NCBI GenBank assembly: GCA_013388755.1
Contig: JACAEQ010000116.1
Location: 1 to 64,000, forward strand
Direction: 5' to 3'
DNA length: 64,000 bases
Source: Chloroflexota bacterium
GTDB taxonomy: Bacteria > Chloroflexota > Chloroflexia > Chloroflexales > Roseiflexaceae
Within the stretch, counting starts at the first letter, position 1, and every line of letters starts with the position of its first letter. The translations under genes and the position numbers were made by a program. Of this stretch, positions 1 through 64,000 are shown piece after piece. The notes under the pieces are model-generated. The model had not been told where the DNA came from, did not search any database, and worked only from the letters and a program-made list of their open reading frames with translations.

Positions 1-2
1 CG

Positions 3-120
3 ATCATCCATCGCCACGGCCGCGCCGCGCCCCCCCGCCACCATCATCCATCGCCACGGCCGCGCCGCACCCCCCGCCACCATCATCCATCGCCACGGCC
101 GTGCCGCGCCGCCTCTGGCC
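3..120. repeat. Three tandem copies of a 39-40 bp GC-rich unit
   Basis: Copies begin at 3, 43 and 82, each opening with ATCATCCATCGCCACGGCC. The second and third differ from the first by a few bases and one deletion. They lie just upstream of the GH4 gene and code for nothing recognisable. The array may start before the window. Confidence 0.85.
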
Positions 121-186
121 ACACCCGGTGGTACAATATGCCCTGATTGGACGCATCGTTGCGCCGCACCATCAGTGAGGTCAGCC

Positions 187-1467
187 ATGAAAATCGTCGT
201 CATCGGCGGGGGGAGTACCTACACACCCGAACTTATTGATGGCTTCATCGCCCGTGGCACCCATCTCGGCCTGCGCGAGGTCTGGCTTGTCGATCCGAAT
301 GAGGAACGTTTGCAGGTAATCGGCGCATTCGCCCGGCGCATGGTTGGCCACGCGGGCGCGACATTTCAGATTGAACTGACCGGTGACCGCCGCCGCGCAC
401 TCGATGGCGCCGACTATGTCATCACCCAGCTGCGCGTCGGCGGGCAGCAGGCACGCCACGGCGACGAACTCCTCGGCCGGCGACACCAGCTCGTCGGCCA
501 GGAGACGACCGGTATCGGCGGTTTCGCCAAGGCCCTGCGGACCGTTCCAGTTATGCTCGATATTGCCCGCGATATGCGCGAACTCGCGCCCCGGGCGATG
601 CTGGTTAATTTCACCAATCCGGCCGGAATCGTCACTGAGGCGATGGTACGCCATGGCGGTGTGCCGGTCATTGGCCTGTGCAATAATGCTATCAACGCCC
701 AGCGTGGAATTGCCCGCATGTTCAATGTCCCGCCGGATCAGGTGCAGATCGAACAGGTCGGCCTCAATCACCTGAACTGGATCCGGCGCATTACCATCGG
801 TGGCGACGATGCGACCGATGCCGTGCTGCAGGCATACATGGAACATCTGCGCCACGATGAGGACCCGATACACTTCCCTCCCTGGCTCGTGCAGATGTTG
901 CACGCCATTCCCAGTTCCTATCTTGAGTATTTCTATCTCGAATCGCAGATTATTGCTCGCCAGAACAGCGGTGTCCCGACGCGCGCCGAGGTGGTGATGG
1001 ATGTCGAACGGCGCCTGATGGAACGCTATGCTGATACGCATCTGTGTGAAAAGCCGCCAGAATTGATGGAACGCGGCGGCGCGTACTACTCCACCGCCGC
1101 CGCTGCGCTTATTGAGTCGCTGCATACGAACAACGGCGCGGTTCATGTTGTCAATACGCGCAACAATGGCGCCATTCCCAACCTGCCCGACGATGTGGTT
1201 GTCGAGACGCCGTGCGTGGTCGAGGGGGACGGCGCGACCCCCATCCCGGTCGCCCCGCTGGCGCCCGCGATCCATGGCCTGACAACCCAGGTCAAATCAT
1301 ATGAACTGCTGACCGTCAAGGCAGCAGTGGAGGGCGATGAAGAAGCTGCGATGCTGGCGCTGCTCAATAATCCGCTTGGTCCTGACGCTGTACACGTCGA
1401 AGAAGTGTGGAACGATATCAAACGGACAAATCGAGGCATGTTGCCAACTTTCGAGCATAGGCTATGA
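187..1467 (+). CDS. GH4 family 6-phospho-glycosidase (alpha/beta, NAD+ and metal dependent)
   Basis: A 426-residue glycoside hydrolase family 4 protein. GH4 enzymes cleave glycosides (often 6-phosphorylated) by an NAD-dependent oxidation, elimination and reduction mechanism with Mn2+. The N terminus is a Rossmann motif (MKIVVIGGGS). NFTNPAG lies near residue 140, the Cys of GLCNN near 165 and the His of GLNHLNW near 195, the usual metal-binding Cys/His pair. ATG at 187 is preferred over GTG at 175 because it begins exactly at the Rossmann strand. The stop overlaps the next start by 4 bp (ATGA), so the two genes are probably co-translated. Substrate (phospho-beta-glucoside or other) cannot be told from sequence. 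Confidence 0.88.
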   Translation: MKIVVIGGGSTYTPELIDGFIARGTHLGLREVWLVDPNEERLQVIGAFARRMVGHAGATFQIELTGDRRRALDGADYVITQLRVGGQQARHGDELLGRRHQLVGQETTGIGGFAKALRTVPVMLDIARDMRELAPRAMLVNFTNPAGIVTEAMVRHGGVPVIGLCNNAINAQRGIARMFNVPPDQVQIEQVGLNHLNWIRRITIGGDDATDAVLQAYMEHLRHDEDPIHFPPWLVQMLHAIPSSYLEYFYLESQIIARQNSGVPTRAEVVMDVERRLMERYADTHLCEKPPELMERGGAYYSTAAAALIESLHTNNGAVHVVNTRNNGAIPNLPDDVVVETPCVVEGDGATPIPVAPLAPAIHGLTTQVKSYELLTVKAAVEGDEEAAMLALLNNPLGPDAVHVEEVWNDIKRTNRGMLPTFEHRL

Positions 1468-2660
1468 GTGAATATGCGTTGCTTGCCGGCGCTGCGACCC
1501 GGCTCATCACACCATCGCCCGGCGAACGCCCGGTGTTCCTTGCCGGCTTTCAAAATGATCGCCGTGCGACCGGTGTGGATATCGATCTGTTCGTTCGCGC
1601 GCTCGCATTACGCCTCAACGAACACGTTGCGATCCTGGCCGTGTGCGACCTGATCGGCCTCGACCGCAACGATGTGCTTGATGTGCGTGCAACCCTTGAC
1701 GCGCGCGGCGTCGACTCGTCCGGCCTGGTCGTCGCCTGTACGCACACCCACAGCGGGCCGGATACGCTTGGCCTGTGGGGCGAAGATCGCACCGTCAGCG
1801 GCGTTGATCGTCTCTATCTGGCGTCGGTCAAACAGGCGATTGTCGAAGCCGCCATCGAGGCATTGACATTCTGCTGCCCGGTTCGCATGCGCTGTGCAAT
1901 GACACGTCTGCCGGGGTATGTCACGAACTTTCGCGATCCTGGCCTGGTTGACGACGAGGTGGCTGCGGTGCAGTTCGTCAAGCCGGATGGCGAGGTGGTG
2001 GCAACGCTACTGAACCTTGCCTGCCATCCCGAAGTACTCTGGAGCGAGAGCACGTTGCTGTCGGCTGATTACGCCGGCTATGCCTGCCGCGCGGTGGAAG
2101 AACGCGCCGGTGGCGTGGCGCTACATGTCTCCGGCGCTCTGGGTGGCATGCTCTCACCTGATACCGATGACCATACGCCGGCATTTGCCGGGCGGATGGG
2201 ACGCGCCTATGCCACGGCCGCTCTGGACGCGCTGGAGGCCGCGCCCGCTGTCGATGTGGTTCGCCTGGAGACGCGCCGCGCCGAATTTGATCTGCCGCTC
2301 GCCAACCCGCTGCTGGCGCTGGCGCAACAGATGGGGGTCTTGCACGCTCGCGGGCCGGTTAACGGTCAGCTTTCGACATCGGTGACCTATCTCGATCTTG
2401 GCCCGGCGCAGATCATCACCGTACCCGGCGAACTGCTGCCGCGCCTGGGGTTCGAACTGAAAGCGGCGCTGCCCGGCCCCTGCAAGATCCTTATTGGCCT
2501 GGCGGATGATGAGATCGGCTATATTCTGCCCGACGACGAATTCATCACCCCGGTGGATTACGCCAACCCCGGCAGGCAGTATGAAGAAAGCATGTCGCTT
2601 GGGCCGGCCACCGGTTCGCTGGTGCTGGCCGCCGCGCATTCGCTGATCCATGATGATTGA
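1464..2660 (+). CDS. Neutral/alkaline ceramidase-like hydrolase domain protein
   Basis: A 398-residue cytosolic protein resembling the N-terminal zinc amidase domain of neutral ceramidases. Landmarks are the CTHTHSGPD zinc motif at about residues 92-100, LNLACHPEVL near 183 and a Gly-rich HVSGALGGM. It has no signal peptide and lacks the C-terminal Ig-like domain of true ceramidases. Such stand-alone domains are common in soil and mat bacteria, generally without an assigned substrate. Overlap with the GH4 gene suggests a joint role in degrading a glycoconjugate, which is inference. Confidence 0.75.
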   Translation: MSEYALLAGAATRLITPSPGERPVFLAGFQNDRRATGVDIDLFVRALALRLNEHVAILAVCDLIGLDRNDVLDVRATLDARGVDSSGLVVACTHTHSGPDTLGLWGEDRTVSGVDRLYLASVKQAIVEAAIEALTFCCPVRMRCAMTRLPGYVTNFRDPGLVDDEVAAVQFVKPDGEVVATLLNLACHPEVLWSESTLLSADYAGYACRAVEERAGGVALHVSGALGGMLSPDTDDHTPAFAGRMGRAYATAALDALEAAPAVDVVRLETRRAEFDLPLANPLLALAQQMGVLHARGPVNGQLSTSVTYLDLGPAQIITVPGELLPRLGFELKAALPGPCKILIGLADDEIGYILPDDEFITPVDYANPGRQYEESMSLGPATGSLVLAAAHSLIHDD

Positions 2661-2674
2661 TACGGTTCAGCCAG

Positions 2675-2812
2675 ATGACCGGTGAGCATGATTGGGCGCG
2701 CTATTGCCGCGAACGTGAAGCTGTCGAAGCCGCGTATGGCGTTACAGCCGCCAGCGTCGATCGCATGATCGCCACAATGCGTGCGTTGGGCGCGGCGCAT
2801 GAATGCACCTGA
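2675..2812 (+). CDS. Possible small hypothetical protein (45 aa)
   Basis: A short ATG-initiated frame 14 bp after the ceramidase-like stop. It has a charged, helical-looking N-terminal half (WARYCREREAVEAAYGV) and reads to TGA at 2812. A TTG start at 2657 would overlap the previous stop. The third codon positions are GC-rich like its neighbours, and it ends exactly where the heptamer array at 2816 begins. No family is recognised; it could be the tail of a decayed gene. Confidence 0.35.
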   Translation: MTGEHDWARYCREREAVEAAYGVTAASVDRMIATMRALGAAHECT

Positions 2813-2815
2813 AAC

Positions 2816-2836
2816 CTTCAACTCTCAACTTTCAAC
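2816..2836. repeat. Heptamer array at the 3' end of menH (3 units)
   Basis: Units CTTCAAC, TCTCAAC and TTTCAAC occupy 2816-2822, 2823-2829 and 2830-2836 with exact 7-bp spacing. On the menH strand this reads GTTGAAA/GTTGAGA/GTTGAAG. It encodes the last residues (LKVES) and the TGA stop of menH. Confidence 0.85.
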
Positions 2837-3645
2837 CAGCGCTCTACAAGTTCCAGCCATGCCGCAGGCTGTTCCAGGTGCGGCGCATGCCCCGCTCCAG
2901 CGACGACCTGATTCTGAAGCGCCGGGTTCTGCGCCCGCATCGCTGCGGCAATTGCGCAGAATCTGGCGTCGAGCGCGCCGGTGATCAGCAGCGTTGGCGC
3001 CTGTAATCGCCCCAGATCATCCCAGAAGGAGGGTTGCGCACCGGTTCCCATCTGCCGTAGACTCGCCGCCAGGCCCGCCGGATCGCAGCGCAGGCGGCGT
3101 TCGCGTAAGCGCCGGCGGGTGGCTTCCGGCAGGTTCCGCTGGCTTTCCCAGAGCGGCAGGCGCTCCCATTCATCAACGAACGCGACGATGCCGTTACGCT
3201 CGATTCGCTCCGCCAGCGCTTCGTCGGCGGTGCGGCGCGCGGCGCGCTCGGCTGCGGTCGCTAACCCCGGTGAGCCGCTTTCAAGTATCAGAGAACGTAC
3301 CACGTGTGGATGACCTAGCGCAATGCCGAGCGCCAGCCGCGCGCCCATGGAATAGCCGAGGATGTGCGCCGGCGTCGCGTTGCGTTCTGCCAGGAGCGTC
3401 GCGAGATCGGCCGCGACCGCCGGTACTGTTCCGCGCGCATGATCTGCCGGCGCGGCGGTCCTGCCATGCCCCGGTAGATCCACCCGTATGACACGAAAAC
3501 GATGGCTCAGGCGCGGCGTCAGTTCGGCCCAGTTATCGCTGCTGCCGGTGAAGCCGTGCAAAAGCAGCAGAGGCGATCCTGCGCCGGTGTCTTCGCTATA
3601 GTAGGACAGCAATGTTGGCATCATGATGGGCAGTGTGCGCGTCAT
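2818..3645 (-). CDS. menH: MenH, 2-succinyl-6-hydroxy-2,4-cyclohexadiene-1-carboxylate synthase
   Basis: A 275-residue alpha/beta hydrolase that eliminates pyruvate from SEPHCHC in menaquinone synthesis. The oxyanion-hole strand is LLLHGFTGSSDNW (28-40). The nucleophile elbow GYSMGAR carries Ser99, and the other triad residues are Asp226 (GALDARF) and His253 (GAGHAPHLEQP). MenH-type hydrolases carry just this GYSMGGR-like elbow. It is the last gene of the minus-strand men run, 112 bp below menE, with a broken four-helix gene between them. The extreme C terminus and stop are encoded by a heptamer array. Confidence 0.87.
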   Translation of the reverse strand: MTRTLPIMMPTLLSYYSEDTGAGSPLLLLHGFTGSSDNWAELTPRLSHRFRVIRVDLPGHGRTAAPADHARGTVPAVAADLATLLAERNATPAHILGYSMGARLALGIALGHPHVVRSLILESGSPGLATAAERAARRTADEALAERIERNGIVAFVDEWERLPLWESQRNLPEATRRRLRERRLRCDPAGLAASLRQMGTGAQPSFWDDLGRLQAPTLLITGALDARFCAIAAAMRAQNPALQNQVVAGAGHAPHLEQPAAWLELVERWLKVES

Positions 3646-3681
3646 TACGTTATCCCGTCGTGTTGCGGCGCGGCTCCGGAA

Positions 3682-3813
3682 TCAAGCCAATACTCCAGGC
3701 GAGTATTTCTCAATTGCCGGAAATCGCTCTGGGAGCTCAATAATCTGTACCGCGGCCTCAAATGCCTTCTTGTAGACTTCCAGTTCGCGGTGCGTTGTTA
3801 TTTTTGTCGCCAT
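3682..3813 (-). pseudogene. Truncated four-helix-bundle protein (23S rRNA intervening-sequence protein family) remnant
   Basis: From an ATG at 3813 the frame reads 43 residues beginning MATKITTHRELEVYKKAFE and ERFPAIEKYS. This is the characteristic first helix of the S23/IVP four-helix-bundle family (about 115-125 aa, distantly related to Avd proteins of diversity-generating retroelements). The frame stops just after EKYS, where intact members continue with a conserved QIRRSSRS-like helix. The remaining three helices are absent. It overlaps the artificial C terminus of menE in another frame. Family recognition is from memory of the motif. Confidence 0.7.
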
Positions 3814-5356
3814 ATCTCCCCCTCTCCCTGTCTCCCCCTCCCCCTCTCTCCCCCTGTCTCCCTGTCTCCCCCTCTCCCAACAACTCCCGCAATCCCGCGC
3901 GCTGTAACTTCCCCGACGCGGTTCGTGGCAATTCATCTACGACACGCACGATACGCGGCAATTTGTACCCCGCCAGGCGCGTCCGGCAGAATGCCAGAAT
4001 ATCGTCAATGTGTACCGTCGCATCGCGGAGCACCAGCACCGCACCGACCTGCTGGCCCCATTCCGGCGACGGTACGCCGATCACTGCCGCATCAGCAACG
4101 GCGGGATGCGCGCGTACCACCTGTTCAATTTCCGATGGATAGATATTCTCGCCGCCGCTGATGATCAGATCGCTGCGCCGCTGAACCACCCAGAGATCGC
4201 CGTCGGCGTCGAGATAGCCGATATCGCCGGTCGCAAACCAGGCATCGCCGTCTGGCGCGCGTTCCAGCGGCATGTCACCCAGGTATCCTTGCATCAGCGT
4301 CGGCCCGCCGACGATTATTTCGCCATACATCCCCGGCGCCTGGTCGCGCCCGCTTTCGTCAACGACCCGCACCTGGCTGAAGATCAGAGGCTTGCCAACA
4401 CTGCCAGGTTTGCGCCGCACATCCTCCGGCAGCGCGGTTGCGACCTGCGAGGCAGCCTCGGTCAGGCCATAGGTTGTCGCTACCGGCCATCCCAGGTGCG
4501 CCGCGCGCTCTGCCAGGTCGGGCGGGGTCGCCGCGCCGCCAAGCAATGCCAGCCGGAGCGCACACGGCGGCGTAGCCGGATCATGGCGTTCCAGTAAGCG
4601 ATAGAGCATGGTCGGCACCAGCGAAATCAGCGTTACCGGCGCGGCGTATAAGCGCTGCAGGATCGCGTCCGGCTCGAAACGCCGCCAGAGATCGACCGCT
4701 GTGCCATACAGGCATGAGCGCAGCAGAATGCTGACTCCACCGACATGGTAGAGCGGCAGGACGCACAACCAGCGGTCGTGCGGCAATACGCCGATGCGAT
4801 AGGCCGAACCCATCGCGCTGGCGAAGATTGCGCCATAGGTCAACAGCGCGCCGCGCGGAGTCCCCGAGGTTCCCGACGTGAACATGATCGCGAACGGGTC
4901 ATCGAGGGTGATCGTTCCGGCGCGATAGTTCTCCACCGTGTCGGCCGGTAACTGGTCGAGGCGTATCACCGGCGGGCGATCGACCGGGTCAACGCAGACC
5001 ATGGGCGGCGCGCCATTCAGTTCAAGCGCCACGCCCAGCGTTTCAGAGTCGCAGACCAGCAGCGAACAGGCCGCGCGCGCGATCTGCCCGTCCAGTTCCG
5101 CCGGAGTCAGGCGGGTGTTCAGCAGCGCCAGTGTGACTCCCAGACGCGCGGCGGCATACACTGCCAGCGCGGCTTCGAGTCGATTCGGCAGCAGAATGCC
5201 GAGCACGCCGCCGCGTTGCGTGCCGGCCGCCGCCAGGCGCGCCGCAAAGCCCGCGACCCGTTCATTCAGCGCGCGAAAGGTGAAGGTAGTGTCGTCAATG
5301 ACGAGCGCCACACCGTCGGGGCGCGCCATCGTTTGCGCTGCAAGCCAGTCGTGCAT
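3758..5356 (-). CDS. menE: MenE, o-succinylbenzoate-CoA ligase with repeat-derived C-terminal tail
   Basis: A 532-residue ANL-superfamily adenylating enzyme that makes o-succinylbenzoyl-CoA. The P-loop TSGTSGTPRG is at 160-169, with YGLTEAASQ (A5) and the A10 lysine in ASGKLQRAG. Normal MenE ends just after this; here about 39 extra residues follow residue 493, Gly/Arg/Glu-rich and then frame-shifted four-helix sequence, with the stop inside the remnant at 3758. ATG at 5356 is chosen because TGATG couples it to the menB stop; a GTG lies one codon upstream. Catalytic core is complete, so it is probably active. Confidence 0.88.
   Translation of the reverse strand: MHDWLAAQTMARPDGVALVIDDTTFTFRALNERVAGFAARLAAAGTQRGGVLGILLPNRLEAALAVYAAARLGVTLALLNTRLTPAELDGQIARAACSLLVCDSETLGVALELNGAPPMVCVDPVDRPPVIRLDQLPADTVENYRAGTITLDDPFAIMFTSGTSGTPRGALLTYGAIFASAMGSAYRIGVLPHDRWLCVLPLYHVGGVSILLRSCLYGTAVDLWRRFEPDAILQRLYAAPVTLISLVPTMLYRLLERHDPATPPCALRLALLGGAATPPDLAERAAHLGWPVATTYGLTEAASQVATALPEDVRRKPGSVGKPLIFSQVRVVDESGRDQAPGMYGEIIVGGPTLMQGYLGDMPLERAPDGDAWFATGDIGYLDADGDLWVVQRRSDLIISGGENIYPSEIEQVVRAHPAVADAAVIGVPSPEWGQQVGAVLVLRDATVHIDDILAFCRTRLAGYKLPRIVRVVDELPRTASGKLQRAGLRELLGEGETGRQGERGGGGDRERGRYGDKNNNAPRTGSLQEGI
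3815..3878. repeat. Polypyrimidine/polypurine low-complexity tract (CTCCC/CTGTCTCC units)
   Basis: An almost pure C/T tract on the plus strand built from CTCTCCC and CTGTCTCC blocks, placed directly upstream of the remnant four-helix gene. In menE it is translated as a Gly/Arg/Glu-rich tail. No purine interrupts it except two G residues in CTGTCTCC units and one in CCCTGTC. Confidence 0.85.
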
Positions 5357-6219
5357 CACGGGCGGCGTGGAAACTTCGAGAAGTCGGGCTTGCGCTTCTC
5401 CAGGTAAGCATTCTTGCCTTCGCTGCCCTCCTCGGTCATATAGAACAGCATCGTCGCATCACCCGCCAGCACCTGAATGCCGGTCTGACCATCGAGTTCG
5501 GCATTGAGCCCGGCTTTGAGGAAGCGGATCGCCATCGGGCTCTTGGCCAGGATTTCCTGTGACCAGCGCACCGCTTCGTCCTCTAGTTCTTCGACAGGAA
5601 CGATGGTATTGACCAGGCCCATCTCCAGCGCCTGTTGCGCGTTGTACTGGCGGCAGAGGAACCAGATTTCGCGCGCTTTCTTCTGACCGACAATCGCTGC
5701 CAGATAACTGGAGCCGAATCCGGCGTCAAAACTGCCAACGATCGGCCCGGTCTGCCCGAAGACGGCATTATCCGCCGCGATCGTCAGGTCGCAGATCACG
5801 TGCAGCACATGCCCGCCGCCGATGGCATACCCCGCGACCGCCGCAATCACCGGCTTTGGCATGGTGCGAATATAGCGCTGGAGCTGTAGCACATTCAGGC
5901 GTGCGACCCCCTGGTCGTCGACATACCCTGCCTGGCCGCGCACCGTCTGGTCGCCGCCAGAACAGAAGGCATACTTGCCGTCCTTCGGGCTCGGCCCATT
6001 GCCGGTCAGGATGACCACGCCGACGGAGCTGTCATGCCAGGCATGCAGGAAGGCTTCGGTCATCTCATCAATAGTCCTGGGGCGGAAGGCATTGCGGATT
6101 TCCGGCCGGTTGAAGGCGATCCGCGCAATGCCGCCGCCGATATGATAGGTGATATCTTCGTACTGCCTGACTTCGGTCCACGCGACCAGGGTCGAGAGGT
6201 TGGGCGCAAACTGTGCCAT
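5356..6219 (-). CDS. menB: MenB, 1,4-dihydroxy-2-naphthoyl-CoA synthase
   Basis: A 287-residue crotonase-fold enzyme that closes the naphthoquinone ring from o-succinylbenzoyl-CoA. Diagnostic features are YAFCSGGDQ (oxyanion region), the [11 protein letters not shown] motif, [18 protein letters not shown] and the MenB-type C terminus [22 protein letters not shown] lies 8 bases before the ATG. Its stop overlaps the menE ATG by one base (TGATG), so the pair is translationally coupled. It is separated from menD by a 482-bp repeat-rich gap. Confidence 0.95.
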
Positions 6220-6299
6220 TGGTTGTGCTCCTATGTTTGAATATTGTTATCCGCAAGTGTGGATCGAACAATGCTTTTCGGAGTTTCTTATAGCGCTTT

Positions 6300-6665
6300 C
6301 ATCCTGAGGCGCGCAATGCCGAGAGGTTCGCCCTGAGTGCCTGATGGCTGGCGGGCCAATGGCGCCGGCAGAAACGATTGGTTGCTGCGGAGCGCGGGCG
6401 TCTCGCTCGCGTACGCTACGCGAGGGCAGGATGCCCTCGCCTCAATATGTTTCTGAGGAGCCTGCCGAACGGCTCGCAATGACAGCAGGCGAATATGCGA
6501 ACCATGTCACAGGAATCCGGATTGCGCGGCGGTTTGCTGCGATCCCTATCCTTTGTTACCCCGAACGGAGTGAGCGGTCTGCAGTGCGGGGCAGCGATTC
6601 GCTGACTCACCGCATCGCGCTGCGGATTCCTCGCTTCGGCTGGAATAACGGATTGCCTGTGTCGT
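6300..6665. repeat. Cluster of imperfect palindromic repeats between menB and menD
   Basis: The 482-bp gap 6220-6701 holds no credible gene. It contains a hairpin-forming segment at 6388-6440 (GGAGCGCGGGCGTCTCG paired with CGAGGGCAGGATGCCCTCG), related to the element at 59112-59173. A CGCAATGACA end sits near 6474-6483, as in the elements at 17641 and 25697. A further imperfect palindrome at 6555-6652 is bounded by GTTACCCCGAACGGAGTGAG and CTCGCTTCGGCTGGAATAAC. It looks like several nested interspersed repeats. Confidence 0.65.
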
Positions 6666-6701
6666 GCCGCACCGTTCAATAGTAACTGTGATGATCCTGA
6701 C

Positions 6702-8435
6702 CTACCTCCGCGCAGATTTCATGACCGCACCGCGCCGTTCGAGATCGAGGCGTGCGTCGGTGCGGAGCTCGATGATGGTGGCGGTGCGCGCGGTGATGCT
6801 CGCACGAAACGCGCGCCGGAAGGCGTCACGTTCGGTCACCCGAACATACTCCAGACCATACAGCCTGGCCGCATGCGCGAAATCCAGCCCGTGTGGCGTC
6901 AGGAAATACCGGGTGAACTCCGGTTCGAATTGATTGATCGGCAGACGATGGAAAATGCCACCACCGTCGTTATTCAGCAATACGATCGTCACCGGTACGC
7001 CACAGCGCCGTACCGCCAGCAGGCCGTTCATATCATGGTAGAACGTAATATCGCCGACGATCGCCGCCAGCGGCGCATCAGGCCGGCCTGCCCCGATGCC
7101 GAGCGCCGTCGAGATATTCCCGTCAATACCCGACGCACCGCGACTGGCGTGGGCATGGATGCGTTTCGCTCCAGGCCGGCCAAACTGGTCGAGATGCCGT
7201 ATCGGCAGGCTATTGCCGGTAAACAGCGACGATCCGGGCGGCAGCAGATCGACGACATCATAGACGGCTGCGGCGTCGAAATAGGTGCCGGTGGCCAGGG
7301 CATCATCCAGCGCGCTCCAGGCGCGCGCCTCGGCGTCACGGAATGGTTGCGCCCACCCGGTGTCACGCGGTGGCAGATGATCCAGCAGCGCGCGGATTGT
7401 TTCACATTCGTCGGCGGCCACGAAATGGCTCACCCGGTGGCTATCGTCGGCCCAGACGCCGCTGGCACGCACGTGTATCACCACCGGCGGGGCGGCGGCA
7501 TCGAGATACTGGTTGAGCCATCTGGAGGTCGGCACCGCGCCGAAACGCACGACAAGTTCCGGCGCTGGCATCGTGTGCGCGCCGAACAGAAATGTTTCAT
7601 AGGCGCCGAGCACATCGGGGTAACCGAAACGCACGCCGGAGATGCCGTCAGCTAGAACCGGGTAGCCGGTGCGGCGCCCCAGTTCGGAAATCAGATCGCC
7701 GAATGCGCCGTCCGGGCAGCGTGGGCCGCAGACGATCACGCCGCGCTCATGGCGTCGGAGCAGTGCTGCAAGCTCAGCGACCACTGGTTGCGACGGAGCG
7801 ACTGCCGCGGCTCGCGACATCGCGGTGAACGGCAGGGTATCGGCGCGCTCGCGAGCATCTGCCGGTGCAGCGGTCAGATCGCCGGTTACCGGGGTGGGTT
7901 CGAGCGGCGAGCGGAATGGCAGGTTGATATGCACCACACCACGTGGCGAGCCGCTGGCGATCGCCATGGCGCGCGCCGCCAGCGTGCGCAGATTGCGCAA
8001 CACCACGGCAGGCGGTGTGGCTTCAGGCAGGGCCGCGTCGACGCTCCAGCGCACGAACCCACCAAACATCTTCACCTGGTCAATCGTCTGATTCGCGCCG
8101 CTGTCGCGCAATTCATGCGGCCGGTCAGCGGTCAGCGCCAGCAACGGCACGCCCGATTGATGCGCTTCCACAATCGCCGGGAAGAAATTGGCCGCCGCTG
8201 AACCCGAGGTGCATACCACCGCCGCCGGCGTATCGGTCGCCAGCGCTACGCCAAGCGCGAAAAATGCCGCGCTGCGCTCGTCCAGATGCGACGATACCTG
8301 AATCGCCGGATGGCGGGCAAAGGCCAGCACCAGCGGCGTATTGCGCGACCCCGGCGCCAGGCAGACATGGCGCAGCCCGGCGCGCGCCAACTCGTCGACC
8401 AGGGTGGTGGCGTACAAGGTGTTGCGATTGGGCAT
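6702..8435 (-). CDS. menD: MenD, SEPHCHC synthase
   Basis: A 577-residue ThDP-dependent enzyme that joins isochorismate and 2-oxoglutarate. The MenD N-terminal signature is LAPGSRNTPLVLAF with SSHLDERSAAFFALG, then CTSGSAAANFFPAIVEA and LTADRPHELRDSGANQTIDQ. The C-terminal ThDP/Mg site is GDITFYHDMNGLL...NNDGGGIF. Length matches the family. It lies downstream of menF, separated by a heptamer array, and is expected to be in the same transcript. Confidence 0.96.
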   Translation of the reverse strand: MPNRNTLYATTLVDELARAGLRHVCLAPGSRNTPLVLAFARHPAIQVSSHLDERSAAFFALGVALATDTPAAVVCTSGSAAANFFPAIVEAHQSGVPLLALTADRPHELRDSGANQTIDQVKMFGGFVRWSVDAALPEATPPAVVLRNLRTLAARAMAIASGSPRGVVHINLPFRSPLEPTPVTGDLTAAPADARERADTLPFTAMSRAAAVAPSQPVVAELAALLRRHERGVIVCGPRCPDGAFGDLISELGRRTGYPVLADGISGVRFGYPDVLGAYETFLFGAHTMPAPELVVRFGAVPTSRWLNQYLDAAAPPVVIHVRASGVWADDSHRVSHFVAADECETIRALLDHLPPRDTGWAQPFRDAEARAWSALDDALATGTYFDAAAVYDVVDLLPPGSSLFTGNSLPIRHLDQFGRPGAKRIHAHASRGASGIDGNISTALGIGAGRPDAPLAAIVGDITFYHDMNGLLAVRRCGVPVTIVLLNNDGGGIFHRLPINQFEPEFTRYFLTPHGLDFAHAARLYGLEYVRVTERDAFRRAFRASITARTATIIELRTDARLDLERRGAVMKSARR

Positions 8436-8455
8436 GGATGTGTCCTGAGGCTACA

Positions 8456-8518
8456 GGTTCCAGGGTACAGGGTACAGGTTGCGGGTTGGCTTGATTAACC
8501 TTCAACCTTCAACGTTCA
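8456..8518. repeat. Nine in-register heptamers between menF and menD
   Basis: With a constant 7-bp phase from 8456: GGTTCCA, GGGTACA, GGGTACA, GGTTGCG, GGTTGGC, TTGATTA, ACCTTCA, ACCTTCA, ACGTTCA. The last part encodes the C terminus (NVEG) and stop of menF. It resembles the short tandemly repeated repetitive (STRR) heptamers of heterocystous cyanobacteria in period, not in sequence. Confidence 0.85.
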
Positions 8519-9851
8519 ACGCGTGCAGCATCGGCCTGAACTTCAGGCGCGTTTCATCCCACTCCTTTTGCGGGTCACTCTCAGCAACGATTCCCGCGCC
8601 GGCATACAACCAGGCACGCCTATCCTGCGCCACCGCCGAACGTATCGCCACGCCAAACTGGCCGTCGAGCCGTTGATCGATCCACCCGACCGGCGCGGCG
8701 TACCAGCCACGCGGCGCCGGTTCCAGGATGCTAATCAGGCGCATTGCGACATCGCGCGGTTCGCCGCCTAATGCCGGGGTGGGATGCAGCGTCGCGATCA
8801 CCGGCAGAATACCGCGAGGTTCGCGGAGGACACCGCTGATCGGCGTGTGCAGATGCTGAATGTTACTCAGCGCAATCACGCCGGTTGCGCCGACATCGAG
8901 CCGGCTGGTCAATGGTGACAGCCGGGCGCGCATCTGGTCAACCACAATCTGGTGCTCATTGCGATCCTTGGCGCTGTCGAGCAATGCCGCCGCCATGCGC
9001 TCATCTTCCTCAGGGGTCGCGCCACGCCGGATGCTGCCCGCCAGCGCCATGGTTGCGACCTGGTCGCCATCAACCTGTGCCAGCAATTCCGGGGTCGCGC
9101 CGAAGAATGCATGACCCGGGCGCGGCTCAAACAGGAAGCGGTACGTATCGGGATACGCCCGTTCCAGGCGCGCAAGCGCCTGGTCGACATCAATGGCCGG
9201 GTCGAAGGTTGCCTCGGCAAGCCGCGCCAGCACCACCTTTTTGAGATCGCCGGCCCTGATCCGGCTGGTGATTTGCCAGACGGCAGCCTCCCAATCGGCG
9301 AACGGCATCGGGTAATGCACACGTGCCTGCGACCGGCGCGGCGGCGATGCCGGCGGCGCCTGGAGGCGGTCGATCTGCGCCTGGAGCGCCTCGCGCAGAT
9401 CGGCTTCCAGCGCATGCGGATTCTCGCCGGGCGGAGCGTGGACGTTCAGCGTCAACCAGAACATATCGCGCACACGAACCAGTTGATAGTGCGGCAACAC
9501 AAAATGCGCCGGCGGGAAATCGGCCCATGCCAGGTCGGGCACGAAATCATCATGAAAAGCGAACCCGCCGAAGAGGCGCGGTGCGGCCAGCGGCTCGCGC
9601 TCGTCGAGCATGATCGCATTGCTGAACAGATCGCGCGCCTGATCCTCAATAGCTGCGAATCGATTCGCACCCCAGGCCATCAACTCGACGGCAATGCCCA
9701 TCCCGGCGAACGCGACCCCGTCACGCGCGCTCTCCCAGAAACAACGTGACTGACCATGCGCATGCCGCAACAGATCCGCCGGCGATACGCCGGGGCATGG
9801 CAGGCTCAGACTGATCAACTGGCCGTATTTGCGCTGGAAGGTGTCTTGCAT
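8502..9851 (-). CDS. menF: MenF, isochorismate synthase
   Basis: A 449-residue chorismate-utilising enzyme converting chorismate to isochorismate, the entry to menaquinone. The C-terminal chorismate-binding domain shows KKVVLARLAE, FLFEPRPGHAFFGATPELL, ALAGSIRRG, DRNEHQIVVDQ, LHPTPALGG and YAAPVGWID. ATG at 9851 is chosen: upstream codons in the same frame translate a low-complexity Glu/Gly/Arg stretch over repeat DNA and are unlikely to be protein. No clear Shine-Dalgarno precedes it. The stop lies inside the heptamer array. Last seven residues include HALNVEG. Confidence 0.9.
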   Translation of the reverse strand: MQDTFQRKYGQLISLSLPCPGVSPADLLRHAHGQSRCFWESARDGVAFAGMGIAVELMAWGANRFAAIEDQARDLFSNAIMLDEREPLAAPRLFGGFAFHDDFVPDLAWADFPPAHFVLPHYQLVRVRDMFWLTLNVHAPPGENPHALEADLREALQAQIDRLQAPPASPPRRSQARVHYPMPFADWEAAVWQITSRIRAGDLKKVVLARLAEATFDPAIDVDQALARLERAYPDTYRFLFEPRPGHAFFGATPELLAQVDGDQVATMALAGSIRRGATPEEDERMAAALLDSAKDRNEHQIVVDQMRARLSPLTSRLDVGATGVIALSNIQHLHTPISGVLREPRGILPVIATLHPTPALGGEPRDVAMRLISILEPAPRGWYAAPVGWIDQRLDGQFGVAIRSAVAQDRRAWLYAGAGIVAESDPQKEWDETRLKFRPMLHALNVEG

Positions 9852-9981
9852 AGGATATGGCACACTGAATAAAACACCCGCATCTCTTGACAAATCATGT
9901 GAGGGTGCGTTCTTCTCCTGTGCATGCTCGCCTTCGTCTCTTCCCTCGTTCTCCCGCTCTCCCGTTTGGCCTTCTCCTGTT

Positions 9982-10002
9982 CTCACCCTGTCACCGGTCA
10001 CC
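9982..10002. repeat. Heptamer array at the 3' end of the TetR gene
   Basis: CTCACCC, TGTCACC, GGTCACC at exact 7-bp spacing. On the gene strand GGTGACC/GGTGACA/GGGTGAG encodes the last residues and the TGA at 9991-9993. Further pyrimidine-rich, roughly 7-bp periodic DNA extends down to about 9935. Confidence 0.7.
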
Positions 10003-10623
10003 CTCATCTTCGACCGGATAACCAACACTACGCAACAGCAGCGGCACCAGGGTTGGCGGAATACGATCGGCAGGCGGATCTCCCGTAATCACCCAGCGAA
10101 TAACCAGGTTGTAGATCGCGCCCATCCAGGCGTGCGCCACAACCGTTGTATCAACTGGCCGGATGTCGCCGACGGCGATCGCTTCGTCAAGGTGGAGCTT
10201 GATCAGCACGGCAAATCTGTCGGTCACCTCGAGCCGTTTTTTCTCAAAGGCCGCGCCTAACCCTGCGGCTTGAACCAGCAGGATCTTTGCCGGGCGACGA
10301 TACTTACCAAACGTCTCGAGCACCGCAACAACCGCAGCCCGCACGCGCGCGATCCCGACCCGCGGTTGCCTGGCGATCGACTCGCTCGCGCGCCGCTCGA
10401 GCAGGTCTGCAAACTGATCGACCAGCGCCAGGAACAGCCGTTCTTTGTTCGGAAAATAGAAATAGATGGAACCCTTCGAAATCCGCGCTGTTTCAACAAT
10501 ATCGTCGAGCCGCGCATCGTGGTATCCCTTCGACGCGAAAATATCCAGCGCAGCTTCCAGAATGCGCTCGCGCGTTGATGACGGCTCACGCCGCGTCGGT
10601 GCCGGATGTTCCGAAGAGATCAT
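9991..10623 (-). CDS. TetR/AcrR-family transcriptional regulator
   Basis: A 210-residue repressor. The N-terminal HTH reads RERILEAALDIFASKGYHDARLDDIVETARISKG, split here as RERILEAALDIFASKGYHD and LDDIVETARISKGSIYFYF. The C-terminal ligand domain is unassigned. ATG at 10623 is preceded by GGAAGGC. Two palindromes lie just upstream, fitting autoregulation. It sits head of the minus-strand men run, 139 bp above menF; whether it controls menaquinone synthesis or only itself is unknown. Confidence 0.9.
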   Translation of the reverse strand: MISSEHPAPTRREPSSTRERILEAALDIFASKGYHDARLDDIVETARISKGSIYFYFPNKERLFLALVDQFADLLERRASESIARQPRVGIARVRAAVVAVLETFGKYRRPAKILLVQAAGLGAAFEKKRLEVTDRFAVLIKLHLDEAIAVGDIRPVDTTVVAHAWMGAIYNLVIRWVITGDPPADRIPPTLVPLLLRSVGYPVEDEGDR

Positions 10624-10644
10624 CACTGTGCCTTCCACCAATCG

Positions 10645-10671
10645 ACTGACTGGTCAGTACTGTTTACAGTA
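10645..10671. promoter_or_regulatory. Double palindrome, probable TetR operator
   Basis: ACTGAC-TG-GTCAGT at 10645-10658 abuts TACTGT-TT-ACAGTA at 10658-10671, each with perfect 6-bp arms. On the minus strand a TATACT hexamer (10670-10675 region) overlaps the upstream palindrome, 47-52 bp before the TetR start. TetR dimers typically bind such short-spaced palindromes. Confidence 0.65.
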
Positions 10672-10815
10672 TACCACAGGATCCGGAACGGCTCATGCAA
10701 CAGCAAAGGCGCAGGCACCCCGGCGGGTATCCTGCGCCTCCCCTCAGTGACGAATGGCAAGATGGCTCACACGGTTCCGCCGCCGGCCACCATCGCGGCG
10801 ACAACCGTCCTCCTA

Positions 10816-12453
10816 TCAGCAATCCGGCGTCCAGAGTGCTTCCGGTGCGTTGCAGCGCTGCTGATCGGGCGGCGTCTGTTCAGGGCCAGGATTGCTGACC
10901 GCGCCACCCAGGTTCGTCGGGCCGCCGAGGGTCTGGATCGGCGGAACCAGGTAGATCCCGTCAGCCGTACCGTTCACGGCGGTTCCACTCCCACCCGCGA
11001 CATCAAAGGTGGCGATGACCAGGCGCCCGCTATTCACACCCTCGGCCGTCACCCGGTAATGCCCGCTGCCGAGCGTCAGGCCCAGGTCTACGTCCACGCT
11101 GAAGGCGCCGTCGCTGTCGGCGGTCAGACTGGCCAGGCCAAGCACGGCATCGTCAGGGAACGTCATCCAGACACCCACCGGCTCATTACCTTCGTACCCT
11201 GAGCCGGTCACGCGTACCACGTCGGTGGGGCCGCTCCGCTCAAGCAGGGTCACCGTCAACCGGGCAACGGTTCCCGTGGTGAGCGCAACGAACCCTGGCT
11301 GGTCGCCGACATTCGACTCAATGACCGCCGGCACCGGATCGGCCGGGTCGGCGATGCTGGCCGCCTGGAAGCTCCCCGGCGTCACGTCGAAGCTTGCGAT
11401 TTGCAGCCGCCCGCTGGCGATCCCTTTCGCCGTAATGCTGTAGCGACCCACCGGCAACCGCTCGTCAAGGTCGATCACCGCGAAGAAGTCGCCATTACCG
11501 TCAGCAAGCTGCGTCGGCAGGCTACGGACTGCATTGTTCGGCAAGGTGATCCAGAGCGCGACGTATTCATCCGGCGTGAAAAGCGCCCCGGTTACCGCCA
11601 CGCCACCATTCTGGCGCGTTGACGCCTGCGCCGGATAGGCGACGCGGAGCTGTGCCCAGCCGCTTGGCGTGGATGAGCGCGCGCGCAACTCAAAGGGTGC
11701 AAACACCTGGTAACCACTGAACGTGCCCAGCGCCGTGAAGGTGTATCGTCCGGTCTGGTGCGCGTTGGTGAACACAAACGACGACTGGAAATTACCGATA
11801 TCGCTGGCGACTTGCTGCGGGTAGTCGATCACCGTGCCGTCAGGTTGCGTGATCCAGACCGAAATCACCTCGTTGGGGAAGAAGTTCGTGCCGTGGATAT
11901 TCACCAGCGCGTCGTGGAAGGCAAAGGCATTGAAGGTGCCATTGTCCCATACCGCCAACCGCGCCGGGCTGGCCGATGGCGCAGCGCCGGTGCGCGGCGT
12001 CACGACCATGTAGCCGATCGCCGTCTGCCGGCTGCCCCGCCCGACCGCCGTCAATTTGTAACAGCCATAGGGCCACTTGTTGGTGACCGGGAACTCAAAA
12101 TAGATATCGCCCGCGACATCGGCGTGGTATGGTGGCAAGGCAAAATGCGGCGGAAGATCAACCACGCCATCAAGCAGCAACGTATCGTCCAGGCTGAAGA
12201 TCCGACCGTCGGGGAACTGAATGCTGACCGTTACTCCTTCCTGATCCAGGAACCCGTGCAACTCCGAACCAAACATGTTGTTCTGGAACGTTGCCGCAAC
12301 GAGCTGGCCGGTCGTTGAACAGACGGCCGTCGTCGGGCCGCGTACGATGTACACCGCGGCGGCGCTGGTCCGGCTGACGAAGAGGACCGTGATCAGGCCG
12401 ATGACAGTGACAAGCAATACGACGGTGCGTTGGATGAAAGGCCGCGATTTCAT
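10816..12453 (-). CDS. Secreted multi-domain protein with Ig-like repeats
   Basis: A 545-residue protein of unknown function. A hydrophobic N-terminal segment (TVVLLVTVIGLITVLFV, about 10-26) is a signal peptide or anchor. The rest is beta-rich and built from three or four related modules carrying PNEVISVWITQPDGT, PDEYVALWITLPNN and NEPVGVWMTFPDD, each followed by a phrase like GRYSITAKGIASGRLQIA. ATG at 12453 follows GGAG. It is likely exported and displayed at the surface. No catalytic motif is seen. Confidence 0.7.
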   Translation of the reverse strand: MKSRPFIQRTVVLLVTVIGLITVLFVSRTSAAAVYIVRGPTTAVCSTTGQLVAATFQNNMFGSELHGFLDQEGVTVSIQFPDGRIFSLDDTLLLDGVVDLPPHFALPPYHADVAGDIYFEFPVTNKWPYGCYKLTAVGRGSRQTAIGYMVVTPRTGAAPSASPARLAVWDNGTFNAFAFHDALVNIHGTNFFPNEVISVWITQPDGTVIDYPQQVASDIGNFQSSFVFTNAHQTGRYTFTALGTFSGYQVFAPFELRARSSTPSGWAQLRVAYPAQASTRQNGGVAVTGALFTPDEYVALWITLPNNAVRSLPTQLADGNGDFFAVIDLDERLPVGRYSITAKGIASGRLQIASFDVTPGSFQAASIADPADPVPAVIESNVGDQPGFVALTTGTVARLTVTLLERSGPTDVVRVTGSGYEGNEPVGVWMTFPDDAVLGLASLTADSDGAFSVDVDLGLTLGSGHYRVTAEGVNSGRLVIATFDVAGGSGTAVNGTADGIYLVPPIQTLGGPTNLGGAVSNPGPEQTPPDQQRCNAPEALWTPDC

Positions 12454-12647
12454 GGCGGACACTCCATTCCTTCATTGAGCACACGGGAGCCGGCCGTGGC
12501 TTACTCTTGCGCGGGTTGGCCTGCTTCAAGCCTAGTGATTCCGCGCTATACTACCTAGCGGCTTATATGACAGCACGATGACAGGTTCATCACAATCCGG
12601 TTGCGAATGCCTGATAGATTGATGAGACTACGAAGCACGATCAGAGT

Positions 12648-13229
12648 ATGAATCCTGTATTGTTGCGCTGCCCCTGGGCCGGCAGCGATCCACGTTATAT
12701 TGCGTATCATGACCGCGAGTGGGGTGTTCCGGTCCATGATGACCGGATGCTGTTTGAGTTCCTCATCCTGGAAGGGGCGCAGGCCGGCCTGAGCTGGGCG
12801 ACGATCCTGCGCAAGCGCGAGGCCTACCGTGCCGCCTTCGCGGGTTTCAACGCGGCGGCGGTTGCGGCATACAATGAAGCAGACATTGCTGCGCTGCTGC
12901 AGAACCCCGGCATCGTGCGCAACCGGTTGAAGATTGAGGCGGCGGTGAACAATGCGCGCGCCTTCCTCCGCGTTCAGGAGGCGTTTGGCAGTTTCGACGC
13001 CTATATCTGGCGCTTCGTTGATGGATGCCCGCACCAGAACGCCTGGCGCGTCATGAGCGATATCCCTGCTGAAACGACCGAGTCACGCGCACTGAGCAAG
13101 GATCTGGTGCGTCGCGGCTTTCGCTTCGTCGGGCCAACGATCATGTATGCCCATATGCAGGCAACCGGCATGGTGAATGATCATCTGGTTGATTGCTTCC
13201 GCTACTCGGAAATCAGCGGGTTGCGCTAG
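12648..13229 (+). CDS. tag: DNA-3-methyladenine glycosylase I
   Basis: A 193-residue Tag-type HhH glycosylase that excises 3-methyladenine. Signature stretches are RCPWAGSDPRYIAYHDREWG at the N terminus (zinc Cys and His) and LEGAQAGLSWATILRKRE with the substrate-pocket Glu/Trp. C-terminal FVGPTIMYAHMQATGMVNDH is followed by LVDCF, which supplies the other zinc ligands. The length is standard. It stands alone, divergent from the preceding gene. Confidence 0.95.
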   Translation: MNPVLLRCPWAGSDPRYIAYHDREWGVPVHDDRMLFEFLILEGAQAGLSWATILRKREAYRAAFAGFNAAAVAAYNEADIAALLQNPGIVRNRLKIEAAVNNARAFLRVQEAFGSFDAYIWRFVDGCPHQNAWRVMSDIPAETTESRALSKDLVRRGFRFVGPTIMYAHMQATGMVNDHLVDCFRYSEISGLR

Positions 13230-13336
13230 GCACGGAACTGGCTGTTCCGGCGTTTGCGGCCTCGTGTTACAATTCTTCCGGCATACTCGTTTTCGGGATA
13301 TTGCCGGCGATACGCTCTATCCAGAAAGGCCTCTCG

Positions 13337-14608
13337 ATGCGCAACACACACCTGCTCATGCTCGCGTTGCTCGTTGCCTTCGCCCTGGTGGGATGCGGCG
13401 GCGGTACGGCACAGCAACCCACAGCAACACCAGAGTCGCGCCCGACTTCGACGCCCCGCCCGACTTCGACGCCCCGCCCGACTTCGACGCCCCGCCCGAC
13501 GGCCGCGCCGACGGCGACGCCTGCGCCGACCATCGCCACAGGGAGCAGCAGCGGGCAACTCCGGCCAGTCGTCATTGACCGGCTCGTTACGTTCCAGCAC
13601 CCGAACGGCCTGTTCAGCATTGATGTTCCGGATGGCTGGAACGTTGACGATAGCAGCACCGATGCCGCCGCACTCTATCTCTGGACCGACGAGGCCGAGA
13701 ATGCCCTCATTATTGTCAGCGTGTCCGAATCAGCCGAGCAGTTGACGCAGGACGAGTTGCAGGAGCGGCTCACCAGTTTCGTTGAATCATTCAGTGGTGA
13801 GCAAGATTTTTCAATGGACCCGCCCGAGCAGTTGCAGAGCGGTGGGGTGCAGATTATCTGGAGCTACACTGCCCAGGCCAGCGGTGGCGTACAGGCCAGA
13901 CTGCTCGCCAATAGCTTCATCTACCAGAATGGCGACAAAGTATCACTGCTGACCTTCGGCATTCCCAACGAGCAGTTTGATGACCTGAAAGACTCGCTGA
14001 ACGACATTCTGAACTCCTACGAGGTTGACCCATCCGTTCCACTTTCGGCCGACAGCGCAGTGAATCGCACCGTCTATGATTTCAGCCGCGATGACGGCAA
14101 CTGGAGCGTCGAAGACACCGACAGCATCCGCGCGGCAATCGTCAATGGCACCTACGATATCACACTGCGCGATACCGACATCTACTACCTCACCGCGCCT
14201 GATTTCGACCCCACCACCGACCTGGAGGTGAGCGCCGATGTGCTGATCGTCGGCGACTCGCGTGCCGGTGTCGCCGTACGGTACGGGGTCGGCACGCCAA
14301 GCGACACGCGCGACTACTACACCTGCTGGATCGACGGCAATAATAGCTATGGCTGTTTTGTCTCGGTTAATGATCGCTGGACGACACTACAGGAAAAGAC
14401 CAGCGCCAGGGCCATCAAGCCGGGGCAGGTCAACCGCGTGGCGCTGAGAGCGGAGGGCGATCGTATTACCTTCAGCGTGAATGGCGTCGAGTTGCAGACG
14501 TTCACGGATGGACGGGTGACGAGTGGCCAGCCGGCGCTCTACCTCGAGAACTTCAGTACCGAGGCAGGCGCGGTGTATGATAACGTCGTTATCACGACGC
14601 CAAAGTAA
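13337..14608 (+). CDS. Lipoprotein with Pro/Thr linker and C-terminal LamG-like domain
   Basis: A 423-residue exported protein. The signal peptide ends in a lipobox (ALVGCGGG, Cys about 20). A PRPTST linker follows, encoded by 18-bp DNA repeats. A middle alpha/beta domain (FSIDVPDGWNVDD, DLKDSLNDILNSYEV) resembles PsbP/DUF1795-like stress-protein folds, then a concanavalin-like beta domain (VYDFSRDDGNWSVED, VALRAEGDRITFSVNGVELQ). ATG at 13337 follows AGAAAGG. Probably a membrane-anchored binding protein; ligand unknown. Confidence 0.75.
   Translation: MRNTHLLMLALLVAFALVGCGGGTAQQPTATPESRPTSTPRPTSTPRPTSTPRPTAAPTATPAPTIATGSSSGQLRPVVIDRLVTFQHPNGLFSIDVPDGWNVDDSSTDAAALYLWTDEAENALIIVSVSESAEQLTQDELQERLTSFVESFSGEQDFSMDPPEQLQSGGVQIIWSYTAQASGGVQARLLANSFIYQNGDKVSLLTFGIPNEQFDDLKDSLNDILNSYEVDPSVPLSADSAVNRTVYDFSRDDGNWSVEDTDSIRAAIVNGTYDITLRDTDIYYLTAPDFDPTTDLEVSADVLIVGDSRAGVAVRYGVGTPSDTRDYYTCWIDGNNSYGCFVSVNDRWTTLQEKTSARAIKPGQVNRVALRAEGDRITFSVNGVELQTFTDGRVTSGQPALYLENFSTEAGAVYDNVVITTPK
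13437..13500. repeat. 18-bp tandem repeat encoding the lipoprotein linker
   Basis: Three near-identical copies of CGCCCGACTTCGACGCCC encode the RPTSTP repeats of the lipoprotein linker. Such in-frame repeats can change copy number by slippage without breaking the gene. Confidence 0.85.
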
Positions 14609-14622
14609 GTCCATTATTCACA

Positions 14623-14656
14623 AAAGCGCGCGGTTGCCGTGCCGCGCGCTTTCCTT
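14623..14656 (+). terminator. Rho-independent terminator after the lipoprotein gene
   Basis: AAAGCGCGCGG (14623-14633) pairs perfectly with CCGCGCGCTTT (14642-14652) over an 8-nt loop and is followed by CCTTTAT. It lies 15 bp past the lipoprotein stop. Confidence 0.8.
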
Positions 14657-14662
14657 TATAAT
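14634..14662 (+). promoter_or_regulatory. Candidate sigma-70 promoter for the RodZ-like gene, inside the terminator
   Basis: TTGCCG at 14634-14639 and a perfect TATAAT at 14657-14662 are spaced by 17 bp. The -35 lies in the loop of the upstream terminator and the 3' stem arm is in the spacer. The rodZ-like ATG is at 14817. Confidence 0.55.
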
Positions 14663-14816
14663 GCGCTCCCGAGACGCATCTGCAATTGATCCGAATCTAT
14701 GCGTCCGGCGTTGCCCAGGAGGAAAGCCGCCAGGCAACGCGGTGGTTCGCGTGTTGCGCGCGGTACATCTGACGACCTGAGTACAGGCGCGTAACATTGT
14801 GAGGAGAATACCTGTC

Positions 14817-15617
14817 ATGAACCAGCTGGGCGAGCAGCTGCGCGCGGCTCGCGAAAGCCAGGGGATCAGCCTGTCGCAGGCCGCTGCCGAAACCCGCATC
14901 TTGCAGCGTTACATTGTTGCACTCGAAGACGGAGACTACCAGAACCTCCCCGGTGACGTCTATATACGCGGCTTTATTCGCAACTACGCGGCGTTTCTCG
15001 GCCTCTCCGCCGACGAACTCATCGAATGCTACCGCTACGAACGCGGCCGGACCGACCCGATCCGGATCGTTCCGGCGACGTCGAACCCTCGCGTGCGCGG
15101 ATGTGTCGCGCCAAGCCTTATCGGCGTATTCTTCGTCGTCCTGGCGCTGGTGGGTGTCACCTACCTGGTATTGAGCGCCACCAACCGGATTGGCGAAAGC
15201 GCGCAACTCGCTGCGGCGCCGACAATCACGCCGCCGCCGGCACCCAGCCCGTTGCCGACCGTGCCGCCCGATGCAACCAGGCCGCCACTCGTCTCACCGA
15301 CCGTGACTCGCGTACCGATCGCCGGTGTGGTGATGACCCCCGCGCCGACAAAGACGCGCGAGCCGGAGGCGCCGATTGTGCTGGAAGTACGCATCGATCC
15401 GGGCGATAATCCCGGGTCCTGGCTCGAGATCAAGACCGATGGCGAGTCGGTGTTTCGCCGTGTACTGGCACCGGGGCGCTCCGTACGCTATACTGCCCGC
15501 CGCAGTGTTTCGGTGCGCGCCGGCAACGCGGCGGTTGTCACGGTGGTCATCAATGACCAGGAACGCCGCCTCGGCGCAACACCCGGTGAGGTTGTCACAT
15601 TCGACTGGCCGCCCTAG
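14817..15617 (+). CDS. rodZ: RodZ-like HTH membrane protein
   Basis: A 266-residue bitopic protein. The N-terminal Xre-type HTH_25 domain reads GEQLRAARESQGISLSQAA and YIRGFIRNYAAFLGLS. A single membrane helix follows at about 100-120 (SLIGVFFVVLALVGVTYLVL). A Pro/Thr-rich linker and a C-terminal DUF4115-like beta domain (SWLEIKTDGESVFRRVL) come after it. This is the RodZ architecture, which in other bacteria links MreB to the envelope. No MreB gene is in the window. GAGGAG lies 10 bp upstream of ATG 14817. Confidence 0.75.
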   Translation: MNQLGEQLRAARESQGISLSQAAAETRILQRYIVALEDGDYQNLPGDVYIRGFIRNYAAFLGLSADELIECYRYERGRTDPIRIVPATSNPRVRGCVAPSLIGVFFVVLALVGVTYLVLSATNRIGESAQLAAAPTITPPPAPSPLPTVPPDATRPPLVSPTVTRVPIAGVVMTPAPTKTREPEAPIVLEVRIDPGDNPGSWLEIKTDGESVFRRVLAPGRSVRYTARRSVSVRAGNAAVVTVVINDQERRLGATPGEVVTFDWPP

Positions 15618-15719
15618 GAATAGTCGCGCGTTGTGCCATGCTGGCGCCCCCTGTCGTTTCGCACCTCGCCTCGGGCCGGTTGTCGCCCGGGCGCTTCACG
15701 AATCAACCCGGGAAGTGAC

Positions 15720-16217
15720 ATGCCTGCTGAGAGTACATTTGATATTGTGTCCGAATTCGATCGCCAGGAACTGGTGAACGCTGTTGACCAGGCGCGCCGC
15801 GAAGTGGCGACGCGTTTCGATCTCAAGGATACCAGAACCGAGATTGCCCTGAGCGAGAAAGAACTGACGATTACCACCGACTCGGAAATGTATCTGGCCA
15901 CGGTGCGCGACCTGGTGCAGACAAAGGCGTTGCGCCGCAATCTCTCGATCAAGATATTCAAGTTTGGCGCGGTGCAGGAGATCAGTGGTGGCCGGGTGCG
16001 CCAGGTCGCTACGCTGCAACAGGGCATTCCTGAAGAAACGGCAAAAAAACTGGCGAAACTTATTCGCGACCAGTTTCCGAAAGTGCAACCGCGCATCCAG
16101 GGTGATGTCTTGCGCGTGGGCAGCAAGAGCCGCGATGAATTGCAGGCGGTCATCCGCCTGGTGAAGGAACATCAGGACGAGTTTCCGATTCCGCTGCAAT
16201 TCACCAACTACCGTTAA
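15720..16217 (+). CDS. yajQ: YajQ-family nucleotide-binding protein
   Basis: A 165-residue YajQ/UPF0234 protein with two tandem ferredoxin-like (RRM-like) folds. The start MPAESTFDIVSEFDRQELVN and RREVATRFDLKDT are hallmark sequences, as is FPKVQPRIQGD with VRVGSKSRDELQ (here LRVGSK) and an LQFTNYR end. Members bind nucleic acid or c-di-GMP in some bacteria; an HD-GYP phosphodiesterase-type regulator occurs elsewhere in the window. ATG at 15720 follows GGGAAG. It ends 3 bp before rimO. Confidence 0.92.
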   Translation: MPAESTFDIVSEFDRQELVNAVDQARREVATRFDLKDTRTEIALSEKELTITTDSEMYLATVRDLVQTKALRRNLSIKIFKFGAVQEISGGRVRQVATLQQGIPEETAKKLAKLIRDQFPKVQPRIQGDVLRVGSKSRDELQAVIRLVKEHQDEFPIPLQFTNYR

Positions 16218-16220
16218 GTG

Positions 16221-17720
16221 ATGAAGTTTCATATTATTACGCTCGGCTGCCCGAAAAATCAGGTCGATAGCGAAGGTATGAGCGGCATCCTCGCCGCTCA
16301 AGGTCATGTTCTGGCCGCCAGCGCCGCCGATGCCGATGTGGTGGTCGTTAATACCTGTTCGTTCATCGCCGCAGCCCGTGACGAAACGCTTCGTGTTCTG
16401 CGCGATGTTGCTGCGCGCAAAACGCCTGGCCAGCGCCTGGTCGCCGCCGGGTGCATGGCTGAAAGCCACGGTGCGCTGGTTGCCGCGGTGCCTGGCGTTG
16501 ATGCCATTCTCGGCACGCGTGAATGGATGCGTATCGGCGAGGTCGTCGAAGCAGCACACAATGGAACACGACGGGTGGAGGACGGTCACGCTCCACGTCC
16601 GGTCATCCAGCCGGATATCATTCCGCTCACGAGTTCCACCGCGTGGCCATCCCCTGCCTCTCTTCCCTCATCGCTTGATCTCGGCGTGCCCGGCGCGTAT
16701 GCCGACTGGCGCACGGCGCCGATCCGCCGGCGCGCCACGGGTCCATCGGCCTATGTGAAAATTTCTGATGGATGCAACCTGCGCTGCGCCTTCTGCACCA
16801 TTCCGTCATTCAAGGGTGATATGCGATCCAAGGCAGTGGGCGCCATCCTTGGCGAGGCGCAGGAACTTGCTGCTGCAGGGGTGAGGGAAATCGTGCTGGT
16901 GGCGCAGCACCTGACCGATTATGGCCGCGATCTGCGCCTGCAGGATGGCCTGGCGACATTGCTCAACGAATTGTGCGACGTGTTGCCCGCCGATACCTGG
17001 ATCCGCCTGATGTATGCCTACCCACATGGCATCAGTGAGCGCCTGATCGCGACAATGGCGCAGCGACCGCAGATCTGCCGTTACCTTGACATGCCGCTGC
17101 AACATGCCCACCCGGATACGCTGCGCCGCATGCGCCGCCCGCCCGATACCGACCGCACGAAAGGTATCATCCGCGAGTTGCGCGCCGCAATGCCCGATAT
17201 CGCTCTGCGTTCCACATTCATCGTCGGCTTCCCCGGCGAGACGAATGCCGAATTTCGCGCACTGACGGCATTTCTGGAAGAGATGCAACTCGACCGCGTC
17301 GGAGTGTTCCGTTATTCGCAGGAACCGGGAACACCGGCTGCCGCCCTGCCACACCAGGTGGCGCCGCGGATTATTGAGCGCCGCTGGCATACCGTGATGC
17401 AACTGCAACAGCAGATCTCGCTTGAGCGTAACCGTCGCTGGGTTGGCCGTCGTATGCGGGTCCTGGTGGAAGGTCAGGGACAGGCCGATGACGGCCGGCC
17501 ACTGGCGATCGGGCGTTCGTTCCGTGACGCGCCCGAAGTTGATGGGCAGGTGTTCGTCTGGGGCGAGGCTGAGGCCGGCACCTTCATTGATGTGACAATC
17601 ACGCAGGCGCTGGAGTACGATCTGTGGGGTGATGCAACTAAGTGCCTATCCGAAAAACCATCTGCCTCTTGTCATTGCGAGGAGCGTCAGCGACGAAGCA
17701 ATCTCTTATCGCGCCGGTAG
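16221..17720 (+). CDS. rimO: RimO, ribosomal protein S12 methylthiotransferase (C terminus extended by a repeat element)
   Basis: A 499-residue radical-SAM methylthiotransferase. The UPF0004 domain opens TLGCPKNQVDSEGM, the RimO form of the motif. The radical-SAM cluster motif is CNLRCAFC and the C-terminal TRAM domain ends around LEYDLWGDA. Between the two N-terminal domains is an unusually long Ser/Pro/Ala linker of about 50 residues. Translation continues past the normal end: the last 23 or so residues are encoded by the palindromic element starting at 17641. ATG 16221 is used, one codon after GTG 16218. Likely functional. Confidence 0.9.
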   Translation: MKFHIITLGCPKNQVDSEGMSGILAAQGHVLAASAADADVVVVNTCSFIAAARDETLRVLRDVAARKTPGQRLVAAGCMAESHGALVAAVPGVDAILGTREWMRIGEVVEAAHNGTRRVEDGHAPRPVIQPDIIPLTSSTAWPSPASLPSSLDLGVPGAYADWRTAPIRRRATGPSAYVKISDGCNLRCAFCTIPSFKGDMRSKAVGAILGEAQELAAAGVREIVLVAQHLTDYGRDLRLQDGLATLLNELCDVLPADTWIRLMYAYPHGISERLIATMAQRPQICRYLDMPLQHAHPDTLRRMRRPPDTDRTKGIIRELRAAMPDIALRSTFIVGFPGETNAEFRALTAFLEEMQLDRVGVFRYSQEPGTPAAALPHQVAPRIIERRWHTVMQLQQQISLERNRRWVGRRMRVLVEGQGQADDGRPLAIGRSFRDAPEVDGQVFVWGEAEAGTFIDVTITQALEYDLWGDATKCLSEKPSASCHCEERQRRSNLLSRR

Positions 17721-17776
17721 TTTGCTTCGCTAGCGCTCACAATGCCATCCAACCATCCGTTCTTCGGATAGGCACT
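17641..17776. mobile_element. MITE-like palindromic element, copy 1 (136 bp)
   Basis: Bounded by AGTGCCTATCCGAA and TTCGGATAGGCACT, a perfect inverted repeat. Inside is a second, imperfect inverted repeat beginning TGTCATTGCGAGGAGCG and ending CGCTCACAATG. No coding capacity. It supplies the rimO C-terminal tail and stop. Related copies lie at 25697 and 54549. Confidence 0.75.
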
Positions 17777-17780
17777 AAGA

Positions 17781-17821
17781 GCCAGGAACCACAACCCCGG
17801 GTGTTGTCTGCAGTTCCTGGC
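17781..17821. terminator. Hairpin between convergent rimO and blaI-like genes
   Basis: GCCAGGAAC (17781-17789) pairs with GTTCCTGGC (17813-17821), with an inner ACAAC/GTTGT pairing. There is no T tract, so a terminator role for either gene is plausible but not certain. Confidence 0.5.
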
Positions 17822-17853
17822 CCTTGATCCTTCCGGTCGGCGTCAGCATCAGG

Positions 17854-18273
17854 TCAAGCGGCGACGCGCGACTGAATGTTCTTCTGGATGCGGCGCAACT
17901 CGCTGGGGTTGCGGCGCGCCAGATAATCAATCATGTAGTCAACCGCTGTGGTGCTATAGTCATCCAGCAAACCGTCAAGTACCTGCTGCACCACCATGGT
18001 CACGAAGTCGTCCTCGCTGATCGCCGGTGTATACACATAGGCCAGCCCTTCGCGATGACGGTGCAATACGCCTTTCTCGGCAAGCCGGCTCATCGTCGTC
18101 ATTACGGTAGTGTAGGCGATATCGCGCTGCTGCGACAGCTTACGATGGATCTTCTTGACGGTGCTGCGTTCGTCTTGCCAGATAATCTGCATGATGTCGG
18201 TTTCAAGTGGACCCAGTACCTTGACCAGTCCATCTTTGGTCGGGCTAAAGCGGAAGCGCATGTTGAGCGGCAT
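17854..18273 (-). CDS. BlaI/MecI/CopY-family transcriptional repressor
   Basis: A 139-residue winged-helix protein of the penicillinase-repressor family. Key stretches are LGPLETDIMQIIWQ and STVKKIHRKL, followed by IAYTTVMTTMSRLAEKGVL (recognition helix) and a C-terminal dimerisation helix. No BlaR1-type sensor protease is adjacent, as in many Chloroflexota and actinobacterial homologues. ATG 18273 follows AAGGAG at good spacing; an in-frame ATG exists at 18261. Target genes are unknown; a palindrome upstream suggests autoregulation. Confidence 0.88.
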   Translation of the reverse strand: MPLNMRFRFSPTKDGLVKVLGPLETDIMQIIWQDERSTVKKIHRKLSQQRDIAYTTVMTTMSRLAEKGVLHRHREGLAYVYTPAISEDDFVTMVVQQVLDGLLDDYSTTAVDYMIDYLARRNPSELRRIQKNIQSRVAA

Positions 18274-18363
18274 CGGCGCGACTCCTTTCAGTGGCGTGTG
18301 TTGCGCTGGGATTGATTGCCGTATGCTGGCGAGCGCCGACGGGTGTCGATATGACGCTGCGCT

Positions 18364-18384
18364 CTACTCACGTGTAGTGTACTA
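18364..18384. promoter_or_regulatory. Candidate BlaI-type operator
   Basis: CTACTCACGTGTAG (18364-18377) is an imperfect palindrome around CACGTG and overlaps TAGTGTACTA. BlaI/MecI operators use TACA/TGTA-type arms, which this resembles. It lies about 90 bp upstream of the repressor start and about 70 bp upstream of the prenyl synthase start, so it could serve both divergent genes. Confidence 0.4.
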
Positions 18385-18454
18385 ACGTCGCACGCAAACC
18401 TCAAGCCATGCGGATTACTGGCCGGTTACATAAGATTACGGCAGGATGACATCT

Positions 18455-19471
18455 ATGAACCTTGCAGATGAGCGGGCGGCGATTGAAGTGGCAATGCGCG
18501 CATCCTTCCCGCAGGCGGAGGAACGTGTTGCGCGCTTTTATGCCATGCAGGAGTATCACCTTGGCTGGCGCGATGAGGAATTGCGACCGGCAATGTTTGA
18601 TCCGGGCAAATTGCTGCGCCCGCGCCTCTGCCTGCTCTGCTGCCGTGCCGCAGGCGGCGATCCGCGCGTTGCGCTGCCGCTCGCGGCAGCAATCCAGCTC
18701 ATCCATGATTTCTCGCTCATCCACGACGACATTGAAGATCAGGGTGAGACCCGGCGCGGGCGACCGACGGTCTGGAAACTGTGGGGGCTGGCGCAAGGGA
18801 TCAATACCGGCGACGGGATGTTCGTCGTGGCGCACCTGGCGCTGCACCGGCTGGCGCAGACCGGTACGCCGGCCACGACGGTCCTTGATGTGCTGCGACG
18901 GTTCGATGAGACCATCCTGAAGATCTGCGAGGGGCAGTTCCTCGACCTGAGTTATGAGGGCGATTTGCAGATTGACGAGGCAGCATACCTGGCGATGATC
19001 GAGCGTAAGACGGCTGTGCTGCTTGCGGCGGCAGCCGAACTGGGCGCGCTCGTCGGTGGCGCAGACGAGGAAACGGCCCGCGCGTTCTATGACTTCGGGC
19101 GCGCGCTTGGCCTGGCTTTCCAGATCGAAGATGATGTGCTTGGGATCTGGGGCGACCCGGCACAGACCGGGAAGCCGTTCGCCGCCGATCTGTACCGTCA
19201 CAAACTGAGCTTGCCCGTCATCTATGCACTGACGACCGCCCCGGATCGAGAGCGCCTGGCGGCGCTCTATGCCCGCCCATCCCTCGACGAATCAGACGTG
19301 CGCGCCATCCTGGCCATCCTCGACGCCACCGGCGCGCGCGTGTATGCCGAAGGCGCCGCAGCAGCCTTTCACGGCGAAGCGCTGGCGGCACTCGATCGCG
19401 TCAGTGGTGATGGTACCGCCCTGGCCACGTTGCGCACCATCACGACGAGTCTGCTTGGCCGGCGCGCGTGA
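18455..19471 (+). CDS. Polyprenyl (probably geranylgeranyl) diphosphate synthase
   Basis: A 338-residue trans-prenyltransferase. The first Asp-rich motif is DDIED in FSLIHDDIEDQGETRRGRP and the second is DDVLG in QIEDDVLGIWGD. An aromatic Phe stands five residues before the first motif, which in archaeal-type enzymes limits the product to about C20, so GGPP is more likely than a long quinone side chain. Its product could feed carotenoid, chlorophyll or lipid synthesis. ATG 18455 has AGGA at suitable spacing; ATG 18446 does not. Confidence 0.85.
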   Translation: MNLADERAAIEVAMRASFPQAEERVARFYAMQEYHLGWRDEELRPAMFDPGKLLRPRLCLLCCRAAGGDPRVALPLAAAIQLIHDFSLIHDDIEDQGETRRGRPTVWKLWGLAQGINTGDGMFVVAHLALHRLAQTGTPATTVLDVLRRFDETILKICEGQFLDLSYEGDLQIDEAAYLAMIERKTAVLLAAAAELGALVGGADEETARAFYDFGRALGLAFQIEDDVLGIWGDPAQTGKPFAADLYRHKLSLPVIYALTTAPDRERLAALYARPSLDESDVRAILAILDATGARVYAEGAAAAFHGEALAALDRVSGDGTALATLRTITTSLLGRRA

Positions 19472-19495
19472 GTGACCGTTGCCGGCCCACAAGTA

Positions 19496-20311
19496 TCACT
19501 TCTCAATAATGGTCGTGATGCCATCCAACCAGGATGCACCCTCGGTACCCGCTGTGACCGGCATCGGCAACGACGCTGTGCTGTCCAGCGCGCCGTTCAG
19601 TGCACGTTCCGCGCGCGATAACGCCGGTGCCACCCTGGCAGGTGCTGGCGCCGGTACCTCTCCACCGGCTGGAACGGCTTGCTTCGCCCGCCTGGTGTGT
19701 TTTTCGGCCGGCGCACTCGACCCGGCGTGTGGGCGAGCTTCGACGCCATTCGCTGCAGCCGGCGGCACAGGCGCCGCAACCAGCACTGCTACCCGTTCCG
19801 ATGCCGCAGTGAAGTTGCTGTCGTCCTGCGCCGATGCCTGGCTGATCAGGCTGTCACCAGGCGCGACGCCGGCGCGTGATCGCGCGATAATGGTGATCGT
19901 CGCCGGTTCGCCTGCCCTCGCCTGGACGGTGCAGATGACCGCCCCGGCGCTGTGGCACGATCCTGATGGGCTGTCAACACCGACAATCTCGATACGCTCA
20001 TCAATAAGGTCGCGTACTTCAATGCTGGCCTGGTCACGCTGCGTGATTACCTGCAGGGTATAGTTGAATATCTGGCCCGGGGTGATTGAGCCGGTTGATG
20101 CCTGCTTGACAAGCGCCAGCGGGGCCTGCCCGATAGGAGCATCAGGTGTGGCGCGCTCAGGCGAACTGGTCGGCGCTACTGTCGGTACCGGCGATGGCTC
20201 TGCTTCCGATGCATGCGTTATGCCGGTGGTAAGGACGCACCAGCCCAGCAGCAAGATTACGATCAGAGCGATACTCGTGTGCGTCGTGTCTGACCAATGC
20301 CTCGTTTGCAT
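19496..20311 (-). CDS. Secreted DUF11-like repeat-domain protein
   Basis: A 271-residue protein with a signal peptide (IALIVILLLGWCVLTTGI). A Ser/Pro/Thr linker follows, then one DUF11-type beta domain (VKQASTGSITPGQIFNYTLQ, with VDSPSGSCHSAG and VICTVQARAG; one candidate disulphide). The rest is a Pro/Ala/Arg-rich C-terminal half without predicted fold. DUF11 modules occur in surface proteins. The tail lacks an obvious sorting signal. Convergent with the prenyl synthase; no functional partner is evident. Confidence 0.7.
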   Translation of the reverse strand: MQTRHWSDTTHTSIALIVILLLGWCVLTTGITHASEAEPSPVPTVAPTSSPERATPDAPIGQAPLALVKQASTGSITPGQIFNYTLQVITQRDQASIEVRDLIDERIEIVGVDSPSGSCHSAGAVICTVQARAGEPATITIIARSRAGVAPGDSLISQASAQDDSNFTAASERVAVLVAAPVPPAAANGVEARPHAGSSAPAEKHTRRAKQAVPAGGEVPAPAPARVAPALSRAERALNGALDSTASLPMPVTAGTEGASWLDGITTIIEK

Positions 20312-20467
20312 GAGATGCTCCTTTGATGCTCAATCGTTGTCGCACACCTGCGGCGTTCGTGATGCATGCATCGTAACACCCGGCGCTGCACATCATGCAG
20401 AGGCATGTATGACAGTCCGATTTCAAGGCGGCGCATGGTATCAGGGACGCGCTTCGCGAGACCATCC

Positions 20468-21643
20468 ATGAAGATCGCTCTGCTCAGCGCCGAATACCCA
20501 CCATGCCCGGGCGGCGTCGGCGATTACACGCGCCACCTGGGCATGGCGCTGGCGCAACGTGGTCACCAGGTCATCGTGCTCACCGGTACGCCAGGTACTG
20601 TCGCCGATGGGGGGACACCACGCGTCTTCCGGCTGGCACTCGACCGCTGGAACTTTCGATGCTGGGGCGCGGTGCGCCGCGCGCTCGCCGACCTGCGACC
20701 GGATGTGTTGCATATCCAGTATCAGACCGGCGCATACGGCATGCACCCGGCGATCAATTTCCTGCCGGGCCGCCTGCGCATGCGCGCTGATCGGCCGCGC
20801 ATCGTGGTGACGGCGCACGATCTCTTACCGCCGTACCTGTTTCCTAAGGCCGGCCCGCTGCGCGACCGCGTAACACGGCGGTTGATGATCGATGCTGATG
20901 CCACGGTGGCAACAAATGAGGAAGATGCGGCGCAACTGTGCCGGTGGGGTGTGGCAGAAGCTCACCGGGCGCCTGAGGTTATTCCTATCGGCGCCAATAT
21001 TGGCGTTGCACCGCCGCCAGGATATGAGCGTGGCGCCTGGCGCCGTCACCTGGGTATCGCGCCGGACGAGACATTGATTGCCTATTTTGGCCTGATCTCG
21101 CGCAGCAAAGGGCTCGATACGCTGGTACAGGCGCTGGCCCATCTACCGGATACCTTCCGGTTACTGATTATCGGAGGCGAGGCCACGGCACCCTCCGACC
21201 GCGCCTATGCCGCCGAGATCCGGCGACGGATCGCTGCTGATGATCTGACCCGGCGAGTCATCGTCACTGGCCACTGTCATGAAGCTGACGTTTCGGCGCA
21301 TCTGCTGGCGGCTGATATGGCCGCATTGCCATTTGCTGATGGCGCTTCGTTCCGGCGCGGTAGTCTGCTGGCGGTGCTCACCCACGGCATACCGACGGTG
21401 ACGACCCGCGGTGCCGCAGCGTTACGCGATGAAGAGCACGCGCTGATCACGCCGCCCGGTGATGCCACCGCGCTGGCTGGCGCCATCGTGCGGCTGGCGA
21501 ATGATATGATGCTGCGGTCGCGTCTGGGCGAGGCGGGCAGGGCGCTTGCGGCGCCGTTCTCCTGGCCGGCCATCGCTGCGCGCCATGAGCAGTTGTATCG
21601 CGCGTTACTCTCAGCGGAAGAGACGATTGGCAGCCGGCGATAG
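20468..21643 (+). CDS. GT4-family glycosyltransferase
   Basis: A 391-residue GT-B enzyme. The N-terminal Rossmann domain opens KIALLSAEYPPCPGGVGDYT with the acceptor-side Gly-rich loop. The C-terminal donor domain has YFGLISRSKGLDTLVQAL and a LPFADGASFRRGSLLAVLTH segment in place of the usual EX7E motif (Asp at the first position). It probably transfers a sugar from a nucleotide donor in envelope glycan or glycolipid synthesis. ATG 20468 starts at the first beta strand; upstream in-frame codons are intergenic. Confidence 0.85.
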   Translation: MKIALLSAEYPPCPGGVGDYTRHLGMALAQRGHQVIVLTGTPGTVADGGTPRVFRLALDRWNFRCWGAVRRALADLRPDVLHIQYQTGAYGMHPAINFLPGRLRMRADRPRIVVTAHDLLPPYLFPKAGPLRDRVTRRLMIDADATVATNEEDAAQLCRWGVAEAHRAPEVIPIGANIGVAPPPGYERGAWRRHLGIAPDETLIAYFGLISRSKGLDTLVQALAHLPDTFRLLIIGGEATAPSDRAYAAEIRRRIAADDLTRRVIVTGHCHEADVSAHLLAADMAALPFADGASFRRGSLLAVLTHGIPTVTTRGAAALRDEEHALITPPGDATALAGAIVRLANDMMLRSRLGEAGRALAAPFSWPAIAARHEQLYRALLSAEETIGSRR

Positions 21644-21762
21644 GTGTGCGCGGCCAGTGTTGCTCATCCGCCGGACGTTCCGGCGCCAGGAGTCGTGGCC
21701 GTCACTTCCACGCCTCGAAATGACCGGGAGTATGCCGGAAACAGAAGGGAGTAAGCCAGACC

Positions 21763-22227
21763 ATGAAAACTACCGACATCTGCGACGCTTCTGATGGCGA
21801 AGTCCAGGTCGCCGCGCCGCTGCTGCGTGATTTTGGCGGTGTGCAGGCGTTCGCCGGTCCGATCGCCACGGTACGCGTTTTCGAGGACAATGTGCTGGTG
21901 CGTGGAGCATTAAGCGAGCCGGGCGATGGGCGCATCCTGGTCATTGATGGCGGCGGATCGCTGCGTTGCGCGCTGGTGGGCGACATGCTGGCGATGCTGG
22001 GGCAGCAGAACGGCTGGGCTGGCATCATCGTGAACGGATGCGTGCGTGATACTGCGGAACTGGCAACGATCCCTATCGGCATCAAGGCGCTGGCGCCGTG
22101 CCCGAGACGCAGCGCGAAGCGCGGCACGGGATCGCGCGACGAACCGGTGCATTTCGCGGGTATTCTGTTCGTACCGGGCCATCGGGTGTATGCCGATGCG
22201 GACGGGATCGTGGTCACGAAACCATAG
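21763..22227 (+). CDS. rraA: RraA-family protein (regulator of RNase E activity / HMG aldolase-like)
   Basis: A 154-residue RraA-fold protein. Landmarks are [14 protein letters not shown] at the start, VLVIDGGGS-like [31 protein letters not shown] and a [20 protein letters not shown] end. The class I form acts as 4-hydroxy-4-methyl-2-oxoglutarate aldolase or oxaloacetate decarboxylase; the short form binds RNase E in gamma-proteobacteria. Active-site Arg and Asp (CVRD) are present. Which role applies here is open. Confidence 0.9.
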
Positions 22228-22239
22228 GGAGACGGGGCG

Positions 22240-22259
22240 GGGCGCATCGCGATGCGCCC
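22240..22259. terminator. Perfect 20-bp palindrome between convergent genes
   Basis: GGGCGCATCG followed directly by CGATGCGCCC lies between the rraA stop (22227) and the coaE stop (22275). It may act as a bidirectional terminator, although neither side has a T run. Confidence 0.5.
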
Positions 22260-22274
22260 TGGCGCCGCCCGCCG

Positions 22275-22883
22275 TCAGGCAGGAATGCGCGCCCACGCAG
22301 CGTCAACCTGGGCGCGCGTCGCATCGAGGGCGCCGCCATTATCAATCACCACGTCGGCCTGAGCAACGCGGCTCTCCTGCGGCGGCTGCGCGGTGATGCG
22401 CGTCCACGCCTCGGCTTCGTCCATCCCGCGCATTTCCACCAGGCGGCGCAGTTGCTGCTCCGGTGGGCAGGTCACAACCCAAACCGCGTCGCACACCTGT
22501 TTCCAGCCTGCTTCGAGGAGTTTTACTGCGTCAATGACGGCGACCCGATGAGACGCAGCGACCTCGTCGAGCCATGCCAGAATACGTGTGTGGACGGCAG
22601 GATGCACAATCTGTTCGAGACGGCGCAACGCCTGCGGGTTGGAAAAGACAATTGCTCCCAGGCGCCGGCGATCGATCGGGCCGCCGGGCGTAACCAGTAT
22701 CTCCTCGCCGAACGCCTCGACGATCGTCTGGTACACTGGCTCGCCGGGTTGTTGCACGGCGCGTGTGACCTCGTCGGCGTCAATGACCGCGGCGTCGCGT
22801 TCGCGCAGCATCGCCAGCACCGTGCTCTTGCCGCACGCAATGTTACCGGTCAGGCCGATCAGATAGAGGCTGTTGTAAGGCAT
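22275..22883 (-). CDS. coaE: Dephospho-CoA kinase
   Basis: A 202-residue P-loop kinase for the last step of coenzyme A synthesis. Walker A is GNIACGKST in LIGLTGNIACGKST. The substrate motif is VIDADEVTRAVQQPG, with QIVHPAVH and an LLEAGW motif further on. ATG 22883 is chosen because family members start just before YLIGLTGN; ATG 22919 would overlap the upstream amidohydrolase. AAGGAA lies somewhat far upstream. It is 16 bp below the amidohydrolase-CYTH gene. Confidence 0.93.
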   Translation of the reverse strand: MPYNSLYLIGLTGNIACGKSTVLAMLRERDAAVIDADEVTRAVQQPGEPVYQTIVEAFGEEILVTPGGPIDRRRLGAIVFSNPQALRRLEQIVHPAVHTRILAWLDEVAASHRVAVIDAVKLLEAGWKQVCDAVWVVTCPPEQQLRRLVEMRGMDEAEAWTRITAQPPQESRVAQADVVIDNGGALDATRAQVDAAWARIPA

Positions 22884-22899
22884 ACGATGGCGTCGTTCC

Positions 22900-24876
22900 T
22901 TAACGTTCGAGTTCGACATACTCCTGCCTGACCAGCGCGCTTTCAGGGACGCCGAAGCGCGCCAGCAACTCGCCGATCAGTTCGACCTTATGCTCGGCAT
23001 CCTTGCGGCTCCAGGTGCGACTCTTGATCTCAAGGTACGGGCCAGGATGCCCATGCCCTGCCAGCGTGTCGAGGTTCACCGCAAAATCGGCGTCACGGTA
23101 CAGAATGCGCCAGCGACGGCGACGCTTCTCGATGTCGATCACCCGATCCGGCTGAAAATACTCCCGGTAAAAACGAAGCGTGCGATCGGCAGGCGCGGTG
23201 TAGCGCGCGCGCCCGAACAGAATGGCCATCTGATACTCGCCACGCAACGCAGGCGAAATCAGCGTAATCGTATACTTCGGCTCCGCGCGCGCGCCCGGAT
23301 CGGTGCGATGATCCTCGCGAATGCGGATTCGCCCGCGCCCTTCATCGTCCCAGACAAAGTACGTATCGTACTGCGTGCGTTCACTGGCCTTCGTCACGGT
23401 AATGCCGGGCTCAGTGAGCGAGTGCACGACCTGTTCAGCCTGACGGGCGTCGATCAGCGCCTTGGCCTGCACCTCAAAAATCTCCGACTGCTGGACGCCG
23501 CCGATCGCCAGTATCTTGTCGAGCAAGTTGTCTTCACGCTCGGCAAGAAACGAGTCGATCCGGTTGGCAATCGCCTGCGCGCGGTACAGCACATCGTCCT
23601 CGTTAATGGTCAGGAGCGCGTGGTCGCGCAGCAGAAAGCGGCCATCAACCAGGACGTCGCGTACATCGGCGGAGCGCGCGCCGTAGACCAGGTGCGAGTA
23701 GATGGCATCCGGGGCATAATGGTAGCGTGGCGCCGAGTGCAGCCGCCCCAGCACGACGACCGCAATGTCGGCGCGTTTGCCCGGCTCCAGCGAGCCAATC
23801 ACATGGTCGAGATGGATGGCGCGGGCGCCGGAACTCGTAGCGAGTGCGAGCGCATCGCGCGCCGGCACTGCCGTTGGATCGCCGCTGACCCCTTTGGGCA
23901 GCAGGGCCGCGAGATGCACCTCGGTGAACATATCCTGGTCATCGTTTGATGCCGGGCCATCAGTGCCGAGACCGAGACGCAGATTGGCTTCGATGAAGCG
24001 ACGGATCGGCGCGATGCCGCTGGCAAGCTTCAGGTTCGATGACGGGCAGGGAACCACACCGACATGCTGTTCGCGCAGGAGGCGGATGTCGTCTTCGGTG
24101 GCGTGAACGCAATGCGCGGCGATACACTTACCGTCGAAGGCGCCCACCCGTTTGGCATAGCGGATAGGCGTCACCTCGCGTTCAGCGCGGCTCTCGTCAA
24201 CTTCGCGTTCGGTCTCGGAAAGATGGGTGACAAGCGGCACGGCATAGCGGCGGCAGAGTGCCATCGCCTCACGATAGATCGTATCGGTGCAGGTATAGGG
24301 CGCGTGCGGCGCAATCGTCGGGATGATGCGATCATGACCGTGCCACTGCTCAATAAACGCGCGTGCGCGATCCAGGCCCTCGTCAAACGATGCGGCGTCG
24401 GGAGTCGGCAGGCGCATCACCGTCTGGCCGCAAATGGCGCGCATGCCGGCCAGGTCAGCGGCGCGGGCCACTTCCTCTTCGAAATAATACATATCAACGA
24501 AGGTCGTGGTGCCGCCACGGATCATCTCAGCACACGAGAGCTGTGTGCCGGTAAAGACGAACTCGCGATCGACAAAACGGCTCTCCACCGGGAACATATA
24601 GCCAAACAGCCAGACATCGAGTTGCTGATCGGCGACCAGCCCGCGCAGCAGGCTCATAGGAACATGGGCGTGGGCGTTGATCAGGCCGGGAATGATGGCG
24701 CAACCACGGCAATCAACCGTGTCACGTGCGACAAAACGGGTGGTCAGTTCGTCTGCCGGGCCGACGGCAACGATTTCACGCCCGTGGATGGCCACTGCGC
24801 CATCGAGAAACACGCGCGCTGCGGCGTCCATCGTGACGACTGCACCATGCACGAGCAGAAGATCTACTTCAATCAT
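22900..24876 (-). CDS. Amidohydrolase (SAH/MTA deaminase-like) fused to a CYTH domain
   Basis: A 658-residue two-domain protein. Residues 1 to about 450 form a metal-dependent amidohydrolase of the TrzN/MtaD/SsnA group. Metal motifs are NAHAHVPMSLLRG, HAPYTC, THLSETEREVDE, HCVHATEDD and LGTDGPASNDDQDMF. Residues about 460-658 look like a CYTH (triphosphate tunnel) domain: EIFEVQAKALID, GRIRIRED, EKRRRRWRILY, AVNLDTLAGHG and YLEIKSRTWSRKDAEHK, with alternating charged residues on beta strands. The fusion is not one I know as characterised. Known CYTH enzymes act on triphosphates; the deaminase suggests a nucleoside-type ligand, which is inference. Confidence 0.82.
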   Translation of the reverse strand: MIEVDLLLVHGAVVTMDAAARVFLDGAVAIHGREIVAVGPADELTTRFVARDTVDCRGCAIIPGLINAHAHVPMSLLRGLVADQQLDVWLFGYMFPVESRFVDREFVFTGTQLSCAEMIRGGTTTFVDMYYFEEEVARAADLAGMRAICGQTVMRLPTPDAASFDEGLDRARAFIEQWHGHDRIIPTIAPHAPYTCTDTIYREAMALCRRYAVPLVTHLSETEREVDESRAEREVTPIRYAKRVGAFDGKCIAAHCVHATEDDIRLLREQHVGVVPCPSSNLKLASGIAPIRRFIEANLRLGLGTDGPASNDDQDMFTEVHLAALLPKGVSGDPTAVPARDALALATSSGARAIHLDHVIGSLEPGKRADIAVVVLGRLHSAPRYHYAPDAIYSHLVYGARSADVRDVLVDGRFLLRDHALLTINEDDVLYRAQAIANRIDSFLAEREDNLLDKILAIGGVQQSEIFEVQAKALIDARQAEQVVHSLTEPGITVTKASERTQYDTYFVWDDEGRGRIRIREDHRTDPGARAEPKYTITLISPALRGEYQMAILFGRARYTAPADRTLRFYREYFQPDRVIDIEKRRRRWRILYRDADFAVNLDTLAGHGHPGPYLEIKSRTWSRKDAEHKVELIGELLARFGVPESALVRQEYVELER

Positions 24877-24978
24877 ACGTTGTATCAGGCTCCCGATGGA
24901 AACAAAGAGAAGCGGCCGAAAGGCAACCCGTTCAGCAAGATCGGCGACCGCAACCGCACCGGCAGGCCTTCGCGCGAG

Positions 24979-25533
24979 TCATGATGGTGTGGCGTCCGCC
25001 GATGTCACCCGGCGTTGCGACGGCTCACTGGTGTACAGCAGCATGAGCACCTGATCAACCGGCGTCACTGACGGTTGGCCGGGAATAAAGACGCCGTCGC
25101 AGCGCGCACAATGATACAGTTGTTGCCAGCGCTCACTGGCGCGGTGCCAGGCGACGATCGCCTTGCGCAGTTGCGCATCCGCGCGCGCCTGACGCCAGAC
25201 GAAAACAGCGTACACGCCGACGAAGACAAAGAGAAAGGTGACAATCCCGGTAAAGACCGAGACGTCACGCAGGCCCAGGGGCAGGCTACCGCGCGGCGCG
25301 GTCGAGGTGACATCGGCCAGCACGGTGGCAACCATTGCGGCGCTGATGCCGATCATGGCGGCAAAGAAGAGCGTCGCGCAGCCCAGGGTAGTGGCCGCGC
25401 CGGGCGAACGCGGCGGCGCCAGTTTCGTCGCCAGCGGCGATCCGGGTTCATCGCGCACAATCGCACTCACGGGCCGGGTCATGTCACTCTGCGCACACTG
25501 CGGACAGACGCGCGGCGGATGCTGATCGGTCAT
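24979..25533 (-). CDS. Zinc-ribbon membrane protein
   Basis: A 184-residue protein. An N-terminal CPQC pair and a C-terminal CARC pair could together form one zinc ribbon on the cytoplasmic side. Two membrane helices lie between them (TTLGCATLFFAAMIGISAAM and VFTGIVTFLFVFVGVYAVFV). A short amphipathic arm (AWHRASERWQQLYHC) precedes the second pair. No family function is known to me. ATG 25533 is preferred to TTG 25542. Downstream is coaE's operon; upstream is repeat-rich intergenic DNA. Confidence 0.7.
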   Translation of the reverse strand: MTDQHPPRVCPQCAQSDMTRPVSAIVRDEPGSPLATKLAPPRSPGAATTLGCATLFFAAMIGISAAMVATVLADVTSTAPRGSLPLGLRDVSVFTGIVTFLFVFVGVYAVFVWRQARADAQLRKAIVAWHRASERWQQLYHCARCDGVFIPGQPSVTPVDQVLMLLYTSEPSQRRVTSADATPS

Positions 25534-25696
25534 CGTGTACAAACCCCTCCAGTACCGCCTCCCGGAAGGTCACACATCGCCGGACCCCTCTTCGGGTGGT
25601 GCCGGCATGCTGCCTCTGGCTCGTTCATACCATGGTCCAGATCTTCCGGGAGGCTCGATTCCGCGATTCGCAGACCAGAACTCCTTGCACACATTG

Positions 25697-25829
25697 GTAC
25701 CTATCCGAAAACCCATGGGCATGCTGTCATTGCGAGGAGCGCCAGCGACGAAGCAATCTACCGGCCCGAGAGGAGATTGCTTCGCTCGCGCTCGCAATGA
25801 CATTGACCATCTGGTTTTCGGATAGGCTC
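25697..25829. mobile_element. MITE-like palindromic element, copy 2 (133 bp)
   Basis: Bounded by GTACCTATCCGAAAACC and GGTTTTCGGATAGGCTC. The inner palindrome is clearer than in copy 1: TGTCATTGCGAGGAGCGCC and GAGATTGCTTCGCTCGCG with CGCTCGCAATGACA. Non-coding. It lies in the 483-bp gap 25534-26016, which holds no gene. Confidence 0.75.
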
Positions 25830-25860
25830 TTAGCACTCATCCGCATGGCGGATGGCTGGA

Positions 25861-25962
25861 TGTCATTGCAAGCGAAGTGAAGCCATCAAGCGGCGCGAGC
25901 GGAGATTGTTTCAGCCACGCGTCGCTCGCTGCACGCGGTCACTCGCGCTCTGCACAATGACA
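25861..25962. repeat. Degenerate relative of the inner MITE palindrome
   Basis: Begins TGTCATTGCAAGCGAAG and ends GCACAATGACA, with GGAGATTGTTTC in the middle. It shares the inner repeat of the neighbouring element but lacks the CCTATCCGAA outer ends, only 31 bp away from it. Confidence 0.55.
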
Positions 25963-26016
25963 CGGAACGTAACGTTAAATAGGTATTTAGAAAGCTGCAC
26001 CGGCTGGTGTACGGGC

Positions 26017-26346
26017 CTATGGCCGTTCACGTTGTGCCTCACGCCCTTTTTCGTACTCGTCACGCGTAATGAAGGCGCCCCCCTCAAGCATGCGACTCAG
26101 TTCGCGCCGGCGCGCATCGTACGCAATCTCGGCGCGCATCAAGCGGAAGCACCGCGAGTCCATGATTTCCTTCACCAGGCGATAGCCGCTCAGATCATCG
26201 CTATCGCCATACTCGGGCAGCAGATCATTCCGCGGATCGACACGCACGTGAACCATGGCGCCACACCGCCCGCAACGGACATACAGGTGAATGGCACCGT
26301 CGTTGTCACGCTGGCCGCCGCCAAACAGGCGTCGCAGAAAACTCAT
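26017..26346 (-). CDS. Small conserved hypothetical protein with a zinc-ribbon knuckle
   Basis: A 109-residue soluble protein starting MSFLRRLFGG. A single CGRC pair in YVRCGRCGAMVHVRVDPRND is followed by a charged helical C terminus (MLEGGAFITRDEYEKGREAQ). With one Cys pair, zinc binding would need another Cys (SRCF, about residue 66) or dimerisation. No function is recognised. It lies 68 bp below the sua5 gene and heptamer array. Confidence 0.65.
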   Translation of the reverse strand: MSFLRRLFGGGQRDNDGAIHLYVRCGRCGAMVHVRVDPRNDLLPEYGDSDDLSGYRLVKEIMDSRCFRLMRAEIAYDARRRELSRMLEGGAFITRDEYEKGREAQRERP

Positions 26347-26396
26347 ACAACCCCGCCGTCGCGCTCAATGCGCGCAAGTATACCACGGCCGGAATT

Positions 26397-26438
26397 GTTC
26401 CACGTTTCACGTTTCACGGTCCACGGTCCACATTCAAC
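26397..26438. repeat. Six-unit heptamer array at the 3' end of sua5
   Basis: GTTCCAC, GTTTCAC, GTTTCAC, GGTCCAC, GGTCCAC, ATTCAAC in perfect 7-bp register. On the sua5 strand it encodes the final residues (LNVDRGP) and the TGA at 26414-26416. Confidence 0.88.
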
Positions 26439-27490
26439 ACCCGCCCCTCGGCAGCGCGTACCAGTCGATCCCAGATGGCGAGACGCAACCCCTGCCGCCC
26501 GGGATCACGCACCAGAATGACATCAACCCTCGCCCGCTCCAGTTCGCGCAGCGCAGCGAAGAGTCGTGCCGCCACCTGCTCCGGATCGGCGGAAGGCCCG
26601 AGCACGGCCATATACGCCGGCACATCAGCAAGATCCTCGATATCTTCAGCAAATGCCAGCACGCCAACCCGGTGCCCGGCGCCGGCCATTGCAATCGCCT
26701 CCGCACGCAGGCGGGCCAGCGCCGCGGCACGTTCACCGGCGACCATTGTCAATGGTGCATCAGGCGCGTAGTGACGCAACAGCATGCCCGGCGACGCCGC
26801 CCCGCGCCCATCAATGTCAAGGTAGCGCGGCGTAAATACCAGGCCCGGCAGCAACGACTGGAGCGCTTCGAACGGCACGCCACCCGGTCGCAGCAACGCT
26901 GGCGGGTCAATCGTCAGATCGACCACACTCGATTCAACGCCAATCAGCGTCGGGCCGCCATCGAGTACCAGATCCACGCGCCCCTGAAGGTCATCGAGCA
27001 CATGGTTCGCCGTGGTCGGGCTGGGGCGACTGAAACGGTTGGCACTCGGCGCCGCGATCGGAACACCGGCGGCGGCGATCAGCGCCAGCGCCACGGGATG
27101 CGCCGGCATTCGCACGGCAACCGTATCGCGACCGGCAGAAAGGTTGGCCGGAACAACTGGCCGGCGCAGCAATACCAGCGTCAGCGGGCCAGGCCAGAAA
27201 TGCCGGGCAAGCACATGCGCGATGGCTGGAGCATTATCGGCAAGGGTATCGAGTTGCTCCAGGTTGGCGATGTGGGCAATGATCGGGTCATTCGCCGGGC
27301 GCCCCTTGGCACTGAAAATGCGCGCCACCGCCGCGGCATCGAGCGCATTCGCTCCCAGGCCATAGACCGTTTCAGTAGGAAACGCTACCAGCCCGCCGGC
27401 ACGAATCACCTGAGCCGCAGCGGCGATTGCGTGTGGGTCAGGCGCAGAGGGATCGACAACGATCACGCGAGTTGGCGCGGCACAGGTCAC
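26414..27490 (-). CDS. tsaC: L-threonylcarbamoyladenylate synthase (Sua5/YrdC/TsaC)
   Basis: A 358-residue Sua5-type enzyme making threonylcarbamoyl-AMP for the t6A37 tRNA modification. The N-terminal YrdC domain contains LVAFPTETVYGLGANA, FSAKGRPANDPIIAHIA and a VAVRMPAHPVALALI stretch with SANRFSRPSPTTA. The C-terminal Sua5 domain (SPGMLLRHYAPDAPL) is present, which the short YrdC/TsaC form lacks. The start overlaps the flavin reductase stop by 4 bp. Its stop is inside a heptamer array. Confidence 0.93.
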   Translation of the reverse strand: MTCAAPTRVIVVDPSAPDPHAIAAAAQVIRAGGLVAFPTETVYGLGANALDAAAVARIFSAKGRPANDPIIAHIANLEQLDTLADNAPAIAHVLARHFWPGPLTLVLLRRPVVPANLSAGRDTVAVRMPAHPVALALIAAAGVPIAAPSANRFSRPSPTTANHVLDDLQGRVDLVLDGGPTLIGVESSVVDLTIDPPALLRPGGVPFEALQSLLPGLVFTPRYLDIDGRGAASPGMLLRHYAPDAPLTMVAGERAAALARLRAEAIAMAGAGHRVGVLAFAEDIEDLADVPAYMAVLGPSADPEQVAARLFAALRELERARVDVILVRDPGRQGLRLAIWDRLVRAAEGRVLNVDRGP

Positions 27491-27957
27491 TTCAGTTCGT
27501 GGTAACCGCGGCGGTAATAGAGCAGCGGCGAACCTTCGCGGATCTCAGCATACTGCACCTCGCCAACGAAGATCGTGTGATCGCCGCCCGGTAAGGCATC
27601 GATCAGACGACATTCAAACGCTGCAAGTGTATCGTCAAGAAGTGGCAGGTCAAGCTGGCCGGTACGCCATGCCACTCCCGTGAATCGATCAATCTCCGGC
27701 GTCGCAAAACGGCGCGACAGGTGTTCCTGGCGTTTTTCGAGCACGTTCACCGCATATCGTCCAGCGGCGGCAATTGCATCGTGTGCCCTGACGTTCCGGT
27801 CAATACAGATCAGAACCAGCGGCGGGCGGAGCGAGAGCGAACAGAAGGAACTGACGGTCATACCGAACAGTTGCCCTGCATGTTCAGTGGTCACAACGGT
27901 CACGCCACTGGCAAAATGCCCCATCACCTGGCGAAAACGAAACTCATCAATTGGCAT
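27487..27957 (-). CDS. Flavin reductase-like FMN-binding protein
   Basis: A 156-residue split-beta-barrel flavin reductase domain protein of the RutF/HpaC type. FASGVTVVTT, GMTVSSFCSLSLRPPLVLICI and HTIFVGEVQYAE are the diagnostic stretches. It probably reduces FMN or FAD with NAD(P)H for a partner monooxygenase, but no monooxygenase lies nearby. It overlaps sua5 by 4 bp and heads that pair. Confidence 0.88.
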   Translation of the reverse strand: MPIDEFRFRQVMGHFASGVTVVTTEHAGQLFGMTVSSFCSLSLRPPLVLICIDRNVRAHDAIAAAGRYAVNVLEKRQEHLSRRFATPEIDRFTGVAWRTGQLDLPLLDDTLAAFECRLIDALPGGDHTIFVGEVQYAEIREGSPLLYYRRGYHELK

Positions 27958-28091
27958 GCTGCCCTCATTATCATGATCACGGCCTATGGGTTGGCCCGAA
28001 TACCGTCAACGCTACGAGTGCCGCGGTGGCATAGATTCCGCGTTTCTGGCCTGCGACAGTATGATACCCCCGCGTCATTTATGTTCATTAT

Positions 28092-28105
28092 ACGCCATAT
28101 GGCGT
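28092..28105. promoter_or_regulatory. Perfect 14-bp palindrome upstream of the NarL-like promoter
   Basis: ACGCCATATGGCGT is perfectly self-complementary and ends 9 bp before the -35 hexamer at 28115. Its position suits an activator site, possibly for the regulator itself. Confidence 0.55.
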
Positions 28106-28114
28106 GACAACGGC

Positions 28115-28143
28115 TTGTGTAAAGAGTTCGCTTACGGTATAAT
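28115..28143 (+). promoter_or_regulatory. Sigma-70 promoter of the NarL-like regulator
   Basis: TTGTGT at 28115-28120 and consensus TATAAT at 28138-28143 with 17-bp spacing. Confidence 0.6.
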
Positions 28144-28294
28144 GATCTGGCAAGTATTTGTGCATCAGTGTGTGGGCTGTTCGCTGGCGCTTCGGGCGCG
28201 AGCCGGGGCCATCACGGCGCAACCATGCCGCCCGGTTCTGGCGTGTGAACGCTGGCTGGCTGGTGTTCCGTACACACCGGATCAGGGGGAAGAG

Positions 28295-28990
28295 GTGGCC
28301 TCAACCTCAATCGTGCTGGTTCACGCTCACGCGCTGTTTCGCGAAGGGCTGCGCCACCATCTGGCCGCGTCGGCGGAGTTTCGCATTGTTGGCGAAGCGA
28401 GCAATGGCCAGCAAGCGATCCAGATCGTTGATAACCTTGACCCCGACATGGTTGTGATGGAGGTCGATCTACCGGGTGTAAACGGTCTCGAAGTCGCGCG
28501 CGCAATCAAACGAACCCACCCGCATGTTGGTATTGTGCTGCTCAGTTCATCCATGGATGGCCTGCAGGTGGTCAAAGCCATTCGTGCCGGAGTCGCCGCC
28601 TATGTCCCCCGCAATGTCGCCCCCGACAAGTTGATGCGCACATTGCACCAGGTGCAGCGTGGCGACTATCCGATCAACGATCTGGTGCTGTCGCTTCCCG
28701 AGGTTGCTGCCCAGGTGCTTGGCGCGTTCCGCCAGATGGCGGTCGACGAGGATACACAGAGCATCTATTCGCCACTCTCTCCGCGTGAGTTGCAGGTGCT
28801 TGAACTGGTGGCCGCCGGACGCACCAATAAAGAGATCGCGGCCCACCTCGACATCTCGAACCAGACGGTCAAGAATCATGTTTCGTCCATCCTGCGTAAA
28901 CTGGCGGTGAATGATCGGACGCAGGCCGTCGTGTACGCGATGCGCCGCGGCTGGATCAAGGTCGCATTGCCGGGTGAACCGTTGATGTAA
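28295..28990 (+). CDS. NarL/FixJ-type regulator with a degenerate receiver domain
   Basis: A 231-residue LuxR-type regulator. The receiver fold is clear (FREGLRHHLAASAEFRIVGE) but the acid pair is replaced by His10-Ala11 (VHAHALFREGL). The phospho-acceptor position is Glu56 (VVMEVDLPG), and the conserved Lys is Arg106 (AYVPRN). The C-terminal HTH is normal (LSPRELQVLELVAAGRTNKE, QTVKNHVSSILRKL). It therefore probably does not respond to phosphorylation. GTG 28295 is chosen since GGGGGA lies 4 bp upstream and the fold begins there. No histidine kinase is adjacent. Confidence 0.88.
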   Translation: MASTSIVLVHAHALFREGLRHHLAASAEFRIVGEASNGQQAIQIVDNLDPDMVVMEVDLPGVNGLEVARAIKRTHPHVGIVLLSSSMDGLQVVKAIRAGVAAYVPRNVAPDKLMRTLHQVQRGDYPINDLVLSLPEVAAQVLGAFRQMAVDEDTQSIYSPLSPRELQVLELVAAGRTNKEIAAHLDISNQTVKNHVSSILRKLAVNDRTQAVVYAMRRGWIKVALPGEPLM

Positions 28991-28991
28991 G

Positions 28992-29019
28992 TTGCATCCC
29001 GGGTATTTCATGGTATGCT
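28992..29019 (+). promoter_or_regulatory. Candidate promoter of the TolB-like lipoprotein gene
   Basis: TTGCAT at 28992-28997 and TATGCT at 29014-29019, 16-bp spacing, just after the regulator stop and 90 bp before ATG 29110. Confidence 0.4.
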
Positions 29020-29109
29020 GTGCGCCAGCAATCGAACCTGGCCGGTTCGAATCGGTATATCGTCTGAAACAGGGAATCCCCCCGTCGCCCTGAGTACTGG
29101 GAAGACGAC

Positions 29110-30978
29110 ATGACTCGAACCCGCATCGTCTTCGTCCTCGCCGCGATTACTGGTCTGGCATTCGTGCTTACGGCCTGTGAGCAAACCTCGATCGCCGAAC
29201 AGGAACGGATTCGCAGCATTCAAACGGTCGAGGCCTCAACGCCACCGGCAACGCCGCTGCCGCCATCGCCCACACCAACGCCGCTGCCACCATCGCCCAC
29301 ACCAACGCCGGGCCCATCGGCGACGCCGTTGCCACCAACAGCAACTACCGCTCCCTCACCAACCTCGCTGCCGCCGACACCAACGCCAAATCCGGCGCTG
29401 GCGCAGTATGGCCTCTGCACGCAGGCGGCGGGTGATCCGGCGGGCGGCCTGTTCAGTATGCGCGTTACGGCGATTACGACAACGGTTGAAGCTGCTTTCG
29501 AGCGCATTGAACTCTTGCTTGACGTTCCTGCCGACTCGGTGCAACCACACGCGTCGGCGCGTTGTCGCCTCGCGCCGGCGGTCCCTCAGGCGGTGGGTGA
29601 ACCCGAGGTTACCGGATCGTACCTGATTGAGGTGCAACTCGACGGCTGGCTGCGTGATGAGGCGTTTCGCGCGTCGGTCGCAACGCCAACCGTGCCATTG
29701 AGCGGGACCCGGATCATCCGCGCAGCGGCGTTCCGTGTCGTACCTGATGCTCGGGCCGGCGCAACCCTCGCGATTGGCGTTGATCAGCCGCTACCGTTTC
29801 TGTTGCGCCTGGAGGAGAACCCGTACCGGCTGGTCGTTGAGGTCGCAAACAGCGGCCCGGTCAGCCAGGCCAGTGACATGCTACGCATGCCGGCCAGCTC
29901 ACCCGCCGTTCCGCCTGCGCCGCTCGTCTTCCTCTCCGGCGGCGATATCTGGCGACTCGATGGCGGAACAACGACCAATCTGACGGAGGGCGCGCGTGCG
30001 GGGCAGTTTGGTGATGTGACGGCGCTGACGATCAGTGCCGGCGCGCAGCGTATCGCGTTCTGCGCCGCTGCGCCTGGCGCGACGGCCGATGATGTTGCGG
30101 CGGCGGCGACGCTCTGGATCATGGATCTTGACGGTAGCGGGTTGCGCCAGTTGACCCCGCCGGACCGGGGGCGGTCGTGCGCCGACCCGGTACTGTCGCC
30201 TGATGGAACGACCGTTGCGTATGCGGTGGACGAGTCGGGCGCACAGCCGCCACAGTTGCGAATCTTCTCGGTTCAGGTGTTCCCCGGCGCCCCTGCGGTC
30301 GCGCTGACGCCGTCCGGTGATGAGTGGAGCCGTTTCTCGCCCTGGTGGCTTGATGATGCGCGCCTGGTCTATGCGGCAACTGCCGAAGATGGCCGTAGCA
30401 CGCTGTTTCTGCGCGAAGCCAACGGCACGGAACGCGATATCGGCGCCGCGCTCCTGGTGTCGGGCACGGGCGGGCAGAGCAGCGCGCGGTATCGTGCCTT
30501 CGGCCAGTTACTGGCGACATCCGGCGACGCGCGGATTGCCGTTGAAGCACTGCGCCTCGATGGCACCGGCGCCGATCTTCTCATGCTCAATGCCGCCGGC
30601 ACCGAGATCGAACGTCTCAGCCCGATCGCCTCAGGGTACTGGAACCGCCCCGTCGCCTGGGGCGCCGACGGCACGCTCTATTATCTGTCTGCGCCGTGCG
30701 CTGGCGACGCGGTTTTTGAGTATACGCTGCATGCACGCGCCGCCGATGGCGCCGATCGCGTGCTGGCTGCCGGCGTGACGACCGGTGGCCTGGGGCCATT
30801 TGCGGCAACAGCGAGCGGTCTGGCGTATGTCACACTCGACCGGTTGCCGGACGGGCCACGCGGACCGTTGCGCATCATCCGCGACGCCCCTGCGGCGCTC
30901 TGGTACTGGGATGTGGCAAGCAACGCGCGCTCCCGTCTGGTCGAAACCAGCGGCGCGATCGGTTTCCCGGCGCCGTGA
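29110..30978 (+). CDS. Lipoprotein with Pro/Thr linker and TolB-like beta-propeller
   Basis: A 622-residue exported lipoprotein. The lipobox is VLTACEQ (Cys about 22). A long PLPPSPTPT linker is encoded by 27-bp DNA repeats. A beta domain spans about 95-270. TolB/WD40-like blades follow (LWIMDLDGSGLRQLTPPDRG, DPVLSPDGTTVAYAVDESG, SGDEWSRFSPWWLDDARLVY). Such proteins are extracytoplasmic binding scaffolds. GGGAAG precedes ATG 29110. TGATG couples it to the hyuA gene, an odd pairing. Confidence 0.78.
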   Translation: MTRTRIVFVLAAITGLAFVLTACEQTSIAEQERIRSIQTVEASTPPATPLPPSPTPTPLPPSPTPTPGPSATPLPPTATTAPSPTSLPPTPTPNPALAQYGLCTQAAGDPAGGLFSMRVTAITTTVEAAFERIELLLDVPADSVQPHASARCRLAPAVPQAVGEPEVTGSYLIEVQLDGWLRDEAFRASVATPTVPLSGTRIIRAAAFRVVPDARAGATLAIGVDQPLPFLLRLEENPYRLVVEVANSGPVSQASDMLRMPASSPAVPPAPLVFLSGGDIWRLDGGTTTNLTEGARAGQFGDVTALTISAGAQRIAFCAAAPGATADDVAAAATLWIMDLDGSGLRQLTPPDRGRSCADPVLSPDGTTVAYAVDESGAQPPQLRIFSVQVFPGAPAVALTPSGDEWSRFSPWWLDDARLVYAATAEDGRSTLFLREANGTERDIGAALLVSGTGGQSSARYRAFGQLLATSGDARIAVEALRLDGTGADLLMLNAAGTEIERLSPIASGYWNRPVAWGADGTLYYLSAPCAGDAVFEYTLHARAADGADRVLAAGVTTGGLGPFAATASGLAYVTLDRLPDGPRGPLRIIRDAPAALWYWDVASNARSRLVETSGAIGFPAP

Positions 30979-33062
30979 TGGATATGCTCGGCATTGACAT
31001 CGGCGGCACGTTCACCGATTTCGTGCTGCTACGTGATGGCCGGATCCGCATCCACAAGGCGCTCTCGACGCCTGACGACCCGGCGCGCGCGTTGCTGGAG
31101 GGCGTCGATCTGATCGGTGCGCCGGCGGCGATCGTCCACGGCACGACGGTTGCAACGAATGCCCTGCTCGAACGGCGCGGTGCACCGACGGCGCTGGTGA
31201 CGACCGCCGGGTTCGGTGATGTGCTGGAGATTGGTCGCGGCGATCGCCCGATACTCTACGATCTGAACGTCGCCCGCCCGGCGCCGCTGGTTCCAGCCGC
31301 ATGGCGCTTCGAGCTCGTGGAGCGTATGCTGCACGATGGCAGCGTCGTGCAGCCCCTCGATACCGCTGAACTGGCGCGCCTGGTCGACTGGCTCGGCCAG
31401 CAGCCGGTTGAGGCGATTGCCATCTGCCTCCTCCATAGTTACGCCAATCCCGCGCACGAGCAGAAGATCCTGGATGCCCTGCAACAGGCGTTCGGTGGAG
31501 CACAGGGCGCGCCACGGCGTGCCCTGTTTTTCAGCGCCTCGCATCGCGTGTTGCCTGAGCCGCGTGAATATGAGCGCACCAGCACCACCGTGGTCAATGC
31601 CTATGTCAGCCCCACGCTCGGGCGGTACCTCGACCGCCTCGGCCCCGCGCTGGCCGGGCGCAACGTGCGCTCCATCCGGATCATGGCATCCGATGGCGGC
31701 AGCATGGGTCTGGCGACGGCGCGCGATCTCGCCGCACGCGCAACCCTTTCCGGCCCGGCCGGCGGGATTGTCGGCGCGCGGTATGTTGCGGCGCGCGCCG
31801 GTTTCGACCGTATCATCACCTTCGATATGGGCGGAACATCAACGGATGTGGCGCTGGTGGATCACACCCTGCCACATACCTCCGAATCGCGGGTCGGCGG
31901 GTTGCCGGTACGGCTGCCGAGCCTGGACATTCATACGGTCGGCGCGGGAGGCGGCTCGATTGCCCGCGTTGATGCCGGCGGCGCGCTGCGTGTCGGCCCG
32001 CAGAGTGCCGGCGCCGATCCTGGCCCGGCATGCTATGGCCGTGGCACCCTCCCGACCGTGACCGATGCCAACCTGCTGCTTGGCCGTCTGCAGGCAGATC
32101 ACTTTCTCGGCGGGCGCATGGCGCTGGATGTTGGGCGCGCGCACGCGGCATTCGCCACCCTGGCGCGCGACCTCTTCGGCACGCAGACAGCGGAGCAGGA
32201 CGGCGTGCTCCGTGCCGCGCTGGGGGTGCTGCGCGTCGCCAACGCGCTGATGGAACGCGCCATCCGCGCCATTTCCGTCGAACGCGGCGACGATCCGCGC
32301 GAGTGCGCGCTGGTGGCATTTGGCGGCGCCGGCCCGCTGCATGCCGCGTACCTCGCCGGCGCGCTCGGTATGCGTGCTGTCCTCGTCCCACGCTATCCCG
32401 GCGTCCTCTCGGCGCTCGGTATGCTGGCCGCCGATGTCACGCGCGATAGTAGCCGGGCGTTGCTGGTGACGCTCGATACCCTGGACGCGGCGACGCTGAC
32501 GGCGCAGATCGGCGCGCTGGCCGACGAGGCGCTGACGGCGCTCGCTGCCGATGGCGAGGGCCCGCAGCGCTGTCGCATCGAAGCCGTCCTCGACCTGCGT
32601 TATGCTGGCCAGTCGCATGAACTCACCACACCGGTTGGCGGATGGACCGTGGGGGATGGAGCATGGATGGTAGACGCATCTGCCGATCTGCTCGCCACGA
32701 TCGCCGAACGCTTCCACACCCTGCACGAGCGGCGGTACGGTCACGCAATGCGCGGGCGACCGGTCGAAGCAGTGACCCTGCGTGTACGTGCCGTCAGCCC
32801 GCGCGACCCGGTCACCCCCATGCCCGGCGACCTGCCGTTACGCGACGCTCCCCTCGCGCCGCGTGCCACCGTGGATGCCTCACTGGCAGGCGATACCCCT
32901 GACCGTCAACCTGCCCCCCTCTATGAACGCGATGACCTGCGCGCCGGCGACGTGATCGAGGGGCCGGCGATCGTCGCGCAACTCGATGCCACGACCGTCG
33001 TTCCAGCCGGCTGGCGCGCCACCGTGGATGCCGACCTTAACCTGGTGCTGGCTGTTGTGTGA
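30978..33062 (+). CDS. hyuA: Hydantoinase/oxoprolinase subunit A (HyuA-like)
   Basis: A 694-residue ASKHA-fold ATPase of the N-methylhydantoinase/5-oxoprolinase alpha family. The N-terminal phosphate-1 motif is GIDIGGTFTDFVLL, with VHGTTVATNALLERRGA next. The hydantoinase A core shows FDMGGTSTDVALVD, SLDIHTVGAGGGSIARVD, GADPGPACYGRG and VAFGGAGPLHAAYLA. HyuA normally works with HyuB; none lies beside it. Start ATG 30978 overlaps the lipoprotein TGA; ATG 30984 is an alternative. The substrate is a cyclic amide or an acetone/acetophenone-type carboxylation substrate. Confidence 0.9.
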   Translation: MDMLGIDIGGTFTDFVLLRDGRIRIHKALSTPDDPARALLEGVDLIGAPAAIVHGTTVATNALLERRGAPTALVTTAGFGDVLEIGRGDRPILYDLNVARPAPLVPAAWRFELVERMLHDGSVVQPLDTAELARLVDWLGQQPVEAIAICLLHSYANPAHEQKILDALQQAFGGAQGAPRRALFFSASHRVLPEPREYERTSTTVVNAYVSPTLGRYLDRLGPALAGRNVRSIRIMASDGGSMGLATARDLAARATLSGPAGGIVGARYVAARAGFDRIITFDMGGTSTDVALVDHTLPHTSESRVGGLPVRLPSLDIHTVGAGGGSIARVDAGGALRVGPQSAGADPGPACYGRGTLPTVTDANLLLGRLQADHFLGGRMALDVGRAHAAFATLARDLFGTQTAEQDGVLRAALGVLRVANALMERAIRAISVERGDDPRECALVAFGGAGPLHAAYLAGALGMRAVLVPRYPGVLSALGMLAADVTRDSSRALLVTLDTLDAATLTAQIGALADEALTALAADGEGPQRCRIEAVLDLRYAGQSHELTTPVGGWTVGDGAWMVDASADLLATIAERFHTLHERRYGHAMRGRPVEAVTLRVRAVSPRDPVTPMPGDLPLRDAPLAPRATVDASLAGDTPDRQPAPLYERDDLRAGDVIEGPAIVAQLDATTVVPAGWRATVDADLNLVLAVV

Positions 33063-33422
33063 CACATCGCTCTTGAGACATGGGCAAAATACCTCGCCCG
33101 GTCAGGAGAGATCGCCCTACCCGGATGGCTACGTAGATCGTACCATCACATACAGGATGTAGGCGACGGCGCATTGTTCGCTGTGCGCTGGCTCCCGGCG
33201 CCATGCACCGGTCCGCCGGGCACGGCATCCGGGTGATGCGTGCCAGCGCCGGTCACGGTCGGGGAAAGCGGAATGGCTGCTGCGAGCGCCGGTACCCTCG
33301 CCCCACTGACGGGCGAACCCTGCCTTGCGGGTGAGCCGCCCGCGATCCCAGGAGCAGGGTGAACAGTGACATGCAGGACCATCCATCAGGCGTGCATCAC
33401 ACCCAGAGAGAGGAGTAGAGCC
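33063..33422. other. Non-coding gap after hyuA
   Basis: 360 bp with no credible gene. GC-rich, with several short self-complementary stretches but no clear palindromic element or promoter. An AGAGAGGAG Shine-Dalgarno at its end serves the gene at 33423. Confidence 0.5.
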
Positions 33423-34007
33423 ATGGGCATCTTTGATTTTCTATTCGGGCGTAAGAATGACAGGCAACCGGCGCAACCGAACTACCCCGCGACCGGCGCA
33501 ACGTCGCGGCTCAGCAACGAACAGGCGCTGGCACGCTACCGTTACCTGGTGAACACGGCGCCGCCTGAGACGATCGAGCAGGCGCACGCCGAGGCATTCG
33601 CGCAGATGACGCCCGAACAGCGCGCGTATGCGCAGCGAGAACTGGCGAATGAACTACCGTCGCACGAGCGTGCCGCCATGCCACAGTCGGACGACCCGCA
33701 GACTCTGGCGCGCATGGCGACGCGCGCCGAGTTGCGCCAGCCCGGCTCCATGGAACGGATCTTCAATCGGGCCGATGGCCCCGGCATGGGCGGTATGCTG
33801 GCCGGTTCGTTCCTTGGCGCGCTGCTGGGGGGTGTGGTCGGCAGCATGGCCGCAGCGGCAATCATGGAAAGTTTCGCGCCGGACGAACTGGCCGGCGGCA
33901 TCGTCGAGGACCTGGGCATCGAGGAGGCTACGTCTGACTTTGCAGACTTCGGCGGCGATTTTAGCGGCGACGACCTCGGTGGCGATTTCGGTGGCGGCGA
34001 CTGGTAA
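33423..34007 (+). CDS. Conserved hypothetical protein with Gly/Ala hydrophobic hairpin
   Basis: A 194-residue protein of unknown role. The N-terminal part starts GIFDFLFGRK, followed by a polar helical region (LSNEQALARYRYLVNTAPPE, TPEQRAYAQRELANELP). A glycine-rich hydrophobic segment at about 125-150 (GMLAGSFLGALLGGVVGSMA) resembles glycine-zipper membrane segments. The acidic C terminus has FGGDFSGDDLGGDFGGGDW. Such zippers insert in or associate with membranes. AGAGAGGAG lies 9 bp upstream of the ATG. Confidence 0.7.
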   Translation: MGIFDFLFGRKNDRQPAQPNYPATGATSRLSNEQALARYRYLVNTAPPETIEQAHAEAFAQMTPEQRAYAQRELANELPSHERAAMPQSDDPQTLARMATRAELRQPGSMERIFNRADGPGMGGMLAGSFLGALLGGVVGSMAAAAIMESFAPDELAGGIVEDLGIEEATSDFADFGGDFSGDDLGGDFGGGDW

Positions 34008-34079
34008 AGGACACCTGATGGGCAAATCTTCTGACTGGCGGCTTTAACCGGGGCGGTGACAAGGTTATTCTCTGGAATG

Positions 34080-35462
34080 TCACTCGCTATTCGCTGGAAC
34101 GGGTCTGTGCGGAGGAACGTGCCACTGCTCGAGTAATACTGGCACGTCGCGCGTGGCCAGGTCCTCATACGTCTCGCGGCGCTGAATGAGACGCGCCGTA
34201 CCGTCACTCACCAGCAGTACGGCAGGTCGCGGCACCAGGTTGTAGGTACTGGCCATGCTCAGGGTATAGGCTCCTGCCGCTGCAACCGCAACGATGTCGC
34301 CAACCACGGCGCGCGGCATGTGCGCATGGTGCAGGAGCACGTCCCCCGACTCGCAGTAGCGTCCCGAGATATGTACCGTTTCTTCCGCGGGCGCGTGGGC
34401 GCGCGTCGCCAGGATGGCGGTATAGTGCGCGCCGTACAGCGCAGGCCGGATGTTGTCGCCCATGCCGCCGTCAACATGCACGAACCTGGTTGCTGCACCG
34501 GGATCGTGGGACGGCGGTAGCGGCCTGGTCGCGATAACCGTATAGAGCGCCACACCGGCGCGCGCAACGATCGAGCGCCCGGGTTCGATGACCAGCCGCG
34601 GTAGCGGCAGGCCGCGCCGGGCGCATCCCTCCGCCAACGTACGGCCCAGGAGCGCGGCATATGCCGTCACGTCCGGGTGCTCCTGCCCGGAAACATATGC
34701 CACACCGAGCCCGCCGCCGGGATTGATCTCCGCGATGGTCAGCGCGTAGCGCTCGCGCAGGTGGGCGGCGCAATCGAGCAGCACGCCGACGGCGGCGGCA
34801 TACGGTGCAAGGTCGAACAGTTGCGATCCAAGATGGGCGTGCAGCCCCACCAGGCGCAGGCCAGGCGTGTCGCGCAGCAGACCGGCGGCGGTATCGAGCG
34901 CAGCGAGTGGCAGACCGAACTTCGACGTCGCCTGGCCGGTCTGGATGTGGGCATGGGTGTCGGCGGCGATGGCGGGCGCAAGCCGCAGCGCGACCGGTTG
35001 CGGCTGTGAACGATGCGCCGTCAGGCTCACCAGTAACGCCAGTTCGTCCAGGTTATCCACCACAATCTGGCCGATCCCGGCCGCCAGCGCCTGCTCCAGT
35101 TCGGCGCGTGGCTTGGCATTACCGTGCATGTGAATGCGTTCCGGCGGGAACCCGGCGCGCAATGCGACGTACAACTCGCCGCCGGAGACCACGTCCAGGC
35201 CCAGCCCTTCGTTGGCGACAAGATGCGCGATTGCCGTGTTGAGCCAGGCCTTGCTGGCGTAGTGCACCGCCGACTCACCGGGATAGCCAGCGCGCAGCGC
35301 CGCGACGTAGGCGCGGCAGGCATCACGGAACGTCGCCTCGTCGAGCAGGTAGAGGGGCGTGCCGTACTGCTGCGCCAGTCCAGCCACATCGCACCCGCCG
35401 ATGGTCAGTCGCCCGTGTTCGTCAATGGCAGCCGTTACCGGCCAGAGATAAGCGAGTTCCAC
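34080..35462 (-). CDS. lysA: Diaminopimelate decarboxylase
   Basis: A 460-residue PLP fold-III decarboxylase, last step of lysine synthesis. The PLP lysine is in VHYASKAWLNTAIA, the HGNAKPRAEL motif follows, then GLHAHLGSQL, EINPGGGLGVAY and EPGRSIVARAG. The DapDC C-terminal CESGDVL provides the catalytic Cys. GTG 35462 is chosen because GGAAAG sits 5 bases upstream; codons above it are intergenic. It follows the antiporter gene on the same strand by about 70 bp. Confidence 0.95.
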   Translation of the reverse strand: MELAYLWPVTAAIDEHGRLTIGGCDVAGLAQQYGTPLYLLDEATFRDACRAYVAALRAGYPGESAVHYASKAWLNTAIAHLVANEGLGLDVVSGGELYVALRAGFPPERIHMHGNAKPRAELEQALAAGIGQIVVDNLDELALLVSLTAHRSQPQPVALRLAPAIAADTHAHIQTGQATSKFGLPLAALDTAAGLLRDTPGLRLVGLHAHLGSQLFDLAPYAAAVGVLLDCAAHLRERYALTIAEINPGGGLGVAYVSGQEHPDVTAYAALLGRTLAEGCARRGLPLPRLVIEPGRSIVARAGVALYTVIATRPLPPSHDPGAATRFVHVDGGMGDNIRPALYGAHYTAILATRAHAPAEETVHISGRYCESGDVLLHHAHMPRAVVGDIVAVAAAGAYTLSMASTYNLVPRPAVLLVSDGTARLIQRRETYEDLATRDVPVLLEQWHVPPHRPVPANSE

Positions 35463-35530
35463 TGTTCTTTCCTGTTGTGTGTTGGTGCATACTGAGCAGA
35501 GCGATTGCCGAGGCGGATCGCGAGCCACCC

Positions 35531-37006
35531 TTACGCGGGAGTACCACGCTCGCCAAGCAGCGCGCTCTGCACATCAGCAATGGCACTGCGTTCCACCAGA
35601 AGCAGCACCCGGTCACCAGGTTCCAGCATGGTGGTACCGCCCGGCACCAGACCCTCGTCGCCGCGCGTGATCAGCACCACCAGCGCGCCTCGCGGCAATC
35701 CAAGCTCCAGGATCGCGCGGCCACAGGCCAGCGAGCCGGGTGCGACCGTGAGTTCAATCAACCGGCTCTGCGTACTGACCTGCGGCACAAACTCCTGCGG
35801 GTAACGAAACACCGCCGCCGGCCGCTGCGCCTGGTGCACGCCGAGCTGGCGCGCCACCGCCGCAATCGTCGTCCCCTGCGCCAGCACCGACGTCAGCACA
35901 ATAAAAAAGACCAGATTGAAGATCATTTCGGCGCGATCGAGGCCTGCCAGGAGCGGAAAGGTCGCCAGAACAATCGGTGCCGCGCCACGCAGGCCGGCCC
36001 ACGAGACCATCAGCTTCGCGCGCCAGTCGTAACGAGTCAATGCCAGCGCAACAAACACGGCTACCGGGCGCGCGACGAAGATCAGAAAGAGCGAGAGCAA
36101 CATTCCCGTGCCGAGCACTGGAACGATTCGCGATGGATAGACCAGTAAGCCAAGCACAAGAAACATGGCAATCTGCATCAGCCACGCGATGCCGTCATAG
36201 AAGCGCATCAGGCTGCGTTTATGCGCAAAATCGCGATTGCCGAGCACAATCCCGGCCAGGTAGATGGCAAGAAAACCGCTCCCGCCGATCAATGCCGTAC
36301 CGCCATAGGTCAGCAGCACCAGTCCGACGACCAGCGCCGGGTAAAGGCCTTCGAGTTGCAGCTTCGCGCGGTTAATCAGCAATGCCATCAGGCGCCCCAG
36401 CGCATACCCCGCGACCGCGCCAAGCGTCATTTGCAGCACGAACGAGGGTATCAGTTCAAACAATGCGCGCGACGGATCGGCGAGCACCATCGTCAACCCG
36501 ATCGTCAGAAAGACCGCGATCGGATCATTGCTGCCCGACTCAAGCTCGATCAGCGCCTCCAGGTTATCGCGCAGGTTCACGTCGCGGGTGCGCATAACAG
36601 CAAACACAGCCGCTGCGTCGGTAGACGAGACGATCGCGCCCAGTAAAAATCCTTCCAGCAGCGTGAAGCCAAGCGCGACATGTGCCAGAACGCCGACCAG
36701 CACCGCACTGATCAGCACGCCAAGGTTGGCCAGGATGAGGCCTGGCGTTAGTACCGGACGGATTGCCTGCCAATCGGTAGCGAGTCCACCGGAAAAGAGG
36801 ATCAACACCAGTGCAATGACGCCGAGAGACTGCGCCACGCGGGCATCGTCAAAAAAGATACCCCCCGGGCCATCAGAGCCGGCCAGCATGCCGATCGCTA
36901 GAAAGAGGAGGGGCGCCGGTAATCCGAAACGAAAGGAGGCCTTGCCCGCAACGATGCTGATAATCAAGAGCAGGGCTACGACAAGGAGGGTAAGTTCAAG
37001 TGCCAT
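35531..37006 (-). CDS. nhaP2: K+/H+ (or Na+/H+) antiporter, CPA1 NhaP2/CvrA type with TrkA-C domain
   Basis: A 491-residue membrane antiporter. About 12 helices carry the CPA1 motifs FSGGLATDW, GAIVSSTDAAAVFAVM and ELESGSNDPIAVFLT (ND ion site), with WAGLRGAAPIVLATFP. After about residue 400 comes a cytosolic TrkA-C (RCK_C) domain (LIELTVAPGSLACGRAILEL, MLEPGDRVLLLV) that usually binds nucleotide or ions. This layout matches NhaP2/CvrA, associated with potassium extrusion at high osmolarity in gamma-proteobacteria. Confidence 0.92.
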   Translation of the reverse strand: MALELTLLVVALLLIISIVAGKASFRFGLPAPLLFLAIGMLAGSDGPGGIFFDDARVAQSLGVIALVLILFSGGLATDWQAIRPVLTPGLILANLGVLISAVLVGVLAHVALGFTLLEGFLLGAIVSSTDAAAVFAVMRTRDVNLRDNLEALIELESGSNDPIAVFLTIGLTMVLADPSRALFELIPSFVLQMTLGAVAGYALGRLMALLINRAKLQLEGLYPALVVGLVLLTYGGTALIGGSGFLAIYLAGIVLGNRDFAHKRSLMRFYDGIAWLMQIAMFLVLGLLVYPSRIVPVLGTGMLLSLFLIFVARPVAVFVALALTRYDWRAKLMVSWAGLRGAAPIVLATFPLLAGLDRAEMIFNLVFFIVLTSVLAQGTTIAAVARQLGVHQAQRPAAVFRYPQEFVPQVSTQSRLIELTVAPGSLACGRAILELGLPRGALVVLITRGDEGLVPGGTTMLEPGDRVLLLVERSAIADVQSALLGERGTPA

Positions 37007-37043
37007 CGCAGTTACAATGCAAGGGTCAGGAGCACTGATCGAC

Positions 37044-37071
37044 CCCCTGACCCCTGATCCCCTGCCCCTGA
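37044..37071. repeat. Heptamer array just after tpx
   Basis: CCCCTGA, CCCCTGA, TCCCCTG, CCCCTGA at 7-bp spacing (the third shifted by one base), ending 2 bp from the tpx stop codon. Related GATCAGGG text recurs at 53048. Confidence 0.6.
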
Positions 37072-37073
37072 AC

Positions 37074-37580
37074 TCAGACCAGTTCCTTCAATACCGCCAG
37101 GGCCGCATCATAGTTCGGCTCCTGCCCACCAGCCGGCACATACTCCACATACCGGATGATGCCCTCGTTATCAACAACGAACACCGCACGGCTCTCGATC
37201 CGCAGTTCTTTCACATATGTGCCGTAAGCTGCACCAAAGCTCATATCACGATGGTCGGACGCCATTATGACCTTATCCACACCCTCGGCGCCGCACCAGC
37301 GACCCTGCGCGAACGGCAGGTCGGCGCTGACGGTCAGGATAGCCACGGTATCGCCGAGCGCGGCGGCTTCCTGGTTGAAGCGATGGGTCTGGCGCGAGCA
37401 GACGCCGGTGTCAATCGAGGGAATGACACTGATCACCAGCGGCTTGCCCGCGAATTGTGTACTATCGACCGACTCCCTGCCTCTGGTCAGGGTGAACGCC
37501 GGCGCCCTGTCGCCAACCTTCAGCTCAGGCCCCACCAGCGTCTTCGGCCCCCAGAAATCGAATGCATTCGCGCGTTCCAT
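37074..37580 (-). CDS. tpx: Thiol peroxidase (Tpx, atypical 2-Cys peroxiredoxin)
   Basis: A 168-residue peroxiredoxin. The peroxidatic Cys is in SVIPSIDTGVCSRQT and the resolving Cys in SADLPFAQGRWCGAEG, which is the Tpx arrangement. It reduces organic peroxides with thioredoxin. ATG 37580 is used because GGAGGAGG lies just upstream; ATG 37598 reads that Shine-Dalgarno as MKEED. Monocistronic in appearance. Confidence 0.95.
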   Translation of the reverse strand: MERANAFDFWGPKTLVGPELKVGDRAPAFTLTRGRESVDSTQFAGKPLVISVIPSIDTGVCSRQTHRFNQEAAALGDTVAILTVSADLPFAQGRWCGAEGVDKVIMASDHRDMSFGAAYGTYVKELRIESRAVFVVDNEGIIRYVEYVPAGGQEPNYDAALAVLKELV

Positions 37581-37755
37581 ACGATCCTCCTCCTTCATCG
37601 TATCTCCACACGGTTGCGCCGCATCTCACCCGATACGCACCACGCTGGAGTGTGTGCTATCGGCCATCACCCATCGGCCAGGTTCATGGAGCAGCCGGTC
37701 CCGTACCGGCGGCGATTGCGATACGGTCCCATCATGCACGGTGACCATGGTTCAG

Positions 37756-37785
37756 TTGAGAAGTATCTTTTCTATTCATTATAAT
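37756..37785 (+). promoter_or_regulatory. Sigma-70 promoter of the STAS sensor gene
   Basis: TTGAGA at 37756-37761 and TATAAT at 37780-37785 with 18-bp spacing, in a locally AT-rich stretch. The coding start is 109 bp downstream. The rest of the gap 37581-37893 shows nothing recognisable. Confidence 0.6.
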
Positions 37786-37893
37786 CGAATACGGACGATC
37801 GCCGTGTTGCGCGACGCCGGCGATTCTGTGCTCCCGTCGGGTTCCATGCTGCACCCGGCAGTGGTTCTCAAGTCGCGAACCTGAGGCTGCCTG

Positions 37894-39381
37894 ATGAACC
37901 TGATCCTCGTTCTGTTCTCGTTGATTGTGCTGACGGCCAGCGGTGCCTACGTACTGGCACAGGACTGGCGCTCCGGCGTGAATCGGCTGTTCGTGCTGTA
38001 TGTGTTGTCGGCCTGCGCGGTCATGTGTGTAGCGGCTGTACGCATCACAACTGCCGATCGCGGTATTGTATGGCAGAGTGCGACGCTGCTACCGGTGATC
38101 ATGTCCGGTGGGAGCCTGTTACTGATCTGGCTGATCATGGCAATCTTTATTCCGCACCGGTACAGGCAACAGTGGGTACGCCGGGCGATCGGGTCGCCAT
38201 ATCTTTTGATCACCTTGCTCCTGGCACTGGAGTGGGCCAGCGGCGCACGACTGATCAACAGCGATATCGAGCGCACTGATGGAAGCTACGTTGTAATGGC
38301 GCACGGGCCGGCCTTTTTACCAGTGATCATCCTCTACTTTATCGGCGGGCAGTTTGTACCGCTGGGCATGCTGCTGACCATCGCGGTACGCGATCGTCAG
38401 CTCCGCGCGCCTGCGCTCTGGTTGAGCGGCGGGCTGGTTGTTTCGATGATCGGTGGTTCACTATCGGCGGTCATCATTCTGCCAGCACTAAACTATGTGA
38501 GCCTGTTGCCACTTTACCTGGCGTTCGGCTGGGTAACGTTGCGCTACCAGTTGTTCCGCCCATCACAACTCGCATTGCATACCGCCATCGAGCAGATACC
38601 TGATGGCCTGCTGGTGCTCGATGCACAGCGCCGGGTGCGGTTCGCCAACCGGGCGGCACGGCAACTGGTGGTGCGTAACGCCGCCGATGCACCGGCGCTG
38701 GAGGAGGCGCTGGCGCTGGAGGGGTTTCGGGAGGGGACCACACCTGACGATCGCCTGGCCGGGAGGCGGCGTTTCTGCCGTGAGGGCGAGATTGCAGCCA
38801 CCGTGATGCTGGCGGAAGCGACGATCGTTGGCGATCATACGGCTGCCAGTGTCCTGTTACTGCGCGACGTGACGGCGATCGAGCGCCACGCGACGTCGCT
38901 GGCGGCGTCGCGTGCAGCGCTGGAAGAGCGTACCGCCGAACTCGAACGATCGCTGGCAGCCGTGCAGCAACGTGACGCACTGATCGCGCGCCTCGCGCTG
39001 CCGCTGATCCCCTTGAGTGCCGGCGTGCTCGTCCTGCCGTTGATCGGGCAGTTCAACACAGAGCGCACTGCTGTATTGCTGACAACCTTGCTGCGCCAGA
39101 TCGAGCACCACCGCACGCGTGTCGTACTGCTGGATATGACCGGCGTTACCAGCTTCGATCGCTCACTGGCCGAAACCTTGCGCCAGGCGCTGGATGGCGC
39201 ACGCCTGATGGGCGCACAACTGGCGCTGTGTGGTGTACGCCCCGATCTGGCCGAGAGTATCGTTCACGAGCAACTTGATCTACGCTGCGTACGTGTCTTC
39301 GCGAGTTTGCAGGAAGGCGTCGCCGCACTGCTGGATCGGCTGGAGCACAGGCGTGTCACCCCTACACCCGGCAACGCATGA
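37894..39381 (+). CDS. Membrane sensor with PAS-like and C-terminal STAS domains
   Basis: A 495-residue protein. Six or seven membrane helices occupy about 1-220, resembling the 7TM_HisK-type sensor module. A PAS-like domain follows (AIEQIPDGLLVLDAQRRVRF), then a coiled coil (AALEERTAELERSLAAVQQ) and an RsbR-like STAS domain (LALPLIPLSAGVLVLPLIG, VVLLDMTGVTSFDRSLAETL). There is no kinase or cyclase domain. STAS outputs act through protein partners in stressosome-type switches; none is encoded nearby. An own promoter lies at 37756. Confidence 0.85.
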   Translation: MNLILVLFSLIVLTASGAYVLAQDWRSGVNRLFVLYVLSACAVMCVAAVRITTADRGIVWQSATLLPVIMSGGSLLLIWLIMAIFIPHRYRQQWVRRAIGSPYLLITLLLALEWASGARLINSDIERTDGSYVVMAHGPAFLPVIILYFIGGQFVPLGMLLTIAVRDRQLRAPALWLSGGLVVSMIGGSLSAVIILPALNYVSLLPLYLAFGWVTLRYQLFRPSQLALHTAIEQIPDGLLVLDAQRRVRFANRAARQLVVRNAADAPALEEALALEGFREGTTPDDRLAGRRRFCREGEIAATVMLAEATIVGDHTAASVLLLRDVTAIERHATSLAASRAALEERTAELERSLAAVQQRDALIARLALPLIPLSAGVLVLPLIGQFNTERTAVLLTTLLRQIEHHRTRVVLLDMTGVTSFDRSLAETLRQALDGARLMGAQLALCGVRPDLAESIVHEQLDLRCVRVFASLQEGVAALLDRLEHRRVTPTPGNA

Positions 39382-39442
39382 TCCCGCAGGGAAAACGGCA
39401 TTGCGCCACCAATGCTGCGTCTGTGACGCCAGGGCATCCACG

Positions 39443-40024
39443 TCACCAGACATCCCCCTGCCGCCAATCTGTCTCGAGTTCATCCTGGAGGTCAAGGTCT
39501 GCCGGCGTGCCCGGCAACCGATAGATCATCACATCTTCGTCCGGCGTACTGAAGCGCTGCCCGTCCTTCATGAAGAACAACGGCCCGCGCCACATTTCCC
39601 AGCCGGAGCGGGCATAGAAGCCCGGCTCTGATGGTGAGAGCGCTGCTATATCATACCCCTGAAGGAGTGGCGGAATCGCCTGGATCACAAGCGTGCCAAA
39701 CCCTTGCCGTTGCAGGTGAACTGGCGTGGCGACCGCTTCAACATAGGCGCAGGAGAGAGGCCGGCGCCGGCTACCGTACCTGAGCTCACGCCGTACCCAT
39801 GCCCCGTGGGAGACGAGTTGCCCATCCTTGATCGCAAGGACATGCGTTGCGCCTTGAAGAAGTGCAAAGTACGGCGTGAAGTCTTCCTCATAGGCATCAC
39901 GACAAAGCGCCAGGATCCGGGCTTTGAGGTCAGCGCTGAGAGCAGCGTGTTCAATGATATGAATGGCCGGTTTGAGCATCATATGAGGACGAGCGGTCGC
40001 ACTATCGGTAGCAACGCTCTTCAT
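39443..40024 (-). CDS. GNAT acetyltransferase, AAC(2')-I-like
   Basis: A 193-residue acetyltransferase resembling mycobacterial AAC(2')-Ic. The acetyl-CoA loop is VHLQRQGFGT. LSPSEPGFYARSGWEMWRGP, PDEDVMIYRLPG and the C-terminal DWRQGDVW closely follow that family, whose last residues are DWRAGDVW. In mycobacteria the enzyme can acetylate aminoglycosides, but its native substrate is uncertain. Start ATG overlaps the YigZ stop by 4 bp; ATG 39982 or 39979 is possible. Resistance is not implied by sequence alone. Confidence 0.82.
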   Translation of the reverse strand: MKSVATDSATARPHMMLKPAIHIIEHAALSADLKARILALCRDAYEEDFTPYFALLQGATHVLAIKDGQLVSHGAWVRRELRYGSRRRPLSCAYVEAVATPVHLQRQGFGTLVIQAIPPLLQGYDIAALSPSEPGFYARSGWEMWRGPLFFMKDGQRFSTPDEDVMIYRLPGTPADLDLQDELETDWRQGDVW

Positions 40025-40644
40025 TCTATTCGCAACGTCACGATCTCCGCCTGACCTGCCGTCGCCTCACGCAGCGCTTCCTCCAGCGAAGCGACCCGCC
40101 TCTCCGGCACGCTCAGTTCCAGCGTAACATCAGTGGCAAAGGTCTCACCGGTGATCGTTCCCTCGTGCGCGGCAATCAGCCGGCGCGCCGGTTCGTACGC
40201 CGTGTAGGGGACAGCGACCATGATGGCGCGGCGTTCGATCTTTTCTGTGCGCGGCAGTTCCGCCAGCGCCGCCTTCGCCGTGTCGCCGTAGGCGCGCACC
40301 AGGCCGCCGGTGCCAAGTAACGTTCCGCCAAAGTAGCGCGTCACGACCACAACCACATCGCCAAGCCCACTCCCGCGCACCACGGCCAGCACCGGGCGTC
40401 CGGCAGTGCCGGACGGCTCACCATCGTCACTCATGCCCGGTGTTGTGGTAGAACCATGGCCAATGACATAGGCGAAGACGTGGTGCGAGGCATCGGGCAT
40501 CTCGGCGCGCACCGCGGCGATGAACGCCTTCGCACCGTCAACGGTTGCCGCCGGGCCGGCCGTGCCGATGAAGCGCGAGTTAACGAAGCGTAGCTCGACG
40601 CGCGCGCGGCCAGCAGGAATCCAGTGCGGGGAAGGGTCAGGCAT
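40021..40644 (-). CDS. IMPACT/YigZ family protein
   Basis: A 207-residue UPF0029 protein. The N-terminal IMPACT domain carries SRFIGTAGPA, HHVFAYVIG, SDDGEPSGTAGRP and VVVVTRYFGGTLLGTGGLVR. A C-terminal DUF1949-like domain follows (YEPARRLIAAHEGTITGE). Members have been linked to translation control, but bacterial function is unclear. It follows moeZ by about 36 bp and overlaps the acetyltransferase. Confidence 0.93.
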   Translation of the reverse strand: MPDPSPHWIPAGRARVELRFVNSRFIGTAGPAATVDGAKAFIAAVRAEMPDASHHVFAYVIGHGSTTTPGMSDDGEPSGTAGRPVLAVVRGSGLGDVVVVVTRYFGGTLLGTGGLVRAYGDTAKAALAELPRTEKIERRAIMVAVPYTAYEPARRLIAAHEGTITGETFATDVTLELSVPERRVASLEEALREATAGQAEIVTLRIE

Positions 40645-40680
40645 GGATCTGGATCAGCGATACCGCCAGGTTACTGGCAG

Positions 40681-41832
40681 TCAGTATTTCGGCATCGAGG
40701 GGTCAACCTCGTCCGACCAGCGCAGGATGCCGCCTGCCAGGTTCTTCACCTTGCGAAAACCGGCCTGGCGCAACTGCTCGACGGCCCGGGCGCTACGCAC
40801 ACCGCTGCGGCAGTAGACCACCATTGCTACCGCGCTGTCGAGTTCATGCAGCCGTTCAGCCAGTTCATTGACCGAGATCCGCACCGCTCCCGGCAGGTGG
40901 CCGATCTCCCACTCGTTCGCCTCGCGAACGTCGAGCAGGAACGGCGGATCGCCGCGCTGGAGCCACTCGGCGACCTCAATCGGCGTGATTTCGACCGACG
41001 AATCGCGCTGTGCTTCCTCAGGTGTTATGCCACAGAATTGCTGGTAGTCGATCAGTTCAGTAATGGTCGGATGTTCACCGCACACCGGGCAGTCGGGGTT
41101 GCGGCGCAGTTTCAACTCGCGGAAGCGCATTGTCAGCGCATCGTAGAGTAGCAGGCGGCCAATCAGCGTCTCACCGCTGCCGGCAAGCAACTTGATTGCT
41201 TCGGTCGCCTGGATCGTACCGATCACGCCGGGGAGCACGCCAAGCACGCCCCCCTCGGCACAACTCGGCACCAGACCAGGCGGCGGCGGTTCAGGGTAGA
41301 GGCAACGGTAACACGGCCCGCCATCCTCTGGCGAAAAGACCGTCACCTGGCCCTCGAAGCGAAAGATCGAGCCGTACACATTCGGCTTACCAAGCATCAC
41401 ACTGGCATCATTGGTCAGATAGCGTGTCGGGAAGTTGTCGGTGCCATCAACAATGATATCGTAGGGGCGCATCAGGTCGAACGCATTCTCCGATGTGATC
41501 TGCGTCTCGTAGGTTGCGATATCGATATACGGGTTCAGGTCGCGCAGCCGCATCTTCGCCGACTCGGTCTTGCGAACGCCAAGGGTCGAGGTACCGTGGA
41601 CCACCTGGCGTTGCAGGTTGCTTTCGTCCACCACATCAAAATCCACCAGGCCGATATGGCCGACGCCGGCTGCAGCAAGATAGAGCGCCAGTGGCGAGCC
41701 CAACCCGCCGGTACCGATCAGCAGCACACTGCCGCACTTGAGTTTGCGCTGCGCCTCCATACCGAATTCCGGCAAGATCAGGTGGCGCGAATAGCGGCGA
41801 ATTTCCTCATTGGAGAGCGTGACTGGCCGCAT
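40681..41832 (-). CDS. moeZ: MoeZ-type E1-like adenylyltransferase with rhodanese domain
   Basis: A 383-residue ThiF/MoeB-like enzyme with a rhodanese tail, which in mycobacteria adenylates and thiolates the C-terminal Gly of CysO and MoaD. The N-terminal part has LSNEEIRRYSRHLILPEFG, the nucleotide loop LLIGTGGLGSPLALYL, VDESNLQRQ and the zinc pairs CYRC and CPVC. The rhodanese Cys is in VVYCRSGVRSARA. The C terminus reads EVDPSMPKY as in MoeZ. ATG 41832 has GGAAGG 9 bases upstream; the frame above it runs through heptamer DNA. It follows cysO by 51 bp. Confidence 0.92.
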   Translation of the reverse strand: MRPVTLSNEEIRRYSRHLILPEFGMEAQRKLKCGSVLLIGTGGLGSPLALYLAAAGVGHIGLVDFDVVDESNLQRQVVHGTSTLGVRKTESAKMRLRDLNPYIDIATYETQITSENAFDLMRPYDIIVDGTDNFPTRYLTNDASVMLGKPNVYGSIFRFEGQVTVFSPEDGGPCYRCLYPEPPPPGLVPSCAEGGVLGVLPGVIGTIQATEAIKLLAGSGETLIGRLLLYDALTMRFRELKLRRNPDCPVCGEHPTITELIDYQQFCGITPEEAQRDSSVEITPIEVAEWLQRGDPPFLLDVREANEWEIGHLPGAVRISVNELAERLHELDSAVAMVVYCRSGVRSARAVEQLRQAGFRKVKNLAGGILRWSDEVDPSMPKY

Positions 41833-41860
41833 AACAACATTCCTTCCAGCCATAACGAGC

Positions 41861-41895
41861 GTGCAACGTCCACCGTGCAACGTTCACCGTGCACC
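41861..41895. repeat. Five-unit heptamer array between cysO and moeZ
   Basis: GTGCAAC, GTCCACC, GTGCAAC, GTTCACC, GTGCACC in exact 7-bp register. On the cysO strand it encodes the last residues after Gly-Gly and the TGA at 41884-41886. Confidence 0.88.
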
Positions 41896-42177
41896 ATCCA
41901 GCACACCACCCGCGATCGCAGGAATAATACTGACCGTCTCGCCATCAGCCACAGGAGTCTCGACCCCCTGCAGATGGCGGATGTCTTCATCACCGACGTA
42001 AACATTCACAAAGCTGCGCAGGGCACCCTGGTCGTTGTAGAGCTGCTTACCGAGTTGCGGATACTGCTCGCGCAACGTGGCGAGAATCTGGCCAGCCGAA
42101 CCGGCTGGAAGTGTGATACTGGCATGACCGCCCGCGTACTGGCGGAGGGCGGTGGGTATCGTAACAGTGACAGGCAT
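41884..42177 (-). CDS. cysO: CysO-like ubiquitin-fold sulfur carrier with a C-terminal tail after Gly-Gly
   Basis: A 97-residue beta-grasp protein. VTIPTALRQYAGG, FVNVYVGDEDIRHLQG and VADGETVSIIPAIAGG match mycobacterial CysO almost position by position. In CysO the terminal Gly carries a thiocarboxylate that CysM uses to make cysteine. Mycobacterial CysO stops at Gly-Gly; here VLDGAR follows, so the thiocarboxylate cannot form until the tail is cut off. The JAMM protease gene mec lies 6 bp upstream. The tail is encoded by repeat DNA. Confidence 0.92.
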   Translation of the reverse strand: MPVTVTIPTALRQYAGGHASITLPAGSAGQILATLREQYPQLGKQLYNDQGALRSFVNVYVGDEDIRHLQGVETPVADGETVSIIPAIAGGVLDGAR

Positions 42178-42183
42178 TGAACC

Positions 42184-42645
42184 TTACCTCATCTCTTCAG
42201 CAACGAACCGCGCACCATCATCAACCAGCAACCATGCGGTCAACTCGGCGGCGCGGCCGCGATGCACACTCTGTATCAGAAACACGAACCGCGACCCACT
42301 ACCGATCGCCTGCGCGCCCATCAGATCACGTGGCGAGGGTACAGCCAAATGATCCGGGTGTGAGTGATAACACCCGACCACATCGAGCCCGCGCGCGTTG
42401 GCGACGCGATCGGCACGCAGATAATCGCGCGGATCAAGATAAAAGCGATCGCGCTGCGAATGGTCCGCGTCGGTTGGCGTCAACCCCACCTCTGCCGTCC
42501 AGCGATTAGGCGCAGGGAAGACATCCTCCACCTCGGTACGCATTCCAGTAATCCGGCCGAGCAGCAACCCGACGCACTCATTGGGATAGATCTCTTCGGC
42601 ATGCTGCGCGATAGCGTGATACACGTCGCCGGTAAGAATGATCAC
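42184..42645 (-). CDS. mec: Mec-type JAMM/MPN+ metalloprotease
   Basis: A 153-residue zinc isopeptidase. The JAMM motif is complete: Glu in YPNECVGLLLG, then HSHPDHLAVPSPRD (two His, Ser, Asp). In Mycobacterium, Mec hydrolyses the CysO-cysteine adduct to release cysteine; in the quinolobactin system QbsD trims a carrier to expose Gly-Gly. Either or both could apply here. GTG 42645 starts at the first beta strand; TTG 42678 adds 11 residues. It is directly upstream of cysO and 182 bp below cysM. Confidence 0.9.
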   Translation of the reverse strand: MIILTGDVYHAIAQHAEEIYPNECVGLLLGRITGMRTEVEDVFPAPNRWTAEVGLTPTDADHSQRDRFYLDPRDYLRADRVANARGLDVVGCYHSHPDHLAVPSPRDLMGAQAIGSGSRFVFLIQSVHRGRAAELTAWLLVDDGARFVAEEMR

Positions 42646-42678
42646 TTTGCTGTTCCCTGTTCCAGCGTTGAACTTCAA

Positions 42679-42834
42679 GTACTAAATCCAATACCTTTCA
42701 CATACGCCCGTCACCCCCACCCCGGCCCTCCCCCGCCGGGAGAGGGAGTCCGACTCCTCCCCCCGCCGGGGGGAGGTCGGGTGGGGGGCTGTGCGGTGCA
42801 GAACGCCTTATTTGAAAGGTATTGGTACTAAATC
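42679..42834. mobile_element. MITE-like element with perfect TIRs and 10-bp target duplication
   Basis: The element runs 42689-42824 (136 bp) with perfect 12-bp inverted ends CAATACCTTTCA and TGAAAGGTATTG. It is flanked by the direct repeat GTACTAAATC at 42679-42688 and 42825-42834. The interior is a GC-rich palindrome (CCCCCACCCCGGCCCTCCCC with CTCCCCCCGCCGGGGGGAG) and codes for nothing. The right flank contains the cysM stop codon (TAG on the minus strand), so insertion was at the very end of cysM. Confidence 0.85.
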
Positions 42835-43793
42835 CCCTCGCCATCACGCCCGTCGCCATCCTCCCAGAAGCGGTCGCTCAGGTACTTGGCGGCGCCATCG
42901 CACAGGATGGTCACGACCATTCCCTGGCGCATCTCGCGCGCAACGCGCACGGCGGCAGCGACATTGGCCGCTGCCGAGACCCCGACCATCAATCCCTCGG
43001 CACGGGCCAGGCGACGCGCCATTGCAAACGCCTCCTCGCTGGTAATCTCCAGTGTGGCATCTGCAAGGCGCGGATCATAGATCCCCGGCACCAGCGCGGT
43101 CGACGCCATGTGTTTAACACCTTCGAGTGCATGGTACGGCCCGTCCGGCTGGACAGCAACCAGGCGCACATCAGGGTTCTGCGCGCGCAGGAAGCGCCCG
43201 ACGCCAGTAAACGTACCGCTGGTACCGAGTGCGGCGACGAAATGGGTCACCCGGCCCCCGGTCTGCGCCCAGATTTCCGGACCGGTACTCTCCTCGTGGG
43301 CGCGCGGGTTTGCCGGATTATTGTACTGATCCGGGTAAAAATAGAGCTGCGGACGCGCCGCCACCAGTTCACGAATCTTACGGATGGCAGCATCCATACC
43401 TTCCAGCGGCTCCGTCAACACCAGGTCAGCACCAAGCGAGCGCAGGATGCGGCGCCGTTCCGGGCTGGCATTCGCCGGCAACGCCAGCGTAACGGGATAG
43501 CCGAGAGCCGCGCCGAGCGTCGCATAGGCAATCCCTGTGTTCCCGCTCGTCGCATCGGCGATCCGCATTCCGGGTCGCAACAGACCGCGACGTTCGCCAT
43601 CGCGAATCATCCAGAGCGCCGGGCGATCCTTCACCGACCCGCCGGGATTGTACCACTCTGCCTTGGCGTAGATCGTCACACCCTGCGGCAGATCGGGAGC
43701 GATACGCGCCAGGCGCAGAAGCGGCGTGTTACCGATCAAGTCAACAATCGTAGCGCGCCGGTCAGGCGACTCACTGGCAATCGAGCGGGTCAT
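42828..43793 (-). CDS. cysM: CysM-type cysteine synthase
   Basis: A 321-residue fold-II PLP enzyme. The PLP Lys55 is in NPGGSVKDRP; TSGNTG binds substrate and GTSGTFTGVG the phosphate. In this gene context it is expected to react O-phosphoserine (or O-acetylserine) with CysO thiocarboxylate, as in mycobacteria, not free sulfide. ATG 43793 is chosen; ATG 43823 would add ten residues. A palindromic element follows its stop immediately, separating it from mec. A related OASS or cystathionine synthase role cannot be excluded. Confidence 0.88.
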   Translation of the reverse strand: MTRSIASESPDRRATIVDLIGNTPLLRLARIAPDLPQGVTIYAKAEWYNPGGSVKDRPALWMIRDGERRGLLRPGMRIADATSGNTGIAYATLGAALGYPVTLALPANASPERRRILRSLGADLVLTEPLEGMDAAIRKIRELVAARPQLYFYPDQYNNPANPRAHEESTGPEIWAQTGGRVTHFVAALGTSGTFTGVGRFLRAQNPDVRLVAVQPDGPYHALEGVKHMASTALVPGIYDPRLADATLEITSEEAFAMARRLARAEGLMVGVSAAANVAAAVRVAREMRQGMVVTILCDGAAKYLSDRFWEDGDGRDGEGI

Positions 43794-43823
43794 GGTGCTG
43801 GCGACGAACCACAGACGAACCAT

Positions 43824-44219
43824 TCAGCGTTCATGCCATTCCCTGCGATACGTTGCAAGCGCGATTTTCAGCGTACGAAGGGCCAGCGTCGCACAGCGCG
43901 GGCGGGCGCCGACAACCTCACGGCCAAGGATGTCGATCATCTCTTCCGGCGACAACGCATCAACTGCGGCGAACGGAGCGCCAACCATGCGTTCGCTCAA
44001 CAATGACGCTGCCGCCTGAGAAACCGTGCACCCCTGACCATCGAACGATAACGCCGCGATATGATCGCCGGAAGGCGCGATTTTGAGATAGGCAATGACT
44101 GTATCGCCACACCCCGGGTCGCCGCCAGTCACGATGACATCAGCGTCGCCGAGCGGGCCACGATTGCGTGGATGCTGGTAATGATCCAGCAGGCGGGCGA
44201 TCAATGCTTCACGATCCAT
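43824..44219 (-). CDS. Second SufU/IscU-like scaffold or sulfur-transfer protein
   Basis: A 131-residue SufU-type protein. All three ligand cysteines are present: GDPGCGDT, GQGCTVSQAAASLL and RPRCATLALRTLK. It differs clearly from the SufU at 48325 (no NPLCGD). In firmicutes SufU is a zinc-dependent sulfur transferase for SufS. Lying between sufE and cysM, it may receive sulfur from the SufE route instead. It shares one base with the sufE stop. Confidence 0.88.
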   Translation of the reverse strand: MDREALIARLLDHYQHPRNRGPLGDADVIVTGGDPGCGDTVIAYLKIAPSGDHIAALSFDGQGCTVSQAAASLLSERMVGAPFAAVDALSPEEMIDILGREVVGARPRCATLALRTLKIALATYRREWHER

Positions 44220-44671
44220 TACGCGCCGCGATGTGCCAGTGCACGTGTTGCAAGTCGCTTCAGATACGCCAGCAGATAGCTGATGCCGTTCAAGCGTTGC
44301 GGCGAGAGAACCTGCTGCAAACCCATCGCGTAAAAGAAATCGCCAGGGATGGCCAGCACCGCCTCGGGTGTTGCGCCATCGAGACCTTCGCGCAGGAGCG
44401 CCGCATACCCGCGCACCGTCGGCGACTCCTCAGCAACGTCAATATGGAAGACCATGCGCCCGCCATGCACCTCAGCCGCGGCACGAACCGGCGTCATACA
44501 CTCGTGGACCTGTTCCATATCGGCACGGTTATCACGCAACCAGTCGGGCAGTGGCGGCAACCGGTCGGCATACTCAAGCAGCAACTCAAGTTTCTCCGAA
44601 CGGTCCGCCGCCTGAAACTCGGCAACGATCGCGTGCAGGTGTGGCGGAAGGCTGGCAGGAATCTCAGACAT
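44219..44671 (-). CDS. sufE: SufE-family sulfur acceptor
   Basis: A 150-residue SufE-like protein that accepts persulfide from a cysteine desulfurase. Typical stretches are LELLLEYADRLPPLPDWL, HECMTPVRAAAEV (acceptor Cys), ILAIPGDFFYAMGL-like AIPGDFFYAMGLQQVLSPQR and a helical end. ATG 44671 is used instead of TTG 44674. Having both SufE and SufU types in one locus is unusual. It is 11 bp below the rhodanese gene. Confidence 0.9.
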   Translation of the reverse strand: MSEIPASLPPHLHAIVAEFQAADRSEKLELLLEYADRLPPLPDWLRDNRADMEQVHECMTPVRAAAEVHGGRMVFHIDVAEESPTVRGYAALLREGLDGATPEAVLAIPGDFFYAMGLQQVLSPQRLNGISYLLAYLKRLATRALAHRGA

Positions 44672-44682
44672 CAACGTCCCGA

Positions 44683-45528
44683 CTACTTTTCAATCGGCAG
44701 ACCAACGCCATTACCCCATTCGGTCCAGCTACCATCGTAGTTGCGCACCTTCGGATAACCGAGCAGATACGACAACACGAACCATGTGTGACTGGAGCGT
44801 TCACCGATCCGGCAGTAGGAGATCACATCTTTATCCGGCGTCACATTTTTGCCCGCATACAGCGCGCGCAACTCATCGGCGCTCTTAAACGTGCTGTCAT
44901 CATGCACCGCGCTGGCCCACGGGATGCTGACCGCCGTAGGAATGTGCCCACCGCGCAGCGTCCCTTCCTGCGGATACTCCGGCATGTGCGTGCGCTCGCC
45001 GGAGTATTCCTGCGGGCTACGTACATCAACCAGGGCCGTGCCAGGCTGGCGAATATGCACCAGCACCTGGTCACGGAATGCGCGAATCGTTGTATCGTCA
45101 CGTTCCGGAGCGTGATACACCCCGGGCGAGTAGGTTGGGACCTCGCGAGTAAGCTGGCGCCCCTCAGCGATCCATTTTGCGCGACCGCCATTCATGATAC
45201 GCGCATCGGCATGGCCGAACAACTTGAACACCCAGAGCGCATAGGTAGCCCACCAGTTATGCTTATCGCCATAGAAGACCACCGTGGTATCATTGCTGAT
45301 CCCTCTGGCAATCATGAGCTGCTCAAAGCGCGCGCGATCGAGATAATCGCGCACCACCGGATCGTTGAGATCAGCGACCCAGTCGATCTTGACCGCACCC
45401 GGAATATGGCCCTGATCGTAGAGCAGAATATCCTCATTACTCTCGACGAGCCGCACCTTCGGATCGTGCAGATGGTCGGCAACCCACGCCGTATCGACCA
45501 GCACTTCAGGATGAGCATAACCAGCCAT
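44683..45528 (-). CDS. Thiosulfate sulfurtransferase (two-domain rhodanese)
   Basis: A 281-residue tandem rhodanese. The inactive N-terminal domain carries [15 protein letters not shown] and the catalytic C-terminal one [14 protein letters not shown] and [15 protein letters not shown] with active Cys. The CRIGERS loop is typical of actinobacterial and chloroflexal SseA/CysA-type thiosulfate sulfurtransferases. It may feed sulfane sulfur to SufE, MoeZ or CysO. It heads the minus-strand sulfur run. Confidence 0.92.
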
Positions 45529-45683
45529 ATGCGTCTCCGTTATTCTGAAGTAGATAGTGCAATTTAATCAACTATATTCTACCGCTGTTCCAGGCGTGAG
45601 TCAAGAAGATTCACCTTCGCAACTATTCACACTTCACCTGAACATGATATCTTCCGTCGGCGGGCCGACGTGAACCGGCATCT

Positions 45684-45756
45684 GGGATACCGTCCAGCCG
45701 CCGATTCCTCATGGTCGGGGGTTCGGGGGAAGCCCCCGACCATGATTCGGTATCCC
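45684..45756. repeat. Nested palindrome directly after the Rieske ferredoxin gene
   Basis: Outer arms GGGATACCG (45684-45692) and CGGTATCCC (45748-45756). Inner perfect 12-bp arms CATGGTCGGGGG (45710-45721) and CCCCCGACCATG (45733-45744). It begins one base after the Rieske stop and may be a terminator or a palindromic mobile repeat. Confidence 0.75.
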
Positions 45757-45757
45757 T

Positions 45758-46078
45758 TCACGCCGTTACCTTCAGCCACACATCCTCACCCTCGACCCGC
45801 ACCTCAAAGACATCAATCGGCGCGAACGCAGGGAGGGTCAGAGCGCGCCCGGTACGAATATCGAAGCGCGAACCATGGAGCGGGCACTCGATGGTGCAAT
45901 CGTCGGCATCAAAGGTACCCGCGCTCAACTCGGCATACGAGTGCGAGCAAATATCATCGGTAGCATAGATGGTCTCGCCAGCCCGAAACAGAGCGATCCG
46001 CCGGCCATTGTATTCAACGGCATGCACGCCACCATCGGGAAGATCGCTCTTTGTCGCGATTTTAATGAAATCAGACAT
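45758..46078 (-). CDS. Rieske-type [2Fe-2S] ferredoxin
   Basis: A 106-residue soluble Rieske protein. The cluster ligands are in ICSHSYAELS (Cys, His) and CPLHGSRFDIRTG (Cys, His). It resembles the ferredoxin components of aromatic dioxygenases and NirD-like proteins. It often accompanies suf genes, where it may donate electrons. ATG 46078 has AGAGGG upstream; the frame above it is intergenic. Confidence 0.92.
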   Translation of the reverse strand: MSDFIKIATKSDLPDGGVHAVEYNGRRIALFRAGETIYATDDICSHSYAELSAGTFDADDCTIECPLHGSRFDIRTGRALTLPAFAPIDVFEVRVEGEDVWLKVTA

Positions 46079-46323
46079 TGGACAGGGCCCTCTGTAGTAA
46101 CTGGTGACACGTATCGTGAAAGAGGTGTTGTTCCATCGGCGGAGCAGTAGTGCTGGCGCGTGGAGAAGCCTTCTCGCCGCCAATTCGTTCTCCCGGGGCT
46201 TGCCCCAGACGCCAATCGTGAACCCTCACGCCTGGCGGAGTGCCGGAAACACAAAGCGCGCCGCAATCGCACAACCTGTCGATCACGGCGCGCACCCGGT
46301 ATGAGCCTATGTCGAACCAGGCA

Positions 46324-46734
46324 TTACAGGCGGCCGTTGGAAGCGATCACCGGAAAGCGCGCCGGCAACCCGAGCGCATCGAGCAACGCGACCGGCTCAT
46401 TGTCCAGCCAGCCCGTTCCGGCGTCGCGCCCGCTGGCCACCAGCACCGACCCGATCGGTGGCACGAAGATAATATCCACCGTTCCCTCGCCCGTTACCAG
46501 GCCAATCCGGTCGAGCTTCCCCGAACGCACCTTCACCCACAACTTGAGCGACATGATGCCAATCCGGGCAATTGACGGAGCGGCACGCTCGAAAGCCGGG
46601 TCGCTGGCCCACAGCACCTGACCATTCAGGGCACAGAGAGCGGCCGCATCAATGCCGGGATGCCGGCGAAGGGCAGTTGCAATATGCTTCCCCGCACGAG
46701 CGACCAGTTCTGGCGTCAAGGCGATCGGTTGCAT
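46324..46734 (-). CDS. Roadblock/LC7-like domain protein
   Basis: A 136-residue small alpha/beta protein. IDAAALCALNGQVLWAS and LDRIGLVTGEGTVDIIFVPP with SVLVASGRD follow the pattern of Roadblock/LC7 regulators of small GTPases. GGAGG lies 10 bp upstream of ATG 46734. It follows sufB on the same strand, with a heptamer array between. No GTPase gene lies nearby; the fold assignment is moderate. Confidence 0.55.
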   Translation of the reverse strand: MQPIALTPELVARAGKHIATALRRHPGIDAAALCALNGQVLWASDPAFERAAPSIARIGIMSLKLWVKVRSGKLDRIGLVTGEGTVDIIFVPPIGSVLVASGRDAGTGWLDNEPVALLDALGLPARFPVIASNGRL

Positions 46735-46823
46735 TGGCGCAGTACCTCCAACGAGCGACAGCCAGTAGTACATACGACGCTATTGTACCATGCCGCATTA
46801 CCATTGGAGTGCCAGTGCCAGGG

Positions 46824-46844
46824 GTCAAACATTCAACGTTCAAT
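46824..46844. repeat. Short heptamer array downstream of sufB
   Basis: GTCAAAC, ATTCAAC, GTTCAAT at 7-bp spacing, 40 bp past the sufB stop. Confidence 0.55.
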
Positions 46845-46884
46845 CTGTGACCACCAGCGTTGAACATCTGCAACCCCACACCTC

Positions 46885-48300
46885 CTACCCGACCGACCCC
46901 TCCATTTCGAGCTGGATGAGGCGATTGAGTTCGACGGCATACTCCATGGGCAACTCACGGGTAAACGGCTCCATGAAGCCGAGGACAATCATCGAGAGCG
47001 CATCCGCCTCACCGATGCCGCGGCTCATCAGGTAGAAGAGTTGCTCCTCGCCAATCCGGCCCACCGTTGCTTCGTGGGCCAGGGTGCAGCGATCTTCCTC
47101 GATCTCGATGAACGGAATCGTATCCGATGCCGACTTCTCATCGAGGATCAGCGCATCGCAGTTCACGTTAATCTTCGCGCCAGTTGCACCCGGAGCCACC
47201 TTCGCCAGACCACGATAGGTCGTCTTACCACCATTCTTCGACACCGACTTATTCGTGATGCGGCTGGTCGTATCCGGCGCAACATGCACCATCTTGGCGC
47301 CGGCATCCTGATGCTGCCCCTTGCCGGCATAGGCCACCGAGAGCACCTCGCCGCGCGCACCGCGCCCCATCAGATAGACCGACGGGTACTTCATAGTCAG
47401 GCGCGATCCAATATTACCGTCAACCCATTCCATACTGGCCTCTTCGTAGGCCACTGCGCGCTTGGTCACCAGGTTGAAGATATTATTGGCCCAGTTCTGG
47501 ATGGTCGTATAGCGACACTTGCCGCCCTTCATCACAATAATCTCGACCACCGCCGAATGCAGCGAGTTGGTGCTATAGACCGGCGCGGTGCACCCTTCGA
47601 TATAGTGTGCCGAGGCGCCTTCCTCGATCACGATCAACGTTCGCTCGAACTGGCCCATGTTCTCTGCATTAATGCGGAAATACGCCTGCAGTGGAATATC
47701 AACGTGCACGCCCTTCGGCACATACACGAACGACCCGCCCGACCAGACGGCCGTATTCAACGCGGCATATTTATTATCCGCCGCCGGAATCACCGTGCCG
47801 AAATACTGCTTGAAGATTTCGGGATACTCCTTCAACCCGGTGTCGGTATCGAGGAAGATCACGCCCTGCCTGGACCATTCCTCGCGCAACGAGTGGTAGA
47901 CCACTTCCGACTCATACTGCGCGCCAACGCCGGCAAGAAACTTGCGTTCGGCCTCAGGAATGCCCAGTTTCTCGAAGGTATTCTTAATCTCCTGCGGCAC
48001 GGCGTCCCAGTCCGTCTGTGGGCGCTCGCCAGCGCGCACAAAGTAATGGATGTCGTCATAATTCAGTTCAGCAAGCTCCGGGTTGGCCCACATACCAGAA
48101 AGCGGCGTCGGCTTCTTGCGAAATATTTCGAGCGCCTGTAGGCGACGCTTCAGCATCCACTCCGGCTCACCCTTCATGCCCGACAGTTCCCGCACGACAC
48201 TCTCGGTCAGGCCCTTGCCGGACTTGAAGAGATAATTCTCCTCATTTCGGAAACCATACTTCGAGTAATCGAACTCCAGATTTGTCGCACTGACTGCCAT
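46885..48300 (-). CDS. sufB: SufB, Fe-S cluster scaffold subunit
   Basis: A 471-residue SufB. Characteristic stretches are [70 protein letters not shown] (conserved Cys) and [11 protein letters not shown]. It forms the SufBCD complex that builds and hands over clusters. ATG 48300 is selected; codons above are leader. It is the distal gene of the suf operon, 24 bp below sufU, instead of leading it. Confidence 0.96.
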
Positions 48301-48324
48301 TGGTATACTCCTCATACGCGATTC

Positions 48325-48729
48325 TTACAAATCATCATCATCGGGCGCGTGGCCCACACCATACAACCCGGCCTTCAGCGTTTTGAGCGCCAGCAGGGCG
48401 CACTTGATGCGCACCGGGTTGTGTTCTAACGGAATGCCGATCAAGTCGAGCAATCGCTCCTTACTGAACCGTTTTGCCTCTTCGACCGGCATGCCGATCA
48501 ATTCATCGGTCAACATCGAGGCCGAGGCCTGGCTGATCGCGCAGCCGCGGCCATCGAAACGCACATCGGTAATCACGTCGTGCTCAATCCGCAGATCGAG
48601 CCGGATGCGGTCGCCACAGAGCGGATTATGCTCCTCGGCGCTGATGTCGGGATGCTCCAGCCTCCCGTGATTATGCGGGTGTTTGTAATGCTCAAGAATG
48701 AGCTCACGGTACAGGTCGTCCATGATCAT
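48325..48729 (-). CDS. sufU: SufU, sulfur-transfer/scaffold protein of the suf operon
   Basis: A 134-residue SufU. Ligands are EHNPLCGDRI, GRGCAISQASASML and IKCALLALKTLK; the Gly-Cys spacing is the SufU type. It receives sulfur from SufS. ATG 48729 overlaps the sufS stop by 4 bp (ATGA), so coupling is expected. The acidic DDDDL tail is unusual but short. Confidence 0.95.
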   Translation of the reverse strand: MIMDDLYRELILEHYKHPHNHGRLEHPDISAEEHNPLCGDRIRLDLRIEHDVITDVRFDGRGCAISQASASMLTDELIGMPVEEAKRFSKERLLDLIGIPLEHNPVRIKCALLALKTLKAGLYGVGHAPDDDDL

Positions 48730-49970
48730 CCAAACAGGTTACGCGCCTTATCCAGCGCCGCGACCAGCCGATCCACTTCTTCGGCAGTATTATACAGATA
48801 GAACGACGCGCGGGTCGTGGCTGGAACATTCAAATGCGCATGCAGCGGCTGGGTGCAATGGTGCCCGGCGCGCACGGCGATCCCTTCACTGTCGAGTGCT
48901 GCCGCAACATCATGCGGATGGACATCTTCGAGGGTAAAACTCAGCGCGCCGCCGCGCATTTCCGTCGTCTGCGGGCCATAGATGGTCAACCCCTCAACTC
49001 CCGCCAGTCGGTCGATGGCATACCCCAGCAACTCGCGCTCGTGGGCATAGATACGCGCCATACCGACTTCCTGCAGGAAATCAACAGCCTCACCAAGCGC
49101 AATCGCCTCCGCAATCGCCGGCGTACCGGCCTCGAAACGCGCCGGCACGTCGGCATAGCTTGATTCGTGCAGGCTGACGACTTTGATCATGGAGCCGCCG
49201 CCCAGGAAGGGCGGCATCTGCTCAAGGAGCGCGCGCCGCCCCCACAGCACACCGATGCCGGTCGGGGCACACATTTTGTGCCCGCTGAACGCCAGGAAGT
49301 CAATATCGAGCGCCTGCACGTCCACCGGCATATGCGGCACACTCTGCGCACCATCCACCAGGATGAGGGCACCGGCGGCGTGGGCGCGCCGCGCAATCTC
49401 CGCCACCGGGTTGATCGTCCCCAGCACATTCGATTGCTGCGTCAGCGCCACCAGCCGCACCCCCTGCAGTTGCGCATCGAGATGATCAAGCACCAGGCGC
49501 CCTTCGCCGTCAAGCGACAGGAACTCCAGCTTCGCGCCAGTACGCTGCGCCAGCATCTGCCATGGCACCAGGTTCGAGTGGTGTTCCATGACACTGAGCA
49601 AGATACGATCGCCTTCGCGCAGGTTCACATCACCCCACGAGCGCGCCACCAGGTTAATCGCCTCGGTGGTATTGCGCACAAAGACGACCTCGCGCTGGCT
49701 CCTGGCATTGATGAAGCGCGCCACCTTACCGCGCGCCCGTTCAAACGCAAACGTTGCCTCTTCGCTCAGCCGATAGACGCCACGATGGACATTGGCGTTG
49801 TAGCGCCGGTAATAATCCTCCAGGCAATCAATCACCCGGCGCGGCTTCTGTGATGACGCGGCGCTATCAAGAAACGCCAGTGTCTTGCCATTCATCGGCT
49901 GGCTGAGAATAGGGAACTCCCGCCGTAACGCGAGAATATCGAACTGGTCAAGAGTCATGCTGCTGGTCAT
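48726..49970 (-). CDS. sufS: SufS, group II cysteine desulfurase
   Basis: A 414-residue PLP enzyme releasing sulfur from cysteine. The PLP lysine is in FSGHKMCAPTGIGVLWG and the active-site Cys in VRAGHHCTQPLHAHL, the group II form. The N terminus is FDILALRREFPILSQ. Start ATG 49970 (MTSSMTLDQ) or 49958 (MTLDQ); neither has a strong Shine-Dalgarno. The upstream gap of about 170 bp to sufD holds a palindrome. Confidence 0.96.
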   Translation of the reverse strand: MTSSMTLDQFDILALRREFPILSQPMNGKTLAFLDSAASSQKPRRVIDCLEDYYRRYNANVHRGVYRLSEEATFAFERARGKVARFINARSQREVVFVRNTTEAINLVARSWGDVNLREGDRILLSVMEHHSNLVPWQMLAQRTGAKLEFLSLDGEGRLVLDHLDAQLQGVRLVALTQQSNVLGTINPVAEIARRAHAAGALILVDGAQSVPHMPVDVQALDIDFLAFSGHKMCAPTGIGVLWGRRALLEQMPPFLGGGSMIKVVSLHESSYADVPARFEAGTPAIAEAIALGEAVDFLQEVGMARIYAHERELLGYAIDRLAGVEGLTIYGPQTTEMRGGALSFTLEDVHPHDVAAALDSEGIAVRAGHHCTQPLHAHLNVPATTRASFYLYNTAEEVDRLVAALDKARNLFG

Positions 49971-50075
49971 GTGATTACGCCTGACCACTACAGCGGCGAG
50001 CAGCACCCGTGATCCGCGGACGCGTCCCCGTTTCTGTTCGCCGCGCGCCCCACCCGGGCGCAAGGTTGTTGCACA

Positions 50076-50133
50076 TTGCCATAAGGCCCATCCAGAGCGG
50101 GAGGCTGTGCAGTGCGTCGAGCCTTATGGGCAA
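50076..50133. repeat. Imperfect palindrome between sufD and sufS
   Basis: TTGCCATAAGGC (50076-50087) is complementary to GCCTTATGGGCAA (50121-50133) with one bulged base. It lies in an otherwise compact operon, so it could attenuate or process the suf mRNA or be a mobile repeat. Confidence 0.5.
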
Positions 50134-50143
50134 GGTAGTGCTC

Positions 50144-51355
50144 CTAGATCTTCGCTTCGATCATCTCTGCGATCCGCTGGCGCAGCGCCTCGGTTGGAAT
50201 ACGATCGAGCACTGGCTCGAAGAAGCCCATCACAATCAGATGAATCGCATCATCACGTGGAATGCCGCGCGAGCGCATGTAGAACAGTTGCTCCTCATCT
50301 ACCTCGCCACTGGTAGACGCATGGCCTGCGCGGGCAACATCATTGGTGTCGATCATCAGGCCTGGAATAGAGTCACTGCGCGCCTTCGGCGTCAGGTGCA
50401 ACGCATGTTCCTCGAGGCGCGAGACCGTCGCGCGACTCTGATGCTCAATCTTGATCATGCCGTCGAAGGTCGTATAGCTCTGATCCTTGACGACCGTCTT
50501 GAAATCCATGTGCGCTTCGGTTTTCGCGCCGATATGGCGCAGCCACGGTGCGGTCAACAGATTCTGATGGCCGCCGCCGAAGGTCGCCGCCACCCACTCA
50601 ACGCGCGATCCATCCCCTTCAAGAGCAGTCTCGGCTTCAACATGCTGCACCCGCGCACCAAGGTTCACGGCGGACCACTCGATCGTTGCGCCGCGCCCGA
50701 CGCGCGCTTTCTGCGCCCCGATGTGATACACATCCTCTCCCCAGGTCTGCACGGTCACGAACCGCAGGGTCGCGTCATTACCAAGGAACATCTCGGTGAT
50801 CGGCGCGGCGAAGGCCTGGCCGGCGCCGGCGTCCGAGCGATATTCTTCCACGAAGGTCACGCTGGCGCCGTGATCCAGAATAATCAGGTTCCGCGCCACG
50901 ATGGCATCGCCAGGCGCAGGCATGGTAAACGCAGCCGTCAGCGGCAACTCGACAGCGGTATTTTGCGGCACATACAGAAACACACCATCCTGCCACAACG
51001 CCGCATTGAGTGCGACAAACTTGTGGCGCTGCGAGTCAATTGCCGTGCCAAGATGTTGCCTGATCACTGCCTCGTGGGTATGCAACGCCTGCAGGAGCGG
51101 AGCAAAAACGACGCCCTGCCCGGCAGGATCGCGTTCCCAGACCAGGATGGTCGCGCTGGCGCCAATTGCTGCCGCAATCTGCTCAGCCTTGAACTTCGAC
51201 AGATCGGTGCGGCGCCAGAAAGGAGGCTCAGCGGCGGCAAAAAAACGCCACGCAGCCATGCGCTGCTCGGCCAGCCATGCCGGCTCGCCCGCTGCCTGTG
51301 AAACATCAAGTATGGTCGTGTCGCTCAATTCGGCAAGGGTGGGAAACGTCTTCAT
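50144..51355 (-). CDS. sufD: SufD, Fe-S assembly subunit
   Basis: A 403-residue SufB/D-family beta-helix protein. Seen are AALNAALWQDGVFLYVPQNT, NLIILDHGASVTFVEEY, DFKTVVKDQSYTTFDGMIKI and SGEVDEEQLFYMRSRGI. It partners SufB and SufC. The start is 2 bp after the sufC stop. It lacks the clear SufB Cys motif, supporting SufD. Confidence 0.95.
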   Translation of the reverse strand: MKTFPTLAELSDTTILDVSQAAGEPAWLAEQRMAAWRFFAAAEPPFWRRTDLSKFKAEQIAAAIGASATILVWERDPAGQGVVFAPLLQALHTHEAVIRQHLGTAIDSQRHKFVALNAALWQDGVFLYVPQNTAVELPLTAAFTMPAPGDAIVARNLIILDHGASVTFVEEYRSDAGAGQAFAAPITEMFLGNDATLRFVTVQTWGEDVYHIGAQKARVGRGATIEWSAVNLGARVQHVEAETALEGDGSRVEWVAATFGGGHQNLLTAPWLRHIGAKTEAHMDFKTVVKDQSYTTFDGMIKIEHQSRATVSRLEEHALHLTPKARSDSIPGLMIDTNDVARAGHASTSGEVDEEQLFYMRSRGIPRDDAIHLIVMGFFEPVLDRIPTEALRQRIAEMIEAKI

Positions 51356-51357
51356 GG

Positions 51358-52140
51358 TTAGCTACTCGCAACCTCCTCGCGGATGAAGTCGTACCCCTTC
51401 TCCTCAAGTTCAAGCGCCAGTTCCGGGCCACCCTCACGCACGATCCGCCCATCCATCAACACCGACACATAGTGCGGCTTGATATAGTTCAGCAGGCGCT
51501 GGTAGTGCGTAATGACCAGCACGCCCATATCCGGATGCTGCTCGTACAGGGTGTTGACGCCCTGGGAGACGATTTTGAGCGCATCGATATCAAGCCCCGA
51601 GTCAGTCTCATCCATAATCGCCATACCGGGCTGCAACATCGCCATCTGCAGGATCTCAACCCGCTTCTTCTCGCCGCCGGAGAAGCCTTCGTTCAGGTAG
51701 CGGCGGGCAAAACCTTCATCAATACTCAGCGCCGCCATCTGCTCACGAATCTGCTTGCGGAACTGCGCCATCGGAATTGCGGTCTCTTTCGGATCCTTGC
51801 CCTCCTCGGCACGGTGCGCATTGATTGCCGCGCGCAGGAAGTTCGCTACCGTCACTCCCGGAATGGCCACCGGGTACTGGAAGGCGAGGAACAGGCCGAG
51901 CTTTGAGCGCTCATCCGGCTCCAGTTCAAGGATGTTTTGCCCCTGGTACCAGGCCTCGCCACCGGTCACGGTATAGCCTGGATGCCCCATGAGTGTATAG
52001 GCCAGCGTACTCTTACCGCTGCCGTTGGGGCCCATGATTGCGTGGATCGACCCTGCCCTGACGGTCAGGTTGACACCCTTGAGGATCTCTTTATCCTCAA
52101 TGCTGACGCGCAAATCTTTAATGACGAGATCGCTGTTCAA
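51358..52140 (-). CDS. sufC: SufC, ABC ATPase of the SUF complex
   Basis: A 260-residue ATPase. Walker [11 protein letters not shown]-loop [13 protein letters not shown], signature [14 protein letters not shown] and Walker [17 protein letters not shown] are intact, the last being the SufC form. TTG 52140 is chosen because GGAG lies 6 bases upstream and [11 protein letters not shown] begins the fold. A GTG at 52167 would add nine unconserved residues. Confidence 0.95.
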
Positions 52141-52319
52141 TGGAAACTCCTGTTCTTCATGGTGCACAATAGCTGTTTACTGAGACGCCACGTCCCTGTG
52201 TCCATACCGCCGGCGGGGCGACGGCGCTGGCGCATGTGACCGCCATCCCGCCGCCGGCCCCGGATTCCGGAGGCTTCTCCCGGACCTCAACGCGCCACCC
52301 ACCACACAGGTCTGTCTAC

Positions 52320-52958
52320 CTACACCTCACTGCCGGATGGCCGCGCGACGTGGAAATGGCAACTACGCCGTCCTTCACGGATCGTCCCCTCGATCTGCAC
52401 ACGTTCGCCAAGGACCTGCTCAAGCATCCGCCGTTCCATCGAACAGACGCCGGCATGTTCCTGAGCCACATCATGATACGGGCAGGAAAAGACTTCCAGG
52501 CTACCGCCAGGCTGCACCTCGACGGGGATGCCGCGCGCCTCGAGCATCGCGCGCAGGTGTATCAGCCGTTCCTCCAGATCCTCGCCGGTGACCTGCCCAC
52601 GATATTCTTCGGCAAGCCGCCGGCCAACAGCATCAAGGAGCGCATCGAGACGGTCGGCACCTTCGCGGCTGGCAATCTCGCGCAGCAGCAATGTGACCAG
52701 CGTATCATACTCTTTAGGAAACAGATCCTCAGCGCGCGCGGTCAGCGAATACACCAGCCTGGGCCGCCCCGGCCCACCGCGCGCCTGGCGCGTCATCAAC
52801 AGACCTCTGGCCTCCAGGTGCGCCAGGTGCTCGCGAACCGCCGTTGTGCTGATGCCCAGCAATTCCTCAAGCTCTTTGATCGTCGCTTCGCCGCTCCGCC
52901 GTAAGTGTGACAGTATTCTTCCCGCCGGCGAGTCCTCTGCATACTGCGTCAGTGCCAT
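52320..52958 (-). CDS. sufR: SufR-like [Fe-S] transcriptional repressor of the suf operon
   Basis: A 212-residue winged-helix regulator. The HTH is SGEATIKELEELLGISTTAV with REHLAHLEARGLLM and the wing GGPGRPRLVYSLT. C-terminal Cys residues in FSCPYHDVAQEHAGVC (C-x12-C) and RRSCHFH resemble SufR cluster ligands; a usual intermediate Cys is missing. It would repress suf when clusters are sufficient. ATG 52958 has GAGGGA upstream. It leads the operon, 180 bp above sufC. Confidence 0.9.
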   Translation of the reverse strand: MALTQYAEDSPAGRILSHLRRSGEATIKELEELLGISTTAVREHLAHLEARGLLMTRQARGGPGRPRLVYSLTARAEDLFPKEYDTLVTLLLREIASREGADRLDALLDAVGRRLAEEYRGQVTGEDLEERLIHLRAMLEARGIPVEVQPGGSLEVFSCPYHDVAQEHAGVCSMERRMLEQVLGERVQIEGTIREGRRSCHFHVARPSGSEV

Positions 52959-52986
52959 CGCGCGTCCCTCCACATCTCTGAAGCAC

Positions 52987-53034
52987 AGTATACCAGACGT
53001 CACGGCTATCGTCAATAAAAACAGTAGAAACTGT
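52987..53034 (-). promoter_or_regulatory. Strong promoter of the suf operon with upstream inverted repeat
   Basis: On the minus strand TTGACG (53015-53010) and TATACT (52992-52987) are spaced by 17 bp, a near-consensus promoter. ACAGT-AGAA-ACTGT (53021-53034) lies just upstream and is a candidate SufR or activator site. Confidence 0.7.
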
Positions 53035-53047
53035 GAAAATACATCAG

Positions 53048-53092
53048 GGGATCAGGGTCAACGACTTCAGCAATCACGCTGACCCTGATCCC
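53048..53092. terminator. Long hairpin between malY-like gene and suf promoter
   Basis: GGGATCAGGGTCA (53048-53060) and TGACCCTGATCCC (53080-53092) are perfect 13-bp arms with a 19-nt loop. It lies after the malY-like stop and before the suf promoter. It may end transcription from malY; no T run follows. The GATCAGGG text recurs near 37044. Confidence 0.55.
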
Positions 53093-53113
53093 TACCGCAA
53101 CATGCAACAACCC

Positions 53114-54292
53114 CTACCCCCCCGCTCGCCCGAGCCTTTCGAGCGCATCCTTCATCCGCCCAAGGCCCTCCAGAAGCGTTGCCCGTGGGCAGCCGAAGTT
53201 GAGCCGGACGAACCCTTCACCGCCAGCGCCAAACGGCGGGCCGTCATTGAGCGCCACCTTTGCCTCACGGCGGAAGAATTCGTATGGGTTTTCCTCGATG
53301 CCGGCCTCGCGACAATCGAACCATGCCAGGTACGTCGCTTGCGGCACAGTGGTCTTGATGCCCGGCATCTGTTCGAGCACATACTGCACCGTGACATTGC
53401 GATTGGCCGTGAGGTAGGCGCGCAACTCATTCAACCAGTCGTCGCAGTGGCGATACGCGGCATCCATCGCGGTGAGACCCAGACAATTAAGCCAGGGAAC
53501 GATCCCCGCAGTTGCCGCAGCCAGCCGCTGGCGCAGCTCAGGGTTGGTGACGACGGCGAAACTGGCCTTCATGCCGGGGATGTTATACGTCTTGCTTGGC
53601 GCCATCAGGGTGATGGTTCGGTCGGCGATCTCGGGTGCGAGCGTCGCCATGGGAACATGCTGTGTATCGTCGAGCAACAGGTCGCAGTGGATCTCGTCGG
53701 AACAGACAATCAGGTTGTGCCGTTCGCAGAACTCGGCCATACGCAGTTGCTCTGCGCGACTGTAGGCTTCGCCCGTGGGATTATGCGGGTTACACAGGAT
53801 GAAGAGGCGCGTCCGGTCGGTAACGGCGGCCTCCATGCGCTCATAATCAATCCGGTAACTGAACGTCCGCCCGTTGGGAACCAGTTCCAGTTCGGCCATC
53901 TGCGTGACGCGATCCTGATTGGTTGGCGCGGTGAGAAACGGCGGGTACACCGGCGTCTGTACCAGCACACCATCGCCCGGGGCACCAATTGCGCGCGCTA
54001 CTGCATTGATGCCGGTGACCAGGCTCGGGATGAACATAATCTGTTCAGTGGTCACATCCCAGCCATACAGGCGCCGCAGCCGGGCGCAGATCACCTCGGC
54101 CAGTGCAAGAGATGGCTTCTCATAACCAAAATCGGCCATGTCCACGCGGGCGTGCAGCGCCGCGAGGATCGGTGGTGGCACTGGAAAATCCATGTCTGCA
54201 ACCCACATCGGCAACACATCTTCATCGTAGAGCTGCCACTTCATACTGCCAGTATGGCGGCGATCGAACGGCTGGTCGAAATCGTACGGCAT
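53114..54292 (-). CDS. MalY/PatB-family PLP C-S lyase (cystathionine beta-lyase type)
   Basis: A 392-residue fold-I aminotransferase. The MalY/PatB start is YDFDQPFDRRHTGSMKWQL and PMWVADMDFPVPPPI. ILCNPHNPTGEAYS binds substrate. The PLP lysine is in APSKTYNIPGMK. LNFGCPRATLLEGL provides the phosphate-side Arg. It may cleave cystathionine or another C-S bond, fitting the sulfur-rich neighbourhood. ATG 54292 has GGGAGAG upstream; codons above are not conserved. Confidence 0.92.
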   Translation of the reverse strand: MPYDFDQPFDRRHTGSMKWQLYDEDVLPMWVADMDFPVPPPILAALHARVDMADFGYEKPSLALAEVICARLRRLYGWDVTTEQIMFIPSLVTGINAVARAIGAPGDGVLVQTPVYPPFLTAPTNQDRVTQMAELELVPNGRTFSYRIDYERMEAAVTDRTRLFILCNPHNPTGEAYSRAEQLRMAEFCERHNLIVCSDEIHCDLLLDDTQHVPMATLAPEIADRTITLMAPSKTYNIPGMKASFAVVTNPELRQRLAAATAGIVPWLNCLGLTAMDAAYRHCDDWLNELRAYLTANRNVTVQYVLEQMPGIKTTVPQATYLAWFDCREAGIEENPYEFFRREAKVALNDGPPFGAGGEGFVRLNFGCPRATLLEGLGRMKDALERLGRAGG

Positions 54293-54548
54293 AGGTTCTC
54301 TCCCGAACGAGCGCGGAACACAAGGCTTCAGTATACACGATACCGGCGCCATCCCGCTGGCGCGTAGCGTAACATCGTTGCATGCACCTGTCACGAAACG
54401 CATCCGGGCGCCGTGTGTGTATCTTCAGGGCATTCACCGGCGTTATTCCATGCAGAGAGCGATCCTCTGGCGCTCTTCACCACTCATGGATTCCGATGAC
54501 ACCGTTCTATTTCAATCTAGCCTTCCCGGAAGATGGACAGGGTTCTAT

Positions 54549-54701
54549 GTGCCTACCCGAAATATGATACACCTCCTGTCATTGCGCGGAGCGCGAGCGA
54601 CAGCATGCAGCGTGTGACGCGTGGCTGACGCACGCTCCGCTTGCACCGGTCGATTGCGTCGCTTCACGCGCCATGTAACCATTCGTTCTTCGGATAGACA
54701 C
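54549..54701. mobile_element. MITE-like palindromic element, copy 3 (degenerate, 153 bp)
   Basis: Left end GTGCCTACCCGAA and right end TTCTTCGGATAGACAC match copy 1 with single changes. The inner arm begins TGTCATTGCGCGGAGCG. The centre has diverged and carries extra bases. It lies in the 559-bp gap 54293-54851 between divergent malY-like and HD-GYP genes; the rest of the gap shows no gene. Confidence 0.65.
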
Positions 54702-54851
54702 GATATAGCCGTGGTACACGCATGTTGTAGTACTATGGTAGCTGGCAGGAACAGAGAAACCGCTATGCTATGTGAACCGGATCATGGCCGCCAGGACGCG
54801 ACGGCATACCGCTGCGTCGCCGGGCGGCGGTACGGATGGAAGGAGCGAGGG

Positions 54852-55865
54852 GTGGCGGCGAGAATCCTTGTCGCGGATGACAACCCCGCGATGTGCGAGG
54901 CGATTACGCGCTTTGTCGAGGCGGAGGGGCACACGGTTCTCGTGGCGCGCAACGGGCGCGAGGCGCTGACTCTGGCCATGCGCGACCTGCCGGACCTGGT
55001 GTTGCTTGACGTGACCATGCCGGATTTCGATGGCTTTGAGGTATGCCGCCGGCTCAAAGCTGATGAACGCACGGCGTTGATCCCGGTCACGATGCTGACC
55101 ATTCTCGATGATGCCGAGCACCGCCGGCGCGGCATCGAGGCCGGCGCAGACGATTTCCTCACCAAGCCTTTTGAGGAGCGTCTGCTACGCGCCCGCATCC
55201 AGACCCAGCTACGCACCAAGCGCCTGACCGACCAGCTCGAACGCACCGAGAGCATCATTTTTGCGCTGGCACTGGCGGTCGAAGCCAAGGACCTGTACAC
55301 CGAGGGGCATCTCTGGCGTCTGGCGCGCTACGGCGAGCAACTGGCGATCGCCGCCGGATTCCCGCCCGAAGATACGCGCGCCGTCTGGCGCGGTGGCCTG
55401 CTGCACGATATCGGCAAGATCGGCGTCGCCGACAATATCTTGCGCAAGCCGGCCCCGCTGACACCTGAAGAGTATGCGCAGGTCAAGGAGCATCCTGAGC
55501 GTGGCGCGCGAATCATCGCCCCCATGCGCTTTGCGCGCGAGGTTGCACCCATTGTCCTGGGGCATCACGAGCATTGGGATGGCAGTGGCTATCCCTATGG
55601 CCTGCGGGGCGACGCGATCCCGATCGGCGCGCGAATCATCGCGATTGTTGACGCCTACGACGCGATGACCACCAACCGGCCGTATCGTGGCGCACTCACG
55701 CGTGAGCGCGCACTGCAACGGCTCCGCGCCCGCAGCGGAATCCAGTGGGATCCGGAACTGGTGGCGATCTTTATCAGCCTGGTGGAGCAGAAGCGCCTGG
55801 CCGAGCCGACCGAAGCCGACATGGTACGATGCGTCGGCATGGCGTCGCAGAGCCGCATGGCCTGA
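54852..55865 (+). CDS. Response regulator with HD-GYP phosphodiesterase domain
   Basis: A 337-residue RpfG-type protein. The receiver has the acid pair (LVADDNP), the phospho-Asp in LVLLDVTMPDFDG and Lys in FLTKPF, all intact. After a helical linker the HD-GYP domain shows HDIGKIGV, HHEHWDGSGYPYGLRG and DAYDAMTTNRPYR. It probably hydrolyses c-di-GMP on phosphorylation. GTG 54852 has AGGAG upstream. Convergent with the large histidine kinase next door, which may be its partner. Confidence 0.92.
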   Translation: MAARILVADDNPAMCEAITRFVEAEGHTVLVARNGREALTLAMRDLPDLVLLDVTMPDFDGFEVCRRLKADERTALIPVTMLTILDDAEHRRRGIEAGADDFLTKPFEERLLRARIQTQLRTKRLTDQLERTESIIFALALAVEAKDLYTEGHLWRLARYGEQLAIAAGFPPEDTRAVWRGGLLHDIGKIGVADNILRKPAPLTPEEYAQVKEHPERGARIIAPMRFAREVAPIVLGHHEHWDGSGYPYGLRGDAIPIGARIIAIVDAYDAMTTNRPYRGALTRERALQRLRARSGIQWDPELVAIFISLVEQKRLAEPTEADMVRCVGMASQSRMA

Positions 55866-55930
55866 CACCACCGCCACTCACGATCTTCTGGTGTCAATAC
55901 CTGAGGGCCACCAATCCGTGACAGTGGCGC

Positions 55931-58900
55931 TCATGGAAGCGCGCCGGCCGTCGTGATGGGTATGGTAAAGAAGAATGTCGAGCCATGCCCTGGCTGGCTC
56001 TCGACCCAGATTCGCCCGCCATGCGCCTCGACAACCAGTTTGCAGAACGTCAGGCCAAGCCCGGTGCCGCCCCGGCGCTCGCCTACCTGGCCGAACTTCG
56101 TGAAAATCTTATCACGGTCCTTTGGGGCAATGCCGATGCCCTGATCGCTTACCGCCACCAGGAGCATATCAGCATCGCCATCCGGCGCGATGCCGGCATG
56201 GACCGTCACCCTCCCGCCGCGCCCACTGAATTTGATCGCATTACCGACCAGATTCTGGACAACGCGCACTGCAAGACCCGTGTCGGCGTAGACGGCAGGC
56301 AGCGGCGCATCAAACTCTGTCTGGATCATGATACCACGTTCTTGCGCCAGCGAGGCGAGTTGTTGCGTCGCGGTCATGATAACCCGGCGCAGATCCCCGA
56401 CACGTCGATCGATCGGCATGCGCCCCGCTTCGAGCCGGCTGATGTCGAGCAGGGTATTGATCATTTCCAGCATCTGCGCCGCGCTGGTGTTGGCAATATT
56501 GAGCACATTGCGCTGCTGGTCGTTCAGCTGGCCTGATACGCCACGCATCATCAACTCGATCGACGCCATGACGCTCGACAGGGGGCTGCGCAGATCGTGC
56601 ACGATCATATGTGTCAGATCCTGGCGCAAACGTTCGGACTCTTTCGTCGCCGTAATATCGCGCAGAACCAGCAGTACGCCGCCGCGGCTATCGCCGCTGC
56701 TTTGCGCCCGCAGCACCGACCACTCAAGGTACCGCGATTGACCTGGATTGCCACTGAGTTCACCGGCCACAAACTGCTCGACGCCGGCGAGTGTTGCGTC
56801 AATGCCGCGCCGCAACCGTTCCCATTCCTCCAGGGGATAGGCCACCGCCTCGCGCCAGCGCATCAGAAACGATCCGATCGTTGCGCCATACGTCGCCTGT
56901 TCATCAAGCGCGACCAGTTCGTGGAGCGCAGCATTGGCAACCGCTACGGAGGCATCGGGGCCGATCAGCATGATCCCTTCGCGTGTTGATGCCAGGATCG
57001 ACGCCATCTGGTCGCGAGCAGTACGCACTGCCGAAAAGAGTTCAATGCTTTCGACCGCCACTGCCGCCTGCGACGCAAAAAGGACCACCGTCTCGCGATC
57101 GGGCGGTTCGGGCAATGCATCAGCATACGCAACACACACACATCCCAGTGTGCGCTGAGTTGCGCGTAGCGGCACCATCAACACGGCACGCACGTCCGCT
57201 TGAAGCGGCATCGCCTGGTCAAGGATCACCGTGTCGGGCCGTCCAGTCGTAATGACGCGGTGGAGCAAGGGAAGTATGTGCGCATCGCATGGCGGCACAG
57301 TACCGATCGCAACCGCAGCCTGCAGGTTGTCCGCGTGGGGGAGCAGCACCGTCGCGCCGATCGCGCCAGTCATTTCAGCAATACCGCGTGCCGTCATGCC
57401 GAGGATTTCGTCGGGGCTACGCAACGTTGTATTGATCGCCACGCCAAAGGCGTTCAATGCTGTCAGGCTGCGCAGGTTCTGTTGCAACTGGTCGTTTGTG
57501 CGCGCCAGTTCCTGAGCTCGTCGCGCGAGCGCCTGGTCGATCTGGGCGAACTGGCGCGCGTTCTCGAGTGCAATCGCCGCGTAATCGGCGAGCGCTTCCA
57601 GCAGACGCTGGTCCTCAGCCGTAAAGGGGCGCCGATCGCGCCGGTTGAGCACTTCGATGACGCCCTGCACACCACCGACGCCACGCACTGGCGTCGCAAG
57701 CAGTGTGCGCGTCGTGTAGCCGGTCGATCGATCGGTTGAGCGATCGAACCGCTCATCGGCCTGCACGTCATTGACGATCACCGACTGGCCCGTTTCGACC
57801 ACATAGCCGGCGATACCGGAGCCGCGCCGCAACCGCTGGCCCAGCAGGCGCTGCCCGATCGGGCCGGTGGTATAGGCAAACACCATGTCGCCGGTCGCCT
57901 CATCGGCCAGCAACAACGATCCCTCTTCAACATTAAACAACTCGGTGACCTGGTTCATGATGACGCCCGGCACCTGCTGCGGATCGATCGATGATGTGAT
58001 TGTGCGCCCGATGCGGTTCAGCACGGCAAGCTGGCGCGCCTGGCGCTCAGAGCGCTCGTAGAGCCATGCGCGGTCGAGCGCGGCTGCGGCGTGCGCAGCA
58101 ATCGTCATCAGCAGATCAACATGCTCCTGGCGGTAGGTATAGTCTTCACGGGAACTGGATATGGTCATCACGCCAATCGCGCGATCATGCACCATGAGCG
58201 GTAGCCCGAGCCATGCCCGCCCAAGCACCTGGCCGGCGAGTTTGTGTGGCTGTAGCCCACGGCGTTCGCACTCGGCGCTATAGTCGTTCACACGCAATGG
58301 CCGGCATTCCTTCACAACGACCCCCGCAAGGCCAACCGCTGCCTGCCAGCGTTCGCCTGCCGGCAGGCGTTGACCTTCATGCGCCAGGTAGAGCAGTTCA
58401 AACTCACTGGTCAGCGAGTCATGCAATGCAATATAGAATGTGTGGACTTCGACGATCCGGCGGACCGCCGCATGGATCGCCTCCATGAGTTGCTCAAGAT
58501 CGAAGGCGCCACTGAGGAGCCGGCCGATCTCATTGAGGGTCTGTAATTGTGTTGCTCGATCATCCTGCCGGCTGGTGCTCTCCAGGAATGCCAGGGCCGG
58601 GCCGGCCTGCTGTGCGATCAGGCGCAGCAGCGCGGCATGTTCAGGCGACCAGGCCGGGCCGAACAGGCACAACCAGCCGGTCAGCGTGCCAGCCGCCTGC
58701 AGCGGAGCATAGCACACAACCCCGTGATCATCGTTCGCGGTGATAGCAATCTCGCCTGCATTGAGGAGCGCCAGTTGTGCAGGGTCTGGCGGTCGCAGCG
58801 GAACGACGCCGTGGAGCAACCGTGGTTTGCCGGAGCTATGGTACACAACCTGGCAACCGTGCGGCGCCAGCGCCCGCTCAATCGCCGCAACGACCCGCGC

Positions 58901-58996
58901 AACTCCCACAGCAAGCGACTGTGCCTGCGCCAGATCAGCGCACAGTTGCTGGAAGACTGCGATACTATCAACATCGAGAACGGAAGAGTGGGCCAT
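55931..58996 (-). CDS. Multi-GAF/PAS soluble sensor histidine kinase
   Basis: A 1021-residue cytoplasmic kinase with no membrane helices. Order: weak GAF about 10-140, GAF 155-312 (LNEIGRLLSGAFDLEQLMEA), GAF 325-480 (LNRIGRTITSSIDPQQVPG), GAF 510-655, PAS about 670-785 (ILASTREGIMLIGPDASVAV). Then HisKA with phospho-His in HMIVHDLRSPLSSVM and HATPase with QNLVGNAIKFSGRGG, DQGIGIAPKDRDKIF and GGTGLGLTFCK. No receiver is fused. GAF ligands unknown; no Cys-type bilin site was seen. Likely partner is the convergent HD-GYP regulator. Confidence 0.93.
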   Translation of the reverse strand: MAHSSVLDVDSIAVFQQLCADLAQAQSLAVGVARVVAAIERALAPHGCQVVYHSSGKPRLLHGVVPLRPPDPAQLALLNAGEIAITANDDHGVVCYAPLQAAGTLTGWLCLFGPAWSPEHAALLRLIAQQAGPALAFLESTSRQDDRATQLQTLNEIGRLLSGAFDLEQLMEAIHAAVRRIVEVHTFYIALHDSLTSEFELLYLAHEGQRLPAGERWQAAVGLAGVVVKECRPLRVNDYSAECERRGLQPHKLAGQVLGRAWLGLPLMVHDRAIGVMTISSSREDYTYRQEHVDLLMTIAAHAAAALDRAWLYERSERQARQLAVLNRIGRTITSSIDPQQVPGVIMNQVTELFNVEEGSLLLADEATGDMVFAYTTGPIGQRLLGQRLRRGSGIAGYVVETGQSVIVNDVQADERFDRSTDRSTGYTTRTLLATPVRGVGGVQGVIEVLNRRDRRPFTAEDQRLLEALADYAAIALENARQFAQIDQALARRAQELARTNDQLQQNLRSLTALNAFGVAINTTLRSPDEILGMTARGIAEMTGAIGATVLLPHADNLQAAVAIGTVPPCDAHILPLLHRVITTGRPDTVILDQAMPLQADVRAVLMVPLRATQRTLGCVCVAYADALPEPPDRETVVLFASQAAVAVESIELFSAVRTARDQMASILASTREGIMLIGPDASVAVANAALHELVALDEQATYGATIGSFLMRWREAVAYPLEEWERLRRGIDATLAGVEQFVAGELSGNPGQSRYLEWSVLRAQSSGDSRGGVLLVLRDITATKESERLRQDLTHMIVHDLRSPLSSVMASIELMMRGVSGQLNDQQRNVLNIANTSAAQMLEMINTLLDISRLEAGRMPIDRRVGDLRRVIMTATQQLASLAQERGIMIQTEFDAPLPAVYADTGLAVRVVQNLVGNAIKFSGRGGRVTVHAGIAPDGDADMLLVAVSDQGIGIAPKDRDKIFTKFGQVGERRGGTGLGLTFCKLVVEAHGGRIWVESQPGHGSTFFFTIPITTAGALP

Positions 58997-59111
58997 GGCG
59001 GTCGGTTTTCAGGATACACCAAGCCATTTTACCGCCAGTTTACCAGAGATTGCCACATCTGGCAAAACCGGGCAGGCAGGTGACCGTTCACACATGGGGT
59101 AAAACGCCACC

Positions 59112-59173
59112 CCGGGAGTGAGGGCGTCTTGCCCTCGCCGCGGGATACGAGGGCAGGCAGCCCTCGCTCCCGG
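59112..59173. repeat. Near-perfect 26-bp-arm palindrome
   Basis: CCGGGAGTGAGGGCGTCTTG... pairs with CGAGGGCAGGCAGCCCTCGC and following CTCCCGG, arms of about 26 bp with three mismatches around a 10-nt loop. Similar text occurs at 6388-6440. The surrounding gap 58997-59306 has no gene. Confidence 0.75.
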
Positions 59174-59306
59174 AAGAAGTGTCAACACTATCGCGCAGGC
59201 AGCGCCGCACCATCGGCGTGCTGTTCACGGTCGGAGGTTGGGGGGGCCGGATCGAGACGCCACACCGGGGCATCTCGCCATCGCAGTAGACCGGACGCGA
59301 CCACGC

Positions 59307-60515
59307 TCAAAAGCCAATAGTGATGATCGTACGCCCGGTGCGATCCTGGAAGAAGCCGACGCCGTCCTGGATGAGCCCGACATAAAATCCCATGCGTCTC
59401 TCCGGCTGGCGAATGCGAATGCGCCCGACGACCTCAGCCTCTTCGCCCGGCATCAGGAGATCTTCTTCGAAGGGAACGCGCCATTGCTCCGGTGGCCGGG
59501 GCGACACGGCCCACCGGTAGGGATACCGCTTGGCAGCGCCGCCACTATTGGCATCCCAATCAACACCAACACGCCAGAAGCCACCCGATCGCACTACATA
59601 TGCGCCATTCTCGACCGAAGAGAAGACCTGGTCGGTATCATACTCATACCCTGACGGCGGCCCATAGGTGCGGATCGGGACGTCGCCGCTATTCCTGACA
59701 CGCATGGTCACGGTAATGACGTCGCCGAGCATGACCGATTGCGGCGCCATATAGCTGTACGTGATCGTTGCCTCTGGTTGCCCACCGCCTGCAACGGTGA
59801 TTGCGCCGCGCTGTTCCACCAGATTACCGAAACGGTCCTGTGCCCGGATCGTGAACGTATACACGCCGTCCGGCAGGAGCGTGCCATCAACCGTGCGGCC
59901 GTTCCAGACATGCTTCTGCAACTCTGGTCGTTCAGTAGCCGCGGTTACGAAGGGATACGTTGTGACGCCATCAGGCGCAGTCAGGACAATATCCACCGTC
60001 GCGGTGGTTGGGAGCTGGTAGGTAATCTCCGCAACATCGTCGATCGCATCGGCATTAGGCGAGATGGTTGCAGGCGCGACCACGAGGTTCTCAATCAATG
60101 GCAGTGGTGCATCCTGGCCGATGATGGTCAACGTCTGTTCCGCCACCTGGCGTTCACCGTCGTCGCCAACGGCTTCCACACTCAGGCGATAGGTTCCACC
60201 CGGCAGCGAACGTCGCAGCAACACCGGGTCTTCGGTTGGCGCGGTGCCGTCGAACCGCAACGCATACGGCTCGCCGGAGGGCGCGCGCGGTTCATCGCGG
60301 CGCAGGGTATACCGCACACCCTGGGGATCGATCAGCGCCACAGTGACGCGCGCCGGGCGACCAATCGTGTAGCTGATCGTCACTGTCTCACCAGCGCCGG
60401 TCGAGTGCAGTTCAGACGCCGAGATGGTTACGTTGCTGAGCAAGGGACGTGCAGCGCATGACGCAAGGAGCAGGAGTGTGGCTGCTGCAACAAGCACGGA
60501 CAGAAAACGGAGCAT
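59307..60515 (-). CDS. Lipoprotein with FlgD-like and Ig-like domains
   Basis: A 402-residue exported protein. The signal peptide ends in LLLLASCAA (lipobox Cys about 20). Beta domains follow. One has TISPNADAIDDVAEITYQLP and HVWNGRTVDGTLLPDGVYTF, the FlgD Ig-like pattern. Another has GDVITVTMRVRNSGDVPIRT like NEAT/CARDB-type Ig folds. No enzyme motif. It is 49 bp below the flippase-like gene and probably co-transcribed. Confidence 0.78.
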   Translation of the reverse strand: MLRFLSVLVAAATLLLLASCAARPLLSNVTISASELHSTGAGETVTISYTIGRPARVTVALIDPQGVRYTLRRDEPRAPSGEPYALRFDGTAPTEDPVLLRRSLPGGTYRLSVEAVGDDGERQVAEQTLTIIGQDAPLPLIENLVVAPATISPNADAIDDVAEITYQLPTTATVDIVLTAPDGVTTYPFVTAATERPELQKHVWNGRTVDGTLLPDGVYTFTIRAQDRFGNLVEQRGAITVAGGGQPEATITYSYMAPQSVMLGDVITVTMRVRNSGDVPIRTYGPPSGYEYDTDQVFSSVENGAYVVRSGGFWRVGVDWDANSGGAAKRYPYRWAVSPRPPEQWRVPFEEDLLMPGEEAEVVGRIRIRQPERRMGFYVGLIQDGVGFFQDRTGRTIITIGF

Positions 60516-60564
60516 GCTACTGTCTGTCGTCTTCCTGAACCCGACGAAGCGAACGCCGGCCGGA

Positions 60565-61566
60565 TCAGGCGGCATCGTCAACCACTGGTATGGCCGGGCG
60601 CGGCCTCTCGGCGGTCATCGCGCCATGGCGCCGGCGAAAGAGCGCCAGCGCGATCACGCCGAGACTGACGCCGAACCAGAGGGTACAGAAACGGATAATG
60701 ATCGTCGCGGTTGTTGCGGGGCCGGCGGCCATTGGCATCAGCAGCACCAGCAACCCGGTGCTCGACGCCTCCGAGACGCCAAGCCCGCCGGGCAGGAACG
60801 AGGCCAGGCCGAAGAGCGTTGATGCCGCAAACACAAAGGTCGCTTTCAGCAGGAGCGCCTCGCCCGTTGCACCGAGCGCAAGGAGGACGTAGTAGAACGC
60901 CAGGCACTCGCCAAACCATGACACCACGCTGATCACGGTTGACACCAGGAGCAGCCGCCACGATAACAGGCGACGGCTGCTGTCGTACGCGGTCGTTACG
61001 CGGGGCGCCAGCCGTGTACCAGACGGCAACCGCGCCAGCAGTGTAAGTGCGCGTGTCATGAGCGGCTGCGATTGCACCAGCAGCAACCCGGCCACCGTCA
61101 GCGCCAGGAGGGCAACGAATGCCGGGCGTGCCGGCGGGTAGAGCGTCAGCCCGGCAGCCATCAGCAGCAACATTGCCAGGCCATCGGTAATACGCTCCGC
61201 CAGCACAATCGGTGCCGAAGCGGCGACCGGTGTGCCATTGATCCGCTTGAGCAGCGCCGATTTCAACACTTCGCCCACCTTGGCAGGCGTCACGGCCATC
61301 ACCATACCGCTGGTGAAGAGCAGAGCGCTGTCATAGCGCCCGACACCATGACCCATATCCATGCGGCGCAGGTAGTAGTCCCACTTGAGCCAGCGCAGCA
61401 CATAGTTCAGTAGCGTCAGGCCGAGCACACCCGGCAGCGCCAGCCAGTCAAACGAACCGAAACTGGCAGCCACCTCACGGATATCGCTGACCAGGCCCAG
61501 AACAATCACCACCAGCAGGCCGAGGGCGAGCGACATGAGAATACTGCGGCGCAGATGATCGGGCAC
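60565..61566 (-). CDS. LPG_synthase_TM / UPF0104 family membrane protein
   Basis: A 333-residue integral membrane protein with about 8 helices. FTSGMVMAVTPAKVGEVLKS and LFGLASFLPGGLGVSEASS are the paired motifs of the lysylphosphatidylglycerol synthase transmembrane family. Without the catalytic aminoacyltransferase domain it is more likely a lipid flippase-like protein. The basic tail (FRRRHGAM) is cytosolic. It follows mce by 50 bp on the same strand. Confidence 0.88.
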   Translation of the reverse strand: MPDHLRRSILMSLALGLLVVIVLGLVSDIREVAASFGSFDWLALPGVLGLTLLNYVLRWLKWDYYLRRMDMGHGVGRYDSALLFTSGMVMAVTPAKVGEVLKSALLKRINGTPVAASAPIVLAERITDGLAMLLLMAAGLTLYPPARPAFVALLALTVAGLLLVQSQPLMTRALTLLARLPSGTRLAPRVTTAYDSSRRLLSWRLLLVSTVISVVSWFGECLAFYYVLLALGATGEALLLKATFVFAASTLFGLASFLPGGLGVSEASSTGLLVLLMPMAAGPATTATIIIRFCTLWFGVSLGVIALALFRRRHGAMTAERPRPAIPVVDDAA

Positions 61567-61616
61567 AACAACTCCGTGGACGGCCGGAATCCATCACTCC
61601 CGGCATGGCATTGGTA

Positions 61617-62018
61617 TCAATGCTGGTGCTGAACCAGCTCCACAAGCACGCCCTGGCAGCTCTTCGGGTGCAAAAACGCCACCAGGGTATGATGCAACCC
61701 CGGGCGCGGCACTTCATCGATCAACTGGACACCGCGCGCCTTGACTTCCGCCAGGGCTGCGACAATGTCGTTCACACGGTAGGCGACATGGTGCATACCG
61801 GGGCCGCGCTCGTTCAGATACTTGGCGAACGACGCTTCTTCGGACGTGGGTGCAATCAACTCGAGGAGCATGTCGCCAACTCGCGTCGCCGCAACCGCCA
61901 TATGACGCTCCGGCATCGCGATGCGCTCCCACTCGGTGATGCCGAACGTACGGCTATAGAACGCCACCGCATCCTCAATGTCGCGTACCGCAAAACCGAT
62001 ATGATCCACTTTCTCAAA
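61617..62018 (-). CDS. mce: Methylmalonyl-CoA epimerase
   Basis: A 133-residue VOC-fold enzyme converting (S)- to (R)-methylmalonyl-CoA. FEKVDHIGFAVRDIEDAVAF and GPGMHHVAYRVNDI supply metal His residues, with ELIAPTSEEASFAKYL in between and VLVELVQ at the end. The metal Glu is in LLELIAP or VELVQ. In Chloroflexota this step serves propionyl-CoA metabolism or the 3-hydroxypropionate cycle. GTG 62018 has GAGGAGG just upstream; no mutase gene lies in the window. Confidence 0.92.
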   Translation of the reverse strand, partial: FEKVDHIGFAVRDIEDAVAFYSRTFGITEWERIAMPERHMAVAATRVGDMLLELIAPTSEEASFAKYLNERGPGMHHVAYRVNDIVAALAEVKARGVQLIDEVPRPGLHHTLVAFLHPKSCQGVLVELVQHQH

Positions 62019-62108
62019 CACAGGCGCCTCCTCGTCACATGCGGCTAAACCAGCGGCAGTGTAGCATCTGGCACGCACCGCGTCAATCAAGGCCATCGGG
62101 ATTGCCAG

Positions 62109-62855
62109 TCACCGCATCTCGCGCCCGCCGTTGACATCAAGCGTTGCGCCGGTCACGAAGCTCGAAGCCGGGCTGGCCAGGAAGACGATGCAACGCGCAA
62201 TTTCCTCCGGCTCGGCGTAGCGTTGCAATGCCAGTCGCGTTCTGGCGTAATCCGGCGCGAGGCTGGCGACGGTCTCGCGCCCCATCGGCGTTAATGCAAT
62301 ACCCGGCGCAACACAGTTGACCCGCACCCGTGGCGCGAGCGCACGTGCCGCGCTCTTCGTCAGGTTCACCACGCCGGCCTTGGCGGCGGCGTAATGCGCA
62401 TGGTGCGGCGCGCCGGTTGAACCGGCAACGCTGGCAACGGTGACAATCGCCGCATTATCGCGCAAGAAGGGGATGACGGCACGAAGTGTGTAGAACGCGC
62501 CATTCAGGTTTACACCAATGATGGCGTTCCATTCCTCGGGCGTTACCTCGGCAAGTGGCGTGACGATATTGCGCCCGGCGCACACGACGACGACATCGAA
62601 GCCGCCAGTTTCCACACCGGCTGCCTGGATCGCGCTGGCGGTCGCAGCAGCATCAGCAGCATCGAATCGGGAGAGCCAGGCGCGTCGCCCGGCAATTTCA
62701 ATCGCCGCCGCCGTCCGCCGCGCACCGTCCGCATCATTGCCGAAGGCCACGACCACGTCAGCGCCCTCGTGCGCCAGCAGGCGCGCCACCGCCGCGCCAA
62801 TCCCGCTCGACGCGCCGGTGACCAGCGCAATCTTGTTCTTCAGACCGAGATCCAT
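62109..62855 (-). CDS. Short-chain dehydrogenase/reductase
   Basis: A 248-residue classical SDR. Cofactor loop GASSGIGAAVARLL, NAG-type motif CAGRN (Ala-Gly-Arg), Ser in VASVAGSTG, the YAAAK motif in HHAHYAAAKAG and a PGIALTPMG loop are present. It resembles FabG/glucose dehydrogenase-type enzymes. Cofactor preference and substrate are not deducible. The stop-to-start gap to the small membrane protein upstream is 3 bp. Confidence 0.92.
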   Translation of the reverse strand: MDLGLKNKIALVTGASSGIGAAVARLLAHEGADVVVAFGNDADGARRTAAAIEIAGRRAWLSRFDAADAAATASAIQAAGVETGGFDVVVVCAGRNIVTPLAEVTPEEWNAIIGVNLNGAFYTLRAVIPFLRDNAAIVTVASVAGSTGAPHHAHYAAAKAGVVNLTKSAARALAPRVRVNCVAPGIALTPMGRETVASLAPDYARTRLALQRYAEPEEIARCIVFLASPASSFVTGATLDVNGGREMR

Positions 62856-62858
62856 GCC

Positions 62859-63050
62859 TTACTTGCTCCCAAACGCGCGATGCACCAGGTAGTCGATCGC
62901 CAGAAACAGCGCCACACCCATCAGCAGCAACGCCCACCAGGGTGTAGCGACCCAGATCACGATCCACACCCGGCCAAGGATCATCCAGAGGATCCAGAGG
63001 AATACGACTGCCGTCACCAGCGATGCAACCCGCCGCCCAATGGTGTTCAT
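62859..63050 (-). CDS. Small two-helix membrane protein
   Basis: A 63-residue protein with two membrane helices (VASLVTAVVFLWILWMIL and WALLLMGVALFLAIDYLV), Trp-rich, and a basic end (HRAFGSK). A GGGGGGCG stretch precedes ATG 63050. It lies 3 bp before the SDR and heads the run down to 59307. Function unknown. Confidence 0.6.
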   Translation of the reverse strand: MNTIGRRVASLVTAVVFLWILWMILGRVWIVIWVATPWWALLLMGVALFLAIDYLVHRAFGSK

Positions 63051-63124
63051 GGTACGCCCCCCGGAATGTAATGAACCCTGCCCCAATGTACGCATGTACC
63101 GAGAGCAGGGTTCCGTTGCAGACC

Positions 63125-63198
63125 TGGTACGGGAGACGGGAATCGAACCCGTGACTTGAGCTTGGAAGGCTCTCGCGTTACCACTACGCCACTCCCGC
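63125..63198 (-). tRNA. tRNA-Gly (anticodon TCC)
   Basis: The minus strand from 63198 reads GCGGGAGTGGCGTAGTGG and contains the anticodon stem-loop GAGCCTTCCAAGCTC (anticodon TCC) and T-loop GGTTCGAATCC. The acceptor arm GCGGGAG pairs with CTCCCGT (one G-T), followed by discriminator A and an encoded CCA. 74 nt including CCA. It reads GGA and probably GGG. Confidence 0.97.
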
Positions 63199-63248
63199 GT
63201 GGTATCCTGATTCTAATCGGGCGTCGCTTAACCGTCAAGGGGATGTCC

Positions 63249-64000
63249 ATGCTCCTATCACTGACCTGCAATCCTGCCATCGACCGGGTGTTGATCGTTC
63301 CCGGCTTTCGCAACGCTGAAGTCTGCCGTGTGGCCGAGCGCAGCGATGCTGCCGGTGGCAAAGGGTTCAATGTCGTGCGCGCGGCGCGCACACTTGGCCT
63401 GGCGGCGCGTGCATGCGCACCACTCGGCGGTGAAAACGGGCGTCATATTGCGACGCTTGCGGCGGCCGAAGGGATTGACGGGAGCTGGCACTGGCTCGAG
63501 CAGGGTGAGTCACGTATCTGCTTGCTGATCACCGATCCGGAATCGCGCGACCATCTGACGATCAATGAACGCGGCCCGACGATGATCGCGGATGACTGGC
63601 GCGCGTTCGCCGAACTTGCATGGCGATGTGCTACTGGCGCATCGCACGTTGCCATTTCCGGCAGTGTGCCGCCCGGCATCCATCCGCAGCAGTACGTTGA
63701 CCTGCTGCGTGGCCTGCCATCTGGCACACAGATCTGCGTCGACACCAGTGGCGACACACTGGTTGCCGCGCTGGATCTACCGGTTGATCTGTTGAAGGTC
63801 AACGGGCACGAACTTGGCGCAGCATTGGGAAGCGATATCAATACGCCGGATGCGGCGCGCGCGGCTGCCACCGCCGTGCTGCAGCGCGGCCCGCGAATGG
63901 TCATCGTGACGCTGGGTGCACAGGGTGCAGTGGCAGTAGATGCCTCGGGTGCATGGTGGGCGCGGACACCACCCATCGATCCGATCAGTACTGTGGGAAG
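63249..64000 (+). CDS. PfkB-family sugar kinase (1-phosphofructokinase/tagatose-6-phosphate kinase type), partial
   Basis: At least 250 residues, cut by the window end. The start LSLTCNPAIDRVLIVPGFR and DAAGGKGFNVVRAARTLG are the FruK/LacC signature. ISGSVPPGI and TLGAQGAVAV are further PfkB motifs; the second PfkB signature with catalytic Asp would lie just past the window. ATG 63249 has AAGGGG 6 bp upstream; ATG 63243 is too close to it. It starts 50 bp from the divergent tRNA. Confidence 0.88.
   Translation, partial: MLLSLTCNPAIDRVLIVPGFRNAEVCRVAERSDAAGGKGFNVVRAARTLGLAARACAPLGGENGRHIATLAAAEGIDGSWHWLEQGESRICLLITDPESRDHLTINERGPTMIADDWRAFAELAWRCATGASHVAISGSVPPGIHPQQYVDLLRGLPSGTQICVDTSGDTLVAALDLPVDLLKVNGHELGAALGSDINTPDAARAAATAVLQRGPRMVIVTLGAQGAVAVDASGAWWARTPPIDPISTVG

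Follow-up and report, generated by a model that had tools for sequence, protein, structure and literature searches.

The CysO-type sulfur carrier encoded in the window (the whole 64,000-nucleotide stretch of DNA analyzed here) is made as a pro-protein in which the residues VLDGAR follow the working Gly-Gly. The adjoining gene, mec, encodes a complete JAMM protease, which, from sequence comparisons, is very likely to trim this tail. We also consider a fuller scheme likely, with catalytic steps that we infer, in which Mec trims CysO, MoeBR and CysM act on the trimmed carrier, and Mec then frees cysteine and probably cuts a MoaD-MoaE fusion encoded elsewhere in the genome.

The capped carrier and its operon

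CysO matched the Pfam ThiS family (E = 2.6e-11, 44 bits), with the match ending at residue 91, and its residues 1 to 91 aligned with full-length Mycobacterium tuberculosis CysO (3DWG_C, E = 2e-19). The last residues of the mycobacterial protein, GG, pair with residues 90 and 91 of the window protein, whose C-terminal sequence is ...SIIPAIAGG-VLDGAR; thus, VLDGAR (residues 92 to 97) lies beyond the working GG. Because of these added residues, we classed the protein as a pro-form, or capped, carrier and not as a canonical CysO: its gene product does not end at GG, and a GG terminus would arise only after processing. A 14-nt tandem repeat supplies LDGAR and the stop codon, and since the tail is partly encoded by this repeat, we regard its sequence as lineage-specific. 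We rejected translation past the cysO stop into moeB as an explanation: the two genes share a frame with one TGA between them, but relatives show no constraint on the distance from cysO to moeB. No true cysO-moeB fusions were found in Chloroflexales, and they were seen only outside that order. The coordinates of all features are summarized in Table 1.

Table 1. Features of the cysM-mec-cysO-moeBR locus, with positions in the window
Feature	Position	Strand	Basis
cysO, ThiS/CysO-like sulfur carrier, pro-form, 97 aa	41884..42177	-	Pfam ThiS match, 3DWG_C alignment, orthologs
Gly90-Gly91, predicted mature C-terminus	41905..41910	-	aligned to M. tuberculosis CysO terminal GG
Tail VLDGAR, predicted to be removed; predicted scissile bond Gly91-Val92	41887..41904	-	comparison of CysO ends
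14-nt tandem repeat, 3 copies, overlapping tail codons and cysO stop	41860..41901	.	
mec, JAMM/Prok-JAB metalloprotease, probable GTG start 42645	42184..42678	-	profile match, active site, model
Mec JAMM residues	E 42577-42579, H 42364-42366, H 42358-42360, S 42334-42336, D 42325-42327	-	
cysM, PLP-dependent cysteine synthase	42828..43823	-	TIGR01138 E = 2e-106, below curated cut-off
moeBR/moeZ-like, E1-like adenylyltransferase + rhodanese	ORF 40681..41880, probable ATG 41832	-	
NifU_N/SufU-like, SufE, and rhodanese sulfurtransferase genes, directly upstream of cysM	43824..45528	-	

Mec matched the Prok-JAB profile (E = 1.8e-22) and has the full set of JAMM residues, E + HxH(x7)Sx2D (E..HSH..S..D), which was invariant in 47 homologs; the initial annotation was therefore right to call it a complete JAMM protease. 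The AlphaFold2 model of Mec (pLDDT 88.9) most closely resembled 2KKS, PfJAMM1-SAMP2, and CsRpn11-CsUb, with Z scores of 17-18 against JAMM structures (about 17 for PfJAMM1-SAMP2 and CsRpn11-CsUb). The NCBIfam models for SAMP1, desampylase, and CysM all scored below cut-off at this locus, so we claim no equivalog names.

On the minus strand, the genes run in the order cysM, mec, cysO, and the E1-rhodanese gene moeBR, and cysO thus shares an operon with cysM and mec, the arrangement typical of CysO. Directly upstream of these genes lies a suf-like stretch on the same strand (44683-52167), which by eye contains SufC-, SufD-, SufS-, and SufB-like genes and also holds Rieske-like, sulfurtransferase, SufE, and SufU-like genes. 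It could possibly feed persulfide to the rhodanese domain, and the NifU_N/SufU-like, SufE, and rhodanese sulfurtransferase genes next to cysM are a possible source. By sequence, the CysM substrate may be either O-phosphoserine or O-acetylserine. No E2 or E3 partners of a eukaryote-like ubiquitin conjugation system were seen in the neighborhood as read. The genome also has a strong match to CysE and hence another route to cysteine besides CysO.

CysO ends in relatives and other phyla

Whole-genome searches detected CysO in 55 of 80 relatives' genomes, including single-contig ones. The initial annotation had proposed comparing the CysO ends of relatives, and that comparison upheld the tail: GG was kept in all 51 distinct Chloroflexales CysO proteins, and 48 of them continued for another 1-11 residues (e.g. 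V, VR, VRL, ARS, MR, SC, INQ, GRR, RR, and SALPGRPPRYE). Tails occur in the single-contig genomes G003, G045, G047, and G054, and mec adjoins cysO in Chloroflexales wherever the contig reaches. Both the sequence and the length of the tail differ in nearly every species, and in at least 15 genes from Chloroflexaceae the stop codon of cysO overlaps the start of moeB. Since the tail is coded in the window by a tandem repeat and in many Chloroflexaceae by overlap with the moeB start, its sequence looks free and the position of the cut fixed. The tails are nonetheless short: their median length is 2, whereas in the other two frames the first stop comes after a median of 22 codons.

The residues that directly follow GG also carry a signal. 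Proline never occupied P1′ in 240 tails and linkers, as against 95 of 1,077 residues at P2′-P12′. When the sequences were clustered at 75% identity, this became 0/116 at P1′ and 62/651 at later positions (Fisher P = 5e-5), where proline makes up 9% of residues. The residues present at P1′ were chiefly A, S, R, G, V, M, and C. An indirect sign of proteolysis, this exclusion is what one would expect of a bond that has to be cleaved, and it is independent of operon structure.

Tails of 1-27 residues, or GG fusions to MoeB, were found in Acidobacteriota, Actinomycetota, other Chloroflexota, and further phyla. Tailed CysO had been taken for something unusual, and this part of the initial annotation was not supported: nearly all Chloroflexales have a tail, and it is frequent in the first three of these other groups. 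CysO-GG-linker-MoeB fusions beside an HSHPD-type JAMM numbered 17 in Acidobacteriota, with others besides (domains were checked in L061). With or without a rhodanese domain, this is the common acidobacterial form (L061, L064, L086, L088, L093, L110, L178-L180, L388-L417). A natural CysO-GG-CysM fusion was seen once, in the actinobacterial genome G510 (L336:583-1878, minus strand), with Mec directly upstream. A Sumerlaeota protein (L085:3501-4031) joins a CysO-like domain and GG to about 86 residues that appear NIL-like by eye. A GG that never varies ahead of a hypervariable tail, the missing proline at P1′, the GG fusions to MoeB, CysM, and MoaE, and the single JAMM of the genome together support the earlier proposal of a pro-protein carrier.

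Eight genomes of streptomycete type all had a tailed CysO-type paralog (GG-MA, MS, MR, or 13 residues), and a second paralog ended at GG in seven of the eight. Mec lay within 0.65 kb of the tailed paralog in five cases and at a distance of 3.6-5.7 kb in the other three. Mec with the motif HSHTATEAYPSRTD partners the streptomycete GG-MA/MS CysO and is also found beside the tail-less mycobacterial-type CysO. The initial annotation had contrasted the window with mycobacteria, where Mec was said only to release cysteine; this contrast holds locally but does not extend to the HSHTATEAYPSRTD type of Mec, which also accompanies tailed carriers. Because Mycobacterium-type CysO (L366, L367) has Mec and no tail, a tail is permitted but not required. 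Of five genomes with a CysO-like gene and no detected JAMM, four have a tail of 0 (L079, L107, L182, L438), and the fifth (L217), a draft of 83% completeness, has tails.

Operon adjacency was set aside as the main test. In raw counts over all phyla, JAMM adjacency was associated with tails (164:17 vs 27:38, P = 1e-14), but the association lost significance when only the 7 phylogenetically independent pairs were compared. A JAMM gene need not be a neighbor of cysO to be present, which makes adjacency an unreliable stand-in: 77 of the 80 genomes examined encode a JAMM somewhere.

MoaD-MoaE and the JAMM count

A genome search returned a single PF14464 protein above cut-off, the Mec of the window. 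A further weak PF14464 match is RadC-like (HNHPSGDPSPSPED) and was rejected as a second JAMM. The same genome encodes a MoaD-MoaE fusion joined through PPVSGG-AARAF (G000:C30, locus L243:1057-1920, minus strand), which the initial annotation did not mention and which also occurs in most JAMM-bearing Chloroflexales. With no other ubiquitin-type JAMM detected in the genome, Mec probably cuts MoaD-MoaE as well, a claim that draws on the JAMM count. The third ThiS/MoaD-like protein of this genome (L003, G000:C85:24042-24302) ends in GG-A.

We used MoaD as the control carrier instead of ThiS, because only 2 of 60 relatives have ThiS (TIGR01683). Among Chloroflexales, 41 of the 45 JAMM-bearing genomes had a fused or tailed MoaD, whereas MoaD stopped right at GG in 8 of the 11 genomes that lack a JAMM (P = 4.5e-5, uncorrected for relatedness). 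In family f3, which we take from its gene content to be Herpetosiphon-like, JAMM-less genomes have a MoaD that ends exactly at GG, and the fusion is present in G048, the sole f3 genome with a strong JAMM. Genus g8 has lost CysO and kept both the JAMM and the MoaD-MoaE fusion. By the g8 and f3 patterns, this JAMM tracks carrier maturation and is not confined to cysteine synthesis. Five f3 genomes without CysO contain a divergent JAMM-like protein (L170, L171; 36-38 bits; motif DIHSHHGMPAYFSPTD), which by judgment we counted as not being of the ubiquitin-processing type.

There were exceptions. G009 (96% complete) has a fused MoaD-MoaE with neither JAMM nor CysO detected, and a missing contig would explain both absences. 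G021 (87%) is another, and G119 (83%) has tails with no JAMM detected. All three may reflect assembly gaps. Overall, the conserved GG with its variable tail, the missing proline at P1′, the GG fusions, and the single JAMM in the genome agree with the earlier view of the neighboring JAMM as the obvious trimming enzyme.

Proposed cycle, alternatives, and known systems

We propose that CysO is synthesized as a pro-carrier whose working GG is blocked by VLDGAR. Mec would bind the ubiquitin fold of CysO and hydrolyze the peptide bond that follows Gly91, so that VLDGAR is released and GG becomes the new C-terminus. MoeBR, an E1-rhodanese protein, would then adenylate and thiocarboxylate the terminal glycine, and CysM would add activated serine to give CysO-Cys. 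A second cut by Mec, at the Gly-Cys bond, would yield free cysteine and regenerate CysO. By analogy with the mycobacterial pathway and given the operon, it seems reasonably probable that the same Mec performs this last step. A broader claim, that Mec is the sole maturase of both CysO and MoaD-MoaE and also releases cysteine from CysO-Cys, could equally well be right or wrong.

Several other readings bear on parts of this scheme. Mec might only trim CysO and MoaD, with another peptidase freeing cysteine or the carrier giving its sulfur elsewhere (Moco, tRNA, or other thiolations). Genus g8 indicates that trimming alone preserves the gene, and the genome has CysE; however, the operon with cysM, the natural CysO-CysM fusion beside Mec, and the release of cysteine by mycobacterial Mec (cited in PMC3227635) make this restricted role unlikely. 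A different division of labor, in which a general carboxypeptidase or other protease removes the tail and Mec acts on CysO-Cys alone, is favored by the fact that the mycobacterial MoaX protease was still unidentified in 2015 (PMC4326299). We think it highly improbable, as fusion through GG to MoeB, CysM, or MoaE would not be explained by an exoprotease, and the f3 genomes that lack a JAMM keep an exact GG.

The tail itself may be passive, with the stop codon drifting and a broad JAMM stripping whatever follows GG. Trimming would then still be real, and this idea is compatible with our preferred scheme. The change in sequence and length in nearly every species favors it, as do the 14-nt repeat that yields LDGAR and a stop and the drift of the Chloroflexus stop into the moeB start, whereas the short tails, set against the distance to stops in other frames, seem to have been favored. 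We consider the passive tail an evenly balanced proposition. That CysO truly ends at GG and the tail is a sequencing error or missed stop was conceivable for a draft assembly of 145 contigs, but the independently assembled orthologs, single-contig genomes among them, refute it by comparison and leave it a negligible chance.

The principle of the proposed trimming is already published, both for capped carriers with uncapping JAMMs and for JAMM cutting of MoaD-MoaE, and our prediction is ordinary in kind and well supported. In QbsD/QbsE, PdtG/PdtH, and HcyD/HcyS, a JAMM strips one or two residues after GG and so allows thiocarboxylation, there in siderophore or methionine pathways. Trimming by QbsD is cited in PMC6006322. 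Streptomyces platensis has the capped carriers PtmS2 (GG-MV) and PtmS3 (GG-C); its JAMM gene, ptmS1, lies in a cluster with ptmS2, and production that relies on capped carriers ceases once ptmS1 is deleted (PMC6006322). The window pair shares this arrangement of a ThiS/CysO-like carrier with residues after GG, an adjacent JAMM gene, and an E1-rhodanese partner. The PtmS system was studied for thiocarboxylic antibiotics, whereas here we see a cysM-mec-cysO-moeBR operon, the VLDGAR tail, and a JAMM apparently shared with MoaD-MoaE.

The M. tuberculosis cysteine pathway (CysO-Mec-CysM-MoeZ), in which Mec releases cysteine, has the same four activities and a homologous carrier, but its CysO ends at GG, and, by the locus tags in PMC3227635, its moeZ is not beside cysO. 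Mycobacterial-type loci also have the JAMM motif HSHT.. in place of HSHPD... Deinococcus DRJAMM cleaves MoaD-MoaE and is required for DMSO reductase (PMC8832034), and M. tuberculosis MoaX is functional only once cut between Gly82 and Ser83 (PMC4326299); both fusions join MoaD and MoaE through GG and are cut after it, although a CysO tail was not part of those studies. In Caldiarchaeum, JAMMs cut ubiquitin and SAMP precursors (CsRpn11/CsUb-pre and CsJAMM/CsSAMP; PMC6043591), so that a JAMM likewise matures a ubiquitin-like precursor and removes conjugates, but within an archaeal protein-conjugation system. Operon type 4c of Iyer et al. 2006 combines ThiS/MoaD, E1-rhodanese, JAB, and cysteine synthase in Chloroflexus aurantiacus, and that study predicts JAB cutting for carrier fusions; its passages on these points (PMC1779556) do not mention a tail, whereas the window carrier has one.

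What we add is the breadth of tails, the proline signature at P1′, the CysM fusion, and the one-JAMM argument, for none of which did we find a published statement in the open-licence literature. Pro-form carriers are thus widespread in primary metabolism, beyond a siderophore or antibiotic specialty, and an invariant GG with a variable tail and no proline at P1′ offers a signature for recognizing JAMM-processed ubiquitin-like carriers. Mec is a candidate protease for MoaD-MoaE fusions and, by the same logic, mycobacterial Mec is one for MoaX. If Mec does serve both carriers and also frees cysteine, Moco synthesis and CysO-dependent cysteine synthesis would both hang on one ubiquitin-type protease. 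JAMM maturation of ubiquitin-like precursors appears to be a common bacterial trait.
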